Part shown: in pieces, positions 1 through 64,000 of the stretch
How the letters are laid out: the number at the start of each line of letters is the position of its first letter
Position numbering within the stretch: the first letter of the stretch is position 1
Assembly: GCA_022844565.1 (NCBI GenBank)
Contig: JALHLK010000003.1
Location: forward strand, 124,001 to 188,000
Direction: 5' to 3'
DNA length: 64,000 nt
Source: Saprospiraceae bacterium
Lineage (GTDB): Bacteria > Bacteroidota > Bacteroidia > Chitinophagales > Saprospiraceae
Notes under the pieces: model-generated
Told to the model about the DNA's origin: nothing
The model's database searches: none
The model's input: the letters and a program-made list of their open reading frames with translations, nothing else
Program-made: the position numbers and the translations under genes

Positions 1-1440
1 TCATGTTCGATTCTGAATGGTATTTATGGAAGTTTGGATGGGTGAGGTATTCTGATGTTCTTGACAACTGAATTGTATCTACATGATCTCTTAAAGTTAC
101 TGTTTTACCAGTCAATGCTTCAAATATAGATATTATTGCAACCACGTCATCCGAATCAATCTCTTCTCCTATTGATAAAGACACCGAATTATTTCTGTAA
201 AAAAGATTGGTTTCTTTGCTTTCGGCTATTGATTTTAATTTTGTGACTTCTTCGCTAGATAGGTTTATGGTAAGTGTATCAAAATATTGATTATTTACTA
301 CCGATAGTCCTAAATCCGTCAAGGCATTATTAATTTGTGCTGTATTCGACCTAATGATCTCTGCAATATTTTTTATGCCATCGGGGCCATGATAAACAGC
401 ATACATAGCAGCCATGTTGGCAAGGAGCGCTTGAGCCGTACAAATATTGGATGTTGCTTTTTCTCTTCTAATGTGCTGCTCTCGAGTTTGTAAAGCCATT
501 CTCAGTGCAGGTTTTCCTGTCGAATCGATTGATAAACCGATGATTCTACCTGGAATCAACCTTTTATATTCTTCCTTTGTACTAAAAAATGCTGCGTGAG
601 GTCCGCCATATCCCATTGGCACTCCAAATCGTTGAGAGTTACCAACTACAATGTCTGCACCCCATTCTCCCGGAGGAGTGATCATCGTAAGTGCCATCAG
701 GTCACTTGCTGCACAGACCATGATCTCTTTTTCTTTGCAAGCACTGCAAAGTTGGGTATAATCACTGATTTCTCCTAAACCATCAGGATATTGTATCAGA
801 ATACCGATGACCGATTCATCAAGTACAAAACTTTTCCAATCGGCTATGACAACTTCTATACCCAAAGGTTCTGCCCTAGTATATAATATATCCTTAGTTT
901 GCTCAAATACATTGGTGTCGACCAAAAAACGATTAGCTTTATTGGCCTTTGCTTTTTTATTTCGGATTCCCTCCATCATGGCCATTGCTTCTGCGGCAGC
1001 TGTTCCCTCGTCTAGTAGACTTGCATTTGCTATTGGTAGTCCAGTCAAGTCTGATACCATCGTTTGAAAATTAAACAATGATTCTAATCTGCCTTGTGCT
1101 ATTTCAGCTTGGTAGGGTGTATATTGTGTGTACCAACCTGGATTTTGAAACACATTTCTTAATACAACTGAAGGTGTAATCGTACCATAATAACCTTGAC
1201 CGATTAATGACCGATATACTTTATTTTGCATACCTATTTTTCTTATCTCGTCAAGCAATTGTTGCTCAGACAAGGCTTGAGGTATATTCATTTGGGTAGT
1301 AGATCTGATTTGTGGCGGTACTGTTTCGTCAATCAACTGATCGATAGAACTTACTCCGATAAGCTTCAACATTTTAGCTACTTCGTGTTTATTTGGGCCT
1401 ATGTGTCTTCTTTCGAAGTTATTTAAATTGGTTTGATTCA
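1..1440 (-). CDS. gcvP: Glycine dehydrogenase (glycine cleavage P protein), N-terminal part; runs off the left window edge
   Basis: Minus-strand translation from ATG at 1440: MNQTNLNNFERRHIGPNKHEVAKMLKLIGVSSIDQLIDETVP...GYYGTITPSVVLRNVFQNPGWYTQYTPYQAEIAQGRLESLFNFQTMVSDLTGLPIANASLLDEGTAAAEAM, typical GcvP N-terminus. Missing from the ORF track because it is truncated. Confidence 0.95.
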
Positions 1441-1673
1441 TGTATTATAGATATACTTTTAAAATTTGTGCAAAATTATAATTTTAGGATTATGTTTTAC
1501 CATTTTAATATACAAACTTTTTAACAATATGTTGAGTACTGTGAATTGTAATTTTGTAAAAATTTATAATCATTCTATTTTTATGAGTTTGAATTAACAT
1601 TAATTTTAAATCAAATTTCCTTTTCAATCATCATAAGTCTTATATATTTGCCAATTGAAGTAAAAAAAGAGGT

Positions 1674-3071
1674 ATGAAAAGAAGAGATTTTTTTAGAAAT
1701 GGAAGTGTTTTAGCAGCTCTTTCAAGTATTGGTTGTTCTCCAAAAAGCCTACTCATAGATGCTGACAATAAGTTAAAGACCGCTAAAAATATTATCTTTT
1801 TGGTAAGTGACGGTATGAGTCAAGGTACATTCAATATCGCGCAGACATATCTTAATCGCAAGGAAGGTATTAATACCCATTGGGTCAACTTATACATTGA
1901 AAGAAAGGTTTCGAGAGGTCTAATGGATATGGCTTCCGCTTCATCAATCGTTACTGATTCTGCTGCGGCTAGTTCATCATGGGGTGGGGGTGTACGCGTG
2001 CGTAACGGTTCGCTCAACATGGGTCCAAAGGATGAAGTATATACTCCTATCTTGCAAAAAATGAAAGCCGCTGGAAAAGCAGTGGGCTGTGTTACTACCG
2101 TACCTATCACACACGCTACACCTGCTGGTTTTTGTGTGAATTCTAAAAGTAGAAATGCGCAACCGGAGATTGCTGAGCAATATCTTAAGCTAAAATTTGA
2201 CATCATGATGGGTGGTGGTGAAGAGTTTTTTAGTGCTGAAACGAGAGAAGATAAAAAAGATCTATTTACAGACTATAAAAATGCTGGTTTTCAAGTTTGT
2301 AGGAATAAAGCAGATATGAAAAGTGTGAAAAGTGGATCTCCCGTTTTAGGTGTTTTCCATAAAAACGGATTACCTTACACCATCGATCGTATCAATAATC
2401 AAGAATTAACCAATAAAATACCAACCTTGGCTGAAATGACAGAAACGGCCATCAATCACATGAAATCCAATCCAAAGGGTTTTATGTTGCAAGTCGAAGC
2501 TGGTAAGGTAGACTGGGCAGCACATGGTAACGACATTGCTGGAATTTTGCATGATCAACTTGATTTTGACAAAGCGGTGAAAGTTGCTATGGATTTTGCA
2601 GAAATGAATAAAGAAACCTTAGTAGTCATAACCACAGACCATGGTAATGCAAATCCAGGCATAGCCTATGTGACAAGTGCCAATACTAAATTTGATAGCC
2701 TAACAAAATATACCTGCTCTAATGAGTTTATCCTCAATTCTTTTAATGCAAATACGACAGACAAAGAATTGATCACAACTATTCAAGAAAAACAAGGCTA
2801 TATTTTGACCACTGCGGAAGCTAAATACCTTCTTCTCAACTACAAAGGAATTGCTCAAGAAGGCATCTACAACCCCGCTCAATTGCCTTTTAGACCTCTT
2901 GCAGAGATGCAGTTGAATCACAATGCTGTAGGATGGATGAGTGGTGAGCATACGGGAGATTTTGTAGAGTTGGCGATGTACGGACCTGGAAGTGAATCTA
3001 TGCCAGGTTTTATGAAAAATACGGATATGCATACGTTTTTATTAAATGCAGCGGATGTGCCAAATAAATAA
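1674..3071 (+). CDS. Alkaline phosphatase (PhoA-like), Tat-type N-terminus
   Basis: ORF 465 aa; MKRRDFFRNG start; KNIIFLVSDGMSQGTF, DMASASSIVTDSAAASSSWGGG, TTDHGNANPG, GWMSGEHTGDFVELAMYGPG metal-site motifs. Confidence 0.92.
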   Translation: MKRRDFFRNGSVLAALSSIGCSPKSLLIDADNKLKTAKNIIFLVSDGMSQGTFNIAQTYLNRKEGINTHWVNLYIERKVSRGLMDMASASSIVTDSAAASSSWGGGVRVRNGSLNMGPKDEVYTPILQKMKAAGKAVGCVTTVPITHATPAGFCVNSKSRNAQPEIAEQYLKLKFDIMMGGGEEFFSAETREDKKDLFTDYKNAGFQVCRNKADMKSVKSGSPVLGVFHKNGLPYTIDRINNQELTNKIPTLAEMTETAINHMKSNPKGFMLQVEAGKVDWAAHGNDIAGILHDQLDFDKAVKVAMDFAEMNKETLVVITTDHGNANPGIAYVTSANTKFDSLTKYTCSNEFILNSFNANTTDKELITTIQEKQGYILTTAEAKYLLLNYKGIAQEGIYNPAQLPFRPLAEMQLNHNAVGWMSGEHTGDFVELAMYGPGSESMPGFMKNTDMHTFLLNAADVPNK

Positions 3072-3307
3072 ATGAGTGCAAACTTTATTGTAAATTGATT
3101 GGAAGAAAAGAAAAAACCTTCTAACATTTCTTATAAAATATTGAGCGGTAACAATATTGGCAGAACGATTACTGCAAAGATAGAATTCTATTGTTAAGGG
3201 TATGGAATTTGGAAAACCTGAAAGTTTAGATTCGTTGGCATTACTATGAGTTAGCACTAAGCACAAAAAATAATCGTAATAAATTAGATACTTACGTAAT
3301 AAAATTT

Positions 3308-3322
3308 TATTTTTGTACGTAA
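3308..3322 (+). promoter_or_regulatory. Putative promoter -7 box (TATTTTTG) with flanking inverted repeat TTACGTA (3292-3298)/TACGTAA (3316-3322) upstream of the antitoxin
   Basis: Direct reading; matches Bacteroidota TAnnTTTG consensus; 7-bp inverted repeat flanks the box. Confidence 0.45.
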
Positions 3323-3333
3323 ATAAATTTATC

Positions 3334-3576
3334 ATGAACACTAAACTCACATTAAATCTTGACAAAGGCGTTATCGACCAAGCAAAAAACTATGCAAAAG
3401 ATAATAATGTTAGCCTTTCTAAACTTATCGAAAACTATCTTGACGCTCTAACAAAAAGATCAGAGAAAAAATCCAAAATTAGTCCTCTAGTAGAAAGTTT
3501 AACAGGAGTTATACCAAGTGGAAACTATGATGACAGAAAAGATTACAAAGATTATCTTTCTGAAAAATATTCATAA
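3334..3576 (+). CDS. VapB-like/DUF6364-type antitoxin (start probably ATG at 3334 rather than 3313)
   Basis: MNTKLTLNLDKGVIDQAKNYAKDNNVSLSKLIENYLDALT ribbon-helix-helix-like N-terminus; overlaps the start of a PIN-domain gene. Confidence 0.8.
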   Translation: MNTKLTLNLDKGVIDQAKNYAKDNNVSLSKLIENYLDALTKRSEKKSKISPLVESLTGVIPSGNYDDRKDYKDYLSEKYS

Positions 3577-3983
3577 TGGAGAAATTATTAGTTGACACAA
3601 ATATTGTTATTGATTTACTTTCTAAACGAGCGGAGTTTTTTCAAGAAGCTCAAGAATTATTTACGCTTGCAGACAATAAAAAAGTTGAACTTTTTGTTTC
3701 TGCTTTAACTTTTGCCAACACACATTATTTACTTAGCAAGTATCAAAAACTTGATGATGCTCGAAAGACCTTAATTAAATTTAAAGTGTTAGTGAATATT
3801 TCGCCATTGGATGACAAAATTGTAGAACTTGCTTTAGTTTCAGACTTTAATGATTTTGAAGATGCAATCCAATATCATACAGCATTGGAAAATGAAATTG
3901 ACATTATTATTACAAGAAATAAAAAGGATTTCAAAAATTCAAAGCTTCCAATTTTGACCGCAAAAGAATACTTAAAAAAGTAA
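3576..3983 (+). CDS. PIN-domain toxin (VapC-like)
   Basis: MEKLLVDTNIVIDLLSKR...NDFEDAIQYHTALENEIDIIITRNKKDFKNSKLPILTAKEYL: PIN acidic residues; directly downstream of the antitoxin. Confidence 0.88.
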   Translation: MEKLLVDTNIVIDLLSKRAEFFQEAQELFTLADNKKVELFVSALTFANTHYLLSKYQKLDDARKTLIKFKVLVNISPLDDKIVELALVSDFNDFEDAIQYHTALENEIDIIITRNKKDFKNSKLPILTAKEYLKK

Positions 3984-4155
3984 GCGTAAGCGACTACTAT
4001 TAACAGCCGTTTCATGAAATAGCGAAATTTGTGGTAGCCAGACGTTCATTTTCCGCAAGATATTTTATCTTAGCAGAAAAAAAGCAGTTACTATGTTCGC
4101 CACTTCATGAATCGGATGAACTTTATGAGGATAAGAAAAATCACAAAAAAAACAC

Positions 4156-4186
4156 TTGACAACTATACCAAATATTGGTATCTTTG
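4156..4186 (+). promoter_or_regulatory. Putative parD promoter (TTGACA 4156-4161, TATCTTTG 4179-4186) with operator-like palindrome ATACCAA-ATA-TTGGTAT (4165-4181) in the spacer
   Basis: Direct reading; fits the Bacteroidota TTG-N~20-TAnnTTTG promoter; perfect 7-bp arms. Confidence 0.55.
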
Positions 4187-4203
4187 TAAAAAAAAATGTA
4201 AAA

Positions 4204-4449
4204 ATGTCAAAGAACACATCCGTAACCTTAGGGAAACACTTTGAACAAATCATTGAAAAAAGCATAGAATCTGGTCGGTATTCTTCTGCAAGTGAAGTAA
4301 TTAGAGAAGGACTAAGACTTGTCGATGAAAGGGAACAGAAAATTAAGATTCTTAGGGATGCAATCGAAGCGGGAGAAAAAAGTGGTTATGTGAAAAATTT
4401 TGACCCAGTAAAACACTTAGAAAAACTTAATCAAAGCTACAAAAAATGA
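4204..4449 (+). CDS. parD: ParD-like (CC2985/CopG type) antitoxin
   Basis: MSKNTSVTLGKHFEQIIEKSIESGRYSSASEVIREGLRLVDEREQKIKILRDAIEAGEKSG, classic ParD. Start probably ATG 4204. Confidence 0.88.
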   Translation: MSKNTSVTLGKHFEQIIEKSIESGRYSSASEVIREGLRLVDEREQKIKILRDAIEAGEKSGYVKNFDPVKHLEKLNQSYKK

Positions 4450-4670
4450 TGCTTAAGTATGAAATAAGTGAATTAGCATTAGAAGATTTAGATAATATAT
4501 GGGAATATACGGATGAACAGTGGTCTAATGAACAAGCGAACAAATATTACAATTAGATATTTTTGGCAATAGGTCAAATTTGTTAAAACTCGGATTTTGG
4601 TAAACCTATCGGCGAAGTTAAAAAGGACCATGGTTCAATTAATAAATTAGAGCAATTAAAGTGTATATAA
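4446..4670 (+). pseudogene. parE: Degenerate ParE toxin (two in-frame stops at 4554-4556 and 4584-4586)
   Basis: Frame from ATG 4446: MMLKYEISELALEDLDNIWEYTDEQWSNEQANKYYN*IFLAIGQIC*NSDFGKPIGEVKKDHGS...; ParE-like order (xYxxSxxAxxDLxxIwxYT..., NPxxGKPxxEVR) continues across both stops. Confidence 0.75.
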
Positions 4671-5350
4671 ACAGAGTTACATTTTCACTAAATAAGAATC
4701 ATTTTAATAATAGTATTTTACTGCAGTTTAATGACGAACATATTAAAAGATTTAATCAAATTACAAATTTATTTGAAGAATATTTACTCTATCTTTTACC
4801 TAGAAACACAAATTTGGGTGGTTTTGGTTTTTTTCATAACATTCTAGTTAACGACAAAAGCAAACTTTCTATAAACTACTACGGACAGTGTATTGACTTT
4901 TACCACTATTTAGATATAGTTAATTTGGAAGATTTTGTCAATTCTTCCTCAGACATTCAATTAATAAAACTTTCTGAACTGCTAAAATTTGCAATCATCG
5001 AAATTTCAAAAGTGCATATAGCTGATACTGACATTTTCCTGTCTACAATTGAAAAACTTCTTGAGTCTCCTTTAGGTTTTGAACAAAGATTGAAAGTGTC
5101 AAAATCACATAAATCGAAAAAAATAAAAATCGAAATAGTAAGAAAAGTTGAGTTGCCTACTGAAAATATTCTGTATCGAATAATAAATGATAAAGGCGAA
5201 TCACTATTTGAATCTATTTTAGAACACAATACATCTGTATATGACTGTTCATATTCCTATAGAAAGTCAAAATGGAAGGAGAATAGTCTGGAAATATTTA
5301 ATAGGTTCGATAAAGTTCATAAAACGATAAACGTTGATAGATTCTTATAA
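4661..5350 (+). CDS. Hypothetical protein, no recognised family
   Basis: 229 aa ORF (GTG start) with plausible composition, located between the parE remnant and an attC-like site. Confidence 0.6.
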   Translation: MYINRVTFSLNKNHFNNSILLQFNDEHIKRFNQITNLFEEYLLYLLPRNTNLGGFGFFHNILVNDKSKLSINYYGQCIDFYHYLDIVNLEDFVNSSSDIQLIKLSELLKFAIIEISKVHIADTDIFLSTIEKLLESPLGFEQRLKVSKSHKSKKIKIEIVRKVELPTENILYRIINDKGESLFESILEHNTSVYDCSYSYRKSKWKENSLEIFNRFDKVHKTINVDRFL

Positions 5351-5356
5351 AGAAGC

Positions 5357-5421
5357 ACCTAACAATGCATTGGACATGCATACTCCCTATAGGTTGTCCG
5401 TCGCATTGCAAACCGTTGAAC
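5357..5421 (+). repeat. attC-like (integron recombination-site-like) imperfect palindrome
   Basis: ACCTAAC (RYYYAAC, 5357-5363) ... AATGC/GCATT and GGACA/TGTCC paired arms ... GTTGAAC (GTTRRRY, 5415-5421). Confidence 0.4.
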
Positions 5422-5464
5422 AAACCTTAACATCAATCCATCCATTCTCTCCAATCTTTTTCAC

Positions 5465-7246
5465 TCAAAACAAGTTGACATAACCAAAATGTATCTTAGT
5501 ATTTGCAAAGTCAAATCCTTTTTGATCATAATTACCTGCTGCAAAAGAAATATTGAAAATCCCTGCTTTGGTTGAAAAGTTCATACCAAGCCCAACACCC
5601 ATTGCCCAAACCCCTTTTGGTCTAAGACTTTGGGAATCTGTTTGTAAAAAACCGAGATCAAAAAAGGGCAAACTCAAAAATGAATTCTGATCAAGAATCA
5701 ATCTAAACTCTGTCGTGGCAACAGCGTAAAAGTTATGAAGGAGTGTCAACTCGTCAAACCCACGCATTAATCTATTACCACCAAGTCTATACAAATCATT
5801 TTCTACCACACGGTCATTATTGTATTTTAAGCCCGCTGTCAAACTAGTCTTATTAACCCCCCAATTAGAAATCGGGGTATATCGAGCCAAGTCAATATCC
5901 AAACCAATCTGCACATTTTTTAACCTGATACTATCATAAGCTGTACTAAAGTTGATGGATTCATTATTTAGTGCCAAGATTTCTTGGTTTTTGATGATCT
6001 TTCTTTGACCAAGTGAAATGTTTATTTTAGCAGTATTTCCTTTTCTAGGATTGAAAATATAATCAAGTTTGTTATACCAAAACTCCAATCCTCCACCATT
6101 GATGGAGTAATCCAAGGTTTTTGGTAGTCTTTTTTGCGCTAAAATCTGCGTTGTATTGACATTTATTAGCGAACTGCTATTGAGGTTCCAATATGCTTTA
6201 AATCTTTTTGTGTTAGAAAGATTATAATGTATACCAAAGCTACCGAGTACGTCTAGGGTAAGATTTCTATTTCTTCTCAATTCAAAATCACCATCAATAC
6301 CAAAAGCACTTCCTAGTAAAAAAGGCATATTACCACTTACTTTCAGCAATTGATCTTCCAAAGAAAGCCTTTTGATCACAGCACTTATTCGCTCACCAAA
6401 TCCAAATTTATTAATCATGTCGGCCATAAATTCACCGTTAATATTCCATACCCTTCTATTACCATCATTACTCGGCAATACGCCAATGATAAAGTCAAAT
6501 CGAGAAGCCGGTCTGTCAATCAGCGGTAAGATGATACTTGCCTGATCAAAGATAAATTTGACTTGGGGTTCACCTTGTAATTGGACAAAAGTAAGATTAC
6601 GCATCCTAACCTTTATGTCATTGACCAATTTTATATCAAACGGCTGCCCTTGCTTAACGTTAAGAATTTGTGATAAAAAACTCTTACGCAAATTGATGCT
6701 ATCAGGTATCGAAATCGTATCCCAAGTGATATATTCACCTTTTTCAAATTCATGGTTCAATTGTATCTTATCAGTAGTCAGCGAATCAATTGTAAAGGCG
6801 CTTTTAGCAAAAGGATAACCTTTAGAATTGTAATGCTCAAGCACCTGTTTGTGAAAAAGCACAACACCTGCAGTATCTAAATCTATTTTTTTTGGAATAA
6901 ATGAAATATCCTTTTGGACAATACTATCTATGATAAGTGCAATATCTATTTTATCTCCTTTGTACCAAAAAACAAACAGTGTATCACTTTTAATAAAAGT
7001 AGTATCTATGGTACTAAATACCCTACCTTCTTTTTTATATAGGCCTATTCGTGTTTTTACATTACTTAAAATAGTTTTACTTTCGTAAGCAATATTCGGT
7101 TTTAATCCAAAATCTACAAGATTGTCATGGCCATTAACTTCTATGATTTTTGGAAAATAAAGACTTTGTCCAGAAATAACCAATCCAGATGTAATGACAA
7201 AAACTAATGCAACAAGATATTTAATAGCTAATTTTTCGAATATCAA
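5465..7246 (-). CDS. Outer-membrane assembly / surface antigen (BamA/TamA, D15-like) beta-barrel protein
   Basis: 593 aa; N-terminal POTRA-like segments, C-terminal barrel with DRVVENDLYRLGGNRLMRGFDE and FSTKAGIFNISFAAGN...KIHFGYVNLF. Confidence 0.8.
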   Translation of the reverse strand: MIFEKLAIKYLVALVFVITSGLVISGQSLYFPKIIEVNGHDNLVDFGLKPNIAYESKTILSNVKTRIGLYKKEGRVFSTIDTTFIKSDTLFVFWYKGDKIDIALIIDSIVQKDISFIPKKIDLDTAGVVLFHKQVLEHYNSKGYPFAKSAFTIDSLTTDKIQLNHEFEKGEYITWDTISIPDSINLRKSFLSQILNVKQGQPFDIKLVNDIKVRMRNLTFVQLQGEPQVKFIFDQASIILPLIDRPASRFDFIIGVLPSNDGNRRVWNINGEFMADMINKFGFGERISAVIKRLSLEDQLLKVSGNMPFLLGSAFGIDGDFELRRNRNLTLDVLGSFGIHYNLSNTKRFKAYWNLNSSSLINVNTTQILAQKRLPKTLDYSINGGGLEFWYNKLDYIFNPRKGNTAKINISLGQRKIIKNQEILALNNESINFSTAYDSIRLKNVQIGLDIDLARYTPISNWGVNKTSLTAGLKYNNDRVVENDLYRLGGNRLMRGFDELTLLHNFYAVATTEFRLILDQNSFLSLPFFDLGFLQTDSQSLRPKGVWAMGVGLGMNFSTKAGIFNISFAAGNYDQKGFDFANTKIHFGYVNLF

Positions 7247-7267
7247 ATTTTATGTCCGACTAGAATA

Positions 7268-7717
7268 TTACCCTACTAACAATTTTTTAACCACTGCTGA
7301 AATTGACTTTCCATCGGCCTTCCCTGCTAGTTTTTGATTAGCTGCTCCCATCACTTTTCCCATATCTTTTGCAGAAGTAGCACCGACTGTTTCAATGATT
7401 TCTTTGATAATTGGCTCCAATTCTGCTTCTGAAAGTTGAGTTGGCAAATACTTCATGATGATATTGATCTCTTCTTCTTCTACGACAGCTAAGTCAGCCC
7501 TATTTTGTTTTTGATAGATTTCTAAAGAATCTTGTCTTTGTTTTACCAATTTTTGTAACAATTTTACTTCTGCTGCCTCATCAAATTCGTTACCCGATCC
7601 ATCCGTTCTGAAAAGGAGGATAGCTGATTTGATTGCTCTGATGCCCCTTAATGCTGCTTGATCTTTAGCTTTCATGGCAGTTTTTAGGTCTTCTGTAATT
7701 TTAGCTTCTAAGCTCAT
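7268..7717 (-). CDS. yqeY: GatB/YqeY domain-containing protein
   Basis: MSLEAKITEDLKTAMKAKDQAALRGIRAIKSAIL...YLPTQLSEAELEPIIKEII...DMGKVMGAANQKLAGKADGKSISAVVKKLL. Confidence 0.95.
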   Translation of the reverse strand: MSLEAKITEDLKTAMKAKDQAALRGIRAIKSAILLFRTDGSGNEFDEAAEVKLLQKLVKQRQDSLEIYQKQNRADLAVVEEEEINIIMKYLPTQLSEAELEPIIKEIIETVGATSAKDMGKVMGAANQKLAGKADGKSISAVVKKLLVG

Positions 7718-8493
7718 TTTCTGATATTTTTTTCTAATTTATTAGTTAATAGTACAAATTCTTGATATGAAAGTTGCTCTGGTCTTTTGTTAAATTCTTC
7801 AGGATCGAGTATGGAAGGATCATCCACTAAAGGCTTTAACGTATTTCTTAGCATTTTTCTTCTAGAATTAAAGGAAGTTTTTACAATTGTTCTAAAAAGT
7901 CTTTCGTCACATCCTAAGGTAAAGTCTTCTTTTCTCTTTAATCTAATGACAGCAGAGTCAACCTTCGGAGGTGGATTAAACGCTCCTGGCGGTAGTTTTA
8001 GCAACATTTCACCTTCGTAATATGCTTGAGTTAATACACTGATTACCCCATATGTTTTGCTACCGGGTGGTGCAATAATCCTTTCTGCCATCTCTTTTTG
8101 AAACATCCCCACAATTTCAGGTACCAATTCCTTTTCGTGTATAGCCTTAAAAACTATTTGTGAAGAAATATTGTACGGAAAGTTGCCTATGATGTAAAAA
8201 GGTTCTCCTTCAAAAAGTTTATACAAATTAGCCTTAAGAAAATCCATTTCGATGATGCTTCCTGCGAAAGTTGGATAGTGCTTCGTTAAGTAAGTGACCA
8301 TATCTCTGTCTGCTTCAATCGCTCGAAGGTTGATGTCTTGCTTAAGTAAATACTTAGTCAGCATCCCTTTGCCTGGTCCAATTTCTAATACATTTTTGAT
8401 GCCTTCTGTGCGCAATAGGCTACTCGCAATTTTCAAAGCAGTATCTTCATTGGTCAAGAAATGTTGCCCGTAGGACTTTTTGGCCTTGATCAT
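7714..8493 (-). CDS. rsmA: 16S rRNA (adenine1518/1519-N6)-dimethyltransferase
   Basis: KKSYGQHFLTN, VLEIGPGKGMLT, IIGNFPYNISSQIVFK, PPKVDSAVIRL motifs. Confidence 0.97.
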   Translation of the reverse strand: MIKAKKSYGQHFLTNEDTALKIASSLLRTEGIKNVLEIGPGKGMLTKYLLKQDINLRAIEADRDMVTYLTKHYPTFAGSIIEMDFLKANLYKLFEGEPFYIIGNFPYNISSQIVFKAIHEKELVPEIVGMFQKEMAERIIAPPGSKTYGVISVLTQAYYEGEMLLKLPPGAFNPPPKVDSAVIRLKRKEDFTLGCDERLFRTIVKTSFNSRRKMLRNTLKPLVDDPSILDPEEFNKRPEQLSYQEFVLLTNKLEKNIRK

Positions 8494-8678
8494 ATTTGTA
8501 TAGTTCTGAAAGTCAAAAGTAGGGAAAAATTTTGGGAAATCATAATTTGGCCCGTACGAGTAGTTTTTTGAATAGGGTGGTATAGAAAAGTGAAGATAAC
8601 ATTAAGGTCAAATTATTTAAACTAAATACATCTTGCAAGAAAGTAATCATTATCGTACTTTTGCCCAAATTTTACACA

Positions 8679-8857
8679 AGGGTGTTCTAAAAAATAGTTT
8701 TCGTTGTGAAAAAAGTACGAAATGACAAAGAACAAGGCAAATTATAAAAAGTACCGCAAGTGTAGCCTAAGCTACATTGAGGACACTTTTTATCATTTAA
8801 CGCTGTAATTTGTCATTGCAGTTTTTTGTAATAGAAATTGGTTTTTTTGAACTCCCT
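8679..8857. repeat. Long imperfect inverted-repeat (palindromic) intergenic element
   Basis: Outer ends AGGGTGTTC / GAACTCCCT; inner arms ATGACAAA / TTTGTCAT and ATAAAAAGT / ACTTTTTAT; apical hairpin TGTAGC-CTAA-GCTACA (8761-8776). Confidence 0.6.
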
Positions 8858-8880
8858 TTCATACATTATAAATTTTCATC

Positions 8881-10650
8881 ATGTACAGATCACATAATTG
8901 TGGAGAACTTAGAATGGCTCACATTGGCCAAAAGGTAACTTTGAGTGGGTGGGTGCAAAAAGCACGCGACCTTGGAGGGCTTACGTTTTTAGACCTAAGA
9001 GATAGATATGGCATCACTCAAGCTGTATTTAATATGGATGAAAATGCAGAATTGTGTCTCGAGGCTCGTAAATTGGGGAGAGAGTTTGTAGTGCAAGTAG
9101 ATGGTATCGTAAGAGAAAGAAGTTCGAAAAATGCTAGTAGACCTACAGGTGATATCGAAATAGAAGTTTCTGCTCTCAAAGTATTGAATCAAGCAAAAAC
9201 GCCTCCTTTTACAATCGAGGATGATACAGATGGAGGAGATGACCTAAGAATGAAATATAGGTACTTGGATCTAAGACGGACACCTTTACAAAATAACATA
9301 CTTTTTAGATCAAAATTGGCATTAGAAACCCGAAAGTACTTAAATGAAAGTCAATTTGTAGAAATAGAAACACCTTTTCTAATCAAATCTACTCCTGAAG
9401 GGGCAAGAGACTTCGTAGTACCTTCTCGATTGAATCCAGGAGAGTTTTACGCATTACCTCAGTCGCCACAGACCTTTAAGCAAATATTAATGGTAGCTGG
9501 TTTGGATAGATATTTTCAAATTGTGAAGTGCTTTAGGGATGAAGATTTAAGAGCAGATAGACAGCCTGAGTTCACGCAGATCGACTGCGAAATGGCATTT
9601 GTCCATATCGAAGATATATTGAATACTTTTGAAGGGTTGGCTAAGCATTTGTTTCAGACCATGATTGGAAAAGACCTTGGTGATTTCCCACGGATGACAT
9701 ATGACGAGGCACTTTCTAAATATGGAAGTGATAAGCCAGACCTTAGATTTGATATGTCATTTGTAGAATTAAATGATGTGGCCAAAGGAAAAGGTTTTGG
9801 TGTGTTTGATAGTGCAGAGTTGGTAGTTGGTATTTGTGCTAAAGGAATAGCAGAGTCTTATTCCAATAAAGATCTTAAAGACTTGACAGAATGGGTACAA
9901 AGACCACAAATTGGTGCAAAAGGCCTCGTCTACGTAAAATATCAGAAAGATGGTATAAAGTCTACCGTTGGTAAATTCTATTCTGACGATGAGCTGAACG
10001 ATTGGGGTAAGTTATTTGGTGCCGAAGAAGGTGACATTCTTTTTATCTTAAGTGGTGATGCAGAAAAAACAAGAAAACAACTTAGCGAACTTAGATTAGA
10101 ATTGGGTCGAAAATTGGGCTTAATGAAAGCTGGTGATTTCAAACCACTATGGGTGATTAACTTCCCACTACTCGAATGGGATGAAGAAGCAGGACGTTTT
10201 CATGCTATGCACCACCCATTCACTTCTCCAAAGATCGAAGATATACCACGTATGCTAAATGGCGATCATGAGACGATGAAAAGCCTACGTGCTGATGCCT
10301 ACGACCTCGTAATCAATGGCTCCGAAATAGGTGGTGGTTCGATCAGAATCCACGATAGAGAATTGCAGTCTAAAAACTTTGACCTTCTTGGTTTTAGTAA
10401 AGAAGAAGCAGAAGCACAGTTTGGATTTTTATTAGGAGCGTTTGAATTTGGAGCACCTCCACATGGTGGTATTGCCTTCGGATTTGATAGATTGTGTGCA
10501 GTGATGAATGGTCAAAGTAGTATCAGAGACTTTATTGCCTTCCCTAAAAATAATATGGGTAGAGACATGATGATTGATGCACCTTCGGATATTCATGATG
10601 TTCAGATGAAGGAGTTGAATTTGAAGTCGACATACACTAAAGGTAATTAG
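8881..10650 (+). CDS. aspS: Aspartate--tRNA ligase
   Basis: [11 protein letters not shown]...[22 protein letters not shown]; class II motifs [30 protein letters not shown]. Confidence 0.98.
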
Positions 10651-10740
10651 AAATTAGGGTATTCTTTAGGTTGACTATAAATATTCTGGTTTGATTGAAC
10701 AATTTAATTTAAATTTGTTGTTGATTTAAATTTCAATAAA

Positions 10741-10911
10741 ATGCCTTCAGAATTTATAATCGATAACAAAAAATATATCATTCTGGCGAAAGAGCAATAT
10801 GAAAGTCTACTTCAAAAAAAAGTGCATAAGCAGTTGGAAGGAGAACTGTTAACTTTAGGAGAGGCTAGAGAGAGATCTTTGCAAAGAATAAGTAAATGGG
10901 CGAATCATTGA
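10741..10911 (+). CDS. Small antitoxin-like protein (Phd-like N-terminus), 56 aa, no adjacent toxin
   Basis: Manual translation MPSEFIIDNKKYIILAKEQYESLLQKKVHKQLEGELLTLGEARERSLQRISKWANH; below the 60 aa cut-off of the supplied track. Confidence 0.5.
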   Translation: MPSEFIIDNKKYIILAKEQYESLLQKKVHKQLEGELLTLGEARERSLQRISKWANH

Positions 10912-12365
10912 TGCATACTTGACTGAGTATGTGAGACAAATCCAGGTATTTCTGCCAAATTTGCTCCCCAAAGAGTTGTATTACCAAAAATTTTCGCTAA
11001 ACCAGTTTCTTGTTGGTTAATCGCGGATATCACAATTTCCACATGTTCATCATTTAGCTTAAATGTCATATTGCTGACCGTGACAAAATATCCCTCTTCC
11101 GTTTTTTTTGCTTGACTGTAGAGTGATAAATAGTTGGCAATTCCTTCGACTAACTTTACTGGCAATTCACCATTTTTCTGATAATAATTTAAAATTACAG
11201 GCACAATCCGAATGCCAATTTTATTGGTATAGTTAAATGCAATATCCTTCCAATAATGTTTTAAAAATGGATTAGAAAATCGATCAATTACACTTGCAGC
11301 AAAGGTGGTTTTTATATTTTGATCTATCTCATATGGGATGCCGGGCCCTATCTCTTCACCCATCAAATCTTCTGCATATTGTTTGAAACTTTGGTCACTC
11401 ATGGCTTCAAATACCGTAGAAAATCCACTCAATATTGCATAAGCGGTCAATGAAGAGTGTGTGGCATTCAACAAGCGAAGTTTGAGCTCTTTATAAATAT
11501 TGATGTCTTCTTCGATTTTTACCTCTTCATTACATTGATAGAAACTACACACATCCTTGACCGATTGATCACCTTTGATAGCCCAAAGACCAAAGGGTTC
11601 TGATATGAATTTTAGATGATCGGTATAGCCTAGTTTGTCATTCCACTCTACTTCAGCTTGTGCATCCGGTCTTCCTGGTACGATTCGATCTACGAGACTG
11701 CTACAAAATTTGTTTTCTTTTACAATCCAAGAATAGAAGTCTTCTCCTAAATTGTTGTGTGTGATTAGTTTTAAAATGTTGGTTTTCACGATTTCGCCAT
11801 TGTCACTCAAAAGTTCGGTAGGGATGATGATTAAACCTTTTTTGCTATTTAAAAACCTTTGATACAACATCGAACACAATTTACCAGAAAAGCTCATTGG
11901 ACACTCTTCTGTAATTTGCTCCTCTACATACGTCAATCCACTCTCTGTCGTATTGGAAACAATGATTTCTAAGTCTTCGCTCAAGCCCAATTGGATGACC
12001 TCGTTCCACTGACTTTTGGCAGAGAGGAGGGCGCTTACCGATGAATTGATATAATCGAAATTTATTGTTTCACCATTTTCGATGCCTCGCACACCATTGG
12101 TAAAAAGATAATCTTGATCTTCAAATGCCTGAACCTCTTGAGGATTACCGTCTGTTGATTTGATGAGTGCAACTCTACCATTGAAAATTCCTTGTAAATT
12201 AGCATTATGAATAATGTCATCTATCAAGCCCCTCAGGAGTACCCCTGTGCCAAATTGAATAACTTTTGTAGGAAGTTTTTGGATGGCTATTTCTTTATCA
12301 AGACTATTGTTTAAGAGGTACGAAGTGTTTAGAAAACTTTTCACAATTATAGATTTGTTGTTCAC
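10905..12365 (-). CDS. uxaB: Tagaturonate reductase (altronate oxidoreductase)
   Basis: VIQFGTGVLLRGLIDDIIHNANLQGIFNGRVALIKST...; VPGRPD; NATHSSLTAYAILSGF; mannitol dehydrogenase superfamily pattern. Confidence 0.9.
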   Translation of the reverse strand: MNNKSIIVKSFLNTSYLLNNSLDKEIAIQKLPTKVIQFGTGVLLRGLIDDIIHNANLQGIFNGRVALIKSTDGNPQEVQAFEDQDYLFTNGVRGIENGETINFDYINSSVSALLSAKSQWNEVIQLGLSEDLEIIVSNTTESGLTYVEEQITEECPMSFSGKLCSMLYQRFLNSKKGLIIIPTELLSDNGEIVKTNILKLITHNNLGEDFYSWIVKENKFCSSLVDRIVPGRPDAQAEVEWNDKLGYTDHLKFISEPFGLWAIKGDQSVKDVCSFYQCNEEVKIEEDINIYKELKLRLLNATHSSLTAYAILSGFSTVFEAMSDQSFKQYAEDLMGEEIGPGIPYEIDQNIKTTFAASVIDRFSNPFLKHYWKDIAFNYTNKIGIRIVPVILNYYQKNGELPVKLVEGIANYLSLYSQAKKTEEGYFVTVSNMTFKLNDEHVEIVISAINQQETGLAKIFGNTTLWGANLAEIPGFVSHTQSSMHQ

Positions 12366-12400
12366 CTAAAAACGAGATTTTTCATTAAAACCCTTATTAG

Positions 12401-12859
12401 TCATTGTAAATAAAGCCGCTCATCAATTGAAAATGCTTCAATGCTTTGTACGCTACATTCATGATACAAGGGATGGTTTGGGTTTAATAAAACATTAAAC
12501 TCTTCTCCAATCACCATGCTTGGTACCCTGAGAGCAAGTACATTCTTATTGTAAAAATAGTCATCGAGTAGCCTCCAAAGTCGATCATCATTGATCAAAA
12601 TTCGATCTTTAGGCATAAGGTTTATGTCTAGCGCAATGATCAATTCATCAGGAACAAATATTTTCATAATAGAATATGGCATTTTGAGTGCAGATTTAGA
12701 CTCGAAGTGTACCAATAATTCTAATACGGCAAGGGACCGCGCAAAACTAGTGTATAAAACAGGAACACCAGGTCTGTTCCACCGTCCTCCATACAGTTTT
12801 GCTCCCATACCAGACATGTCTCCAGCATAATTTGACCTACAAATCCTATATACTAACAT
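12401..12859 (-). CDS. RES-domain toxin
   Basis: MLVYRICRSNYAGDMSGMGAKLYGGRWNRPGVPVLYTSFARSLAVLELLVHF: RES family (R, GxRWN, YtsxxxslAxlE). Confidence 0.92.
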   Translation of the reverse strand: MLVYRICRSNYAGDMSGMGAKLYGGRWNRPGVPVLYTSFARSLAVLELLVHFESKSALKMPYSIMKIFVPDELIIALDINLMPKDRILINDDRLWRLLDDYFYNKNVLALRVPSMVIGEEFNVLLNPNHPLYHECSVQSIEAFSIDERLYLQ

Positions 12860-13335
12860 CAGGCAAAAATACCGTGCTCTATTCTTCCTAAAGCTTGCTC
12901 TACCAGCTCAAAGCCAAATGGTGTGTCTAAATAAGATAAAGGAGTAAACCCTCCTAAAGCACTAACAGGAGCTTTAAGCCAACTATTAAAGGCAGCTTTG
13001 TCACCAAATACTCTTATCCCAGTAGCTTCTAACTTAGCCAAATACAATAACTTTGATGAAGCATCCGTATCCAACTTGGTAGTAGCATTGTAACGCTGCA
13101 AAGTACGTAAAGATACATGCAATATATCAGCTATATCCTTAAGCGTCAGTGATAACCTATCCATAATATCCATAACAAAGCGCATGTCCAACCCTTTGCG
13201 CGCATAACCTATCATAAATATCTCTGATGGCTCTTCTGCAAATATACCCTGACTGTCAGTATCCGGAAAATCATAATTTTTTACCATGACTATGTAATTT
13301 GACACAAATTTAATGACATTTGTCTGGTTTGTCAA
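12859..13335 (-). CDS. Xre/MbcA/ParS-type antitoxin (DUF2384) partner of the RES toxin
   Basis: LSLTLKDIADILHVSLRTLQRYNATTKLDTDASSKLLYLAKLEATGIRVFGDKAAFNSWLKAPVSALGGFTPLSYLDTPFGFELVEQALGRIEHGIFA; abuts the RES gene. Confidence 0.92.
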   Translation of the reverse strand: MTNQTNVIKFVSNYIVMVKNYDFPDTDSQGIFAEEPSEIFMIGYARKGLDMRFVMDIMDRLSLTLKDIADILHVSLRTLQRYNATTKLDTDASSKLLYLAKLEATGIRVFGDKAAFNSWLKAPVSALGGFTPLSYLDTPFGFELVEQALGRIEHGIFA

Positions 13336-13380
13336 GTTTTTAATAAATTTTTTTTATTTTTTTCTAGATTAAGTATTTAG

Positions 13381-13541
13381 TAACTATTCAGGTCTCCGCG
13401 TTCAAATCATAAAAATAAGGACATTTTAAGTCAGACAAGGCTCTTTTTCGAGTTAATAGCATCGCTATTGACGAAAAAAAAGCCGAGGGATCACTAAAAA
13501 TGGACATTTTTTGGTTGAACAGTCGGGGACCTGAATAGTTA
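13381..13541. repeat. Palindromic intergenic element with perfect 14-bp terminal inverted repeats
   Basis: TAACTATTCAGGTC (13381-13394) and GACCTGAATAGTTA (13528-13541); inner arms GGCTCTTTTTCG / CGAAAAAAAAGCC; apical AATAGC-ATC-GCTATT. Confidence 0.75.
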
Positions 13542-13584
13542 CAATATTTAGGATTGCTGGAATATATTGAATAGCCACTCCATT

Positions 13585-14709
13585 CTATCGATTATATTTC
13601 ATCAATAAATCTCTTAATTGATCAATAGGTATAGCCTTCACCTCTCTATTTTTATAACCGATCATATCTTCTGCCATCAGTAAAGAATTGTAAATAGCTT
13701 CCTCCGTAGCCTCAAGTACAGCAAGGAATAATGGAGACATCTGATCATTACTTAGATCAGGTTTAGGGCTATTAGATCCGTTGATTCTGCATTCTTTATT
13801 TGTCGTAAATGCGATAGAATAGTCGCCACTGCCATTAGAAGAAAATGACCCAACTTTTCCAAAAGCAAGAAAAGACCGCTTAGCCAGTCGCTCTAAATTT
13901 CTATCAGATAGTGGTGCATCGGTCGCAATGACGATCATACAAGAGCCATCAACCGTATAGGGCACGTCTTCTAGCATGTAGTGATTTTTAAATTCCTTGC
14001 CAACAGGTACCCCATCGATTGTAAGGATGCCACCAAAATTTGATTGGACTAACACACCCACGGTATAACCGCCTTTACTTTTAGGCAAAACTCGAGATGA
14101 TGTACCAATTCCACCTTTGTATCCCATACACATGGTGCCAGTACCAGCACCGACATTACCTTCGGCTACCGGACCTGTCGCAGCTTTGGCCAAGGCATCT
14201 AAGACATGTTGTTCACTAACATGTCTACCTCTGATATCATTGAGGTGTCCGTCATTTGTTTCGCCCACGACGATATTTACCGACCTTACATTTTCATTAC
14301 CTTGCTGACCAAGAGAATAACTAATCAAAGCATCAGCTACCCGAGGTGCATTCAAAGTATTGGTCAAAGCAATTGGACTTTCAAGATTGCCCAATTCCAT
14401 AATTTGCGTAGTACCGATCATTTTGCCAAAGCCATTACCCACATATACAGCGGCTGGTATTTTTTCTTGAAACAAGTTGCCTTCATGAGGGATAATTACG
14501 GTGACCCCAGTTCTGATGCTGTCTCCAACGATTAATGTTTCTTGCCCAACTTTTACGCCTTTGACATCTGTGATACCATTGTATTTTCCAGGTGTAAGGA
14601 TCCCAATTTTCAGACCTAGTTCTGATGTAAGAGTTCTTTTACTTATTTTTTGTGCCATTGTACAGTTTGTAAAAACCAATAAGACCACAAGACTTAGAAT
14701 CCATTTCAT
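13585..14709 (-). CDS. P1 family peptidase (DmpA/aminopeptidase-like), secreted
   Basis: GITDVKGVKVGQETLI...RTGVTVIIPH; VGETNDGHLNDIRGRHV; GNVGAGTGTMCMGYKGGIGTSSR; signal peptide. Confidence 0.92.
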   Translation of the reverse strand: MKWILSLVVLLVFTNCTMAQKISKRTLTSELGLKIGILTPGKYNGITDVKGVKVGQETLIVGDSIRTGVTVIIPHEGNLFQEKIPAAVYVGNGFGKMIGTTQIMELGNLESPIALTNTLNAPRVADALISYSLGQQGNENVRSVNIVVGETNDGHLNDIRGRHVSEQHVLDALAKAATGPVAEGNVGAGTGTMCMGYKGGIGTSSRVLPKSKGGYTVGVLVQSNFGGILTIDGVPVGKEFKNHYMLEDVPYTVDGSCMIVIATDAPLSDRNLERLAKRSFLAFGKVGSFSSNGSGDYSIAFTTNKECRINGSNSPKPDLSNDQMSPLFLAVLEATEEAIYNSLLMAEDMIGYKNREVKAIPIDQLRDLLMKYNR

Positions 14710-14793
14710 ATTTTTTAAAAATAAAGGTACTTAAAAAGTAAAATAGATTTTCAGGTTAGCGTAAATATTTTAATCTGCCAAAAGACATTTCGT

Positions 14794-15534
14794 CTATTTT
14801 TCCGACTTATAATAACCCTTTAAAGAATTAATCTTCATCGTAATTACACCTTTTAGTGCTTCAAAAATAATTCTTCCGCTCATTTTAGAAGTACCTTTTT
14901 CCCTATCTTTAAAAATTATAGGAACCTCAACAATCTTAAAATTATTTAAAAAAGCTGCATATTTCATTTCAATTTGAAAAGCATAGCCTTTACATTTGAT
15001 TTTGTCAAGATTGATTGTGTTTAATACGTCTTTGTGATAACATTTAAACCCAGCCGTACTATCTTGAACGGGCATAGAAGTGATGATTTTCACATAAATT
15101 GAAGCCCCTTTTGATAAAACACGTCTTATCCATGGCCAATCTTTTAGACCTCCACCTTTTATATATCTACTGCCTACCGCAAGATCAGCCCCTTTATTCA
15201 AACATGCATCATACAATCTTAACAAATCAGCCGGATTATGACTAAAATCTGCATCCATTTCACATAAATATTGATAACCTTTTGCCAAACCAAATTTAAA
15301 ACCTTCGATGTAAGCTGTGCCTAAGCCCATTTTTCCAGCTCGTTGAAGAAGGTGAATTCTGTTATCAAATTTTTGTTGAAGTTCTTTTACAATATTTACA
15401 GTTCCGTCAGGAGAATTATCATCAACTATCAACATATCAAAATCGGAAGATTGACCGAGTACGGCATGTATAATATCCGAAATATTTTCTATTTCATTGT
15501 ATGTTGGAATGATTACTAAAACTTGATTAGACAT
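14794..15534 (-). CDS. Polyprenol monophosphomannose synthase-like glycosyltransferase (GT2)
   Basis: VLVIIPTYNEIENISDIIHAVL...LIVDDNSPDGT...CEMDADFSHNPADL...GSRYIKGG. Confidence 0.93.
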   Translation of the reverse strand: MSNQVLVIIPTYNEIENISDIIHAVLGQSSDFDMLIVDDNSPDGTVNIVKELQQKFDNRIHLLQRAGKMGLGTAYIEGFKFGLAKGYQYLCEMDADFSHNPADLLRLYDACLNKGADLAVGSRYIKGGGLKDWPWIRRVLSKGASIYVKIITSMPVQDSTAGFKCYHKDVLNTINLDKIKCKGYAFQIEMKYAAFLNNFKIVEVPIIFKDREKGTSKMSGRIIFEALKGVITMKINSLKGYYKSEK

Positions 15535-15728
15535 ATATTAAGACTAAATGTGAAGCAAAACTAATGATTATATATTAATAATTTATATAATATCAAATAT
15601 TTTTAAAGTTTTTATAATTTTTGGAGAAGTTTTTGATCTAAAAAATTTAAATTTGGGTGAGAAGTCTAATAATTGCCTATCAACTTAAATTTTTAAAATC
15701 ACAAATCAAATTATAAAAGGTTAATACT

Positions 15729-17090
15729 ATGCAAAGAAAAATTTTATTGAATGAAAACGAAATGCCACATCATTGGTATAATATTGTATCTGATATGGAG
15801 AATAAACCATTGCCTCCATTGCACCCTGGTACAAAACAACCAGCGGGTCCTGCTGATTTGGCACCATTGTTTCCTATGGAATTGATTATGCAGGAAGTAT
15901 CTGGAGAAAGATATATTGAGATTCCTGACGAAGTAAGAGATATTTATAAGATTTGGAGGCCTACTCCATTGTACAGAGCAATAGGCTTAGAAAAAATGTT
16001 AGGCACCGATTGTAAAATATACTATAAATACGAAGGAACTAGCCCGAGTGGGTCTCATAAGCCCAATACAGCAGTGGCCCAAGCGTATTACAATAAGCAA
16101 GAAGGCGTAAAAAAGATCGCTACCGAAACAGGAGCAGGACAATGGGGTACCGCTTTAAGTTTTGCATGTGCCCAATTTGGCATAGAATGCGATGTATATA
16201 TGGTCAAGGTCTCTTACGAGCAAAAACCCTATCGCAAAATAATGATGAATAATTTTGGTGCAAATGTTTATGCTTCTCCTTCTACAAGAACAAATGCTGG
16301 TAGGGCTATATTAGAAAAAGATCCTCAATCTACGGGTAGTTTAGGAATCGCCATCTCGGAGGCTGTAGAAATAGCTGCCTCTGATCCAGATACAAAATAT
16401 GCTTTGGGTTCAGTACTTAATCATGTATTGTTGCACCAGACAATCATCGGACAAGAATGCGAAAAACAATTAGAATATACTGGAGACTTTCCAGACATTG
16501 TGATCGCACCTTTGGGTGGTGGCTCCAATTTTGCAGGCATCGCCTTCCCTTTTTTAAAGCATAAACTCACCAATGGTAATAAAGTACGATGTATCGCTGT
16601 AGAACCAGCATCATGTCCAAAATTAACAAGGGGTAAGTTTATGTATGATTTTGGGGACACAGCGGGATATACGCCTTTATTACCTATGTATACTCTAGGT
16701 CATAACTTCAGCCCAGCAGCAATACACGCTGGTGGTTTGAGATACCACGGTGCAAGTGTCCTCTGCAGTCAATTACTCAAAGATGGATTGATAGAAGCGG
16801 TAGCTCTTCAACAATTAGAATGTTTTGAAGCGGGTGTTAAATTTTCTAAAGCAGAAGGAATAATACCAGCACCTGAAGCTACACATGCAATAGCTCAAGT
16901 GATGCATGAAGTTGAAAAAGCCAAAGAAGAAGGTGTTAGTAAAACCATCTTGTTTAACTTGTGTGGTCATGGTTTTGTTGATATGCAAGCATATGCAGAT
17001 TATTTTGATGGTAAGTTGGTAGATCATGTCTTGTCAGATGAGGACTTGACAACTGCTTTAGCCGAGGTAGACGCCTTACAGCCTGCGTAA
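15729..17090 (+). CDS. TrpB-like pyridoxal-phosphate-dependent enzyme (TrpB2-type tryptophan synthase beta)
   Basis: RPTPLYRA...YKYEGTSPSGSHKPNTAVAQAYYNK...ETGAGQWGTALSFA...GGGSNFAGIAFPFL; length and extended N-terminus suggest TrpB2. Confidence 0.9.
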   Translation: MQRKILLNENEMPHHWYNIVSDMENKPLPPLHPGTKQPAGPADLAPLFPMELIMQEVSGERYIEIPDEVRDIYKIWRPTPLYRAIGLEKMLGTDCKIYYKYEGTSPSGSHKPNTAVAQAYYNKQEGVKKIATETGAGQWGTALSFACAQFGIECDVYMVKVSYEQKPYRKIMMNNFGANVYASPSTRTNAGRAILEKDPQSTGSLGIAISEAVEIAASDPDTKYALGSVLNHVLLHQTIIGQECEKQLEYTGDFPDIVIAPLGGGSNFAGIAFPFLKHKLTNGNKVRCIAVEPASCPKLTRGKFMYDFGDTAGYTPLLPMYTLGHNFSPAAIHAGGLRYHGASVLCSQLLKDGLIEAVALQQLECFEAGVKFSKAEGIIPAPEATHAIAQVMHEVEKAKEEGVSKTILFNLCGHGFVDMQAYADYFDGKLVDHVLSDEDLTTALAEVDALQPA

Positions 17091-17218
17091 TATAGGGAAG
17101 TTTTAAAAAATCTATTTCTATTATAAAATGTGTTGGAATGTTGCATTTTTGGAAATATTTTACCAATTTTGTGACATTCCATTCTTTATTTCGTTATTTT
17201 TAGAAAAATGAAAGCAAA

Positions 17219-18100
17219 ATGAAAGTGCACAAATACTTTATCCTTACAGTTTTATTGATGAAATTTTACTCTGTCAAAGCACAGACAAATGAGTACGCAA
17301 AAAACTTTGAAAGATGGCAAAATGAGCGAATAGAGGAATTGAAATCAGAAAAGGGATATTTAAATCTGGCAGGTTTATTTTGGCTAAAGGAAGGAGAGTC
17401 AACGATTGGTAAAGCAAAATCTAATAATATTCAATTTAAAACTGAAAATACTTCTGACTTTTTAGGGAAAGTAACGGTGCAAAATGGAGAAGTTTGGTTT
17501 GACCCAGTGGATAATAAAGATATTTATATCAATGATAAACCAGCTATAAAATCTAAAATATTTCCAGATGGCGGAAACCCCATAATATTAAAGCATAACG
17601 ACTTAAGATGGTTTATTATCCAAAGAGGTGAGGATCTAGGCATTCGTTTAAGAGATTATAATGGTGAATTTCTAAAAAATTTTAAAGGTATTGCGAACTA
17701 TCCTTTAGATCAAAACATGGTTGTAGAGGGTACTTTTATTGCTACACCTGGCAAAAAATTGAATATTACACTTGCTACAGGTCAACCCTATGTAAGTGAG
17801 TCTCCTGGTAAAGTGGTATTTACATTGAATGGTAAGGAATATAGCCTTGAAGCGACAGGAAGTCTTAAAAATCTTTTCTTTGTTTTTGGTGATGAAACAA
17901 ACAATGAAGAAACGTACGGTGGTGGCAGATTCTTAGAAGCAAAAGGACCTGATGCCAATAATAAAGTGGTCCTTGATTTTAACCGAGCTTACAATCCGCC
18001 ATGTGCATTTACACCTTACGCTACATGCCCTTTGCCCACCAAGGAGAATAAATTGCCTAGATCAATATTGGCCGGTGAGAAATATAGCGATGAGCATTGA
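17219..18100 (+). CDS. DUF1684 domain-containing secreted protein
   Basis: FERWQNERIEELKSEKGYLNLAGLFWLKEGESTIGKAKSN...RAYNPPCAFTPYATCPLPTKENKLPRSILAGEKY. Confidence 0.9.
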   Translation: MKVHKYFILTVLLMKFYSVKAQTNEYAKNFERWQNERIEELKSEKGYLNLAGLFWLKEGESTIGKAKSNNIQFKTENTSDFLGKVTVQNGEVWFDPVDNKDIYINDKPAIKSKIFPDGGNPIILKHNDLRWFIIQRGEDLGIRLRDYNGEFLKNFKGIANYPLDQNMVVEGTFIATPGKKLNITLATGQPYVSESPGKVVFTLNGKEYSLEATGSLKNLFFVFGDETNNEETYGGGRFLEAKGPDANNKVVLDFNRAYNPPCAFTPYATCPLPTKENKLPRSILAGEKYSDEH

Positions 18101-18146
18101 TTGATGGGGAATTGTAAAAAACCCTTATAATTCTATGATTTTTGGT

Positions 18147-18632
18147 TTAACTCAAAAATGAACCGTCAAAACTATATGGTAGTAAGTCTTTTACAGAATT
18201 TACTTTATAAACTTTGTTATCATTAGTAAGGAGATAAACATTTATATCAGTACCATATCTATATTCGTACTCAAGAATGACTTGCCTACAAGCCCCACAC
18301 GGCATGACAGGTGAGGTAATGAGCTTGCCCTCTGTTCGCGCTGTTATAGCCACGGCAACTGGTATGGACGAAGGAGAAGCCATTGCAGTATGATATAGTG
18401 CATTTCTTTCGCCACACATACACAAAGGATAAGAGGCATTTTCTTGATTTGATCCTCCAAAGATTTTACCATCGTCTGTCAGTACAGCAGCTCCAACATG
18501 AAAATTCGAGTAAGGAGCATAAGCTATATCGAGATATCTCACAGCAGTTGTCAATAATTCTTTTATCTTATCATCGACTATTTCTTCAAGACCACATTCT
18601 TCTAAAATAAAATCTACCTTATGTTGTATCAT
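18147..18632 (-). CDS. cdd: Cytidine deaminase
   Basis: YAPYSNFHVGAAVLTDDGKIFGGSNQENASYPLCMCGERNAL...PCGACRQVILEY. Confidence 0.96.
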   Translation of the reverse strand: MIQHKVDFILEECGLEEIVDDKIKELLTTAVRYLDIAYAPYSNFHVGAAVLTDDGKIFGGSNQENASYPLCMCGERNALYHTAMASPSSIPVAVAITARTEGKLITSPVMPCGACRQVILEYEYRYGTDINVYLLTNDNKVYKVNSVKDLLPYSFDGSFLS

Positions 18633-18832
18633 ACAAATTTATTTTTGCTCATTTTAATTACTCAAATAAAATTCTACAATTATTATGCCCGAATTTCATT
18701 ATTCTCTGCTGTTAGCTTTTGGTGATTAGCGTGATTAGCTGGTAGCTAGCTGAAGTCCCTTTCTATTATTTCTGTATTCTCACATTTTCGCATTCCTGCA
18801 TTCAAACATTCTTGCATTCTCGCATTCAAACC

Positions 18833-21157
18833 CTAATCCCCTACGATCAAAAACTTAGACACATAACTTTCCGAAGATTCAAAACTTAATTGAGAAGTGC
18901 TAAAAACCAGATATACTCCAGGGGCAGCTTTTCTACCTGCATAGTCGCGACCATCCCAATTGGCTTGACCACCTAATGCCTTAGTTTGATAGACAAGTAC
19001 ACCATTGATATCGGTTATTTTTACAGTAGCATCGCGCCCCAGACCTCTTATAGATATGGTACCTTCATATCCTGGCCTAACTGGATTTGGAAAAGTGTAC
19101 ACATTGGATGAATGCGTTTTTAAAGAACCAAAAGTCTCCGTTTGATAAGCTTGTATGCCTTGAATTGACCCAACATACATTAAGCCTGTAGTTCCGTCAA
19201 ATTTCAGTGTATAAACTTGATTGTCAAGGAGCGGGGAATTTTCTTTGGTAATGTGTAAAATTTGCTCACTTCCATCAGCAGACTGTACAAAAATCCCATT
19301 TCGAGTGCCAAACCATTTGCGATTGCCCCCATCTACCTCTATAGAAAGAACCTCCTCATTGCTCAGTAGGAGTCCGACAACACCATCTTGCACAACTTTC
19401 CTAATTGTACCCTTACATCGATCTTCAAATGGATTACAATCAAAAATAACAGGACCTTGATTGGTTCCAACCCACACACGACCTTCTAAGTCAACTTTAA
19501 TTGAATAGATTTTATTACCAGTAATTTCAGAATTGTTTAAGTCAAAATATTTGTATTTATCGTCTGTGGGATCTTGTATTTTCTCACCTTCATTAAAAAC
19601 CAATACACCTCCAGGATTGCCAGCAACTTGTATCCATTTATTACCTCGTTGATCTATAGCTATTCTTCCAATTTTAGTACTTACTATTGGTGGCTTAAAA
19701 GTAAACCAAGTACTGTCTTTAGTTAATGCTATGATTGGTCTTTCGGCATTAGTATGAGTAGCCCAAAGGGTAGCATTTTTATCAAATTTGACATCAGCAA
19801 CCCAAGGAACACTTCCATTGAGTGGGGCGTTCGTTCGGTTATAAAAAGTGAGTTTTTTGGTTATATAATCATATTTCATAATGCCAGAAAAATAACTTGC
19901 TGCATAAAGTTCATTTTTCTCTGGATGCACATCAATACCAAAGAAATTGTGATAATCACTCCTTTCTAATTCTGGGTTAAAGGCCCCGACGAGATTTTCC
20001 CATTTATTGCTATCATAGATGTAAATACCACTTCTAATTGATAATAGTGCTAAGTCTTCTGAAGCGCCTCCTGAAGCAAAGAATACTTTTCCTTTCTTTA
20101 TTGCAATGTCAGAGGTAGTGTGTGAAAAAGGAGATGGGTATTCAGTAAAAGTACACCCCTCATTTAAGCCTCTCGCCGTATGTCGTATAGCTCTCCATTC
20201 ATCTGCAAACCACAGTCTCGATTGCTCATCTTCGATTCCATACTTTGCACGATTAGAACAACCACCTCCAGCTGGCAATATCTTATTATCATCGGTAAGA
20301 GCAAAAGTGGAAGCACTATTTCCTTTATCTCTATAACCTACAATAAGATGTTTGCCTTCTCCACTGATATATTTTATTGTAAACCCATTTGGGGCTATTA
20401 AATTGGGTATTTTTGTAAAAAATATACCATCATTAGATTCATAAATTTCATTATCAATTCCAGCAAATATTTTATCACCTTTGGTAGCTATTGCATTTAC
20501 CGTATACAAAGCTTTTAGACCATTTCTTCCATCTAGTAGTTGCCATCGATTAAAATTGACCTTAAGCACATCATCTTTATTAATGGCATATAGACCATCT
20601 TCTGTAGATGCTACGAGCGTATTTTTTATCAATTTTACAGATATAATGGGTGTATTAGAGAAAATGGTGCTTCTAAATTCTTGCTTTTTTAAGTCCCATT
20701 CTATGATACCAAAACTTGTGGACAAGTAAGCAAAATTCTGATTAACAATTGATATATCATTTATATTTTTTAGGCCAGTAATAGTTCTATTTTCCTTGAT
20801 AAAAGGTAGATTTATTATGCCTTCTTTTGTTACCACATCAATGTCACCATTTTGGTAAGCTATGATCAGTTGGTCATTAAAATTATCAAAAGCTATTTTT
20901 TCAATCAATGTTTCAGAAAGTCCGTCTTGTCGAGATATTTCAGTCACACCACCACCAGATTTTTGGATCCCCAAAATGGACCTTGTCGTGCTATAATATA
21001 TTTTTTCCTTACTTTGGGTAACCCAATTACCTTCCCTTTGTGGTAAATAAGTGATCCATTCCCCAGTTTTAATCGGCAACTGGGCATTTAAATCTGAAAT
21101 TGAGATTAAAATACCAATGCAGACGAAAAGAATAAAATTATTTTTTTTGATAGGCAT
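18833..21157 (-). CDS. porZ: Type IX secretion system anionic-LPS delivery protein PorZ-like (two-component-regulator beta-propeller plus C-terminal T9SS-like domain)
   Basis: GEWITYLPQREGNWVTQSKEKIYYSTTRSILGIQKSGGGVTEISRQDGLSET...; propeller repeats (GRVWVGTNQGPVIFD); C-terminal FPNPVRPGYEGTISIRGL...VKITDINGVLVYQT. Confidence 0.85.
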   Translation of the reverse strand: MPIKKNNFILFVCIGILISISDLNAQLPIKTGEWITYLPQREGNWVTQSKEKIYYSTTRSILGIQKSGGGVTEISRQDGLSETLIEKIAFDNFNDQLIIAYQNGDIDVVTKEGIINLPFIKENRTITGLKNINDISIVNQNFAYLSTSFGIIEWDLKKQEFRSTIFSNTPIISVKLIKNTLVASTEDGLYAINKDDVLKVNFNRWQLLDGRNGLKALYTVNAIATKGDKIFAGIDNEIYESNDGIFFTKIPNLIAPNGFTIKYISGEGKHLIVGYRDKGNSASTFALTDDNKILPAGGGCSNRAKYGIEDEQSRLWFADEWRAIRHTARGLNEGCTFTEYPSPFSHTTSDIAIKKGKVFFASGGASEDLALLSIRSGIYIYDSNKWENLVGAFNPELERSDYHNFFGIDVHPEKNELYAASYFSGIMKYDYITKKLTFYNRTNAPLNGSVPWVADVKFDKNATLWATHTNAERPIIALTKDSTWFTFKPPIVSTKIGRIAIDQRGNKWIQVAGNPGGVLVFNEGEKIQDPTDDKYKYFDLNNSEITGNKIYSIKVDLEGRVWVGTNQGPVIFDCNPFEDRCKGTIRKVVQDGVVGLLLSNEEVLSIEVDGGNRKWFGTRNGIFVQSADGSEQILHITKENSPLLDNQVYTLKFDGTTGLMYVGSIQGIQAYQTETFGSLKTHSSNVYTFPNPVRPGYEGTISIRGLGRDATVKITDINGVLVYQTKALGGQANWDGRDYAGRKAAPGVYLVFSTSQLSFESSESYVSKFLIVGD

Positions 21158-21227
21158 ATCTTATATCTTGCAAATATATTCAAATAACGAGCAAATGACG
21201 ATTAACGTTTAAATAAACAAAGAAACT

Positions 21228-21390
21228 AGTGTTTTGTTAAGTGTGTTGTGTCTGTTAAGTTGCAGATATTTTTACTTCAGACAAATTAAAAAAATATGAG
21301 CATAGCCATAGCTACGCAAATATTTTTTTAAGAAGTATGAATTAAAAAGATCAAAACTTGGGCAGGCTAAAACATGCTTAACATAACACT
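21228..21390. repeat. 163-bp palindromic repeat element, copy 1
   Basis: Imperfect terminal inverted repeats AGTGTTTTGTTAAGTGTGTT / AACATGCTTAACATAACACT (17/20); ~96% identical to 27066-27228, same orientation. Confidence 0.85.
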
Positions 21391-21421
21391 AACTTAAAAA
21401 ATTAAAAAATTATTTTGAAAT

Positions 21422-22234
21422 ATGATGATGAAGGTAGTACTTTGGTCTTTTGAAATTTTAAAGTCATTAGATATGAGAAAAACAATTGTACTCTTCAGTG
21501 TTTTTTTATTCTTAGGGATCAATTTCTCGTCTGCTCAAAAGAAGGCTAAAAAAGTAGAGCCTACTGATCCAAAGCAGACGGAAGTATGGACTCCGGTACC
21601 TGTTGTCGTAACTCCAGGACAAGTTAATTCTTCAGCTCCATCAGATGCTGTTGTCATATTTGATGGCACGAATACGGATGCCTTCGAACATCTTGACGGA
21701 AGCCCAATAAAATGGACACTTAATGGAGACGGATCCATTACTGTTACCCCTAAATCTGGTGACATTAGAACCAAAGCATCGTTTGGAAGTTTCCAACTTC
21801 ATATAGAATGGAGAACACCTTCGGTTGTCAAAGGAGAAGGTCAAGGTAGAGGAAATAGTGGAATCTTTCTTCAGGATAAGTATGAAGTACAAGTATTAGA
21901 TAGTTATAATAACCTTACTTATTCAAACGGACAAGCTTCTTCTATTTACAAACAAACAATGCCTCTTGTAAATGCTTGTAGGCCTCCTGGAGAATGGCAA
22001 TCATACGACATCATTTACAAAGCACCAAAATTTAATAAGAAGGGAGTAAAAACATCAAGTGCTTATGTTACTGTAATCCAAAATGGTATTCTTACACATA
22101 ATAATACTAAAATTCAAGGAACAACACCTTATATAGGATGGCCAAAAAATCCACCACATGAAGATGGACCTTTAAAATTACAAGATCACGGTGATTTAGT
22201 GAGTTATAGAAATATTTGGTTAAGGAAATTGTAG
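21422..22234 (+). CDS. DUF1080 (3-keto-disaccharide hydrolase-like) secreted protein
   Basis: VIFDGTNTDAFEHLDGSPIKWTLNGDGSITVTPKSGDIRTKASFGSFQLHIEWRTP...GRGNSGIFLQDKYEVQVLDSY. True start may be the ATG at 21473. Confidence 0.92.
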   Translation: MMMKVVLWSFEILKSLDMRKTIVLFSVFLFLGINFSSAQKKAKKVEPTDPKQTEVWTPVPVVVTPGQVNSSAPSDAVVIFDGTNTDAFEHLDGSPIKWTLNGDGSITVTPKSGDIRTKASFGSFQLHIEWRTPSVVKGEGQGRGNSGIFLQDKYEVQVLDSYNNLTYSNGQASSIYKQTMPLVNACRPPGEWQSYDIIYKAPKFNKKGVKTSSAYVTVIQNGILTHNNTKIQGTTPYIGWPKNPPHEDGPLKLQDHGDLVSYRNIWLRKL

Positions 22235-22241
22235 ACCGTTA

Positions 22242-23120
22242 TTATCGCACCAACTTAATCAATCTATCTGGATAATCGGTAATAATTCCATCAACTTCGA
22301 GGGCTAAGATTTTTTTCATATCTTCCGTTTCATTAATCGTCCACGGGATGACTTTCATTCCTTTTTGTTTACACGCTGCTATTAGTTTTTGATCAACGAG
22401 TTTGAAATATGGACTGTAAGCAAAAGGGATGTGATCAAGTTTGGCTAAATGCCATTCAAGTGTATTGTCATCTTCGACCAACATTACAGTCTTTAAATTT
22501 TTGTCAATACTACGAGTATAATTTAGGCTTTCGTGATCAAATGATTGCACAGTGGTTTTGTCAGCTATACCGAGATATTTAATTTCTTCTACTACTTTTG
22601 AAGTGAAAGAAAAGCCAGAAGGGTGATAGACACCGTCGCCTTCTGGCGTTCGCTTAATTTCTATATTATAAAAAGGATCATAACCTGCTTCTTTTACGGA
22701 TTTCACCACATCTGCAAGCGTAGGTTTATTAATTTTTATTTTCTTTTGGTCAGGAAATCTAGGGTGAGGCTTCATACCCACGTCAAAAGACTTGACGGTA
22801 GGTGTAGTCATAGTGTAAATGTTAAACTCTTTTTCATTTTCTTCAGTAATTGGAATTTCAAAATGACTGGTACTGATCTCATGATTAAAAAAAGCTTCAT
22901 GTGACACGATCACGCTGCCATCTGCACTGATGACGACATCCATTTCTAAAGTAGTTACGCCCAATTTACATGCTTCTAAAAATGCAGGAATGGTATTTTC
23001 AGGTAATAGACCTCGGCAGCCTCGATGACCTTGAATGTCAAAATCTTTGTATTGATTGCATGATATCATTGTCGTATATATTATTATAGTGCAAAAAGTG
23101 GTAATGTTTGTTTGCTTCAT
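22242..23120 (-). CDS. Glycerophosphodiester phosphodiesterase family protein (lipoprotein-like)
   Basis: FDIQGHRGCRGLLPENTIPAFLEACKLGVTTLEMDVVISADGSVIVSHE...; VIPWTINETEDMKKILALEVDGIITDYPDRL. Confidence 0.95.
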   Translation of the reverse strand: MKQTNITTFCTIIIYTTMISCNQYKDFDIQGHRGCRGLLPENTIPAFLEACKLGVTTLEMDVVISADGSVIVSHEAFFNHEISTSHFEIPITEENEKEFNIYTMTTPTVKSFDVGMKPHPRFPDQKKIKINKPTLADVVKSVKEAGYDPFYNIEIKRTPEGDGVYHPSGFSFTSKVVEEIKYLGIADKTTVQSFDHESLNYTRSIDKNLKTVMLVEDDNTLEWHLAKLDHIPFAYSPYFKLVDQKLIAACKQKGMKVIPWTINETEDMKKILALEVDGIITDYPDRLIKLVR

Positions 23121-23126
23121 ATTTTC

Positions 23127-23972
23127 TTAATTTTGTAGTGATAGTGCATGAAAGTCAAGGTGTTTGCTTTTGATCGATGTATCCATGAATAAGGCTGATT
23201 TTTCATCAAAATCTAAAGGATCGTCTGTCGTGTAAATATCCAGACTTCCACCTTTTGTAATTTGCTCATTCATCCATTGATGTCTATTGAGATATTCTTT
23301 TAAACTTGTGGCAACTATCGGACCTTGTTCTACGATGCGTATGTAGTCAGGTAGAAATTGTTTAATTTTATCTTTAAGGATAGGGTAGTGGGTACATGCC
23401 AATAAAAGTGTGTCTGTGCTAGGATTCTGGGTGAGTAATTGGTCGATATATTTTTTTACAAAATAATCAGCCCCTTGACTTGAATGTTCATTATTTTCTA
23501 TCAATGGTACAAATAATGGGCAAGCTACTTGACTTACGCTGGTGTCAGGAAAAAACTTACCTATTTCTATCAAATACGACTCCGAGACTACCGTACCACG
23601 AGTGGCAAAAATTCCAAGATTTCCTGTTTTGCTGAATGTTCCTATGATTTCAGACGTAGGTCTAATTACCCCTAAAACCCTTTTATTGGAGTCTATTTTA
23701 GGTAAATCTAGTTGTTGTATATTTCTAAGTGCTTTTGCGGAGGCCGTATTGCAAGCTAGGATGACCAATTCACATCCTTGACTAAAAAGCCATTTTACGG
23801 ATTCAAGGGTATACTGATATACCGTTTCAAAGCTTCTATTGCCATAAGGTGCGCGCGCATTATCGCCAAGATATAAATAATCATATTCGGGTAGTAGTGT
23901 TCTTATATCTTTTAAGATGGTCAATCCTCCAAAACCGCTGTCAAAAATACCTATGGGCTTTTTATTTATCAC
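23127..23972 (-). CDS. murI: Glutamate racemase
   Basis: PIGIFDSGFGGLTILKDIR...YLGDNARAPYGNRS...LVILACNTASAKAL...LLACTHYPIL. Confidence 0.97.
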   Translation of the reverse strand: MINKKPIGIFDSGFGGLTILKDIRTLLPEYDYLYLGDNARAPYGNRSFETVYQYTLESVKWLFSQGCELVILACNTASAKALRNIQQLDLPKIDSNKRVLGVIRPTSEIIGTFSKTGNLGIFATRGTVVSESYLIEIGKFFPDTSVSQVACPLFVPLIENNEHSSQGADYFVKKYIDQLLTQNPSTDTLLLACTHYPILKDKIKQFLPDYIRIVEQGPIVATSLKEYLNRHQWMNEQITKGGSLDIYTTDDPLDFDEKSALFMDTSIKSKHLDFHALSLQN

Positions 23973-24081
23973 TATTTTAATGTTACTTGTGCGTGCTAAG
24001 GTAAAACAAATAAGATATTTCTCATGTTATTATTTCATTAGATTTAGAACAAATCCTAAATTTGATTTTTAAATTTTCATA

Positions 24082-24834
24082 ATGAAATTAAAAACAGCAA
24101 TTGTTTCCTATCATAATACAGTTCCTTTTTTAGAGGCAATACAACATTCCGATATAGGTAATCAACTTGAGCTTTTTCTTACGCCTCCATCTCAATGCGC
24201 TAACTTATTTGCCAATGGAAGTGTGGATTTGGCCTTAGTGCCTGTTGGTTCTCTCCAAGATTTGACGGATTACAAAATCATTACAGATACCTGTATCGGC
24301 TGCAACGGTTCAGTGTACACTGTAGCAATATTTTCTAATAATCCCCTTCATCTTTGTAAAGGTATTTATCTAGATGCAGATTCTCGCACAAGTAATGATC
24401 TAGCCCAAATAATCACCAACGAATATATGCAAATAGACTTAGAAGTCAAAGGTTTTATCAATTTTTCGTTTCAGTTTAATGACGAAGATGCATATATCCT
24501 TATTGGTGATAAGGTTTTCGAGCACGAGCATAAATTTAGCTATAAATTCGACTTAGGCACTCTTTGGAAAGAATATGTAGGATTGCCTTTTGCATTTGCG
24601 GTTTGGATCGTTAGGAATAATGTCGATTTAGAACTTGAATATGAAGTCTGTAAAGTTTTAAATAACTTAAATCTTAATCAAATAGAGGATGAAAAAATAG
24701 GCCCGAATATGACCCTTTTGACATACTTAAATGATTTTATCTCCTTTGATTTTGATGAAAACAAGAAATTGGCTTTGAGTAAATATTTATTACTTCAGAA
24801 GAAGTTAAAAGTAGGTTCGGAAGTAGAATTTTAA
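24082..24834 (+). CDS. mqnA: Menaquinone biosynthesis chorismate dehydratase MqnA
   Basis: TAIVSYHNTVPFLEAI...DLALVPVGSL...IGCNGSVYTVAIFS...LIGDKVFE...WKEYVGLPFAFAVWIVR. Confidence 0.9.
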   Translation: MKLKTAIVSYHNTVPFLEAIQHSDIGNQLELFLTPPSQCANLFANGSVDLALVPVGSLQDLTDYKIITDTCIGCNGSVYTVAIFSNNPLHLCKGIYLDADSRTSNDLAQIITNEYMQIDLEVKGFINFSFQFNDEDAYILIGDKVFEHEHKFSYKFDLGTLWKEYVGLPFAFAVWIVRNNVDLELEYEVCKVLNNLNLNQIEDEKIGPNMTLLTYLNDFISFDFDENKKLALSKYLLLQKKLKVGSEVEF

Positions 24835-24850
24835 ATTAGTAAAAATTTAT

Positions 24851-25306
24851 GGCTCTATGTCGAAAGCTGTGGGCACAACCATATGTAAAAGAATTCTATG
24901 CAATCAAGTAGCAATACCCCTCTATCAATACTCTGTTCTTTTGTCTTGATACATGACTGAACGATGCTTTAGCAAAATTGTGATACGAAATCACAATTTA
25001 GAGAAGGAACCGAAGAAAACTTTCTGAGGGGTACCAAAAAATCAAGGCTTTAACCAAAAATACTAAAAACACTTCACAAAACCTAAATTTGAAAAACTCG
25101 CATAAATTTTGAACTTCGATTAATAATCAATATGTTATAATACAATATCATTTTGATTTTATAGTATTACGTGCTCAAACAGTTTCAAATTTTTAACGGT
25201 TTTATTCCGTAATTTTTTAACGTATTTTTGATTAAGGCCATTTCAAGAATGAGCCTAAGTTATTTATATAACAATTTTTCTACCCATACAAATCGACATA
25301 GAGCCA
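24851..25306. repeat. ~456-bp non-coding element with 13-bp terminal inverted repeats and a nested second palindromic element (24915-25033)
   Basis: GGCTCTATGTCGA (24851-24863)/TCGACATAGAGCC (25294-25306); inner TACCCCTC (24915-24922)/GAGGGGTA (25026-25033) around hairpin AAATTGTGA-TACGAAA-TCACAATTT (24975-24999). Confidence 0.75.
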
Positions 25307-25309
25307 AAT

Positions 25310-25840
25310 TTACTCTTCAAAGCACTCTGCAATATCAAAATTGATCTGACATCCATCTAAATCAAAATCATTGGTATACAACCTTTCGTATACTCCATTT
25401 AAGAGTTGATACACTTCATACGTATTGTCTTTAGGGTCAACAATGATGTAATATTTGACACCTTCGTTCTGATAAAGGTCGTATTTGGTATTTCTATCTT
25501 TAAGAGCTGTTGACGGAGACAGAATTTCTACTATCAAACTTGGAGTAAAGTCAAGATACTGGCCTTTGATTGGCTGACAGACGATCAGTAAATCTGGATT
25601 TAGAATGGTATCATCTTTAACCAGATAGTCTATTGGTTGATAAACTCTGCATTTTTTACAGCCACTTATTCTTATTGCGCCCCTAATTATTTGGGAAAGC
25701 GCAGCACTGATTTCTTGATGTCTTGGATTAGGCATTGGAGACATGGCAATAGCAATGCCTCGGATAATTTCCCATCTTCCTTGCCAGATTTTATAATCTT
25801 CGTAAGTGTAGTGAGGTAAAATTTGTCTTATCGAGCCCAT
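25310..25840 (-). CDS. Uma2 family endonuclease-like protein (DUF820)
   Basis: YTYEDYKIWQGRWEIIRGIAIAMSPMPNPRHQEISAAL...DDTILNPDLLIVC...PSLIVEILSPSTALKDRNTKYDLYQNEGVKYYIIVDP. Confidence 0.92.
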   Translation of the reverse strand: MGSIRQILPHYTYEDYKIWQGRWEIIRGIAIAMSPMPNPRHQEISAALSQIIRGAIRISGCKKCRVYQPIDYLVKDDTILNPDLLIVCQPIKGQYLDFTPSLIVEILSPSTALKDRNTKYDLYQNEGVKYYIIVDPKDNTYEVYQLLNGVYERLYTNDFDLDGCQINFDIAECFEE

Positions 25841-25914
25841 TAATTCAGTCTTAATAGTGACAAAGATAAGAATTTTTAAAATATAAGATGAAAAAATAAG
25901 TTTCTATCAATAAG

Positions 25915-26064
25915 CTATGACCCTATTAACTGCTTCTCTTTTGAGGTTGATTCGAAAAGAGCTAAAAACAAATCAACAACATAATTTAAAATACCTTTGA
26001 TCAAGCTATAAGGCATACAGATTACCAAGGCTGTCAGAATTGCAAAAAGTAATTTCTTGTTCAT
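25915..26064 (-). CDS. Small putative membrane protein (49 aa)
   Basis: Manual translation MNKKLLFAILTALVICMPYSLIKGILNYVVDLFLALFESTSKEKQLIGS; hydrophobic helices; ORF below track cut-off. Confidence 0.4.
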   Translation of the reverse strand: MNKKLLFAILTALVICMPYSLIKGILNYVVDLFLALFESTSKEKQLIGS

Positions 26065-26145
26065 AGAATCAAATTTTTTACAAAATTATATTACCCGTGT
26101 TAACTCTATATAAACACTACATTACCAATACGTTAAATTATCTCT

Positions 26146-27048
26146 TTAAAAAAACAAATCTTGCGCAACTCTAAACGTATTAGCATGGCAATCGACAATG
26201 TCAGCCAATTTATGCGAGTAGCCTCCTCCCATACTGATTGCAACAGGGATATTGTTCTTTTTAAATAAGTCTAGGCTGTATCGATCTCTTTCTTTACATC
26301 CCTGTTTTGATACAGATAGTCTGCCTAATTTGTCACTTTCTATGATATCAACTCCTGATAGATAGAAGATAAATTCAGGCTGGATTTCGTCAACTAATCT
26401 AGAGAGTACATTTTTTAAAGTGTTTAGGTAGAGGTTGTCGTCTGTTTTATCTGGTAAACCGATATCAAGATTACTTTTCTCTTTTCTAGTGGGAAAATTT
26501 TTCTCTCCATGTATGCTAAATGTAAAAACCCTATCTTCAAATTCGAAGATTTTGGCAGTGCCATTACCTTGATGTACATCGACATCTACTACTAATATTT
26601 TTTGAATACTATGTTTATGCAATAGTAGATTAGAAGCGATGGCAATATCATTAAATACACAAAAGCCCTCACCAAAATCTCTGAAGGAATGATGTGTTCC
26701 TCCAGCAATATTCATCGATATCTTATGCTCTATAGCATGTAAAGCACACTGATAAGTACCATTTGCGATATGTTTTCCTCTATCTACAAGGGATTTTGAC
26801 ATTGGGAAACCAATTCTTTTTATTTCTTTGGTATCTAAGGTTTGATTATTTAGTTTTGTTAAATAATCTTCACTATGGGTCAATAACAGGTCCTCATCTG
26901 CCATTTGTTCTGGTACAAAAAAGTTGTCATTTGATACAGTACCTTCGTACAGTAGTTGTTCAGGTATCAGATCATATTTAACCATAGGAAACCTATGACC
27001 ATCTGGTAGTTGGTACTTATAACATTCGTGAAAGGCAATTTTTAGCAA
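26146..27048 (-). CDS. Histone deacetylase family (class IV-like) protein
   Basis: NIAGGTHHSFRDFGEGFCVFNDIAIAS...ILVVDVDVHQGNGTAKIF...FYLSGVDIIESDKLGRLSVSKQG. Confidence 0.93.
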   Translation of the reverse strand: MLKIAFHECYKYQLPDGHRFPMVKYDLIPEQLLYEGTVSNDNFFVPEQMADEDLLLTHSEDYLTKLNNQTLDTKEIKRIGFPMSKSLVDRGKHIANGTYQCALHAIEHKISMNIAGGTHHSFRDFGEGFCVFNDIAIASNLLLHKHSIQKILVVDVDVHQGNGTAKIFEFEDRVFTFSIHGEKNFPTRKEKSNLDIGLPDKTDDNLYLNTLKNVLSRLVDEIQPEFIFYLSGVDIIESDKLGRLSVSKQGCKERDRYSLDLFKKNNIPVAISMGGGYSHKLADIVDCHANTFRVAQDLFF

Positions 27049-27065
27049 TGTTCAGATTGATTATT

Positions 27066-27228
27066 AGTGTTATGTTAAGTATGTTGTGTCTGTTAAGTTG
27101 CAGATATTTTTACTTCAAACAAATTAAAAAAATATGAGCATAGCCTTAGCTACGCAAATATTTTTTTAAGAAGTATGAATTAAAAAGATCAAAACTTGGG
27201 CGGGCTAAAACATGCTTAAAATAACACT
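27066..27228. repeat. 163-bp palindromic repeat element, copy 2
   Basis: AGTGTTATGTTAAGTATGTT ... AACATGCTTAAAATAACACT reading of the two ends; differs from 21228-21390 at about 6 positions. Confidence 0.85.
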
Positions 27229-27293
27229 AGAAACATAATAATCTCTAACGTTAAAAGTTCAATATACGATTGTGAAATTATTTTTCTAATACA

Positions 27294-28004
27294 CTAAGCC
27301 ATATTGGTGAAAACTTCTTGAATATCCTCATCATCTTCAATTTTATCCAACATTTTTTGAATATCCACCATTTGTTCGTCTGAAAACTCAACAGGAGAAT
27401 TTGGTATTCTTTCCAATTTTGCACTACTCACCTCAATACCTCTCTCTTCAAATGCTTTGACCAAGGTACCAAAGTTGGTATAAGTGCCATAAGCATATAA
27501 AGTTTCTCCATCTTCCTCCAACTCATCTAATCCAAAGTCAATCATTTCGAGTTGTAATTCTTCAAGATCAATATTTGCGGGTCTTACAAACTCGACTACT
27601 GTTTTACGATCAAACATAAACTCTAGTGAACCTGTTGGTACAATTGAACCTCCGGCTTTATTAAAATATGACTTTACATTGGCTATTGTCCTTGTAGGAT
27701 TATCAGTAGCACATTCTACAATTACTTGGATACCGTGAGGACCTTTTCCCTCATAGTTGACCAATACTAGATCTTCTGCATCTTTGCCCTCTGCTCTTTT
27801 TATTGCTGCCTCCACGTTGTCTTTAGGCATATTATTAGCCTTTGCTAAATTGATTGCAGAACGAAGCTTAGCATTCATGTCAGGGTCAGAACCACCTTCC
27901 TTTACGGCTATCGTTATCGCTTTTGATAACTTAGGAAATATTCTAGACATACTAGCCCATCGCTTCTCTTTTGCTGCTCTTCGATATTCAAATGCTCTTC
28001 CCAT
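27294..28004 (-). CDS. YebC/PmpR family transcriptional/translational regulator
   Basis: [71 protein letters not shown]. Confidence 0.97.
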
Positions 28005-28161
28005 TATATGTTATTTTCTTATTTGGACGGCAAAATTAAAAATCTTAATTTTAAAGTGTTAAAAAAATGGAAGATATTTGTAAGTTTATGTTTTAAAATG
28101 AGATAATCGTCAGAAATACAGGCGATATGACAAATTTTTACCAAATTTATAATCTTATTTC

Positions 28162-28539
28162 ATGCCTAAAGTAAAAGAAGAAAGAAGCTGTATGCAATGT
28201 GGCAACAAACTTTTTGGAAGAAGAGACCAAAAGTATTGTAGTGATCAGTGTAGGGTAGAGTACAATAATATTCTTAATAGGGATGTGTCAAAATTTATGA
28301 CCAATATCAATAACTTACTTCGTAAGAATAGGCGAATATTAGAAAAAATGAATCCAAATGGCAAGTCTAAAGTTACTAAAACCCAATTGTTGGATGAAGG
28401 CTTTAACTTCAATTATTTTACCAATGAGTACAAGACCAAAGCAGGTAAAAGTTATAAATTTGTATATGAACAAGGATATTTAGAATTGGAAGAAGGGGTT
28501 TTTGCATTGGTGGAGAAGCATGAGTACGTGGGTAAATGA
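28162..28539 (+). CDS. Zn-ribbon (DUF2116-like) hypothetical protein
   Basis: CMQCGNKLFGRRDQKYCSDQCRVEYNN: CxxC...CxxxC zinc ribbon. Confidence 0.75.
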   Translation: MPKVKEERSCMQCGNKLFGRRDQKYCSDQCRVEYNNILNRDVSKFMTNINNLLRKNRRILEKMNPNGKSKVTKTQLLDEGFNFNYFTNEYKTKAGKSYKFVYEQGYLELEEGVFALVEKHEYVGK

Positions 28540-28555
28540 AAGGGAAATTATTATC

Positions 28556-29323
28556 CTACATCTTCACAATATACCCCTCCATCTTATGCTCAGTTATCAA
28601 CTGATTGCGTAGTGCTTCCGCCTCACCCATTGTATTAAACTCACCTAACACCACTTTATATACGATGGAGTTGTTTTTGTAATCTTGTATGATCTGTGGT
28701 TGGTCTAGTAACTTAGGACCTAAATCGTTTACTAATTTATTAGCGCTTTCCTTTTTGGTGAAGACACCAAGTTGTAATTTGTAGATATGGTTTAAAGAGT
28801 TAAAATTTGAGTTGATCTCTTCTACAGTTAGATTGTCAGAATAGGTCTCGATATCTGTTTTTAGTTTAGGATTGGTGTTGGGTGCTGCTTTTTTAGCTGT
28901 ATTTGTCGAAGTTGATTTATGTTGTGTAAGAAGGGCTGACATTTTTGATACGCCAACAGTTTCCTCTAATCTTTCTATTACTCTACCATTTTTAAAAATA
29001 ATAATCGTAGGTAAGTACCTGACTTCGTATTTACTTTTCAATTCATAACCATCAAAATCGTCAATGTTTACTTTGATGGAAATATAGTCTTCTGTTAACA
29101 ATTTCTTTATCTCTTGGTCACTAAATGTTGTTTCATCCATCCATTTGCATGGGCCACACCAAGTAGCATAAAAATCAACCAAGAGCGGTTTGTTTTCTTT
29201 TTTAGAAATCTTCTCTGCTTCTTCAAAACTACTAATTCTAAATGGGGTTTCGTTTGCCCACAACACTGCGGAGAAAACCACAAAAAGTATTATCAATTTC
29301 GTTCTTTTTAGTACTTCAATCAT
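28556..29323 (-). CDS. Thioredoxin-fold protein with C-terminal SPOR-like domain
   Basis: LVDFYATWCGPCKWMDETTF thioredoxin motif; C-terminus YKLQLGVFTKKESANKLVNDLG...VYKVVLGEFNTMGEAEALRNQL SPOR-like. Confidence 0.88.
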   Translation of the reverse strand: MIEVLKRTKLIILFVVFSAVLWANETPFRISSFEEAEKISKKENKPLLVDFYATWCGPCKWMDETTFSDQEIKKLLTEDYISIKVNIDDFDGYELKSKYEVRYLPTIIIFKNGRVIERLEETVGVSKMSALLTQHKSTSTNTAKKAAPNTNPKLKTDIETYSDNLTVEEINSNFNSLNHIYKLQLGVFTKKESANKLVNDLGPKLLDQPQIIQDYKNNSIVYKVVLGEFNTMGEAEALRNQLITEHKMEGYIVKM

Positions 29324-29626
29324 TTCTTGTAAAGTATTAGGTACAAAACTAAAAAATATTTCTAAATATTGTTTATTGGGCTTGTATTTCTTTTGTTAAA
29401 CAATAGATAACAAATACCCAATAAACATATTAGACAATTTTTTAAATTGTATGGTTCTATTAATCAATGGTATATCTGCAATCATTGTGCCAAAATTAAA
29501 TTATTTAAAGAAATAATGTCATAAATAATTAACAATCAATGTAATAAAAATTATAATTATTTTTAAAGTGTTTATTTGGCCAATTTATTTATTGATGTAA
29601 TCTTGTGTCTTTTTGTACAAACAGCA

Positions 29627-29791
29627 CTAGTGCTCCGTCTAAATAAAAAATTAAATAATTTGTGGCTCTTTTTGAATATCTCTTCGTTAAAAAGCCTCGC
29701 TGAACTAGTCAGTTCAACTACGTTTTTCGCCTTGATCTATCCAAAAATAACTCACAACTTAATTTAAAAAATTAATTAGACGGAGCACTAG
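29627..29791. repeat. 165-bp palindromic element with perfect 16-bp terminal inverted repeats
   Basis: CTAGTGCTCCGTCTAA (29627-29642) and TTAGACGGAGCACTAG (29776-29791); apical hairpin TGAACT-AGTC-AGTTCA (29701-29716). Confidence 0.8.
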
Positions 29792-29861
29792 AGTTTACTT
29801 TTTAGACTAATTCCATAGATTTATCCATCATTTAATTTAACTTTGAGTAAAATTTTCACAA

Positions 29862-31163
29862 ATGATGTATCAACTTATATTTTTAATCATTCTTGGGTCT
29901 GTCTTTTATTTTGCTTTTGGTAAATATAAAGAGATTTATCAAAAAATTATGATGGGTAAACCTGAAGTCATAGTGGGTAATAAAGCTTGGAGATGGAAAA
30001 ATGTATTGTTGATCGCTTTTGGGCAAAAGAAAATGTTCAAAAATTGGATACCAGCAATCTTACACCTTTTTATTTATGTAGCCTTTTTGTTTACTCAAAT
30101 AGAATTGATCGAAATTATCATTGATGGTATATTTGGTACCCATAGGATTTTTGCCAACATATTGGGAGGTTTATATACATTAATTATTAACTCCATCGAA
30201 ATATTGTCATTTTTAGCTTTAATTGCAACTATTGCATTTTTATACAGAAGAAATATTTTGAAACTACCGCGATTTACGAAGAAAGAATTGCTTGGTTGGC
30301 CACAAAAAGACGCAAACTTGATTTTGATAGGCGAGATTTTCTTAGTCACGGGCATTTTTATGATGAATGGGGCTGATAGTGTTTTACAAAGTATAGGATC
30401 GGCTCATTACCCACAACTTGGATATATAGCAATCAGCTCTACTTTTGGACCTTTATTTTTTGGAGGCTTAGAAGAGGCGACTTTGATTTCGATAGAGCGG
30501 TTTGGTTGGTGGCTGCATGTGATGGTTGTTTTTGGTTTTATAGTTTACTTGCCTTATAGTAAACATTTACATATTTTCTTAGCTTTTCCAAATGTATATT
30601 TTACCAAACCAATTTCAAGAGGTGAAATGGAAAATATACCAGCAATAACCCATGAAGTAAAGTCCATGTTTGGTCTGGTGGAGGATTCTGGTGTGGTGAG
30701 TGACGAAATACCAACTTTTGGCTCAAAGGATATACCTGATCTTTCATGGAAAAATATATTAGAGGCATATACGTGTACCGAATGTGGTAGGTGTAGTGCA
30801 GAATGTCCCGCTAATGTTACTGGCAAATTGCTATCGCCCCGTAAAATCATGATGGATGTAAGAGATCGATCAACAGAATTGTACGCATTTTCTAAATCCA
30901 ACAATGGATCGCTAGACGATGGTAAATCCCTCTTTGACTACATAACCAAGGAGGAAATCAATGCATGTACAACTTGTAACGCTTGTGTCGAAGCTTGTCC
31001 TGTCTTGATCAATCCATTAGATATTATTTTACAATTGCGTAGATATCAAATACTGACTGAGTCATCCGGTCCCGCTGAATGGGTACCGATGTTCAATAGT
31101 TTAGAAAATAGCGGAGCAGTATGGCAAGTTCCTGGGGATAGGGATGCTTGGGTGAGGGAATAA
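29862..31163 (+). CDS. (Fe-S)-binding membrane oxidoreductase (heterodisulfide reductase-like, two 4Fe-4S motifs)
   Basis: N-terminal TM helices; CTECGRCSAECPAN and CTTCNACVEACPVLI ferredoxin motifs. Confidence 0.9.
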   Translation: MMYQLIFLIILGSVFYFAFGKYKEIYQKIMMGKPEVIVGNKAWRWKNVLLIAFGQKKMFKNWIPAILHLFIYVAFLFTQIELIEIIIDGIFGTHRIFANILGGLYTLIINSIEILSFLALIATIAFLYRRNILKLPRFTKKELLGWPQKDANLILIGEIFLVTGIFMMNGADSVLQSIGSAHYPQLGYIAISSTFGPLFFGGLEEATLISIERFGWWLHVMVVFGFIVYLPYSKHLHIFLAFPNVYFTKPISRGEMENIPAITHEVKSMFGLVEDSGVVSDEIPTFGSKDIPDLSWKNILEAYTCTECGRCSAECPANVTGKLLSPRKIMMDVRDRSTELYAFSKSNNGSLDDGKSLFDYITKEEINACTTCNACVEACPVLINPLDIILQLRRYQILTESSGPAEWVPMFNSLENSGAVWQVPGDRDAWVRE

Positions 31164-31283
31164 TATTTATCTGAATTTCACAATTTTTTCATTTTTCAAA
31201 AAATATCTACTTTTTTATCTCAAAGCTAAAAAAATAGTAGATATTCGTATTTTAATAATTTCTTAACAATTAAAAACAACAAA

Positions 31284-33995
31284 ATGAGTAAAATTTTTAC
31301 ATCAATTTTATCACTATTTGCCTTTTTGGCGATACAAGCACAAAATTCCACGATCTCGGGCGTAGTGCTCGATAAGGCTGGAACAGTGATCATAGGAGCC
31401 AATGTAACTGCTGGCTCTTCAAATACGGGTACAATTACTGATTTGGATGGGTCATATTCCTTAAAAGTGGCTCCAGGTACTTACAATGTAAATGTATCGT
31501 TCGTAGGGTATACCACCCAAACTATCAGTACTACAGTAGGTGACGGAGAAACCAAAGTAGTAAATTTCACACTAGAAGAAGATGCAATTGCACTTGGAGA
31601 TGTGGTTGTAGTAGGTACTAGAACTGCTCCAAGATCAAATACTACAAGTCCTTTACCTGTTGACGTTTTTACAGCTAAAGAACTTACTTCAACTGGTCAA
31701 AATTCATTTGATAAAGCTTTACAATATAGAGTACCATCATTCAACACTGTTCAGACACCAGTTAATGATGCTACTTCGCTCCTAGATCCCTATGAAATAA
31801 GAAATATGGGCCCAAGTAGAACTTTGATTTTAATAAACGGAAAGAGAAAAAATATGTCAGCACTGGTATATACGCAAACCTCTCCAGGCCGAGGAGAAAC
31901 TGGGGCAGATATATCAGCTATTCCTACCGAAGCTATTAAACGAGTAGAAATATTGAGAGATGGAGCTTCGGCTCAGTATGGTTCTGATGCGATCGCTGGA
32001 GTTATGAATATTATTTTAAAAGATGACTACGAAGGTGGCTCATTTACTTTAAATACAGGAATCACACATAAAGGTGATGGGGAAACTTTTGGTATAACAT
32101 TAAATCAAGGGGCTAAGATTGGTTCTAAAGGCTTTATAAACTATACAGCTAATTTTGGAAGAGTTGGATTAGCCAACAGACCAGGTATCCTAAGTGTGAA
32201 GGACGAAGCTGCTTATTGGGGCGTTTCAGAAGCAGTTACAAAGAAGTTTTTAGATAAATTTCCAGATGGAAACCACGTAAATGGATCACCAGAAACAAAA
32301 TCTGCGAAGTTTTCTGTAAACGGAGGTGCTGAAATCACCGCTTCCACTAGTATGTATGCTAATGCTGCATATGTGTACAAAAAAGTGAATAGTTTTGCAA
32401 ATTATCGTGCGCCTTATTGGGTAGACACAGATTTTGGTCTACTTACACCGCCTGGACAAGATTATATTGGATACTCACCGACATTTGATGGGGATTTAAA
32501 TGACTACAACGGTACAATCGGATTCTTAAATGAAAAGAATGGTTGGAAAACGGATGTCAGTTTTACTACAGGAGGTAATTCACAAATATACAATGTAGTA
32601 AATACCTATAATAGATCATTGGGTGCAGCTTCTCCAATAGAATTTAAACCAGGTGGTTATAAGTTTAATCATAATGTAGGTAACATTGATATTTCTAAAC
32701 TATTAAGCGACAAAGTATCTTTTGCATTTGGATCAGAGGTAAGGGTTGAAAACTTTGAAATACTTGCTGGTGATGAAGCGTCTTACATCAAAGGCCCTTT
32801 GGATGCTCCTGCTGGTGCTAACTCTTTTCCTGGTACAAGACCAGAAAATTCAGGATTATTTACAAGATTTAACCTCGGTGCCTATGCAGATTTTAACTTT
32901 GACTTGACTGATGATTTCTTAGTTGCACTTACTGGCCGTTTAGAAAATTATTCAGATTTTGGAAATGCATTTGTATGGAAGGCTTCTTCAAGATACAAAT
33001 TCAATGACGATAAAGTTACTTTAAGAGCTTCTGCATCTACTGGCTTTAGAGCACCAACATTGCACCAATTAAATCTACAAACTACTCAAGCTTCTTTTGT
33101 AGATGGGGTAATAAAAGAAACTGGGATTTTTAGAAATGGATCAGCACAGATCAAACAATTAGGAGTTCCTACATTAACACCAGAAAAATCATTCAACTTT
33201 ACAGCTGGTCTAGGATTTAGACCAAGTTCAGATCTTACTTTCACAATAGATTACTATAATATCACAGTGAATGATAGAATTTTACTTTCATCAGTCATCA
33301 GACCTACAGGCAATGCGAGTAATCCATTAGACAAAATTTTAACTACCAATGAAGTAGCTGGTATTCAATTCTTTACTAATGGTATTAACACAAGAACTTC
33401 AGGTATTGACCTAGTGCTCGGTTATAAAGGCTTAAGTATAGGAGATCGACCATTAGGAGTAAACTTGTCAGGTAACTATACCATTGGGAATGAAAAACTA
33501 GAGTTGAATGAACCTAAAATAATTTCTGACGCTAAAAAATCTATTTTTGATCCAACGCAAGAATCTTTAATGTTGACTTCAAGACCTCAATACAAGGTAA
33601 TATTGGGATTAGATTATAATGTAGGAAAGATTGGGTTTAGTTTAAATAATACTTTATTTGGTCCAACTAAATTCAGATTAGCAGACTTTTCGTCTACAAC
33701 AGATTTAGAGCAACAATTCAAACCAAAAGTAGTAACAGATTTAGGTATTACCTATTCTGTGTCTGATAAAACGACAATAAATTTTAATATTAGTAATTTG
33801 TTTAATGTTTTACCTGAATACGAAGTGGTAGGTCTTACAGCTGCTGGAAAAGCTATTGTTAATAATCCTGAAGCTTTAAAAACAGAAATCTCAAACATTT
33901 CTTTTAATGGAAGATACCCTGTTACTGCGTACGATGGTAGCCATTTTAGTCAACTAGGTGCAATATTTAACCTTGCTCTTAATTTTAAATTTTAA
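31284..33995 (+). CDS. TonB-dependent receptor with carboxypeptidase-regulatory-like N-terminal domain
   Basis: SGVVLDKAGTVIIGANVTAGSSNTGTITDLDGSYSLKV; plug region PYEIRNMGPSRTLILINGKR...GASAQYGSDAIAGVMNIILK; 903 aa. Confidence 0.95.
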   Translation: MSKIFTSILSLFAFLAIQAQNSTISGVVLDKAGTVIIGANVTAGSSNTGTITDLDGSYSLKVAPGTYNVNVSFVGYTTQTISTTVGDGETKVVNFTLEEDAIALGDVVVVGTRTAPRSNTTSPLPVDVFTAKELTSTGQNSFDKALQYRVPSFNTVQTPVNDATSLLDPYEIRNMGPSRTLILINGKRKNMSALVYTQTSPGRGETGADISAIPTEAIKRVEILRDGASAQYGSDAIAGVMNIILKDDYEGGSFTLNTGITHKGDGETFGITLNQGAKIGSKGFINYTANFGRVGLANRPGILSVKDEAAYWGVSEAVTKKFLDKFPDGNHVNGSPETKSAKFSVNGGAEITASTSMYANAAYVYKKVNSFANYRAPYWVDTDFGLLTPPGQDYIGYSPTFDGDLNDYNGTIGFLNEKNGWKTDVSFTTGGNSQIYNVVNTYNRSLGAASPIEFKPGGYKFNHNVGNIDISKLLSDKVSFAFGSEVRVENFEILAGDEASYIKGPLDAPAGANSFPGTRPENSGLFTRFNLGAYADFNFDLTDDFLVALTGRLENYSDFGNAFVWKASSRYKFNDDKVTLRASASTGFRAPTLHQLNLQTTQASFVDGVIKETGIFRNGSAQIKQLGVPTLTPEKSFNFTAGLGFRPSSDLTFTIDYYNITVNDRILLSSVIRPTGNASNPLDKILTTNEVAGIQFFTNGINTRTSGIDLVLGYKGLSIGDRPLGVNLSGNYTIGNEKLELNEPKIISDAKKSIFDPTQESLMLTSRPQYKVILGLDYNVGKIGFSLNNTLFGPTKFRLADFSSTTDLEQQFKPKVVTDLGITYSVSDKTTINFNISNLFNVLPEYEVVGLTAAGKAIVNNPEALKTEISNISFNGRYPVTAYDGSHFSQLGAIFNLALNFKF

Positions 33996-34036
33996 AACTT
34001 AATTGTTGAAGGGCCTTCCCTTTGATTAATATATTT

Positions 34037-34071
34037 GAAAAGCCTGAGATGCATAAATTCTCAGGCTTTTC
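34037..34071 (+). terminator. Rho-independent-like terminator after the TonB receptor
   Basis: GAAAAGCCTGAGA (34037-34049)/TCTCAGGCTTTTC (34059-34071). Confidence 0.75.
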
Positions 34072-34103
34072 TATTTCTTAAATGCTTCATTGGTTTTCAA
34101 ATT

Positions 34104-34343
34104 ATCCCAGATTAAGCATTAGAAATGAACTGCAAGAAAATTATGCTTCATATTAGTTTCAGTACTCAATTTTCCGTCCTCTATGGCTTATGAACCATTT
34201 AGAATAGAAATAGCTAAAATCCAGTTGGTTTTAGTTCGCAGCTAAATTGATATTTCGGATATCAATTTTTTACGCTGCTCATGTGCTTCACTACTATTTT
34301 GCCAAATTTCCTTTCGAATAAAGTCTAATGCTTAATCTGGGAT
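34104..34343. repeat. 240-bp palindromic element with perfect 20-bp terminal inverted repeats
   Basis: ATCCCAGATTAAGCATTAGA (34104-34123) and TCTAATGCTTAATCTGGGAT (34324-34343); internal hairpin AATTGATAT-TTCGG-ATATCAATT (34245-34267). Confidence 0.85.
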
Positions 34344-34459
34344 TATAATAATATAAAATCGTTTTCTTTCAATAGTTTCATCACTATTATCGTTACAGAT
34401 ACAACCTTACATCTACTAATTAAAATATTTTTTAATATATTTGCCTTTGAAATCTAAAA

Positions 34460-35239
34460 ATGGGTATGTCTCAGTTACTTAAAGTTGTTTGTTGTCTTTT
34501 TACAGGAGTTTTGTTTTTTACAGGGTGTAGATCTTCTAAAATTAAAACTTATGATGGTCCAGCACCTGAAAGAACGCAAAGTGAAGTGCTATCTCTAATT
34601 AAAAAAAATTCAATAAATTATAATTTTTACACAGCGAAAATAGGAGGTGACGTTGACACAGATGATTTTGAGATATCGGTCAATATCAATCTTTGGCTTA
34701 AAAGGGATAATTACATTTTTACTACTTTTAAGAAATTAAATATTGAAGCGGCCCGATCGTATATAACTAAAGATTCTATTTATATCATCAATAGATTACA
34801 GAGGTATTATCAAGCTGAAAAGTTAGGCAGTATATGGAAAATGATCAATCTACAAATGCCCCTTTGGCAGATGCAAGACTTAATCGTAGGTAATCAAATT
34901 GTGCCTTTTGAAGACGATATACTAACGTTTGGAAGAGAAGGAAACGATTACAAATTGGCATTTTTATACGATAACAATGAGGCATTTTATACCATAGACG
35001 GATATACAGGATTAGTAAAGGAGGTCAAAATGGTAAGCCAAAATTATGGTGAAGTGACAGCAATCTATGATGACTTTAGAAGTACAAATGGGGTAAAACG
35101 TCCTTATAAAAATACGTTGATTGTGAAAAGTCCAGATATCAATGCGAAAGTGGTATTAAATATCAAGGAAATCGTGTGGAATAAAGATACCAATATTCAC
35201 TTTACTATACCGACGAGATATGAGAGGGTTAGGTTATAG
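34460..35239 (+). CDS. DUF4292 domain-containing lipoprotein
   Basis: FTGCRSSKIKTYDGPAPERTQSEVLSLIKKNSINYNFYTAKIGGDVD...; lipobox; upstream of EnvC-like gene. Confidence 0.85.
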   Translation: MGMSQLLKVVCCLFTGVLFFTGCRSSKIKTYDGPAPERTQSEVLSLIKKNSINYNFYTAKIGGDVDTDDFEISVNINLWLKRDNYIFTTFKKLNIEAARSYITKDSIYIINRLQRYYQAEKLGSIWKMINLQMPLWQMQDLIVGNQIVPFEDDILTFGREGNDYKLAFLYDNNEAFYTIDGYTGLVKEVKMVSQNYGEVTAIYDDFRSTNGVKRPYKNTLIVKSPDINAKVVLNIKEIVWNKDTNIHFTIPTRYERVRL

Positions 35240-36509
35240 TTTAATTTTTGTGATTTGCATGGTATCAGCTCAAAATGTATCTGGGCAGACGAAGGAACAA
35301 CTCGAGAAAGAGCGTGCAAAGATCATAAGAGAAATAGAAAAGACCAATTCATTCCTAAAAACTACAAAAAAAAATAAAGAGCTTACCGTAAAAGAATTGA
35401 AAGCAACTGTTGATCTAGTAGATAATAGAAAAAAACTGGCAGCTAACATCAAATCTGAGATAAATTCTGCTGATAAATCCATTAAAAATATTAATTCTGA
35501 AATAGACTCTCTTGCAAAAAACTATACGACAATCAAGTCTCAATATGAGCGCTATCTTCAGCGGTATTATACTTATGACTTGGCTAATAATCGGGTCGTT
35601 TACCTTCTTTCATCACAAAGTCTTAATGCATTCCTACTCAGATGGAGGTATATTGAGCAGTTTAATGCTTTTAAAAACCAAAAGCAAATAGAAATTAAGT
35701 CAATACGTGAGCAATTGGGCGATAAACTTGTCAAAATTGACTCAATAAAACAAACCAAATCCTCCTTGCTGGTCGAAGAGGTAGCAACTTTAAAGAAGTT
35801 GGAGCAGGACAAAAAGAAGAAAGACGAGGTACTTCGTAGAATCTCAGATAAAGAAAAAAACTTATTAGCAGACCTAACCGAAAAACAGAAACAAAGGGAA
35901 AAACTCAATGTTGCCATAGAACGAGTGATCATAGAGCAAATAAGGCTTGCAGAAGCTGCTGCTAAAAAGGCTGCGGAATCACTTGCTGCAAGAGAAAGCA
36001 AAGAAAAAGCAAGTTCTGTGAATAGTAGCAGTACAAATAGTAAAAGCACCCTTTCAAAAGAAGAAGTATTATCAACAGAAGCAAAGGCTTTATCCAATAA
36101 TTTTTCAGATAATAAATCACGTCTACCATGGCCAATTTCTTCTGGCTCTGTCTCTTCTCGATTTGGTAATCAGCCCCATCCCACGATTCCGGATCTTGTG
36201 ATCAATAATAATGGAATCGATATACGAAGTGCCAAACCACAAACCGTACAAAGTGTGTTTGAAGGCGAAGTGATTAGTGTCAATAATTACTTAGGTGATA
36301 TTAAATATATGGTCATCGTTAAGCATGGGCAATTCTTTACCGTTTACTCTCATATGGAATCAGCAAGTGTATCAAAAGGTCAGAAGGTAAAAACGGGTGA
36401 TGCAGTAGGTACTTCTTCATTAAATGACGAAGGTATGGCAGAAGTGCACTTCGAGCTATGGAAAGATAAGAATAAGCAAAATCCCGAATCTTGGTTGAGA
36501 AGAAAATAG
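35220..36509 (+). CDS. Murein hydrolase activator EnvC-like / M23 peptidase
   Basis: Coiled-coil N-terminus; C-terminal LPWPISSGSVSSRFGNQPHPTIPDLVINNNGIDIRS...VKHGQFFTVYSHMESASVSKGQKV LytM domain. Confidence 0.92.
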   Translation: MRGLGYSLIFVICMVSAQNVSGQTKEQLEKERAKIIREIEKTNSFLKTTKKNKELTVKELKATVDLVDNRKKLAANIKSEINSADKSIKNINSEIDSLAKNYTTIKSQYERYLQRYYTYDLANNRVVYLLSSQSLNAFLLRWRYIEQFNAFKNQKQIEIKSIREQLGDKLVKIDSIKQTKSSLLVEEVATLKKLEQDKKKKDEVLRRISDKEKNLLADLTEKQKQREKLNVAIERVIIEQIRLAEAAAKKAAESLAARESKEKASSVNSSSTNSKSTLSKEEVLSTEAKALSNNFSDNKSRLPWPISSGSVSSRFGNQPHPTIPDLVINNNGIDIRSAKPQTVQSVFEGEVISVNNYLGDIKYMVIVKHGQFFTVYSHMESASVSKGQKVKTGDAVGTSSLNDEGMAEVHFELWKDKNKQNPESWLRRK

Positions 36510-36510
36510 C

Positions 36511-37455
36511 ATGCCTACAGTTCAAAACAAACAATTCATAACAAAATTTGTCAAAGATCAAGCTTTGGAATTAGGCTTTATGGGTGTAGCCATTGCAAAG
36601 GCGGAGTTTATGGAACCTGAAGCAAGAAGATTGGAAGATTGGTTAAATCAGGGCTTAAATGGGACCATGGAATATATGTCCAATCATTTTGACTTAAGGG
36701 TTGATCCTACAAAATTGGTGCCCGATGCAAAAAGTGTCATATCATTGATGTACAACTATTATACAGAGGTCAGTCAGGCAGATCTAGAGGCACCTAAGTT
36801 ATCCATGTATGCTTTGGGTAAAGATTATCACAAGGTGGTAAGAAAAAAGTTGAAGCTTTTATTTCAAAAAATAGAGGAAAAGGTAGGTAAGGTAGAAGGT
36901 CGTTGCTTTGTAGATTCTGCACCAGTATTGGAGAGAGATTGGGCAAAAAGAAGTGGTCTTGGATGGAGCGGTAAAAATACGTTGACCATCAATCCAAAAA
37001 TGGGTTCTTATTTTTTCTTGGCGGAGATCATTTGCGACATGGATTTGGAATATGATTTGCCCATTAAAGATTATTGTGGTACATGTACTCGATGTATAGA
37101 GGCTTGCCCTACAGAGGCTATCTCACCGAGTGGGTACTTGTTAGATAGTAATAAGTGTATTTCTTATTTAACGATAGAAAGAAAAGATGATATACCGCAA
37201 GAGTTTAAAGATAAAATGGGAGGATTTATGTATGGATGTGATATCTGTCAACAAGTCTGCCCGTGGAATCGATTTAGTCAAACTCATGCTGATCCTAACT
37301 TTACACCTAAGCAAGAAATAGTACAAATGAGCAAAAATGATTGGCAAGCATTAGAAGAAACTACCTTTAATATTTTATTTGAAGGCTCTGCTGTCAAAAG
37401 GACAAAATTCAAAGGCCTTAAAAGAAATATCAAATTCTTAACAGGGGGTGAATGA
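36511..37455 (+). CDS. queG: Epoxyqueuosine reductase
   Basis: FMGVAIAKAEFMEPEARRLEDWLNQGLNGTMEYM...DSAPVLERDWAKRSGLGWSGKNTL...CGTCTRCIEACPTEAI...CDICQQVCPWN. Confidence 0.96.
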   Translation: MPTVQNKQFITKFVKDQALELGFMGVAIAKAEFMEPEARRLEDWLNQGLNGTMEYMSNHFDLRVDPTKLVPDAKSVISLMYNYYTEVSQADLEAPKLSMYALGKDYHKVVRKKLKLLFQKIEEKVGKVEGRCFVDSAPVLERDWAKRSGLGWSGKNTLTINPKMGSYFFLAEIICDMDLEYDLPIKDYCGTCTRCIEACPTEAISPSGYLLDSNKCISYLTIERKDDIPQEFKDKMGGFMYGCDICQQVCPWNRFSQTHADPNFTPKQEIVQMSKNDWQALEETTFNILFEGSAVKRTKFKGLKRNIKFLTGGE

Positions 37456-37506
37456 TTAAATTTCTAATAGTTACTTATCTTTGGATTTTATGAATCACTA
37501 AAAAAT

Positions 37507-38478
37507 ATGTACGATATAGCAATCATAGGTGGAGGCCCAACGGGAATAGCATGTGCTATATCAGCCAAAAAAGCTGGATTGTCTTGTGTTATTTTAGAAA
37601 AAGGGGTTTTGGTCAATTCAATTTTTCATTTTCCTACTAATATGACTTTTTTTTCAACCTCCCTTAAATTAGAAATAGGAGAAATTCCATTTATTTCCAA
37701 TAATGATAAGCCTACAAGAGCAGAAGCACTCGAGTATTATCGTAGACTAGCGGAGTTTTATAAACTGGAGATTCGATATAAGACCCAAGTTTTAGCTTTA
37801 AAGCGACAAGAACAGAAATATGCCATCGAAACCAATAAAGGGACAGTCGAAGCACAAAGTATCATTGTAGCTACAGGATATTATGGCAAAGTACGATTAT
37901 TACATGTAGAAGGAGAAAATCTACCAAAAGTAAAACATTATTATGACGAAGCTCATCACTATATTGGACAAAACATTGTAGTGATAGGTGGTGCAAATAG
38001 TGCATGTGATGTTGCCCTTGAGACATGGACCAAGGGTGCGAAGGTGACCATGGTAGTACGCGAAGCCAACTTGTACCAAAATGTAAAATATTGGATATTG
38101 CCCAATGTAGAAAATAGAATAAAGGAAGGTTCTATTAAAGCTTATTTTAACAGCGAGGTGGTCAAAATCACAGAAAGTGACGTAGAAATAAATACTCCAG
38201 ACGGTAAAGTTACCATTCCTAATGATTATGTACTGGCCATGACAGGTTACTTGCCGGACTATGATTTTTTATCTTCTATTGGAATTGTAATTGAAAATAA
38301 TGAGATGAAGACTCCTCTATATAATCCCAAAACTTTTGAAACAAATCTCTCAAATGTCTATGTTGCGGGAGTTATCAATGCAGGGATGGCTACCAGTAAA
38401 TTGTTTATAGAAAATACAAGACATCACGGTGAAGTAATAATTGAAGATATTTTATCAAAGAAAACAAAGGAAGAATGA
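37507..38478 (+). CDS. YpdA-family putative bacillithiol disulfide reductase
   Basis: DIAIIGGGPTGIACAISAKKAGLSCVILEKG...FPTNMTFFSTS...IVVIGGANSACDVALE; two Rossmann motifs. Confidence 0.92.
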   Translation: MYDIAIIGGGPTGIACAISAKKAGLSCVILEKGVLVNSIFHFPTNMTFFSTSLKLEIGEIPFISNNDKPTRAEALEYYRRLAEFYKLEIRYKTQVLALKRQEQKYAIETNKGTVEAQSIIVATGYYGKVRLLHVEGENLPKVKHYYDEAHHYIGQNIVVIGGANSACDVALETWTKGAKVTMVVREANLYQNVKYWILPNVENRIKEGSIKAYFNSEVVKITESDVEINTPDGKVTIPNDYVLAMTGYLPDYDFLSSIGIVIENNEMKTPLYNPKTFETNLSNVYVAGVINAGMATSKLFIENTRHHGEVIIEDILSKKTKEE

Positions 38479-39671
38479 GTAGTAATGCCACAAAATTATA
38501 TGAAATTGCCAATAAGAAAAGTAGGAATATCATTGGGCTGATGTCTGGTACCAGCCTAGATGGATTGGACATTGCATTGGTAAATATAGAAGCTTTTGGA
38601 AGTGATACAAAATGCAAGAGTATCAACTTTAAAACCGTAAATTATTCTGGTGAAGAAAGAGAAAAGATCAATAAGATATTTACCAAAAGCATGATTGACT
38701 TGCAGTATCTGACTGTTCTTAACGAATGGATAGGAAGACTTCATGGCGATATGATCAATGCTACTTTAGGGGAATGGGGTATCGATAATAGAGAAATAGA
38801 TCTAATTGCCAGCCATGGACAAACAATATACCACGCTCCGAATAGTTTGCACCAATTGAAAGATTTTAATTTTGATGCTACTTTGCAAATAGGAGATGGA
38901 GATCACATTGCAGTGACCACAGGCATAATCACACTATCAGATTTTCGACAAAAGCACATTGCAAAGGGTGGGGAAGGAGCTCCTTTAGCCTTGTACGGTG
39001 ATTGTATTTTGCTTTCTGACCCTGTTCGTCAAAGAATTTTGTTAAATCTTGGAGGCATTTCAAATTATACTTATATCCCCAATCAAGCATCCACATTTAT
39101 TGCAGAGGCAAGTGATATCGGACCTGGTAATACACTTATCGATTTATTGAGTAAAAAATTCTACAATCTGTCTTATGATAATGATGGTGCTATAGGAAAA
39201 AGTGGCTTCTTAAATCAGGCTTTACTTGATTCGATGATTGTAGATGAGTTTTTTGACTTACCTTATCCTAAATCTACTGGTCAAGAATATTTTAATGAAA
39301 AATGGCTTGATAGTCATGTTCAGAATATATACCCTTCTATTTCTAATGATGATTTGATGTGTACCGTTACCCACCTTACAGCTAAGAGCATAGCAATATG
39401 CTTAAATGACTTGATGGCAAAGTACGGACCTTGTGACCTTTTCATAAGTGGAGGAGGTGCTTTAAATAAATTTTTAGTAGAACTTTTTCACCAATACATT
39501 CCTAATACCAGAATAGCCTTCAGTGATGAATTAGGTGTACCTTACGATGCCAAAGAAGCCATACTTTTTGCTGTGTTGGCCAATGAATGCCTTTGTAATC
39601 GTGACCCTAGCTACAAATTGATTCAAAAATATGGGGATTTTACAATGGGTAAAGTTTGTTTTCCAAATTAA
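38475..39671 (+). CDS. anmK: Anhydro-N-acetylmuramic acid kinase
   Basis: NIIGLMSGTSLDGLDIALV...LIASHGQTIYHAP...DFRQKHIAKGGEGAPLA...LLNLGGISNYTY...FISGGGALN. Confidence 0.94.
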   Translation: MSSNATKLYEIANKKSRNIIGLMSGTSLDGLDIALVNIEAFGSDTKCKSINFKTVNYSGEEREKINKIFTKSMIDLQYLTVLNEWIGRLHGDMINATLGEWGIDNREIDLIASHGQTIYHAPNSLHQLKDFNFDATLQIGDGDHIAVTTGIITLSDFRQKHIAKGGEGAPLALYGDCILLSDPVRQRILLNLGGISNYTYIPNQASTFIAEASDIGPGNTLIDLLSKKFYNLSYDNDGAIGKSGFLNQALLDSMIVDEFFDLPYPKSTGQEYFNEKWLDSHVQNIYPSISNDDLMCTVTHLTAKSIAICLNDLMAKYGPCDLFISGGGALNKFLVELFHQYIPNTRIAFSDELGVPYDAKEAILFAVLANECLCNRDPSYKLIQKYGDFTMGKVCFPN

Positions 39672-39681
39672 TAATTTTGTC

Positions 39682-41226
39682 ATGGTCAGAAATATTCTAT
39701 TAGTACTGATAGTCTGTGTGAAGGTTAGTTGTTATACACAAGCTCAAAATATAAAAGTATTTAGCTGGAATATAAGGATGGATACCAAAAATGATGGAGT
39801 CGATCAATGGACAAATCGAAAGAAAGAATTAGCCAATTTTGTAAAAAACGAAAATCCTGATTTTTTTGGAATACAAGAAGGACTTTCTCACCAAGTAAAA
39901 TACCTCGAAAAGAAGCTAAAAGATTACGACTATATCGGTGTAGGGCGAGATGATGGGGCTCAAGCGGGAGAGTTTATGGCTTTATTTTATAAGAAAAAAC
40001 TATGGAAGCCTATAAAGTCGGGAAATTTTTGGCTTTCTGATACTCCTTCACAAGTATCAAGAGGTTGGGATGCTGCATGCCATCGTATTACAACTTACGG
40101 TACCTTTGTCAATAAAGGTAAAGACACGATCACCGTATACAACACCCACCTCGATCATCAAGGTGTCCTGGCGAGAACCAATAGTGTAACTCAACTCAAT
40201 CAACTGATCAATGAAAATAAATACCCAAAAATCCTGATGGGTGATTTTAATTTTAACCCGCAAAACCAATTGTATACCAATATATCAGCCATATGGTCGG
40301 ATAGCAGGCTGGCTACAAAAAATGTAAAAGAATCACAAGAAGGTACTTTTAATGGGTTTAAAACAGATCTCACACCTAAGGAACGAATAGATTATGTTTT
40401 TACCGACCCGGCAAATTGGTCAATAATTCAATACAAGTCAGCTAATGTATATTCAAAAAATAGCCGCCATTTATCGGATCATAATCCTGTGATGGTTGAG
40501 CTGGCATTGATTAAAAAGTCAACCTTTCAGTATCGATGGAAGGTGGTGGATTATGATACTTTGCCCTTCAGAGTTATGTACCCACTTGATTTTGATCCAA
40601 ACAAAAAGTATCCAGTTGTTTTGTTTTTACATGGAGCTGGTGAACGTGGTAATGATAATGAACGACAATTGATACATGGAGCTAAATTATTTCAAGATTC
40701 GATACATTCTTATCAAGCAATTTACATTTTACCACAATGTAGAGCAGGTAGTTACTGGGCATCGGTAGATGTAAACAGAACACCAGGTAACAATATTTTT
40801 GCTTTTAGAGATGACGTTAATCCAACAAAAGATCTTGGTAACGTGATTGATGTTTTAAACACAACAATTAAACTTCCGTATATAGATGAGCGTAGAATTT
40901 ATGTTGGCGGTTTGTCGATGGGAGGTATGGGTACATGGGAGTTGCTATGGCGACTACCCAATACTTTTGCAGCTGCAACGCCTATTTGTGGAGGGGGATT
41001 GGAGTCTAAAGCCTTTATGATGGTCAATGTCCCAATTTGGACTTTTCATGGTTCGACAGATGATGTTGTAGGCTTAAAGTATAGTCAGCAGATGGTAGAT
41101 GCCCTTTACTTAAATAATGGAAAACCCAAATTCACAGTTTATCCAGGCGTTGGCCATGATTCTTGGACGAAAGCCTTTGCAGAAAAAGATTTTTTGAAGT
41201 GGATTTTTGATCAAAGGAAGGATTGA
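39682..41226 (+). CDS. Two-domain secreted protein: endonuclease/exonuclease/phosphatase domain plus alpha/beta-hydrolase (esterase/phospholipase-like) domain
   Basis: KVFSWNIRMDTKNDGVDQWTNRKKEL...FFGIQEGL...YNTHLDHQG...MGDFNFNP...SDHNPVMVEL then PVVLFLHGAGERGNDN...IYVGGLSMGGMGTWELL...GVGHDSWTKAF. Start likely ATG 39682 (signal peptide) rather than 39631. Confidence 0.9.
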   Translation: MVRNILLVLIVCVKVSCYTQAQNIKVFSWNIRMDTKNDGVDQWTNRKKELANFVKNENPDFFGIQEGLSHQVKYLEKKLKDYDYIGVGRDDGAQAGEFMALFYKKKLWKPIKSGNFWLSDTPSQVSRGWDAACHRITTYGTFVNKGKDTITVYNTHLDHQGVLARTNSVTQLNQLINENKYPKILMGDFNFNPQNQLYTNISAIWSDSRLATKNVKESQEGTFNGFKTDLTPKERIDYVFTDPANWSIIQYKSANVYSKNSRHLSDHNPVMVELALIKKSTFQYRWKVVDYDTLPFRVMYPLDFDPNKKYPVVLFLHGAGERGNDNERQLIHGAKLFQDSIHSYQAIYILPQCRAGSYWASVDVNRTPGNNIFAFRDDVNPTKDLGNVIDVLNTTIKLPYIDERRIYVGGLSMGGMGTWELLWRLPNTFAAATPICGGGLESKAFMMVNVPIWTFHGSTDDVVGLKYSQQMVDALYLNNGKPKFTVYPGVGHDSWTKAFAEKDFLKWIFDQRKD

Positions 41227-41284
41227 GTTTTGCTGCCACAAAGCAGCAAATAGTATAAAGAGTTTATTTGTTTAGGCTTTTTGA

Positions 41285-41556
41285 GGGATATAAATTAAAT
41301 TGAGGATTCAATTTCCTAATTGAAAATCCCAAACTTAATTTGGTCATATTGGAATAAAATTTTGGTTTTGCAGCTTTTTTAATCCATAGCAATTAAATAT
41401 TGAACTAAAATTTGGAAATGTTTTGATCTTTCACGATTTTCATTTCTACCTATACCTAGAAAATGACCATTTTTGCCCAATTTTGATGAGTAGTAGTATA
41501 TTTTACACTTGCTAATTTATTGATTATTAAAGAGCAATTGATTTAATTTATATCCC
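41285..41556. repeat. Intergenic element with 16-bp terminal inverted repeats
   Basis: GGGATATAAATTAAAT (41285-41300)/ATTTAATTTATATCCC (41541-41556); internal GGATTCAATT-TCCT-AATTGAAAATCC hairpin. Confidence 0.6.
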
Positions 41557-41577
41557 TTTTGAGCAACTTTGTGCATT

Positions 41578-41686
41578 GGTGGTTATAATTTTTTCACCAC
41601 AAAGCTACAAAGGACATAATGAATTTAAGTGTTTAGATCTTTGTGCCACTTTGTGCCTTTGTGGTTATAATTTTTCTACCACAAAA
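41578..41686. repeat. Two copies of an interrupted palindrome (GGTTATAATTTTT..ACCACAAA) with intervening TTTGTGCC-rich tract; second copy overlaps the lpxH 3' end
   Basis: GGTGGTTATAATTTTTTCACCACAAA (41578-41603) and TTGTGGTTATAATTTTTCTACCACAAAA (41659-41686). Confidence 0.6.
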
Positions 41687-42420
41687 TATTTTAATTCGAT
41701 CTTATCTTGAAGTTTGATATAACTACATTTATCCCACCATTCGCCTAAGTTGTAATAAACAGCTTTTCCATTTGGCAATTTATGCTCCATAGGTATATGT
41801 CTGTGTCCAAAAATGTAATAATCGATTTCTGGATGATCATCGTGATTAGCTTGGCAATAGATGATTTGTCTTTCTTTAGTAGAATCAATAAGGTGAGTCT
41901 CCTGATCATTCATCCGACTGGTGTGACTCGCATATTTCATCAATTTAAGACCAAGGGTAGGGTGGATAAGTGAGAAAAGGTTTTGACACATTTTATTGGT
42001 CAAAAGACTTTTTACAATTTTATATTTTATATCGCCTGGACCTAATCCATCACCATGGCCGATATGAAGATTTTTTCCAAATCGTGATATAGTTTGTGGT
42101 TGGTAGTAGATTTTTGCTCGAAATTCCTTCGTGAAATAATCCTTAACCCATAAGTCGTGATTGCCGGTAAAAAAGTGAATTTGAATACCCATGTCTGCCA
42201 ATTCTGCGAGTTTGCCTTGAAGCCTGATAAATCCCTTTGGCACAGCTTCTTTGTATTCAAACCAATAATCAAAGATGTCACCCAGTAGAAAGATCTCTGA
42301 GGCATCATTTTTTATCGAATCCAACCAAGATACGATGACTTTTTCCCTTCCACCAGAGTTGGGTAGGCTTTTTGAACCTAGATGAAAATCACTTGCAAAA
42401 TAAATTGCTTTTTCTAACAT
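41665..42420 (-). CDS. lpxH: UDP-2,3-diacylglucosamine diphosphatase
   Basis: IYFASDFHLGSK...LLGDIFDYWFEYK...FFTGNHDLW...LHIGHGDGLGPGD...IFGHRHIPMEHKL. Confidence 0.9.
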   Translation of the reverse strand: MLEKAIYFASDFHLGSKSLPNSGGREKVIVSWLDSIKNDASEIFLLGDIFDYWFEYKEAVPKGFIRLQGKLAELADMGIQIHFFTGNHDLWVKDYFTKEFRAKIYYQPQTISRFGKNLHIGHGDGLGPGDIKYKIVKSLLTNKMCQNLFSLIHPTLGLKLMKYASHTSRMNDQETHLIDSTKERQIIYCQANHDDHPEIDYYIFGHRHIPMEHKLPNGKAVYYNLGEWWDKCSYIKLQDKIELKYFVVEKL

Positions 42421-42567
42421 GGGTAATGTTTATATCGCAAAAGTAAGATAAGTTTCGCTTTTTTAATCGAGACTTAAATAAAGACTGTGTTTTTCAAAAT
42501 ATTCTAGATCATAAAGCTTTTTTATCTTATCTCTATCCGATGAATATTCCTTTGATGATTAGGTTAA

Positions 42568-43413
42568 TCAAATTTTTGCTAGCTGATCGTCAATTTGATA
42601 AAGAAAAAGTTCATCAAATCTTTCAAAATATGGTTCTCCCTTTTTTTGGCCATTTATTAGTAATTCTCTCGCTTGAAGAAGATATTTTTTAGCTTCTACC
42701 TTATTGTCTTTTGCTATATAAAGTAAGCCTAATTGGTAAAGAGCTTCTGAATATTTTGGTGCAAATTTTAAAACTATTTGGTAGTGATGTGAGGCTTGAT
42801 CATAATTTTTGTTTTCTTGATGACATCTACCAAGGTAAAAATGAACTAAAAAATTCTTTTCAGTACTGAATCCGATTTTACGCTCCTCCGAAAGAACAGA
42901 ATCTAGAACACTTATAGCTTCAGGATATCTTTTTAATCGCATCAAAGCTTGGCCTTTAAGTAGTCCACATGGTTCTCCCCAGCATCCGCTATACTTTGTT
43001 TTGAGTATGGTAAAAATCTGATCTACATCTCGTATTGTACCAGTATAATCTCTGTAGAAGTAAAGTAAACTCCACGCCCTATACTTAAGCGCATCTGCAT
43101 TTCCCTTTGCTACATCCATTGCGACAGCCTTATTGAGTATCGCCATTGCTTTTAAATGTTCCCCATTTTTCTTATACGAATAGGATAAGACTTGGATATT
43201 TTCGATATTGTCGGGTTGCAACAATATTGCCGTATCTTTAGCGAGCCTATGTGCTTTAGATGTTTGTAGATAATAATATGAAAGATCTCTAAACTGTTCT
43301 GAAAGGGAATCTTTTTCTGTCTTACTCAGTTTTTCATATGGAAATGGAGCTGGCCCATCAGTTGACTTGCAACCCACAAATAGTATCATAATCAAAAGTA
43401 TTCTTATGGACAT
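42568..43413 (-). CDS. TPR-repeat lipoprotein
   Basis: MSIRILLIMILFVGCKS lipobox; tandem TPR-like helices (ASHHYQIVLKFAPKYSEALYQLGLLYIAKDNKVEAKKYLLQA). Confidence 0.75.
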   Translation of the reverse strand: MSIRILLIMILFVGCKSTDGPAPFPYEKLSKTEKDSLSEQFRDLSYYYLQTSKAHRLAKDTAILLQPDNIENIQVLSYSYKKNGEHLKAMAILNKAVAMDVAKGNADALKYRAWSLLYFYRDYTGTIRDVDQIFTILKTKYSGCWGEPCGLLKGQALMRLKRYPEAISVLDSVLSEERKIGFSTEKNFLVHFYLGRCHQENKNYDQASHHYQIVLKFAPKYSEALYQLGLLYIAKDNKVEAKKYLLQARELLINGQKKGEPYFERFDELFLYQIDDQLAKI

Positions 43414-44555
43414 AAATCTGTAATTTTACCATTTTCGATTTTAAACATTAAAAATGCGTGAACATCTTTAAAGCCAAGATATTCACCATCTATACTTGGC
43501 CAATCTTTGAGTTGCACTACCTGACTAATTATGTGATTTACTAATCCAAAATCAAATGCTATTTTTTGAAAATTTGTATCCATTTGTTCCAAACCTATGT
43601 GTCCAATTTCTCCTCTACAGTTCACTGTGAAATGTACATTAATGTATCCATCACCTTTGGATACGGGTGCTTGGTCAGATATTTTTTTGACCAAAAAATC
43701 ATTGCCTTTTAGATATGTCACGTCACCAGTTGATGTATAATAGTATTCACCAGTGAAACCTTCAAAACAAGGATGAAATTCTTTGCCAGCCATTGGTACT
43801 TTAAGACTACTTATGGTTGTGAATTCTTCTATTTTTTCATCTGAATCATCAAAATATCGCAGTGTCATTCCAGAATCAGATATTTTCAAAACTTGATATA
43901 AAGTCTTTGGATTATTTACTGGATCAACATTCTCAGAAATGAAGAGAAGGTCATCAATTCTCGTAAGTGTATATGCGGTCTTTTGGTATTCTTGATAAAT
44001 ATATTGTCCTAAGTAGTAATAGTCATATGTTGTTGTTAGTTGGCCATTTTCAAATTTCCAGTATTTGTTAATTTTTAAATCTGTATTTGGATTGTTTGGC
44101 ATTTCAGGGCATTTAAATGTGCGATACTCTAGGTTAACCTGTGATTTAATATTTGCTTGAAGAGCTTTCCTAAATCTGATTCGGTATTTCCAATTAAGAT
44201 TGCCTTCAGATATCGGAAAGCTTAAAGTATCATTTAATGGAAAAGTATTTAATACATCGTTTGATTTCCATAATATCAAAGATGGATTATTTTTGAATAA
44301 TATGGTATCACCTGTTTCTGTCGTTTTATGAACGTTCACAGAATCAACAATTTGGCTTTTATAATCTAATAATTCAATTTGATGCTCATTCATTTGGATA
44401 AAGTATGGATATGGTATAGTCATATCAATACTTCTATTTGTTCCTACCCAGACATCTGACAAAAGCTTTTCACTACTTTTACACGAGCCAAACAAAAACC
44501 AAAAGATGATAGAATATTTAAAGTATCTCTGCATGAACCAGAATCTGTTAAGCAA
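43404..44555 (-). CDS. Hypothetical lipoprotein
   Basis: FLFGSCKSSEK lipobox; overlaps the TPR lipoprotein start, probable operon. Confidence 0.65.
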   Translation of the reverse strand: MLNRFWFMQRYFKYSIIFWFLFGSCKSSEKLLSDVWVGTNRSIDMTIPYPYFIQMNEHQIELLDYKSQIVDSVNVHKTTETGDTILFKNNPSLILWKSNDVLNTFPLNDTLSFPISEGNLNWKYRIRFRKALQANIKSQVNLEYRTFKCPEMPNNPNTDLKINKYWKFENGQLTTTYDYYYLGQYIYQEYQKTAYTLTRIDDLLFISENVDPVNNPKTLYQVLKISDSGMTLRYFDDSDEKIEEFTTISSLKVPMAGKEFHPCFEGFTGEYYYTSTGDVTYLKGNDFLVKKISDQAPVSKGDGYINVHFTVNCRGEIGHIGLEQMDTNFQKIAFDFGLVNHIISQVVQLKDWPSIDGEYLGFKDVHAFLMFKIENGKITDLCP

Positions 44556-44853
44556 AAATAAGTTTATAATTTCGGATAGAAATATTTATTTGTCATATTA
44601 ACAACTGGATAACAATATGAAAATTTGAGTTTCAATTTTTTAGAATCCTTTTCCAAAATTTAAAATGGTACATGACATAACTGGAATAGAAGAAAAGTTT
44701 AACTTCCATTTCTTTATTTTACATAATCAAATAAATTTTCTATTGACTAATTTTAGTTAAATATTATCAAAAATATTTTTTATTTACTAAGAACAATTCA
44801 ATGTTAGTTTGCGTTAGAAAAATAGTTGTCATTATTGTTAAAATATATAAAAA

Positions 44854-45264
44854 ATGAAAAAGTTAGTTTTAATGTTGTTTGCATCACTCATCATTGTGTC
44901 ATGTGGAAAAGAAGAAGTCGTTGAAGACTCAAAACCTGAAGCCAAATTGGTTGAAATAAAATCTCTCACAGAATTTGAAAGTACTATTAAAACAGGTGTT
45001 TCTTTTATGTTTTTCCATGCTACTTGGTGCAGTATTTGTAAAGCCCAAAGGCCTAATATTCTTGGCCTTTTGTCTGATTCTGCTTTATCTAAAGTAAAAT
45101 TTGGGGAAGTCGATAAAGACCAAAGTAAACAAATTTTAGATAAATATCCTGTCGCAGGTCAACCAGTGATGATCATTTATAAAGACAATGTAGAGAAGGA
45201 GCGATTGTCAGGTGTTCACACGAAAGAACATATGACCGAGTTGTTGAAAAAATTAAATCCATAG
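44854..45264 (+). CDS. Thioredoxin-like lipoprotein
   Basis: MLFASLIIVSCGKEE lipobox; MFFHATWCSICKAQRPN CxxC thioredoxin fold. Confidence 0.88.
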   Translation: MKKLVLMLFASLIIVSCGKEEVVEDSKPEAKLVEIKSLTEFESTIKTGVSFMFFHATWCSICKAQRPNILGLLSDSALSKVKFGEVDKDQSKQILDKYPVAGQPVMIIYKDNVEKERLSGVHTKEHMTELLKKLNP

Positions 45265-45290
45265 GATTGATTTATTATTTTCCAAAAATA

Positions 45291-45327
45291 AAAAAGACCC
45301 TGAAAATGTGAATTTCAGGGTCTTTTT
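45291..45327. terminator. Bidirectional intrinsic terminator between convergent genes
   Basis: AAAAAGACCCTGAAA (45291-45305)/TTTCAGGGTCTTTTT (45313-45327), perfect 15-bp stem. Confidence 0.9.
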
Positions 45328-45349
45328 ATTTTAGAAAAGTGCTTTTTGT

Positions 45350-46882
45350 TTAAATTATATTCGAATAATCTACTTTTTCACCCACAATCTTACTAATCTC
45401 ATCAATTGACACCCTAATTTGTTGTAAAGTATCTCTATCTCTTAAGGTCACCGTATTGTTTTCCAACGTTTCGAAATCTATCGTCACACAATATGGGGTA
45501 CCTATAGCATCTTGTCTTCTATATCTTCGACCGATCGCATCTTTTTCATCGTATTGACATAAGAATTTTTTCTTTAACGTGTCAAATACATCACTTGCAG
45601 CTTTAGTCAACTCCTCCTTATTTTTCAAAAGGGGTAAAACTGCCACTTTATTTGGAGCAAGACAAGGGTGCAATTTCATCACAGTCCTTGTTGACTCATT
45701 GCCATCAGCATCTGGCACTTTTTCTTCTTGCAAAGACTCACTGATCATCGCTAAAAACATTCGATCACATCCTATTGAAGTCTCCACAACATATGGTACG
45801 TAATTTTCATTCAATTCGGGATCGAAATATTGTAGTTTTTTGCCTGATAACTCTTGATGTTGACTTAGATCGAAGTTGGTTCGAGAGTGTATACCTTCTA
45901 ATTCTCTAAAACCAAAAGGAAACTCATATTGGATGTCTACCGCGGCATTAGCATAGTGTGCTAAATTATCGTGATCATGAAATCTCAATTTAGAAGAGGG
46001 AGTTCCTAACGCCAAATGCCATTTCAATCTCGTTTCTTTCCAATATTCATACCACTTCATTTCTTCACCTGGTCTTATGAAAAACTGCATCTCCATCTGT
46101 TCGAATTCGCGCATTCGGAAGATAAACTGACGAGCCACAATCTCATTTCTGAAGGCTTTACCTATTTGAGCAATTCCAAACGGTATTTTTTGTCTAGTTG
46201 ACTTCTGTACATTCAAAAAATTGACAAAGATACCTTGTGCTGTCTCAGGTCGAAGATAAAGCTTTCCTTCTTCCCCAGCAATATTGCCCAATTGAGTATT
46301 AAACATTAGATTAAACTGACGGACTTCTGTCCAATTTCTTGAGCCACTTTCTGGACAAGGGATTTCGCAATCTTCGATGACTTGTTTGAGGCCTTCCATA
46401 TCGCCTACTTTCAAGGCTTCATTCATCCTCTTCAGTACAGTATCAATTTCAGCTTGTCTTTCAAGTACTCTTGGGTTGGTAGCACGATACATCACTTCGT
46501 CAAATGAGGTACCAAATTTTTCTTTAGCTTTAGCTACGTCTTTATTGATTTTTTCTTCAATTTTCTCTGCATATCCTTCTATCAATTGGTCCGCTCTATA
46601 CCTCTTTTTAGAATCTTTGTTATCAACCAACGGGTCATTAAATGCATCAACGTGACCTGATGCTTTCCAAGTCTTAGGGTGCATAAAGATCGCAGCATCG
46701 ATACCAACAATATTTTCATGCATTTGTACCATGCTCTTCCACCAGTAAGATTTGATATTGTTTTTTAGTTCTGAGCCATAAGGACCGTAATCGTACACAG
46801 CACTCAGGCCGTCATAGATTTCACTTGACGGGTATATAAATCCATATTCTTTACAGTGAGATATAAGATCTTTAAATTCCAT
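45350..46882 (-). CDS. glyS: Glycine--tRNA ligase
   Basis: FKDLISHCKEYGFIYPSSEIYDGLSAVYDYGPYGSELKNNIK...LYLRPETAQGIFVNFLN...FRNEI. Confidence 0.97.
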   Translation of the reverse strand: MEFKDLISHCKEYGFIYPSSEIYDGLSAVYDYGPYGSELKNNIKSYWWKSMVQMHENIVGIDAAIFMHPKTWKASGHVDAFNDPLVDNKDSKKRYRADQLIEGYAEKIEEKINKDVAKAKEKFGTSFDEVMYRATNPRVLERQAEIDTVLKRMNEALKVGDMEGLKQVIEDCEIPCPESGSRNWTEVRQFNLMFNTQLGNIAGEEGKLYLRPETAQGIFVNFLNVQKSTRQKIPFGIAQIGKAFRNEIVARQFIFRMREFEQMEMQFFIRPGEEMKWYEYWKETRLKWHLALGTPSSKLRFHDHDNLAHYANAAVDIQYEFPFGFRELEGIHSRTNFDLSQHQELSGKKLQYFDPELNENYVPYVVETSIGCDRMFLAMISESLQEEKVPDADGNESTRTVMKLHPCLAPNKVAVLPLLKNKEELTKAASDVFDTLKKKFLCQYDEKDAIGRRYRRQDAIGTPYCVTIDFETLENNTVTLRDRDTLQQIRVSIDEISKIVGEKVDYSNII

Positions 46883-46932
46883 TATATTTTTATAGTTGAA
46901 TTTTTATTAATAGCTTTTTATTAAAATTTTGC

Positions 46933-47298
46933 TTAAAATGGTAAATCACCAAAATCTGGCATATCTTCAGAGATTGATTCAAAAGTATCAAAATCTCCCA
47001 TCGTTTTTTCTTGTACAGGTGCATTGGCAACTGCGGCTACTTTTTCCAATTTCCAAGCATTAAGATTGGTTAAGTACTTTCCTTGCCATTCTCTTCCTCT
47101 CAAGTCAAAGAATACCTTTACCTTCTCTCCTTCAGCATAGGAATCCAATATACCACATCGCTCTTGTGTCAATTGAAACTTGATGTACTGAGGATAGGTC
47201 TCCTCTGTGGTAATTACCAAATCTCTCGTTTGAAATGTACTCGTTTTTGACTCTGTGTCAAACTTTTTATGTAATAATCCTTGTATTTCGAAACTCAT
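46933..47298 (-). CDS. DUF3127 domain-containing (OB-fold) protein
   Basis: MSFEIQGLLHKKFDTESKTSTFQTRDLVITTEETYPQYIKFQLTQERC...VKVFFDLRGREWQGKYLTNLNAWKLEK. Confidence 0.93.
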   Translation of the reverse strand: MSFEIQGLLHKKFDTESKTSTFQTRDLVITTEETYPQYIKFQLTQERCGILDSYAEGEKVKVFFDLRGREWQGKYLTNLNAWKLEKVAAVANAPVQEKTMGDFDTFESISEDMPDFGDLPF

Positions 47299-47380
47299 TT
47301 TATTAACTTTTAATTTTTAAAAACTTTTATATTTAAATATATCTATCCTTTTCTAAAACCTAATCCCTAACCCCTAAAAC

Positions 47381-48850
47381 CTAGTACGCCCGTGCAAAGA
47401 TAACACGTTGTTTGGAAGGTTTACCAGTTAAGATGCATTTACCTTCTTCAAGTATTGATTCGTCTGGTATACACCGAATTGTAGCTTTGGTCAATTCTTT
47501 GATTTTTTCCTCTGTTTCGCTTGTTCCATCCCAGTGGGCAAGACAAAATCCACCTTTTGTATCTAAGACTTCGAGTAGTTGTTCCATACTATCTACATTG
47601 GTGGTTGCGGCAGTTCTGTATGCTAAGGCTCTTTGGAAAAGATTTTCTTGAATATCATCCAATAACTTTTCAATATATTGTGAAACAGTATCTAAAGAAA
47701 CTTGAGTTTTCTCTTTTGTGTCTCTTCTTGCTATTTCTACCACTCCATTTTCTAAATCCCTTTTGCCAATACCTACCCTTACAGGTATACCTTTCATCTC
47801 ATATTCCGCAAATTTAAAACCAGGCCTGTTCTTTTCATCACTATCTATTTTCACAGAAATTCCTTTAGCCTTTAATTCATCATTGATCCTATCAGCTACT
47901 AACATGATTTCTGGTTCTGGCTTAGGTATTGGAACAATTACAACTTGGATAGGAGCCAATTTAGGAGGAAGTACTAGACCTTCATCATCAGAATGTGTCA
48001 TGATCAGGCCTCCTATTAATCTAGTAGATACACCCCAGGAAGTCGCCCATACGTATTCTTCTTTATTTTCACTAGTCAGATATTTTACTTCAAAAGCCTT
48101 TGCAAAATTTTGACCAAGGAAATGTGAAGTACCTGCCTGAAGCGCTTTGCCGTCTTGCATCAGCGCCTCTATAGTAAAAGTATCATCAGCACCAGCAAAT
48201 CTTTCATTTTCTGATTTTGATCCTTTGATTACAGGCATGGCCATGAAGTCTTCTGCAAATCGGGCATAAATCTCATGAATAATTTTTGCCTCCTGAATAG
48301 CCTCTTCTTTGGTGGCATGTGCTGTGTGGCCTTCTTGCCATAGAAATTCTGCCGTGCGAAGAAAAGGTCTAGTTCTCATTTCCCATCTTACCACATTTGC
48401 CCATTGATTGATCAAAAGGGGTAAATCTCTGTATGATTGAATCCAATCTCTATAGGTATTCCAAATGATCGCTTCACTTGTAGGCCGGACGATCAACTCT
48501 TCTTCGAGTTTTGCATTTGGGTCTACCATTAGTTTACCGGGGTTGTCTGGGTCGTTTTTTAGTCTATAATGCGTCACTATAGCGCATTCTTTAGCAAAGC
48601 CCTCTGCATTTTTTTCTTCAGCTTCAAATAGACTTTTAGGCACAAAAAGTGGAAAGTATGCATTAACATGCCCAGTCTCTTTAAACATCTTATCCAATTG
48701 AGCTTGCATCTTTTCCCAGATAGCATAGCCATAAGGCTTGATGACCATACAGCCTCTTACAGCACTGTTATCGGACAGTCCTGCCTTCTTTACAATGTCC
48801 AAATACCATTGTGAATAATTTTCTTCTCTTAATGTAATTTCTTTTGCCAT
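47381..48850 (-). CDS. proS: Proline--tRNA ligase
   Basis: [39 protein letters not shown]...[37 protein letters not shown]. Confidence 0.97.
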
Positions 48851-49157
48851 ATACTTTTGTAGTCTATATTATGTATTACTACTATCTTTTGTTAATTTAT
48901 GTTTAATAAAATTATGTTCTGTAACTTATTTGAGTGTTTTCGCATTTTATATTATGAATTAGCTAATTAAAAGGTAGCAAAAAAAATATTAAAGCTTTCT
49001 TTTTTTTGACACTTTTAGCTTCTTCAGTAAAAATTAGGATATATTTTAAATTGTTTATCAAAATTTTAACTGAAAATTCGTGCAAAAGTAATAAATTGCA
49101 CCTTGTTAGGAAAAGGAGAGACAAATTTATTGTGATTAAACATAAAATAAATTACAA

Positions 49158-50360
49158 ATGAAATCTAAATTATTAAATGGACTTGTTGGTTTGTTGGTTT
49201 TAGGAGCATCACCGCTTAGTGCTCAATTTGATGATCTTTACAGTAACCCTATTAAAAGGGAGCCGGTAAAGAAAGAAATTAAAAGCCCAAGTTACGCTAT
49301 TGGTGGGAGTGAAACGGATAATGACTACTACGACGCTGATGGTACAGACTACTATAATGACGAAAGAAGAAGTGGTGACGTAAATTATTACGATGACCTC
49401 GACTATACTTACTCTAGAAGAATCAATACTTTCCACAGAAGGAATTTTGCCTTCAATAATCCTTATAGATTTGGGAGTATGTTCGATCCATTTGGATATT
49501 CTTTTAACGACCCTTTCTTTGATCCTTTCTGGGGTGGTAATAACATCATCGTAAATGTAGGTATCGGGTCAGGATTTGGATGGAATAGATGGAACAGATG
49601 GAATAACTGGAATAGTTGGGGATTTAACAATGGTTGGAATAATGGTTGGAACAACGGATGGAATAGTTGGGGTAACTATGGATGGGGTAACAATATAGGC
49701 TGGAATAGCTTCGGTTGGAATTCTTGTCCTCCTTCTTGGAATAGACCTGTATTTGTTAACAACTATTATAATAATGTAGGTGGCAACGCAAACAATAATC
49801 CGAATAATGAAAGTGGTTCAAACAGATATTATGGATCGAGAACTACAAGTTCCACTACAACAAGTACAGTAGGTAGAGTTGATGGACCTAGGTCGTATAG
49901 AGGTGATACACCTTCAAGTGAGAGTGTAGGACCAAGAAGTAGAGGTACAGACCCAACATTAACAACGTCATCTACTACTCGAAGATCAACTACCGAGACG
50001 AGTAGTGCAAGGCCTTCTATCTACTCAAGAGGTAATACGAGTGGAAGCACAACTACCTCAAGTGCAAGTGGAAGAACAGCGAGCACAAGCAGAGGATCTT
50101 CTTCTGGACAAACTGAGCGATCAGTGTACAGTGGTAGCAGAAACTCTGATGGATATTCAGGAAGCAGAACCAGTCCTTCTTCAAATGATAACTATAGCAG
50201 GAGTTCATCACCAAGCAGAAGTAGCGATAACTTCTCTTCTGGAAGTAGCAGATCATCTTCATCATCATCTTCTTCAGCAGGAAGTAGCAGGTCTTCTAGT
50301 GGAGGCTCAAGCGGTGGAAGTAGCTCAGGAGGTGGAAGAAGCAGCGGTAGAGGCGGATAA
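49158..50360 (+). CDS. Secreted low-complexity protein: Asn/Trp/Gly-rich tract followed by Ser/Arg/Gly-rich tail
   Basis: Signal peptide (LLNGLVGLLVLGASPLSAQ); GFGWNRWNRWNNWNSWGFNNGWNNGWNNGWNSWGNYGWGNN; SRSSSSSSSSAGSSRSSSGGSSGG. Confidence 0.8.
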   Translation: MKSKLLNGLVGLLVLGASPLSAQFDDLYSNPIKREPVKKEIKSPSYAIGGSETDNDYYDADGTDYYNDERRSGDVNYYDDLDYTYSRRINTFHRRNFAFNNPYRFGSMFDPFGYSFNDPFFDPFWGGNNIIVNVGIGSGFGWNRWNRWNNWNSWGFNNGWNNGWNNGWNSWGNYGWGNNIGWNSFGWNSCPPSWNRPVFVNNYYNNVGGNANNNPNNESGSNRYYGSRTTSSTTTSTVGRVDGPRSYRGDTPSSESVGPRSRGTDPTLTTSSTTRRSTTETSSARPSIYSRGNTSGSTTTSSASGRTASTSRGSSSGQTERSVYSGSRNSDGYSGSRTSPSSNDNYSRSSSPSRSSDNFSSGSSRSSSSSSSSAGSSRSSSGGSSGGSSSGGGRSSGRGG

Positions 50361-50402
50361 TCTCCAATACAATAAAGAGGAATATAGAATATAGATAAGT
50401 AG

Positions 50403-50428
50403 AAAGGGAGTTTTAGGGCTCCCTTTTT
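50403..50428 (+). terminator. Intrinsic terminator
   Basis: AAAGGGAG ... CTCCCTTTTT after stop at 50360. Confidence 0.75.
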
Positions 50429-50607
50429 ATTAGGATTCTAAAAAAAATGTCTGGCAATTACATTTTGGATGTATAATAAAACTTATTCATCCATAGTAGT
50501 TTCTTTTTTTAATTGTAATCCCCGCTATATTTTAATCAACTTATTTTCAAGAATTGTAAAGTTCTTTGACTTACAATTTTATTGTTAATTTTTAAATTTT
50601 AAACAAA

Positions 50608-52089
50608 ATGAGAAAGTATATTTTATTTATAAGCATATTGAGTTTAGGAGTTACCAGCCTTATTAGTCAAGGAATAGGTGACGCAGTTAGGTTATCTCAA
50701 TTTAATCCTGGAGGAACGGCAAGAGTCTTAGGAGTAGGAGGGGCGTATGGAGCGATGGGAGGTGATTTTTCAGTACTAAACATTAATCCAGCTGGCTTAG
50801 GTGAATTCAAAATAAGTGAATTTTCTATCACACCTTCCTTCAATCTTACATCTACCAATGCTGGATATGCTAATCTCGCTAACAATCTGACCAACGAAAA
50901 GAGAAGTCAATTGGCTTTGGATAATCTGGGGATGGTAATTGCATCTAAAAGAACAGGTGGAAAACTAGTCACTAGTAATTTTGCCATAGGTTTAAATAAG
51001 ACAGCAGACCTTAATGACCGATTTATGTATTCTGGAAAGTCTAAAGGATCCATCACCCAACGATTCAAAGAAAAAGCTAATGGTAAACAGCCTAATGCTT
51101 TAGATAATTTTGAAGCGGGTGTAGCTTTTGATGCAGGCGCCATCTATGATTTGAATAAAGATCTAAATTATGAAGCGGATGTATTTGCTGACGAGTCTCT
51201 CACAAAGTCTCAAGAAGTCATCCGTAGTGGGCAGATCAACGAGCTATCTCTTGCTTGGGCAGGTAAAATAGATAATAAATTGAACGTTGGTTTTTCTTTG
51301 GGGATACCTTTTATCAATTTTGAAGAGCAAAAATTTTACAGAGAAGAAGATGTTGGTGATGAAGTCCCTTTTTTTGAGAAACTTTTATATGACGAATTTC
51401 TTACCGTCTCAGGTACAGGACTCAATGTAAAAGGAGGATTTATCTACAGTGCAAATAACTTTATTAGGATAGGAGGTTCCTTCCATAGTCCAACTTGGTA
51501 TAATTTGAATGACAACTTTAATACCGTTGTAGATTATACTTTTAAGGATACTAATATAGAAAATTTTAATGCACGCAGTCCTCAAGGCGATTTTAGATAT
51601 TTATTAAATACGCCTTGGAGACTAATAGGTAGTATAGGAAGTATATATAATCTAGGCAAAGTAAAAGGTTTTATCAATGCGGATGTAGAATATACAGATT
51701 ACAAAAACAATCAATTTAACTTCACAAAATACTCTGACGCCATTGGTGATCGTGAATATGAAGCAGAAGTCAATAGAGATATCAACTCATTGCTTGCTCA
51801 AGCAGTCAATTTTAGACTTGGTACAGAGTTGGTAATAAGTAAGTTGAGACTTAGAGCAGGACTTGCATCTACTCAAACGGCATTCTCAGGTGATACGAAG
51901 AGAAATCTGTCTAATACTTTTGGCATAGGCTTGCGAGAGGATCGGTTTTTTATTGACGTGGCGATGATTAATAATACAATCAACAGTGGCTATATACCGT
52001 ATGCTTTAGTAGACTCTGCACAAGATCCTTTGGTCAGTTTAGAAAGTGGTAAAACAAGGATCGTGATGACTTTTGGGTTTAAATTTTAG
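50608..52089 (+). CDS. Outer-membrane beta-barrel protein (OmpP1/FadL/TodX- or PorV-like)
   Basis: GDAVRLSQFNPGGTARVLGVGGAYGAMGGDFSVLNINPAGLGEFKISEFSITP; barrel C-terminus RIVMTFGFKF. Confidence 0.85.
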   Translation: MRKYILFISILSLGVTSLISQGIGDAVRLSQFNPGGTARVLGVGGAYGAMGGDFSVLNINPAGLGEFKISEFSITPSFNLTSTNAGYANLANNLTNEKRSQLALDNLGMVIASKRTGGKLVTSNFAIGLNKTADLNDRFMYSGKSKGSITQRFKEKANGKQPNALDNFEAGVAFDAGAIYDLNKDLNYEADVFADESLTKSQEVIRSGQINELSLAWAGKIDNKLNVGFSLGIPFINFEEQKFYREEDVGDEVPFFEKLLYDEFLTVSGTGLNVKGGFIYSANNFIRIGGSFHSPTWYNLNDNFNTVVDYTFKDTNIENFNARSPQGDFRYLLNTPWRLIGSIGSIYNLGKVKGFINADVEYTDYKNNQFNFTKYSDAIGDREYEAEVNRDINSLLAQAVNFRLGTELVISKLRLRAGLASTQTAFSGDTKRNLSNTFGIGLREDRFFIDVAMINNTINSGYIPYALVDSAQDPLVSLESGKTRIVMTFGFKF

Positions 52090-52110
52090 TTTTTACATGA
52101 TCGAAATAAT

Positions 52111-52151
52111 GTCGCTTATTGTTTTTTGTAAAAAATGAAACAGTAGGCGAC
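52111..52151. terminator. Terminator-like hairpin between convergent genes
   Basis: GTCGCTTATTGTTT ... AAACAGTAGGCGAC, imperfect stem followed by AGCTTTTTT. Confidence 0.5.
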
Positions 52152-52178
52152 AGCTTTTTTAGGGTGTTTCTATTAATT

Positions 52179-52781
52179 TTAGATGATTGTTACCATTTTC
52201 TTCGGTTCCGAAAAGTATTGTGCCACTCCTAATGCTCCAACTACCCCGCTTTTGCTATTGTTTATTAGATAGTTTTCTTCAACAAGATTTTTGTTGAGTA
52301 TGATCACCTTCACCTCTCCAATGACAAGAAATGTACCATTCAACTTGATTGGTAAAATCTCGCGTAATTCTAACCCAAACTTTACAAAACACTCTTTGAC
52401 AAAAGGTGGATGAAAGTCTGCGAAATATTCTGGCGTCAAAGCACAAGCCGCAAACTCTGACACTTCTTTTGGGTGCTTTTCGGATGTATTATGTGCATTT
52501 TGTAAGATACCTTGATGTACATTATTGATTGTGTACACTCCTGTAGCCTCGATATTCATGATGGTATGACTATACTCACTTTTGGGCCTATGAACAAATC
52601 CAATAAGTGGTGGATGTGAGCCTAAATGGGTGACTGTACTGAAAATGGCAAGATTTTCTAGCCCATTAAAATCTTTGGTCCCAATTAGGTTTACAGACTT
52701 AACGCCAGGAAGGCTATTGATAAGGTTTATTTTATGGACTTTATCGAGAGTTTGTATAGCAAATTCGTCTAAAATGATCAT
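52179..52781 (-). CDS. Flavin reductase family protein (FMN-binding split barrel)
   Basis: GVKSVNLIGTKDFNGLENLAIFSTVTHLGSHPPLIGFVHRPKSEYSHTIMNIEATGVYTIN. Confidence 0.88.
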   Translation of the reverse strand: MIILDEFAIQTLDKVHKINLINSLPGVKSVNLIGTKDFNGLENLAIFSTVTHLGSHPPLIGFVHRPKSEYSHTIMNIEATGVYTINNVHQGILQNAHNTSEKHPKEVSEFAACALTPEYFADFHPPFVKECFVKFGLELREILPIKLNGTFLVIGEVKVIILNKNLVEENYLINNSKSGVVGALGVAQYFSEPKKMVTII

Positions 52782-52921
52782 AAACTTGTTTTGTTTTGAT
52801 AAAACATTAAATTATGTATGACTTTCTGGTGAAAACTGAAGTAATGATAATAAGAAAAAACCAAGGAATTTGTTCTAAAAAACTAAAAATAGGGCATGTA
52901 TAATTCATTGATTGATTAATA

Positions 52922-52996
52922 TTGAGTAAAATTAAAATATTATTGAGTAAAAATACTCAACATATTGAGTAAAAATACTCATTAAATTGAGTAAAA
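52922..52996. promoter_or_regulatory. Iterated TTGAGTAAAA(ATACTCA) sites in a divergent promoter region
   Basis: TTGAGTAAAA (52922), TTGAGTAAAAATACTCAA (52943-52960), TTGAGTAAAAATACTCA (52965-52981), TTGAGTAAAA (52987-52996). Confidence 0.6.
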
Positions 52997-53104
52997 TATA
53001 AATATTTCTTTGACTTTTGCTTGAATATTGTTGTGAAATAAATCCACCAAATTATTGACCTCAAACAATATTTTTGTAATTTTACGTCAATTAAACCAAC
53101 AACA

Positions 53105-53632
53105 ATGGTAAATTCGATAATTCAGCTTCCAACACTGCAAGATGACTTGGTTGTCATGAGTCCTTTGACACAAGATGATTTTAGTGAACTTTGGAAATTG
53201 GCATCCAATCCAGAAGTTTGGGCTCAACATCCCGCTAAGGAAAGAGCCACGGTAGAAGGGTTTACTAAATTTTTTGAAGCCAGTCTTCATACCCGCAGTA
53301 GTTATGCTATCCGAAACAAAGAGGGAGAAATGGTAGGCATGAGTTCTTACTATGAATATGATGATTATCACAACATGGTATCTATTGGTTTTACCTTTTT
53401 TGGGTTAGAATATTGGGGTAAAGGGTATAATCCTCATGTAAAACAACTGATGATTGACTATGCTTTTGATCATTTGAAAGTGGAGCATGTCATTTTTCAT
53501 GTAGATGAAAACAATATTCGATCACAATCCGCTTTGGATAAATTAGGGATTAAAAAAATCAATGACATTCATACCATCAAGAGGGATCATACGGAGACGC
53601 ATAATGTCCTTTTTATGAAAAGTAAATGTTAA
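53105..53632 (+). CDS. GNAT family N-acetyltransferase (RimJ/RimL-like)
   Basis: LVVMSPLTQDDFSELWKLASNPEVWAQHP...GLEYWGKGYNPHVKQLMIDYAFDHLKVEHVIFHVDENNIRSQSALDKLGIKK. Confidence 0.92.
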   Translation: MVNSIIQLPTLQDDLVVMSPLTQDDFSELWKLASNPEVWAQHPAKERATVEGFTKFFEASLHTRSSYAIRNKEGEMVGMSSYYEYDDYHNMVSIGFTFFGLEYWGKGYNPHVKQLMIDYAFDHLKVEHVIFHVDENNIRSQSALDKLGIKKINDIHTIKRDHTETHNVLFMKSKC

Positions 53633-53654
53633 CCTATAAAGAAATTTTGAATAT

Positions 53655-53879
53655 ATGAGATTTATTGACAAGTACAAAGTTGACTACCTAGATTATAAAC
53701 TCTTCACATCTTCTTGGGGAGTGGTAAATCATCAAGATAAAGCCAATCATATGGAAGCTTTAATTAATGAGCGATATGGTGAAGGATATAAACTCAAAGA
53801 AATTTTATCAAATATTGATACGGTAGGATATCATCATTTGACATTTGTGTTTGAAAAAATGGAAGAATTAAAGCAGTAG
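53655..53879 (+). CDS. Hypothetical protein, 74 aa
   Basis: Short ORF just downstream of and co-oriented with the GNAT gene. Confidence 0.5.
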   Translation: MRFIDKYKVDYLDYKLFTSSWGVVNHQDKANHMEALINERYGEGYKLKEILSNIDTVGYHHLTFVFEKMEELKQ

Positions 53880-53902
53880 CTTTTAAATATTTTGAGTAGA
53901 CA

Positions 53903-54379
53903 TTAATTCACCACCTTATCAGCACAGCATGATGAGGCGAAAGCATCAGGTTTGGCCTTAAAGGTGTACCCCATTCCCATAATATAGCCCATTGCTTCTT
54001 TTAACGCAACATTAGACTTAAAGGTAGGGTCAGTATTTATATCTGCATGCACCTCTAATTCTACATGATACCTATCTAAAAGATCACACAGTTTATAAGC
54101 AATGTCGACTGATCTACTAACTTCTGTGATCATTCTTTCTTTGAGTGACATGTTATTATTATGAATGCTTTCATTAAGAATATACATAAATCCACCTCTT
54201 TTTTCTCTTAAAAATACAATGACCGTTGCAAATTCTATTTGTTCGTTATGAACTTGAGAATCCGAACCAATGCACACCTTTAATTTTATCCCTTCCGCAG
54301 TCTCGCGTATAATCGCTTCTTCGACTGCATCTAGGATAGGCTTTTTAATTTTTTCACCATTTAATCTTCTCCAATACAT
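53903..54379 (-). CDS. RNase H-like YkuK/DUF458 family protein
   Basis: KLKVCIGSDSQVHNEQIEFATVIVFLREKRGGFMYI...VELEVHADINTDPTFKSNVALKEAMGYIMGMGYTFKAKPDAFASSCCADK. Confidence 0.88.
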   Translation of the reverse strand: MYWRRLNGEKIKKPILDAVEEAIIRETAEGIKLKVCIGSDSQVHNEQIEFATVIVFLREKRGGFMYILNESIHNNNMSLKERMITEVSRSVDIAYKLCDLLDRYHVELEVHADINTDPTFKSNVALKEAMGYIMGMGYTFKAKPDAFASSCCADKVVN

Positions 54380-54598
54380 ATAAACTATTTTTTAATAACA
54401 TTGAGTTAACCTTACAAGTCAAATCTAGGTACAAAAAATATATAATATTAGTTTATATGTAAATAATTTACTAACAGATGTTTAAAACTGAATGGATTTG
54501 GGTAGGATCCAATATTTTAAAATCTAGTCATAGCAACTAAATGATTGCCATTTAAGAAATATGTAAGAAATAAGTTGAATGAAAAGCCTTTTAATGTT

Positions 54599-55906
54599 TT
54601 AATAAAGTGCCTTAACCCTATTCTCAAATTCAGTTTTAAATGAAGCATACTTAGCTGTTGCTGGCCCATAAAAACCTGAGTAGACATGATTTATTTTATT
54701 GTTTTGGTCTACAATTATCAATGTAGGATAAGCTACTACCTTATCAATGAAACCTAGAGCACTAGCTGCTTCTTTTTTGTCATAATAACCGCCTAGCAAG
54801 AGATCCCAATCCATATTATTTTTTTCTTTATAAACTGACAATTGGGCTAAAGACTTGATGGTATCGCGATATCGTTCAAATGCTAATGTGATTATTTCTA
54901 CATTTTCAAATGCTGGTTTACTTTTTAATTCTTTTAAGAATACTGTCGCGTCTTTACAATTTGGACACCAAGTACCCATAATTTCTATAATCTTTATTTT
55001 GTTCTGATATTTTGGATCATTTAAAGAAACTAACTTTCCATTATGATCTGGTAGACTAAAATTAATGGAGCTGCTTTGAGTAGCCTTAGACAAAGAGTAA
55101 GCATCAGCCAAGGTAGGATTGTCTTTTTTGACACCATCCCAAGATACGGTGTAGTGCTTTCCTGATCTAAATGATCCTGTCAAAGTCGTATCATTGAGCA
55201 ATTTGGTTTCGATCAAGAATGCGTGTGAACCATCAAAGCAAGAAAGATAAGCTTTACTACCAATAACATTACCTTCTAAGTACCTATAATCACCAGTTTC
55301 AGTTTCAATAGTTCCAGTAATTTTATCTTTATTTTGTTTGAACTCTGCAACACCAGGAAATGGTTCTTTCGAATTTGGATCAAATACTGCCTGCCATTTA
55401 CCAGAGAAATTTGCTGTTAGTGGCTTATTTGAAGGTTCAAATCGGTAGTCTTTGCCATGGGTTGCTTTAAATCTTATTGCATAATTTTCTCTGTAATTGA
55501 CAATCCAAGATCCTTCCATCGTAGAGTTTTCATAAAGAGCCTCTATTCTGGTATCAAATTCTTTAAAATGTATGACAACAGAATCTTTATTTATTGATTT
55601 TGCGGTCATAAATTCATTATCTGTCACCTTTATTCTCTCAGTACCATTTATCAATTCGATATAAAAATTGTCTTTATCCTCATAGATTACTTCGAATGTG
55701 AAGGGTAACTCACCAATAAAATCAGTTTTTTTAATAATTTCTTTTTTGTTATCAGAAAACTGAGGGTTTTCGGTTAAGTATAAGACTCCTCTCCAAATAC
55801 CCGGTGGTATTTTGGTATAGGATTTTTGAGGTTCTACACATGAATTAATTCCAATGATGAGTATTGAAAATATCAAGAACTTAAAGAATATTTTATTGAG
55901 TAACAT
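54599..55906 (-). CDS. TlpA-family disulfide reductase lipoprotein with large N-terminal domain
   Basis: IGINSCVEPQ lipobox; C-terminal SINFSLPDHNGKLVSLNDPKYQNKIKIIEIMGTWCPNCKDATVFLKEL. Confidence 0.88.
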   Translation of the reverse strand: MLLNKIFFKFLIFSILIIGINSCVEPQKSYTKIPPGIWRGVLYLTENPQFSDNKKEIIKKTDFIGELPFTFEVIYEDKDNFYIELINGTERIKVTDNEFMTAKSINKDSVVIHFKEFDTRIEALYENSTMEGSWIVNYRENYAIRFKATHGKDYRFEPSNKPLTANFSGKWQAVFDPNSKEPFPGVAEFKQNKDKITGTIETETGDYRYLEGNVIGSKAYLSCFDGSHAFLIETKLLNDTTLTGSFRSGKHYTVSWDGVKKDNPTLADAYSLSKATQSSSINFSLPDHNGKLVSLNDPKYQNKIKIIEIMGTWCPNCKDATVFLKELKSKPAFENVEIITLAFERYRDTIKSLAQLSVYKEKNNMDWDLLLGGYYDKKEAASALGFIDKVVAYPTLIIVDQNNKINHVYSGFYGPATAKYASFKTEFENRVKALY

Positions 55907-56150
55907 CTACAAATATTTGATTGATGAAACAAAAGTAACACATATAAGGTTTTTCTTATAATATTTATAGGGCCATTTGCTCTTTAGTTTTTGCAGAACC
56001 TAATAAATTTGAAAAGTTTATTCATTTCCTTCAATTTTTATGATGGCTTGTTCGTTTTTCATGAAAAAATATAGATTAGTCATAAATTTAATTCCTAAAA
56101 TATATGGCTCACTGATTTTTTATTAGTTTTGCATTACAAAATTTTTAGAT

Positions 56151-58661
56151 GTGTTAGATAAATTGTTTGAAAATCTTTCTGGAAGACAAAAATTAATAGC
56201 TCAATCCATATGGGTTTGTATACTAGCTGGAATTTTATTAGCGGGAATCCTCTTCTTATATATTTCTAATTTTAAATTACCAGACACTAATCAGCTGGAG
56301 AATCCAAACTATGAGATAGCTTCACAAGCTTATGCCAATGACGATTCTGAGATGTTTAAAATATTTACCACAAATAGGGTTTGGTTGGGCTATAAAGACC
56401 TGAATCCTAACATCATAAACGCTTTGATCAGTTCTGAAGATGAGCGTTTTCATAAACATGTTGGTGTAGACGCTAAAGGTATTATACGTGCTGTAGCTTT
56501 TGCAGGTGAAAGAGGTGGTGGTAGTACTATTACGCAACAATTGGCTAAACAGTTCTTCACAGATTATGCAAAATCTAAACCAAAGAGAATTTGGCAAAAG
56601 TTGAAGGAGTGGGTTATTTCAATTGAATTTGAAAAGAGGTACACCAAAGAAGAAATCATTGCCATGTACCTTAATAAATTTGACTTTTATTATAACGCGG
56701 TCGGTATAGGCACTGCATCAAAGGTCTATTTTGGCAAAGATCAAAAGGATGTTACTCCAGATGAGGCAGCTATTTTAATAGGCCTATTACAAAATCCATA
56801 TTTATACAACCCTAAAGCCAATCCTATTGATTGCACGAAGAAAAGGAATACGATACTAGGCCAAATGCATAAGCACGGCCACATCACAGATGAACAATAT
56901 CAAAAATATTTAGAGCAAAAGATCGATATGTCTAAGTTTAGAAGTGAGGATTTTTACAATGGACCTGCAGCCTATTTTAAAGTAGAAATGACTAAATGGG
57001 TAAAGAATCTACTAAAGGAGGAGCAATACAAAGCCCCTGATGGTACAATTTATGATATTAATACGGCTGGTTTAAAGATTTATACGACACTTGATCCTAT
57101 TATGCAAAAGCATGCCGAGAGAATAGCACATGAGCATATGGTGGCATTGCAAACAAAGTATTTTTCTGTCTGGAAAAATTTGGATCCATGGACATATCAG
57201 ACGGATGAGCTCACAAAAGGCCTTAGAGCTGGGTCACTTCAAACGTCAATCCGAAATTCAGAAAGGTTTATTCTTTTGAGAGATCAGTATCTCGGAGATA
57301 TTTCAAAGCAAATCTTGAGTGAAGTCTCTAGTTCGAGACTGATGGATGGGGACATTTTTAGGCTTCATGATGCTGAAAAAGATCCGAAGTATTTAGCTAA
57401 GTTGTTGAAGACAAATATGATTTCAGAGAAACAACTGGAAACTTATGAGGTAATATTGAAATCAAAATACTGGCCTGAACTAAAGGCAAAATGGAAAAAA
57501 TTAAATGTTGAAGCAGAAAAAGCATTTAATAAACCCGTGACGATGAAGGTATACGATTATGCAACTAAGGGCGAAAAAGTGGTAACGATGACACCAAAGG
57601 ATAGCATCAAATATTATCAAAAGCATCTTCAAATTGGTTCGCTAGCGGTAGACCCTAGAAATGGTGAGGTCAAAGCGTGGGTAGGTGGAACAAATCACAA
57701 ACATTTTCAATTTGACCACGTGACTTCTAATAGGCAAATTGGTTCCGCAATAAAACCTTTTATTTATGCTACAGCGATAATTGATCAGGCAATGTCTCCT
57801 TGTTTTAGAGTTACTGATACTAAACAATGTATTCCTGCAGGAGATTCTAATTTTGGATTGGAAAAAACATGGTGTCCAGATAATGCTAAAAAAACTTTCA
57901 CAGGAGCTTCTATGACACTCAAAGAAGCATTAAAAGAATCCGTCAATTCGGTTTCTGTATTTTTGATGAAGGAGATTGGTAGTGTGGCTCGGGTAAGAAA
58001 GCTATTAGAAGACTTAGGTGTTGATCCTAAAAAAGTACCTAATGCACCTTCTATCTGTTTAGGTACACCCGAAGTATCTGTTTATGATATGGCTATGGCC
58101 TACTCAGCTTTTGCCAACAATGGTACCGTAGTTAAACCTTACTTTGTGTCAAGAATAGAGGATAGGAATGGACGCATCATTTATCAGGCTGTACCAGAAC
58201 AAAAAAATGTCATTAATCCTTCCTACAATTATGCTATGGTAGATATGTTAAAGCACGTTGTACGGGAAGGCTTATCCGCGGATATGACATTTAGCAAAGG
58301 ACAAGTAGGAGGTAAAACTGGCACAACAAATGATTATAAGGATGGCTGGTTTGTTGGCTTCACGCCTAGCATTGTAGTAGCTACTTGGGTAGGAGGTGAC
58401 CAACAATGGATTCGTTTTAATAGTATTACAGATGGGCAAGGAGCTGTAATGGCTCGTCCTTATTTTTTGAAGTTTTTAAATGCTATAGAAAGTGATAAAA
58501 ATATAAGTTATAGCTGGAAAACGGCCTACACTGAGCCTCAAGAAAAATTGATAGAAGTAGATTGTAGTAAGTATACAGGTTCGGGCAATAAGGCAGACGG
58601 CCAAGAGGTAGAAGTCAAGAAACCAAAAGCGGACTTATTGGATGATGAGGAATTTCAATAA
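56151..58661 (+). CDS. Penicillin-binding protein 1A family (transglycosylase/transpeptidase), GTG start
   Basis: SSEDERFHKHVGVDAKGIIRA...RGGGSTITQQLAKQ...KRYTKEEIIAMYLNK; RQIGSAIKPFIYATAI; GKTGTTNDYKDGWFVGFTP. Confidence 0.95.
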   Translation: MLDKLFENLSGRQKLIAQSIWVCILAGILLAGILFLYISNFKLPDTNQLENPNYEIASQAYANDDSEMFKIFTTNRVWLGYKDLNPNIINALISSEDERFHKHVGVDAKGIIRAVAFAGERGGGSTITQQLAKQFFTDYAKSKPKRIWQKLKEWVISIEFEKRYTKEEIIAMYLNKFDFYYNAVGIGTASKVYFGKDQKDVTPDEAAILIGLLQNPYLYNPKANPIDCTKKRNTILGQMHKHGHITDEQYQKYLEQKIDMSKFRSEDFYNGPAAYFKVEMTKWVKNLLKEEQYKAPDGTIYDINTAGLKIYTTLDPIMQKHAERIAHEHMVALQTKYFSVWKNLDPWTYQTDELTKGLRAGSLQTSIRNSERFILLRDQYLGDISKQILSEVSSSRLMDGDIFRLHDAEKDPKYLAKLLKTNMISEKQLETYEVILKSKYWPELKAKWKKLNVEAEKAFNKPVTMKVYDYATKGEKVVTMTPKDSIKYYQKHLQIGSLAVDPRNGEVKAWVGGTNHKHFQFDHVTSNRQIGSAIKPFIYATAIIDQAMSPCFRVTDTKQCIPAGDSNFGLEKTWCPDNAKKTFTGASMTLKEALKESVNSVSVFLMKEIGSVARVRKLLEDLGVDPKKVPNAPSICLGTPEVSVYDMAMAYSAFANNGTVVKPYFVSRIEDRNGRIIYQAVPEQKNVINPSYNYAMVDMLKHVVREGLSADMTFSKGQVGGKTGTTNDYKDGWFVGFTPSIVVATWVGGDQQWIRFNSITDGQGAVMARPYFLKFLNAIESDKNISYSWKTAYTEPQEKLIEVDCSKYTGSGNKADGQEVEVKKPKADLLDDEEFQ

Positions 58662-58715
58662 GATATTTTAGTTTAAATCTATAACCTTTTTACATTGATT
58701 TAAGTCCTTCCGGTT

Positions 58716-60446
58716 TCAGATGTTATTCCTTACTTCTTGTTCTAAAGATACAAGCTCATGAATAATGATTTCTTTACTTGTGTTCATTGACGTGAGCGCA
58801 ATTTGCTCATCTTGCAACAAACGGTCAAAGTTGATGAAGTTGTCATCTATTCTAGTTTTTATCCTTTTTGTATAATCGTTCAATTTTTCTGAAACTTGTA
58901 TTTCCATAATTTCACGACCTTTTAATATTTCAGACTTAAAAGATTTTAGTATTCTACTTCTGTTGATACCAAGCGTCACACCTGCGAATAGTAGGCCAAC
59001 ACCGGTAAGAATACCACCCGTTATATCAAAAACAGAACTTTGTACAGCTGCTGCTAGGATAACACCCACTATAGCAATACCACCTCCCGCAGCGAGATTA
59101 GGTGCCATCTTAGATGTTTCATCCAACATCTTTTCGTCATAAAAATTTTCAGACTTTGACATAAATTGCTGAAAAGACTGCTGTAGATCCCTTAATACAT
59201 TGGTCCTTCTTTCCGCAATATCAGCAAATATCTCGTCTGTATCCGTCAAAATAGTAGTATTGGTTTTAATTTTAGCATCAACCAATTTACCCATTAATTG
59301 GATATTATCGGCTACATCAATGATGCCAGATTGCAATTTGTCTTTAAGTGATGTATTCAACTGTAGTTCAAAATCTTTGGCATGGCCCGCTAACCATTCT
59401 TTTAACCCCGAATCCTTACCAAATAAGGAAGTGAACGCTTTTCTAATAACCGTAGTAAACTCAAGTCCTTTTTCAAGCTCTTCATATTTATTATCTGTGA
59501 TTTTGTCGTAGGTGGCCAAAAGATTTTCAACCAACTGTCCAACTTGATTTTTTGTCTTCGTTTCTTGGTGGGCTAAGGTTTCTTTTATTTCACTTCTAAA
59601 TATAAGATCAGCTTCGTATTGATTTTGTCTGATCACCAGACTTTTACTGATATTTTGGATGATTTGTTGAGAAGTAAATATGGTATTATTAAGTTTTAAA
59701 TAAGGTGCTTTCCCATTTGTAATATTATCAGCGATGTATGCTCTTAAAGGTATAAAACCACTATTTTGGTGATCTTTGTTTTGTTCCATTTTGGCGGAAA
59801 CGCTAAATACTTTAGGATCCTTTATGCCTCTTTTTAATGCATAATCATATACACCTTGATGGTTGATGATCAGATCGTTTGGCTCCATAATGTCCTTTTG
59901 TTGCAAAACGAAAATGATTTTTCTTTGCCATTCACTGTTTATAAAATTGAAAAAGTCCCAAGCAGACTGTCTATAAGGATTTTTTGCCTCAAAAACAAAA
60001 ACGATCAGATCTGAATAGGGTATAAACTTTTCAGTAATTTCTTGGTGATGTTCGATGATAGTGTTAGTTCCAGGTGTATCGACTATGGCGATTTCTTTTA
60101 ATATTTCAAAGGGTGCTGTAATTTTTTTGACATGAGGTGAAATAAATTCTTCGGACTTTTCTGTGCCATAGACGATTTGTTGAATAGTATCCGTCATTGG
60201 AGAAGGTGCAACTTTACAAATATCTTCAGTGGACTCAAGGAGTGCATTAATAAAACTACTTTTTCCAGCTTTTACTTCGCCAACTATTACAAAAGTAAAA
60301 GGTGTCTCTAACTGTAGCAGCATTGTTTTCACCGTTTCGTTCATCTCACTGTGTTTAACTTGGGAGGTTAACCCCTCAAGTTTGCCAATGACAGAACCTA
60401 TTTGTAATGTTAATTTAGATAATTTTGGATCTATGTGATCTCTCAT
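58716..60446 (-). CDS. Dynamin-family GTPase
   Basis: FVIVGEVKAGKSSFINALL (P-loop), VDTPGTN (G3), paired hydrophobic helices AAGGGIAIVGVILAAAVQSSVFDITGGILTGVGLLFAGVTLG near C-terminus. Confidence 0.9.
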   Translation of the reverse strand: MRDHIDPKLSKLTLQIGSVIGKLEGLTSQVKHSEMNETVKTMLLQLETPFTFVIVGEVKAGKSSFINALLESTEDICKVAPSPMTDTIQQIVYGTEKSEEFISPHVKKITAPFEILKEIAIVDTPGTNTIIEHHQEITEKFIPYSDLIVFVFEAKNPYRQSAWDFFNFINSEWQRKIIFVLQQKDIMEPNDLIINHQGVYDYALKRGIKDPKVFSVSAKMEQNKDHQNSGFIPLRAYIADNITNGKAPYLKLNNTIFTSQQIIQNISKSLVIRQNQYEADLIFRSEIKETLAHQETKTKNQVGQLVENLLATYDKITDNKYEELEKGLEFTTVIRKAFTSLFGKDSGLKEWLAGHAKDFELQLNTSLKDKLQSGIIDVADNIQLMGKLVDAKIKTNTTILTDTDEIFADIAERRTNVLRDLQQSFQQFMSKSENFYDEKMLDETSKMAPNLAAGGGIAIVGVILAAAVQSSVFDITGGILTGVGLLFAGVTLGINRSRILKSFKSEILKGREIMEIQVSEKLNDYTKRIKTRIDDNFINFDRLLQDEQIALTSMNTSKEIIIHELVSLEQEVRNNI

Positions 60447-60929
60447 TGATGATAATTAATTTTAATTCCATACAAATTTACTTAAAATTAAGTTTTTAAC
60501 CTAAAAATTTATTTTGTTAATCAATTATATCCTCTAATTACTTCAAAATCAGGCAAAAGATTAATGTAGGAAATTGTTCAAGAAACCTTTTATGCGTATC
60601 TAATTTTGCTATTGATAATTGATTTTATTTTGTCTTGAGATTTGTGAATTTATTCTTCAAATGAAAATTTATTCTTTAAAGATACTCTACTTCTATAACT
60701 TTTGTTGATCTAAAATTCTTTTAGTATAAGTTCTAGATAATTTATATTTTGAAAGATTGATTTCAAATGTTTTATACCAATTCCTTATTTTTAGTATACT
60801 TTTTCGCCAAATATTTATATAATAATCTGTATAAAGTAGTATAATTGAAGTATTACAGTATTTTTATTTGGTAAAGTATTGATTTTTGTTGATTTTTCAA
60901 TACTTTTGTATGATATGTAATAGAGTAAG

Positions 60930-63155
60930 ATGCCTATAGGACAAGAAATAACGGTAGAAGAAAGGTTAGCAATAAACAGTCATTTTGAATCATTTCTCAA
61001 TGAAATCAAGTCAAATATGACTTTGGAGGATGAAATTAATATTCGAAAGGCTTATGAATTAGCAATAGAGGCTCATAAATATCAAAGGAGAAAATCAGGA
61101 GAACCATATATCTATCATCCTATTGCAGTTGCTAAAATTTGTACTTTAGAAATTGGCTTAGGGCCCACTGCTGTAATATGTGCTTTATTGCACGATGTTG
61201 TAGAAGATACCGACATTTCACTAAACGAAATTACGGAATTATTTGGGCCAAAAATTGGAAAAATTGTTGACGGTCTCACAAAATTGGATGGTCTTTATAA
61301 CGTAGAAAGTCCACAAGCTGAGAATTTTAAAAAAGTATTAAGCACTTTAATTCACGATGTCCGTGTGGTGTTAATAAAACTGGCTGACCGATTGCACAAT
61401 ATGCGTACTATTGGCTCCATGCCCATACACAAAAAACTTAAGATAGCAGCTGAGACCGAATATATTTTTGTACCGTTGGCTCATAGACTAGGGCTTTATG
61501 AAATTAAAACCGAGTTTCAAGATATTGTTTTAGAAATCAAAGAACCGGAAGAATTTGCTGAAATTAAACAAAAATTTGACGAGACGGAAGCTGAACGATT
61601 AGCATATGTTGATTCATTCATCAAGCCTTTAATGCAACCATTAGATGCTTTAGGCACAAAATACAGAATCCTCGGACGGTCAAAATCCATAGCATCTATT
61701 CATAATAAGATTAAAAATAAGGGTGTACCATTTGAAGAAATCTATGACATTTTTGCAGTAAGAATTATTGCAGATGTTCCAATTGAACAAGAAAAATTGA
61801 TTTGTTGGCAAATATATTCAAAAATTACTGAAGTCTATAGACCAATACCTGAGCGATTAAAAGATTGGGTAAGTACGCCCAAAGCCAATGGTTACGAATC
61901 ATTACACACTACAGTCATCGGACCAAAGGGTAAGTACGTAGAAGTACAAATTCGAACTGAACGGATGAATGAAATTGCGGAAAAAGGATTTGCTGCACAT
62001 TGGAAGTATAAAGGTGTAAAAAGTCAAAATAACGTTTTTGATAGCTGGCTTGACAATGTCAGGACGATGTTAGAAGAACAAGACACCAATGCTTTAGAAT
62101 TTGTGAGTGACTTTAAAAATAGCTTCTTTAGCGAAGGAGTCTATGTATACACGCCCAAGGGTGAAATGAGAATCTTGCCTCAAGGTTCCACAGCATTAGA
62201 TTTTGCATTTGAGATTCATACAGATGTAGGGATGAGGGCTTATGCTATAAAAATAAATGGTAAGCCAGTACATATGAGTTCTCTACTTAAAAATGGGGAC
62301 CAAGTACATGTCACTACGAAGACCAGTCAAAGACCTCAAAAAGAATGGCTTAATAACGTTGTAACAGGAAAGGCGAAAGCCAAAATTAGAAGTTCACTTA
62401 GAGATGATTTAAGAGCCGATGCCGATTTAGGTAAAGAAGTTTTAGAGAGGAAATTTAAATCTATGAGAATTGGTTTTGAAGACAATGTAGATTTCTTGGT
62501 AAGAAGTTATGGATATCAATCCCGATTAGAGTTTTTCTATGGTTTGTATAACAATGAGTTTAACCTAGATTTAAAGTCGTTTGACTTAGAAAATGGCTTA
62601 TTAATTCCTAAAAAAGTAGATATACCCAAAGAAGTTGAATCTACAAAACAGGTAGACCAAAAACGTGCCCGTAAAAAAGTAGAAAATAAGTCAAAAATAC
62701 TGGTAAATGGGGAATCAGCAGATATGTATGAGTTTAAATTTGCTACCTGTTGTAACCCTGTGCAAGGTGATCCTATTTTTGGATACTTGACCTCGACCAA
62801 TGAATTAAAAATTCATAGATACAATTGTCCGAACGCTTCATTGATGTTGTCTCATTATGGATACAGAGTTTTAAAAACTGAATGGGATACTCTTTCTGAC
62901 GAAAGTTTTGTTACTAATCTAAAAATTACAGGAGTTGACACTGGAAAAGGTGTTATTCAGATGCTGACCAATACGATTTCTACAGAGCTTGATATCAATA
63001 TTAAAGGCTTAAATATTCAGGGCAAAGAGGGATATTATGAAGGATTTGTCACTATATTTGTCAAAAATAAAGATCAGCTAAACCAAGCTTTGAAAAGAAT
63101 TAATCAATTGGATGGCGTTAGAACGGTCGAAAGATCTGAAATAGAAGAAAATTAA
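60930..63155 (+). CDS. Bifunctional (p)ppGpp synthetase/hydrolase (RelA/SpoT)
   Basis: YIYHPIAVAKI...ICALLHDVVEDTDISLNEI (HD), KLADRLHNMRT, KANGYESLHTTVIGPKGKYVEVQIRTERMNEIAEKGFAAHWKYK, TGS and ACT domains. Confidence 0.96.
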   Translation: MPIGQEITVEERLAINSHFESFLNEIKSNMTLEDEINIRKAYELAIEAHKYQRRKSGEPYIYHPIAVAKICTLEIGLGPTAVICALLHDVVEDTDISLNEITELFGPKIGKIVDGLTKLDGLYNVESPQAENFKKVLSTLIHDVRVVLIKLADRLHNMRTIGSMPIHKKLKIAAETEYIFVPLAHRLGLYEIKTEFQDIVLEIKEPEEFAEIKQKFDETEAERLAYVDSFIKPLMQPLDALGTKYRILGRSKSIASIHNKIKNKGVPFEEIYDIFAVRIIADVPIEQEKLICWQIYSKITEVYRPIPERLKDWVSTPKANGYESLHTTVIGPKGKYVEVQIRTERMNEIAEKGFAAHWKYKGVKSQNNVFDSWLDNVRTMLEEQDTNALEFVSDFKNSFFSEGVYVYTPKGEMRILPQGSTALDFAFEIHTDVGMRAYAIKINGKPVHMSSLLKNGDQVHVTTKTSQRPQKEWLNNVVTGKAKAKIRSSLRDDLRADADLGKEVLERKFKSMRIGFEDNVDFLVRSYGYQSRLEFFYGLYNNEFNLDLKSFDLENGLLIPKKVDIPKEVESTKQVDQKRARKKVENKSKILVNGESADMYEFKFATCCNPVQGDPIFGYLTSTNELKIHRYNCPNASLMLSHYGYRVLKTEWDTLSDESFVTNLKITGVDTGKGVIQMLTNTISTELDINIKGLNIQGKEGYYEGFVTIFVKNKDQLNQALKRINQLDGVRTVERSEIEEN

Positions 63156-63164
63156 AAATGTAAA

Positions 63165-63644
63165 ATGGCTTTCATAGTAGAGGACAAATTAAAAGAGCTT
63201 ATCGTACAGGTAAAAAAAATATTTTCAATTCATCTTGAGAAAAATAGTTATCGTAAAACCCCAGAAAGATATTCTATTTTGGAAGAAATTTACAAGAAAA
63301 ATGATCACTTTGATGCAGAAGGATTATACATCCATATGAAAAACCAAAACTATCGGGTCTCAAGGGCAACTGTCTACAATACTTTAGAGTTACTCGTAAA
63401 CTGTGATCTTGTAACCAAACATCAATTCGGAAAAAACCTAGCTCAATATGAAAAGTCTTATGGATTTAGACAGCATGATCATTTGATCTGCATAGACTGT
63501 GGAGATGTCCTTGAGTTTTGCGACCCTAGAGTCCAACAAATCAAGAATATGATGGGTGATATTTTATCTTTTGAGGTTACTCACCACTCACTCAATTTGT
63601 ATGGTAAATGTAAGAGGGTTGCTTGTGAAGGAACAAAGAGATAA
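63165..63644 (+). CDS. Fur-family transcriptional regulator
   Basis: SYRKTPERYSILEEIYKKNDHFDAEGLYIHMKNQNYRVSRATVYNTLELLVNCDLV...HDHLICIDCGDVLEFCDP. Confidence 0.93.
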   Translation: MAFIVEDKLKELIVQVKKIFSIHLEKNSYRKTPERYSILEEIYKKNDHFDAEGLYIHMKNQNYRVSRATVYNTLELLVNCDLVTKHQFGKNLAQYEKSYGFRQHDHLICIDCGDVLEFCDPRVQQIKNMMGDILSFEVTHHSLNLYGKCKRVACEGTKR

Positions 63645-63654
63645 ATAGGTTACA

Positions 63655-64000
63655 TTAATTTTCAATCATAAGCGTACCATTCACAATTTTTATACTTTCG
63701 TCTATTAATTTTAGTTTAAGGTGGAAGATATAGGTACCAGCCTCTATTTCATTTGAACTAATTTTGTTGAAATTAATTATACCATCTACTAGTTGATTTT
63801 CCTTCAGTAAAATATTACCAAATCTATCAAAAAGCAAAAACTCTTCTAAAGTATAGTTTTGCCCAAAAGGACCACTAAATTTAAAATTTCTATTGGCAAT
63901 TTCATTGGGATTTAGGCTGATGATATTAGAGTAGTAGATAGGAATATTTTTATCTATTTTTATGAAAATGGAGTCGATAGCAATGCATCCATTAGGATTT
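63655..64000 (-). CDS. C-terminal fragment of a T9SS type B (gliding-motility-associated / CHU_C-like) sorting-domain protein; continues past the right edge
   Basis: Open minus-strand frame to the window edge: ...IPIYYSNIISLNPNEIANRNFKFSGPFGQNYTLEEFLLFDRFGNILLKENQ...AGTYIFHLKLKLIDESIKIVNGTLMIEN. Confidence 0.7.
   Translation of the reverse strand, partial: NPNGCIAIDSIFIKIDKNIPIYYSNIISLNPNEIANRNFKFSGPFGQNYTLEEFLLFDRFGNILLKENQLVDGIINFNKISSNEIEAGTYIFHLKLKLIDESIKIVNGTLMIEN

Follow-up and report, generated by a model that had tools for sequence, protein, structure and literature searches.

A family of mobile hairpin elements with a conserved, strand-polar core under differing ends

Two near-identical palindromes in the window, the whole 64-kb stretch of DNA analysed here, are members of a large hairpin family that is spread through one order of bacteria. 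The family probably consists of hairpin MITEs whose core is selected as a folded single strand, most likely RNA. Bacterial MITEs are usually described as a pair of ends around a dispensable middle, but here the middle is conserved and the ends vary. Because the changing ends surround a middle that keeps its strand-specific fold, something selects the folded strand itself, and the idea of a functional RNA inside a bacterial MITE becomes open to testing.

Under this explanation, the copies would represent a hairpin MITE, a transposable element that is palindromic throughout and non-autonomous. As we infer the mechanism, a DDE-type transposase acting in trans would cut at the terminal inverted repeats, with a target duplication of TA in subfamily A or of 3 bp, mostly TTA/TAA, in another subfamily. 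The ends have diverged into several terminal classes, whereas selection on the folded strand keeps the ~110-nt core. The elements of this core are an apical TAGC-CNNR-GCTA stem-loop, an A.C mismatch below it, an AGGC/AACG internal loop and TTTT/AAAAGA. RNA, rather than ssDNA, would adopt the fold whenever a copy is transcribed from outside. A factor acting in trans would recognise the core; candidates are a transposition factor and a host endoribonuclease such as RNase III.

Copies in the window

An earlier note on this DNA described two copies in the same orientation with about six differences between them, and exactly six substitutions separate copies 1 and 2 (Table 1), which form the only direct repeat of at least 40 bp within the window. 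The note gave their length as 163 bp; the repeat is real, but the shared block measures 165 bp from TA to TA, or 161 bp without the flanking TAs. As the note anticipated, each copy can form one long hairpin: both fold end to end into a single imperfect hairpin, and the RNA minimum free energy (MFE) of copy 1 is -59.4 kcal/mol versus a mean of -28.1 for dinucleotide shuffles (z = -9.9). Nor do the copies contain a transposase gene: no open frame in copies 1 and 2 exceeds 38 codons, and the longest across the three window copies has 45 codons.

The TAs that flank copy 1 are read as its target site on the evidence of sister copies, whose insertion into a gene duplicated TA. Copy 1 is placed between a divergent gene pair and copy 2 between two co-directional genes. 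The gene content, for example a PorZ-like propeller protein encoded at 18833-21157 in the window, suggests that the genomes with the family are probably Bacteroidota. A third, divergent member, missing from the earlier note, has termini of the form TA followed by GTGCTCCGTCTAAATAA... and the apex GAACTGACTAGTTC, unlike copies 1 and 2.

Table 1. Hairpin elements in the window and their parts (window coordinates; R1 is the covariance model built on the core)
Feature	Coordinates	Strand	Details
Copy 1 with flanking TAs	21227..21391	+	Element proper 21229-21389, 161 bp, subfamily A
Conserved core of copy 1, 110 nt	21253..21363	+	R1, 103 bits
Apex GCATAGCCATAGCTACG of copy 1	21300-21316		Within R1 core
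Target-site TAs of copy 1	Left 21227..21228, right 21390-21391	.	
Copy 2 with flanking TAs	27065..27229	+	Element proper 27067-27227, 161 bp, subfamily A
Conserved core of copy 2	27091..27201	+	R1, 102.9 bits
Third, divergent member with flanking TAs	29628..29790	-	Element proper 29630-29788, subfamily E, R1 48 bits

Spread of the family

A direct DNA search of the genome that carries the window found no near-identical copies beyond copies 1 and 2. Relatives from the same family and order have the hairpin centre in common with the window copies, and one of these relatives (G018) has a 162-bp version particular to itself, with ~40 copies that are nested inside a larger repeat. When up to two mismatches are allowed, the apex pattern GCATAGCCNTAGCTACG matches 20 times in the window's genome versus twice for a reversed control, and most of these matches are ~160-nt hairpins with quite different ends. 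The covariance model R1, built on the 110-nt core, locates about 68 separate sites in the same genome (E about 0.01 or better, opposite-strand duplicates removed, counted by hand) and has matches in 98 of 249 genomes, which belong to five families of one order. The further copies whose absence the earlier note would have counted against itself are thus present as divergent relatives, only two copies being near-identical.

Rfam 15 holds no family above its gathering score for the hairpin, and no real match to the family was found in plasmids and phages; the apex pattern occurs in ten viral contigs, only one of which (L215) scores with the covariance model. The sole exact 20-mer match in the genome contig collection, in Xanthomarina, lies in surrounding sequence without the hairpin fold and was dismissed as chance.

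Terminal classes and mobility

The elements have terminal inverted repeats, which differ between subfamilies that share the common core. Terminal classes that recur across genera are TA followed by GTGYT..., TA followed by TACC..., and TWA followed by GGR...AAATAA. The elements are mobile and make target duplications; an exact TA duplication with a restored Uma2 frame, 3-bp duplications elsewhere and tens of dispersed copies bear out the mobile, MITE-like nature suggested in the earlier note. On one contig (C11), two subfamily A copies of 162 and 164 bp, each counted with one TA, lie 317 bp apart within one Uma2-type gene, and excising each copy together with one TA leaves a single uninterrupted Uma2 frame. 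Because the frame is restored, the two copies are read as separate insertions and the target duplication of subfamily A as TA, a duplication seen for this subfamily only. The 3-mers on either side of subfamily D copies (ends GGAACTGTAAAGAAATAA) are identical in 9 of 16 rows from the window's genome, as TAA/TAA or TTA/TTA; most of the rows without a match are mis-hits of the pattern or copies whose ends are adjacent or eroded. Other genomes give identical flanking 3-mers in 14 of 29 copies, and since the matches include TTT/TTT, ATA/ATA and TAT/TAT, the duplication there is 3 bp; class D is not the only class with 3-bp duplications. Copies are also found inserted beside and inside one another, as in a nested case of C in the apex of D (C70:11607-11925).

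By analogy with the IS630, IS5 or IS30 families, the 2-3 bp duplications seen here would suggest a DDE enzyme. The earlier note had proposed looking for a transposase with matching ends, and the search, made in the window's genome and in sampled stretches, found none. No gene recurs beside the element in 59 loci, save for overlapping loci and short repeat-derived frames. An IS630 partner was considered and rejected, as the window's genome has no DDE_3 (PF13358) gene; the enzyme may have been lost. The same genome has no IS with the C/D end pattern, which marks only hairpins, remnants and one nested pair. Among the matches listed from an end-pattern search of sampled 20-kb stretches (about 1.6 Mb), there is no autonomous element, only chance pairs, which make up most of what the loose class A pattern gave, and an IS1182-family element in a relative with a complete genome (G068). 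That element was rejected as owner of the hairpin ends, and instead sits inserted in the loop (see below). The parent-transposon search covered part of the transposase families. Because no owner was found by neighbours, DDE_3 or end patterns, the elements are treated as non-autonomous.

Strand polarity of the core

The core fold is strand-polar. Across 103 aligned hairpins, 93.5% of cells are in standard pairs versus 68.2% when shuffled and 47-55% when slid, and 33 of 35 core pairs have changes on both sides; the alignment was made with the covariance model and therefore leans towards it. The lack of covariation that the earlier note had set against its own proposal is accordingly not seen. 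Covariation by itself is insufficient, because template switching can also correct palindromes. The polarity lies in the unequal use of mismatched pairs. On the strand that reads GCATAGCC-apex-GCTACG, the paired columns of 63 non-redundant hairpins hold 133 G.U versus 14 A.C, a ratio that leans RNA-ward since the covariance model fits RNA-like structure. The 18 seeds predate the model, having been picked by the apex pattern or by simple sequence similarity; they are less biased and give G.U:A.C of 39:8 on the apex strand, counts that are not independent of one another because the seeds include related sequences. The apex strand also has the lower MFE in all 64 of 64 representatives (mean difference between strands -15.3 kcal/mol). 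Kept across families are the A.C mismatch below the apical stem and an asymmetric internal loop of AGGC versus AACG. Since dsDNA or a cruciform would equalise G.U and A.C, selection acts on one strand, always of the same polarity, in its folded form.

The same observations bear on a pure DNA palindrome, that is, MITE arms that mutation and template-switch correction keep complementary, the folded strand being of no selective value. Ends alone suffice for hairpin MITEs, palindrome correction can mimic covariation, and target duplications denote DNA transposition. Such correction would nonetheless remove mismatches, yet the apical A.C and the AGGC/AACG loop persist across families, and dsDNA or a cruciform predicts G.T equal to A.C, which neither the less biased seeds nor the overall counts follow. 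A conserved core with variable ends is, moreover, the opposite of what transposase recognition alone would leave. Polarity has already largely refuted this account, which is very unlikely to be correct.

The carrier of the selected fold would most likely be RNA rather than ssDNA. The RNA-level role raised in the earlier note gains support from the covariation and the strand-specific G.U excess, with the proviso that sequence alone cannot separate RNA from ssDNA. Strand polarity and conserved mismatches would suit any folded single strand, and folded ssDNA also tolerates G.T pairs; selection could act on folded ssDNA that is exposed during replication, the element being moved, like REP or attC sites, by an enzyme (HUH/RAYT-like or integrase-like) that recognises hairpins. 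In line with such an ssDNA element, the apex strand is the leading strand in 21 of 29 hairpins of the complete G068 genome (two-sided p about 0.02), but a second complete genome (G211) has only 5 of 14 hairpins concordant, and G209 and the window's genome are without clear skew in this test. HUH elements are not known to make 2- or 3-bp target duplications, and such duplications, together with the long inverted-repeat ends, also speak against an ssDNA element. A RAYT/REP origin was rejected: the RAYT genes (Y1 transposase loci) of the window's genome carry other short palindromes of their own and no copy of this apex, and the present elements measure ~160 bp versus 20-40 bp for the REP palindromes linked to Y1 transposase. 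An ssDNA element is therefore regarded as unlikely.

Hairpin orientation is unbiased with respect to neighbouring genes (30:21 upstream, 29:22 downstream), and a cis role for the host is thus unsupported. A strong strand-specific fold at mostly intergenic positions would be expected of a host-owned cis-regulatory RNA (a terminator, attenuator or mRNA stabiliser) repeated by chance, but orientation is unbiased relative to the flanking genes. Copies separate divergent genes in the window, and others interrupt a gene. With the terminal U-tract absent and no Rfam match, such an RNA is highly improbable.

Returning to a hairpin MITE with a core selected as a folded strand, a further-reaching version is conceivable, though less likely than not: a mobile structured RNA with exchangeable ends. 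Non-autonomous DNA transposons of three or more unrelated terminal classes would have carried one conserved RNA core across the order, and the element would depend for its own success on the RNA fold, which could serve, for instance, as a co-factor of transposition or as an RNA that acts in trans.

Insertions of a probable IS1182-family element in the apical loop

The IS1182-family element of G068 is 1597 bp long and present in six copies, all six exactly inside the 4-nt apical loop of a family hairpin. The loop (CTTA, TATG, TAAG) is duplicated on both sides of the copies; both insertion orientations occur, and the arms of the hairpins vary. Joining the flanks restores the hairpin. The element probably belongs to IS1182: it matches NF033551 on two reading-frame halves (E 3.8e-31 and 1.9e-67), both below the 270-bit full-length cut-off because the frame is split, and DUF772 and DDE_Tnp_1_6 are above cut-off. 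Its ends differ from those of the hairpins, and its end was not found in the window's genome, G018, G209 or G211, all of them hairpin-rich. On both grounds, the element is read as a guest and not as the mover.

The six insertions with duplicated loops would also fit a hairpin that is chiefly an IS1182-family landing site, its apical loop the target and hairpin and IS spreading together. Many hairpins without the IS end in those four genomes, and IS ends unlike hairpin ends, argue against this, as does its reach: a landing site would account for the apex but leave the strand polarity and the internal loops unexplained. We consider it improbable.

Some members of the IS1182 family target palindromes. 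IS1272, of the same family, replaces a stem-loop without duplication, and the same work proposes another pathway, which duplicates nothing but the loop (PMC5678879). The G068 element, assigned to IS1182 by model, resembles IS1272 in inserting at a stem-loop and differs in that the loop is kept and duplicated; in sequence, it fits the loop-duplicating pathway proposed for the family. IS1397, ISKpn1 and ISPpu9 target REP palindromes (PMC1525189) and share with the G068 element a specificity for a repeated palindrome, but REP targets are 20-40 bp, whereas the palindrome targeted in G068 is a transposable element in its own right.

Relation to known hairpin MITEs

The order-wide hairpin MITE family described here is new and, likened by descriptions, is in kind like ERIC, RUP, BOX and Correia. 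What sets it apart is that unrelated ends of several classes surround one conserved, strand-polar core and that an IS1182-type element targets it specifically. Its TA duplication recalls ERIC/IRU, which duplicate TA, and the Correia/NEMIS elements of Neisseria, which are likewise TA-duplicating hairpin MITEs; we know of no internal conserved core of comparable reach in Correia/NEMIS.

ERIC/IRU is an imperfect, non-autonomous palindrome of ~127 bp with tens to hundreds of dispersed, mostly intergenic copies (PMC10969869). The present family is alike in being palindromic, non-autonomous, dispersed and mostly intergenic, a likeness of description and not of sequence; it differs in having several terminal classes on one core, a spread over several families of an order, and members that duplicate 3 bp. 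RUP and BOX of Streptococcus pneumoniae are mobile repeats whose inverted ends pair into a tight fold, a feature in common with the present family, and are thought to affect co-transcribed genes (PMC3049150). RUP is 107 bp long and AT-rich, with ends that resemble an IS630-type element (PMC3049150). RUP and BOX are known from S. pneumoniae and its close relatives; for the present family, no mobilising IS was found. The text of that paper holds no covariation or compensatory-change analysis of RUP or BOX, so strand polarity is not comparable (PMC3049150). Cutting of transcripts by RNase III is a feature of Correia/NEMIS (reviewed in PMC10969869).

Insertions in and around the hairpins

In the complete genome of a relative, G068, all six copies of an IS1182-family element are inserted in hairpins, at the apical loop, each with a 4-bp duplication of the loop. 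The transposase frame, read in one copy (L331), is broken near an A run, perhaps as a case of programmed frameshifting.

In the genome of the window, G000, one class D hairpin carries a class C hairpin inserted in its apical loop region. Two others have an enlarged apex with extra stem-loops within, perhaps remnants of past loop insertion. In the relative G018, the ~162-bp hairpin (e.g. L023-L052) is enclosed by a longer repeat, several hundred bp in length, which has outer ends of its own, near GGGTGYATTTCAAAATGTCG, and additional small palindromes (GCATCAGCGATGTG, GGGTGATGCCC).

Coordinates of hairpin-associated and neighbouring features
Feature	Location	Strand	Handle
IS1182-family copies (n=6)	G068:C1 at 478234, 1018740, 1450272, 1627015, 2678608, 7118384		L407-L418
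Nested hairpin	G000:C70:11607-11925		L212
Enlarged apices	G000:C37:25037-25367; C17:75875-76042		L148, L158
Intact Uma2-family gene, ~1.2 kb from copy 2 (subfamily A hairpin)	window 25310-25840	-	
RAYT (Y1_Tnp) set	G000:C11:56067-57869		L019, L020, L022
Partial hairpin, viral contig	IMGVR_UViG_3300033064_007428:2205-2289		L215

Neighbouring genes and a viral contig

Two hairpins interrupt a paralogue of the window's Uma2-family gene on G000 contig C11. The same contig holds a RAYT gene set in near-identical tandem copies, in a region that is partly an assembly gap; short REP-like palindromes (GCCCTTTCAGGGCTTGTGACC) surround the set, and both are unrelated to the hairpin family. On one viral contig there is a partial hairpin belonging to the family (53.9 bits), which may be either DNA from the host or a copy carried by a phage.
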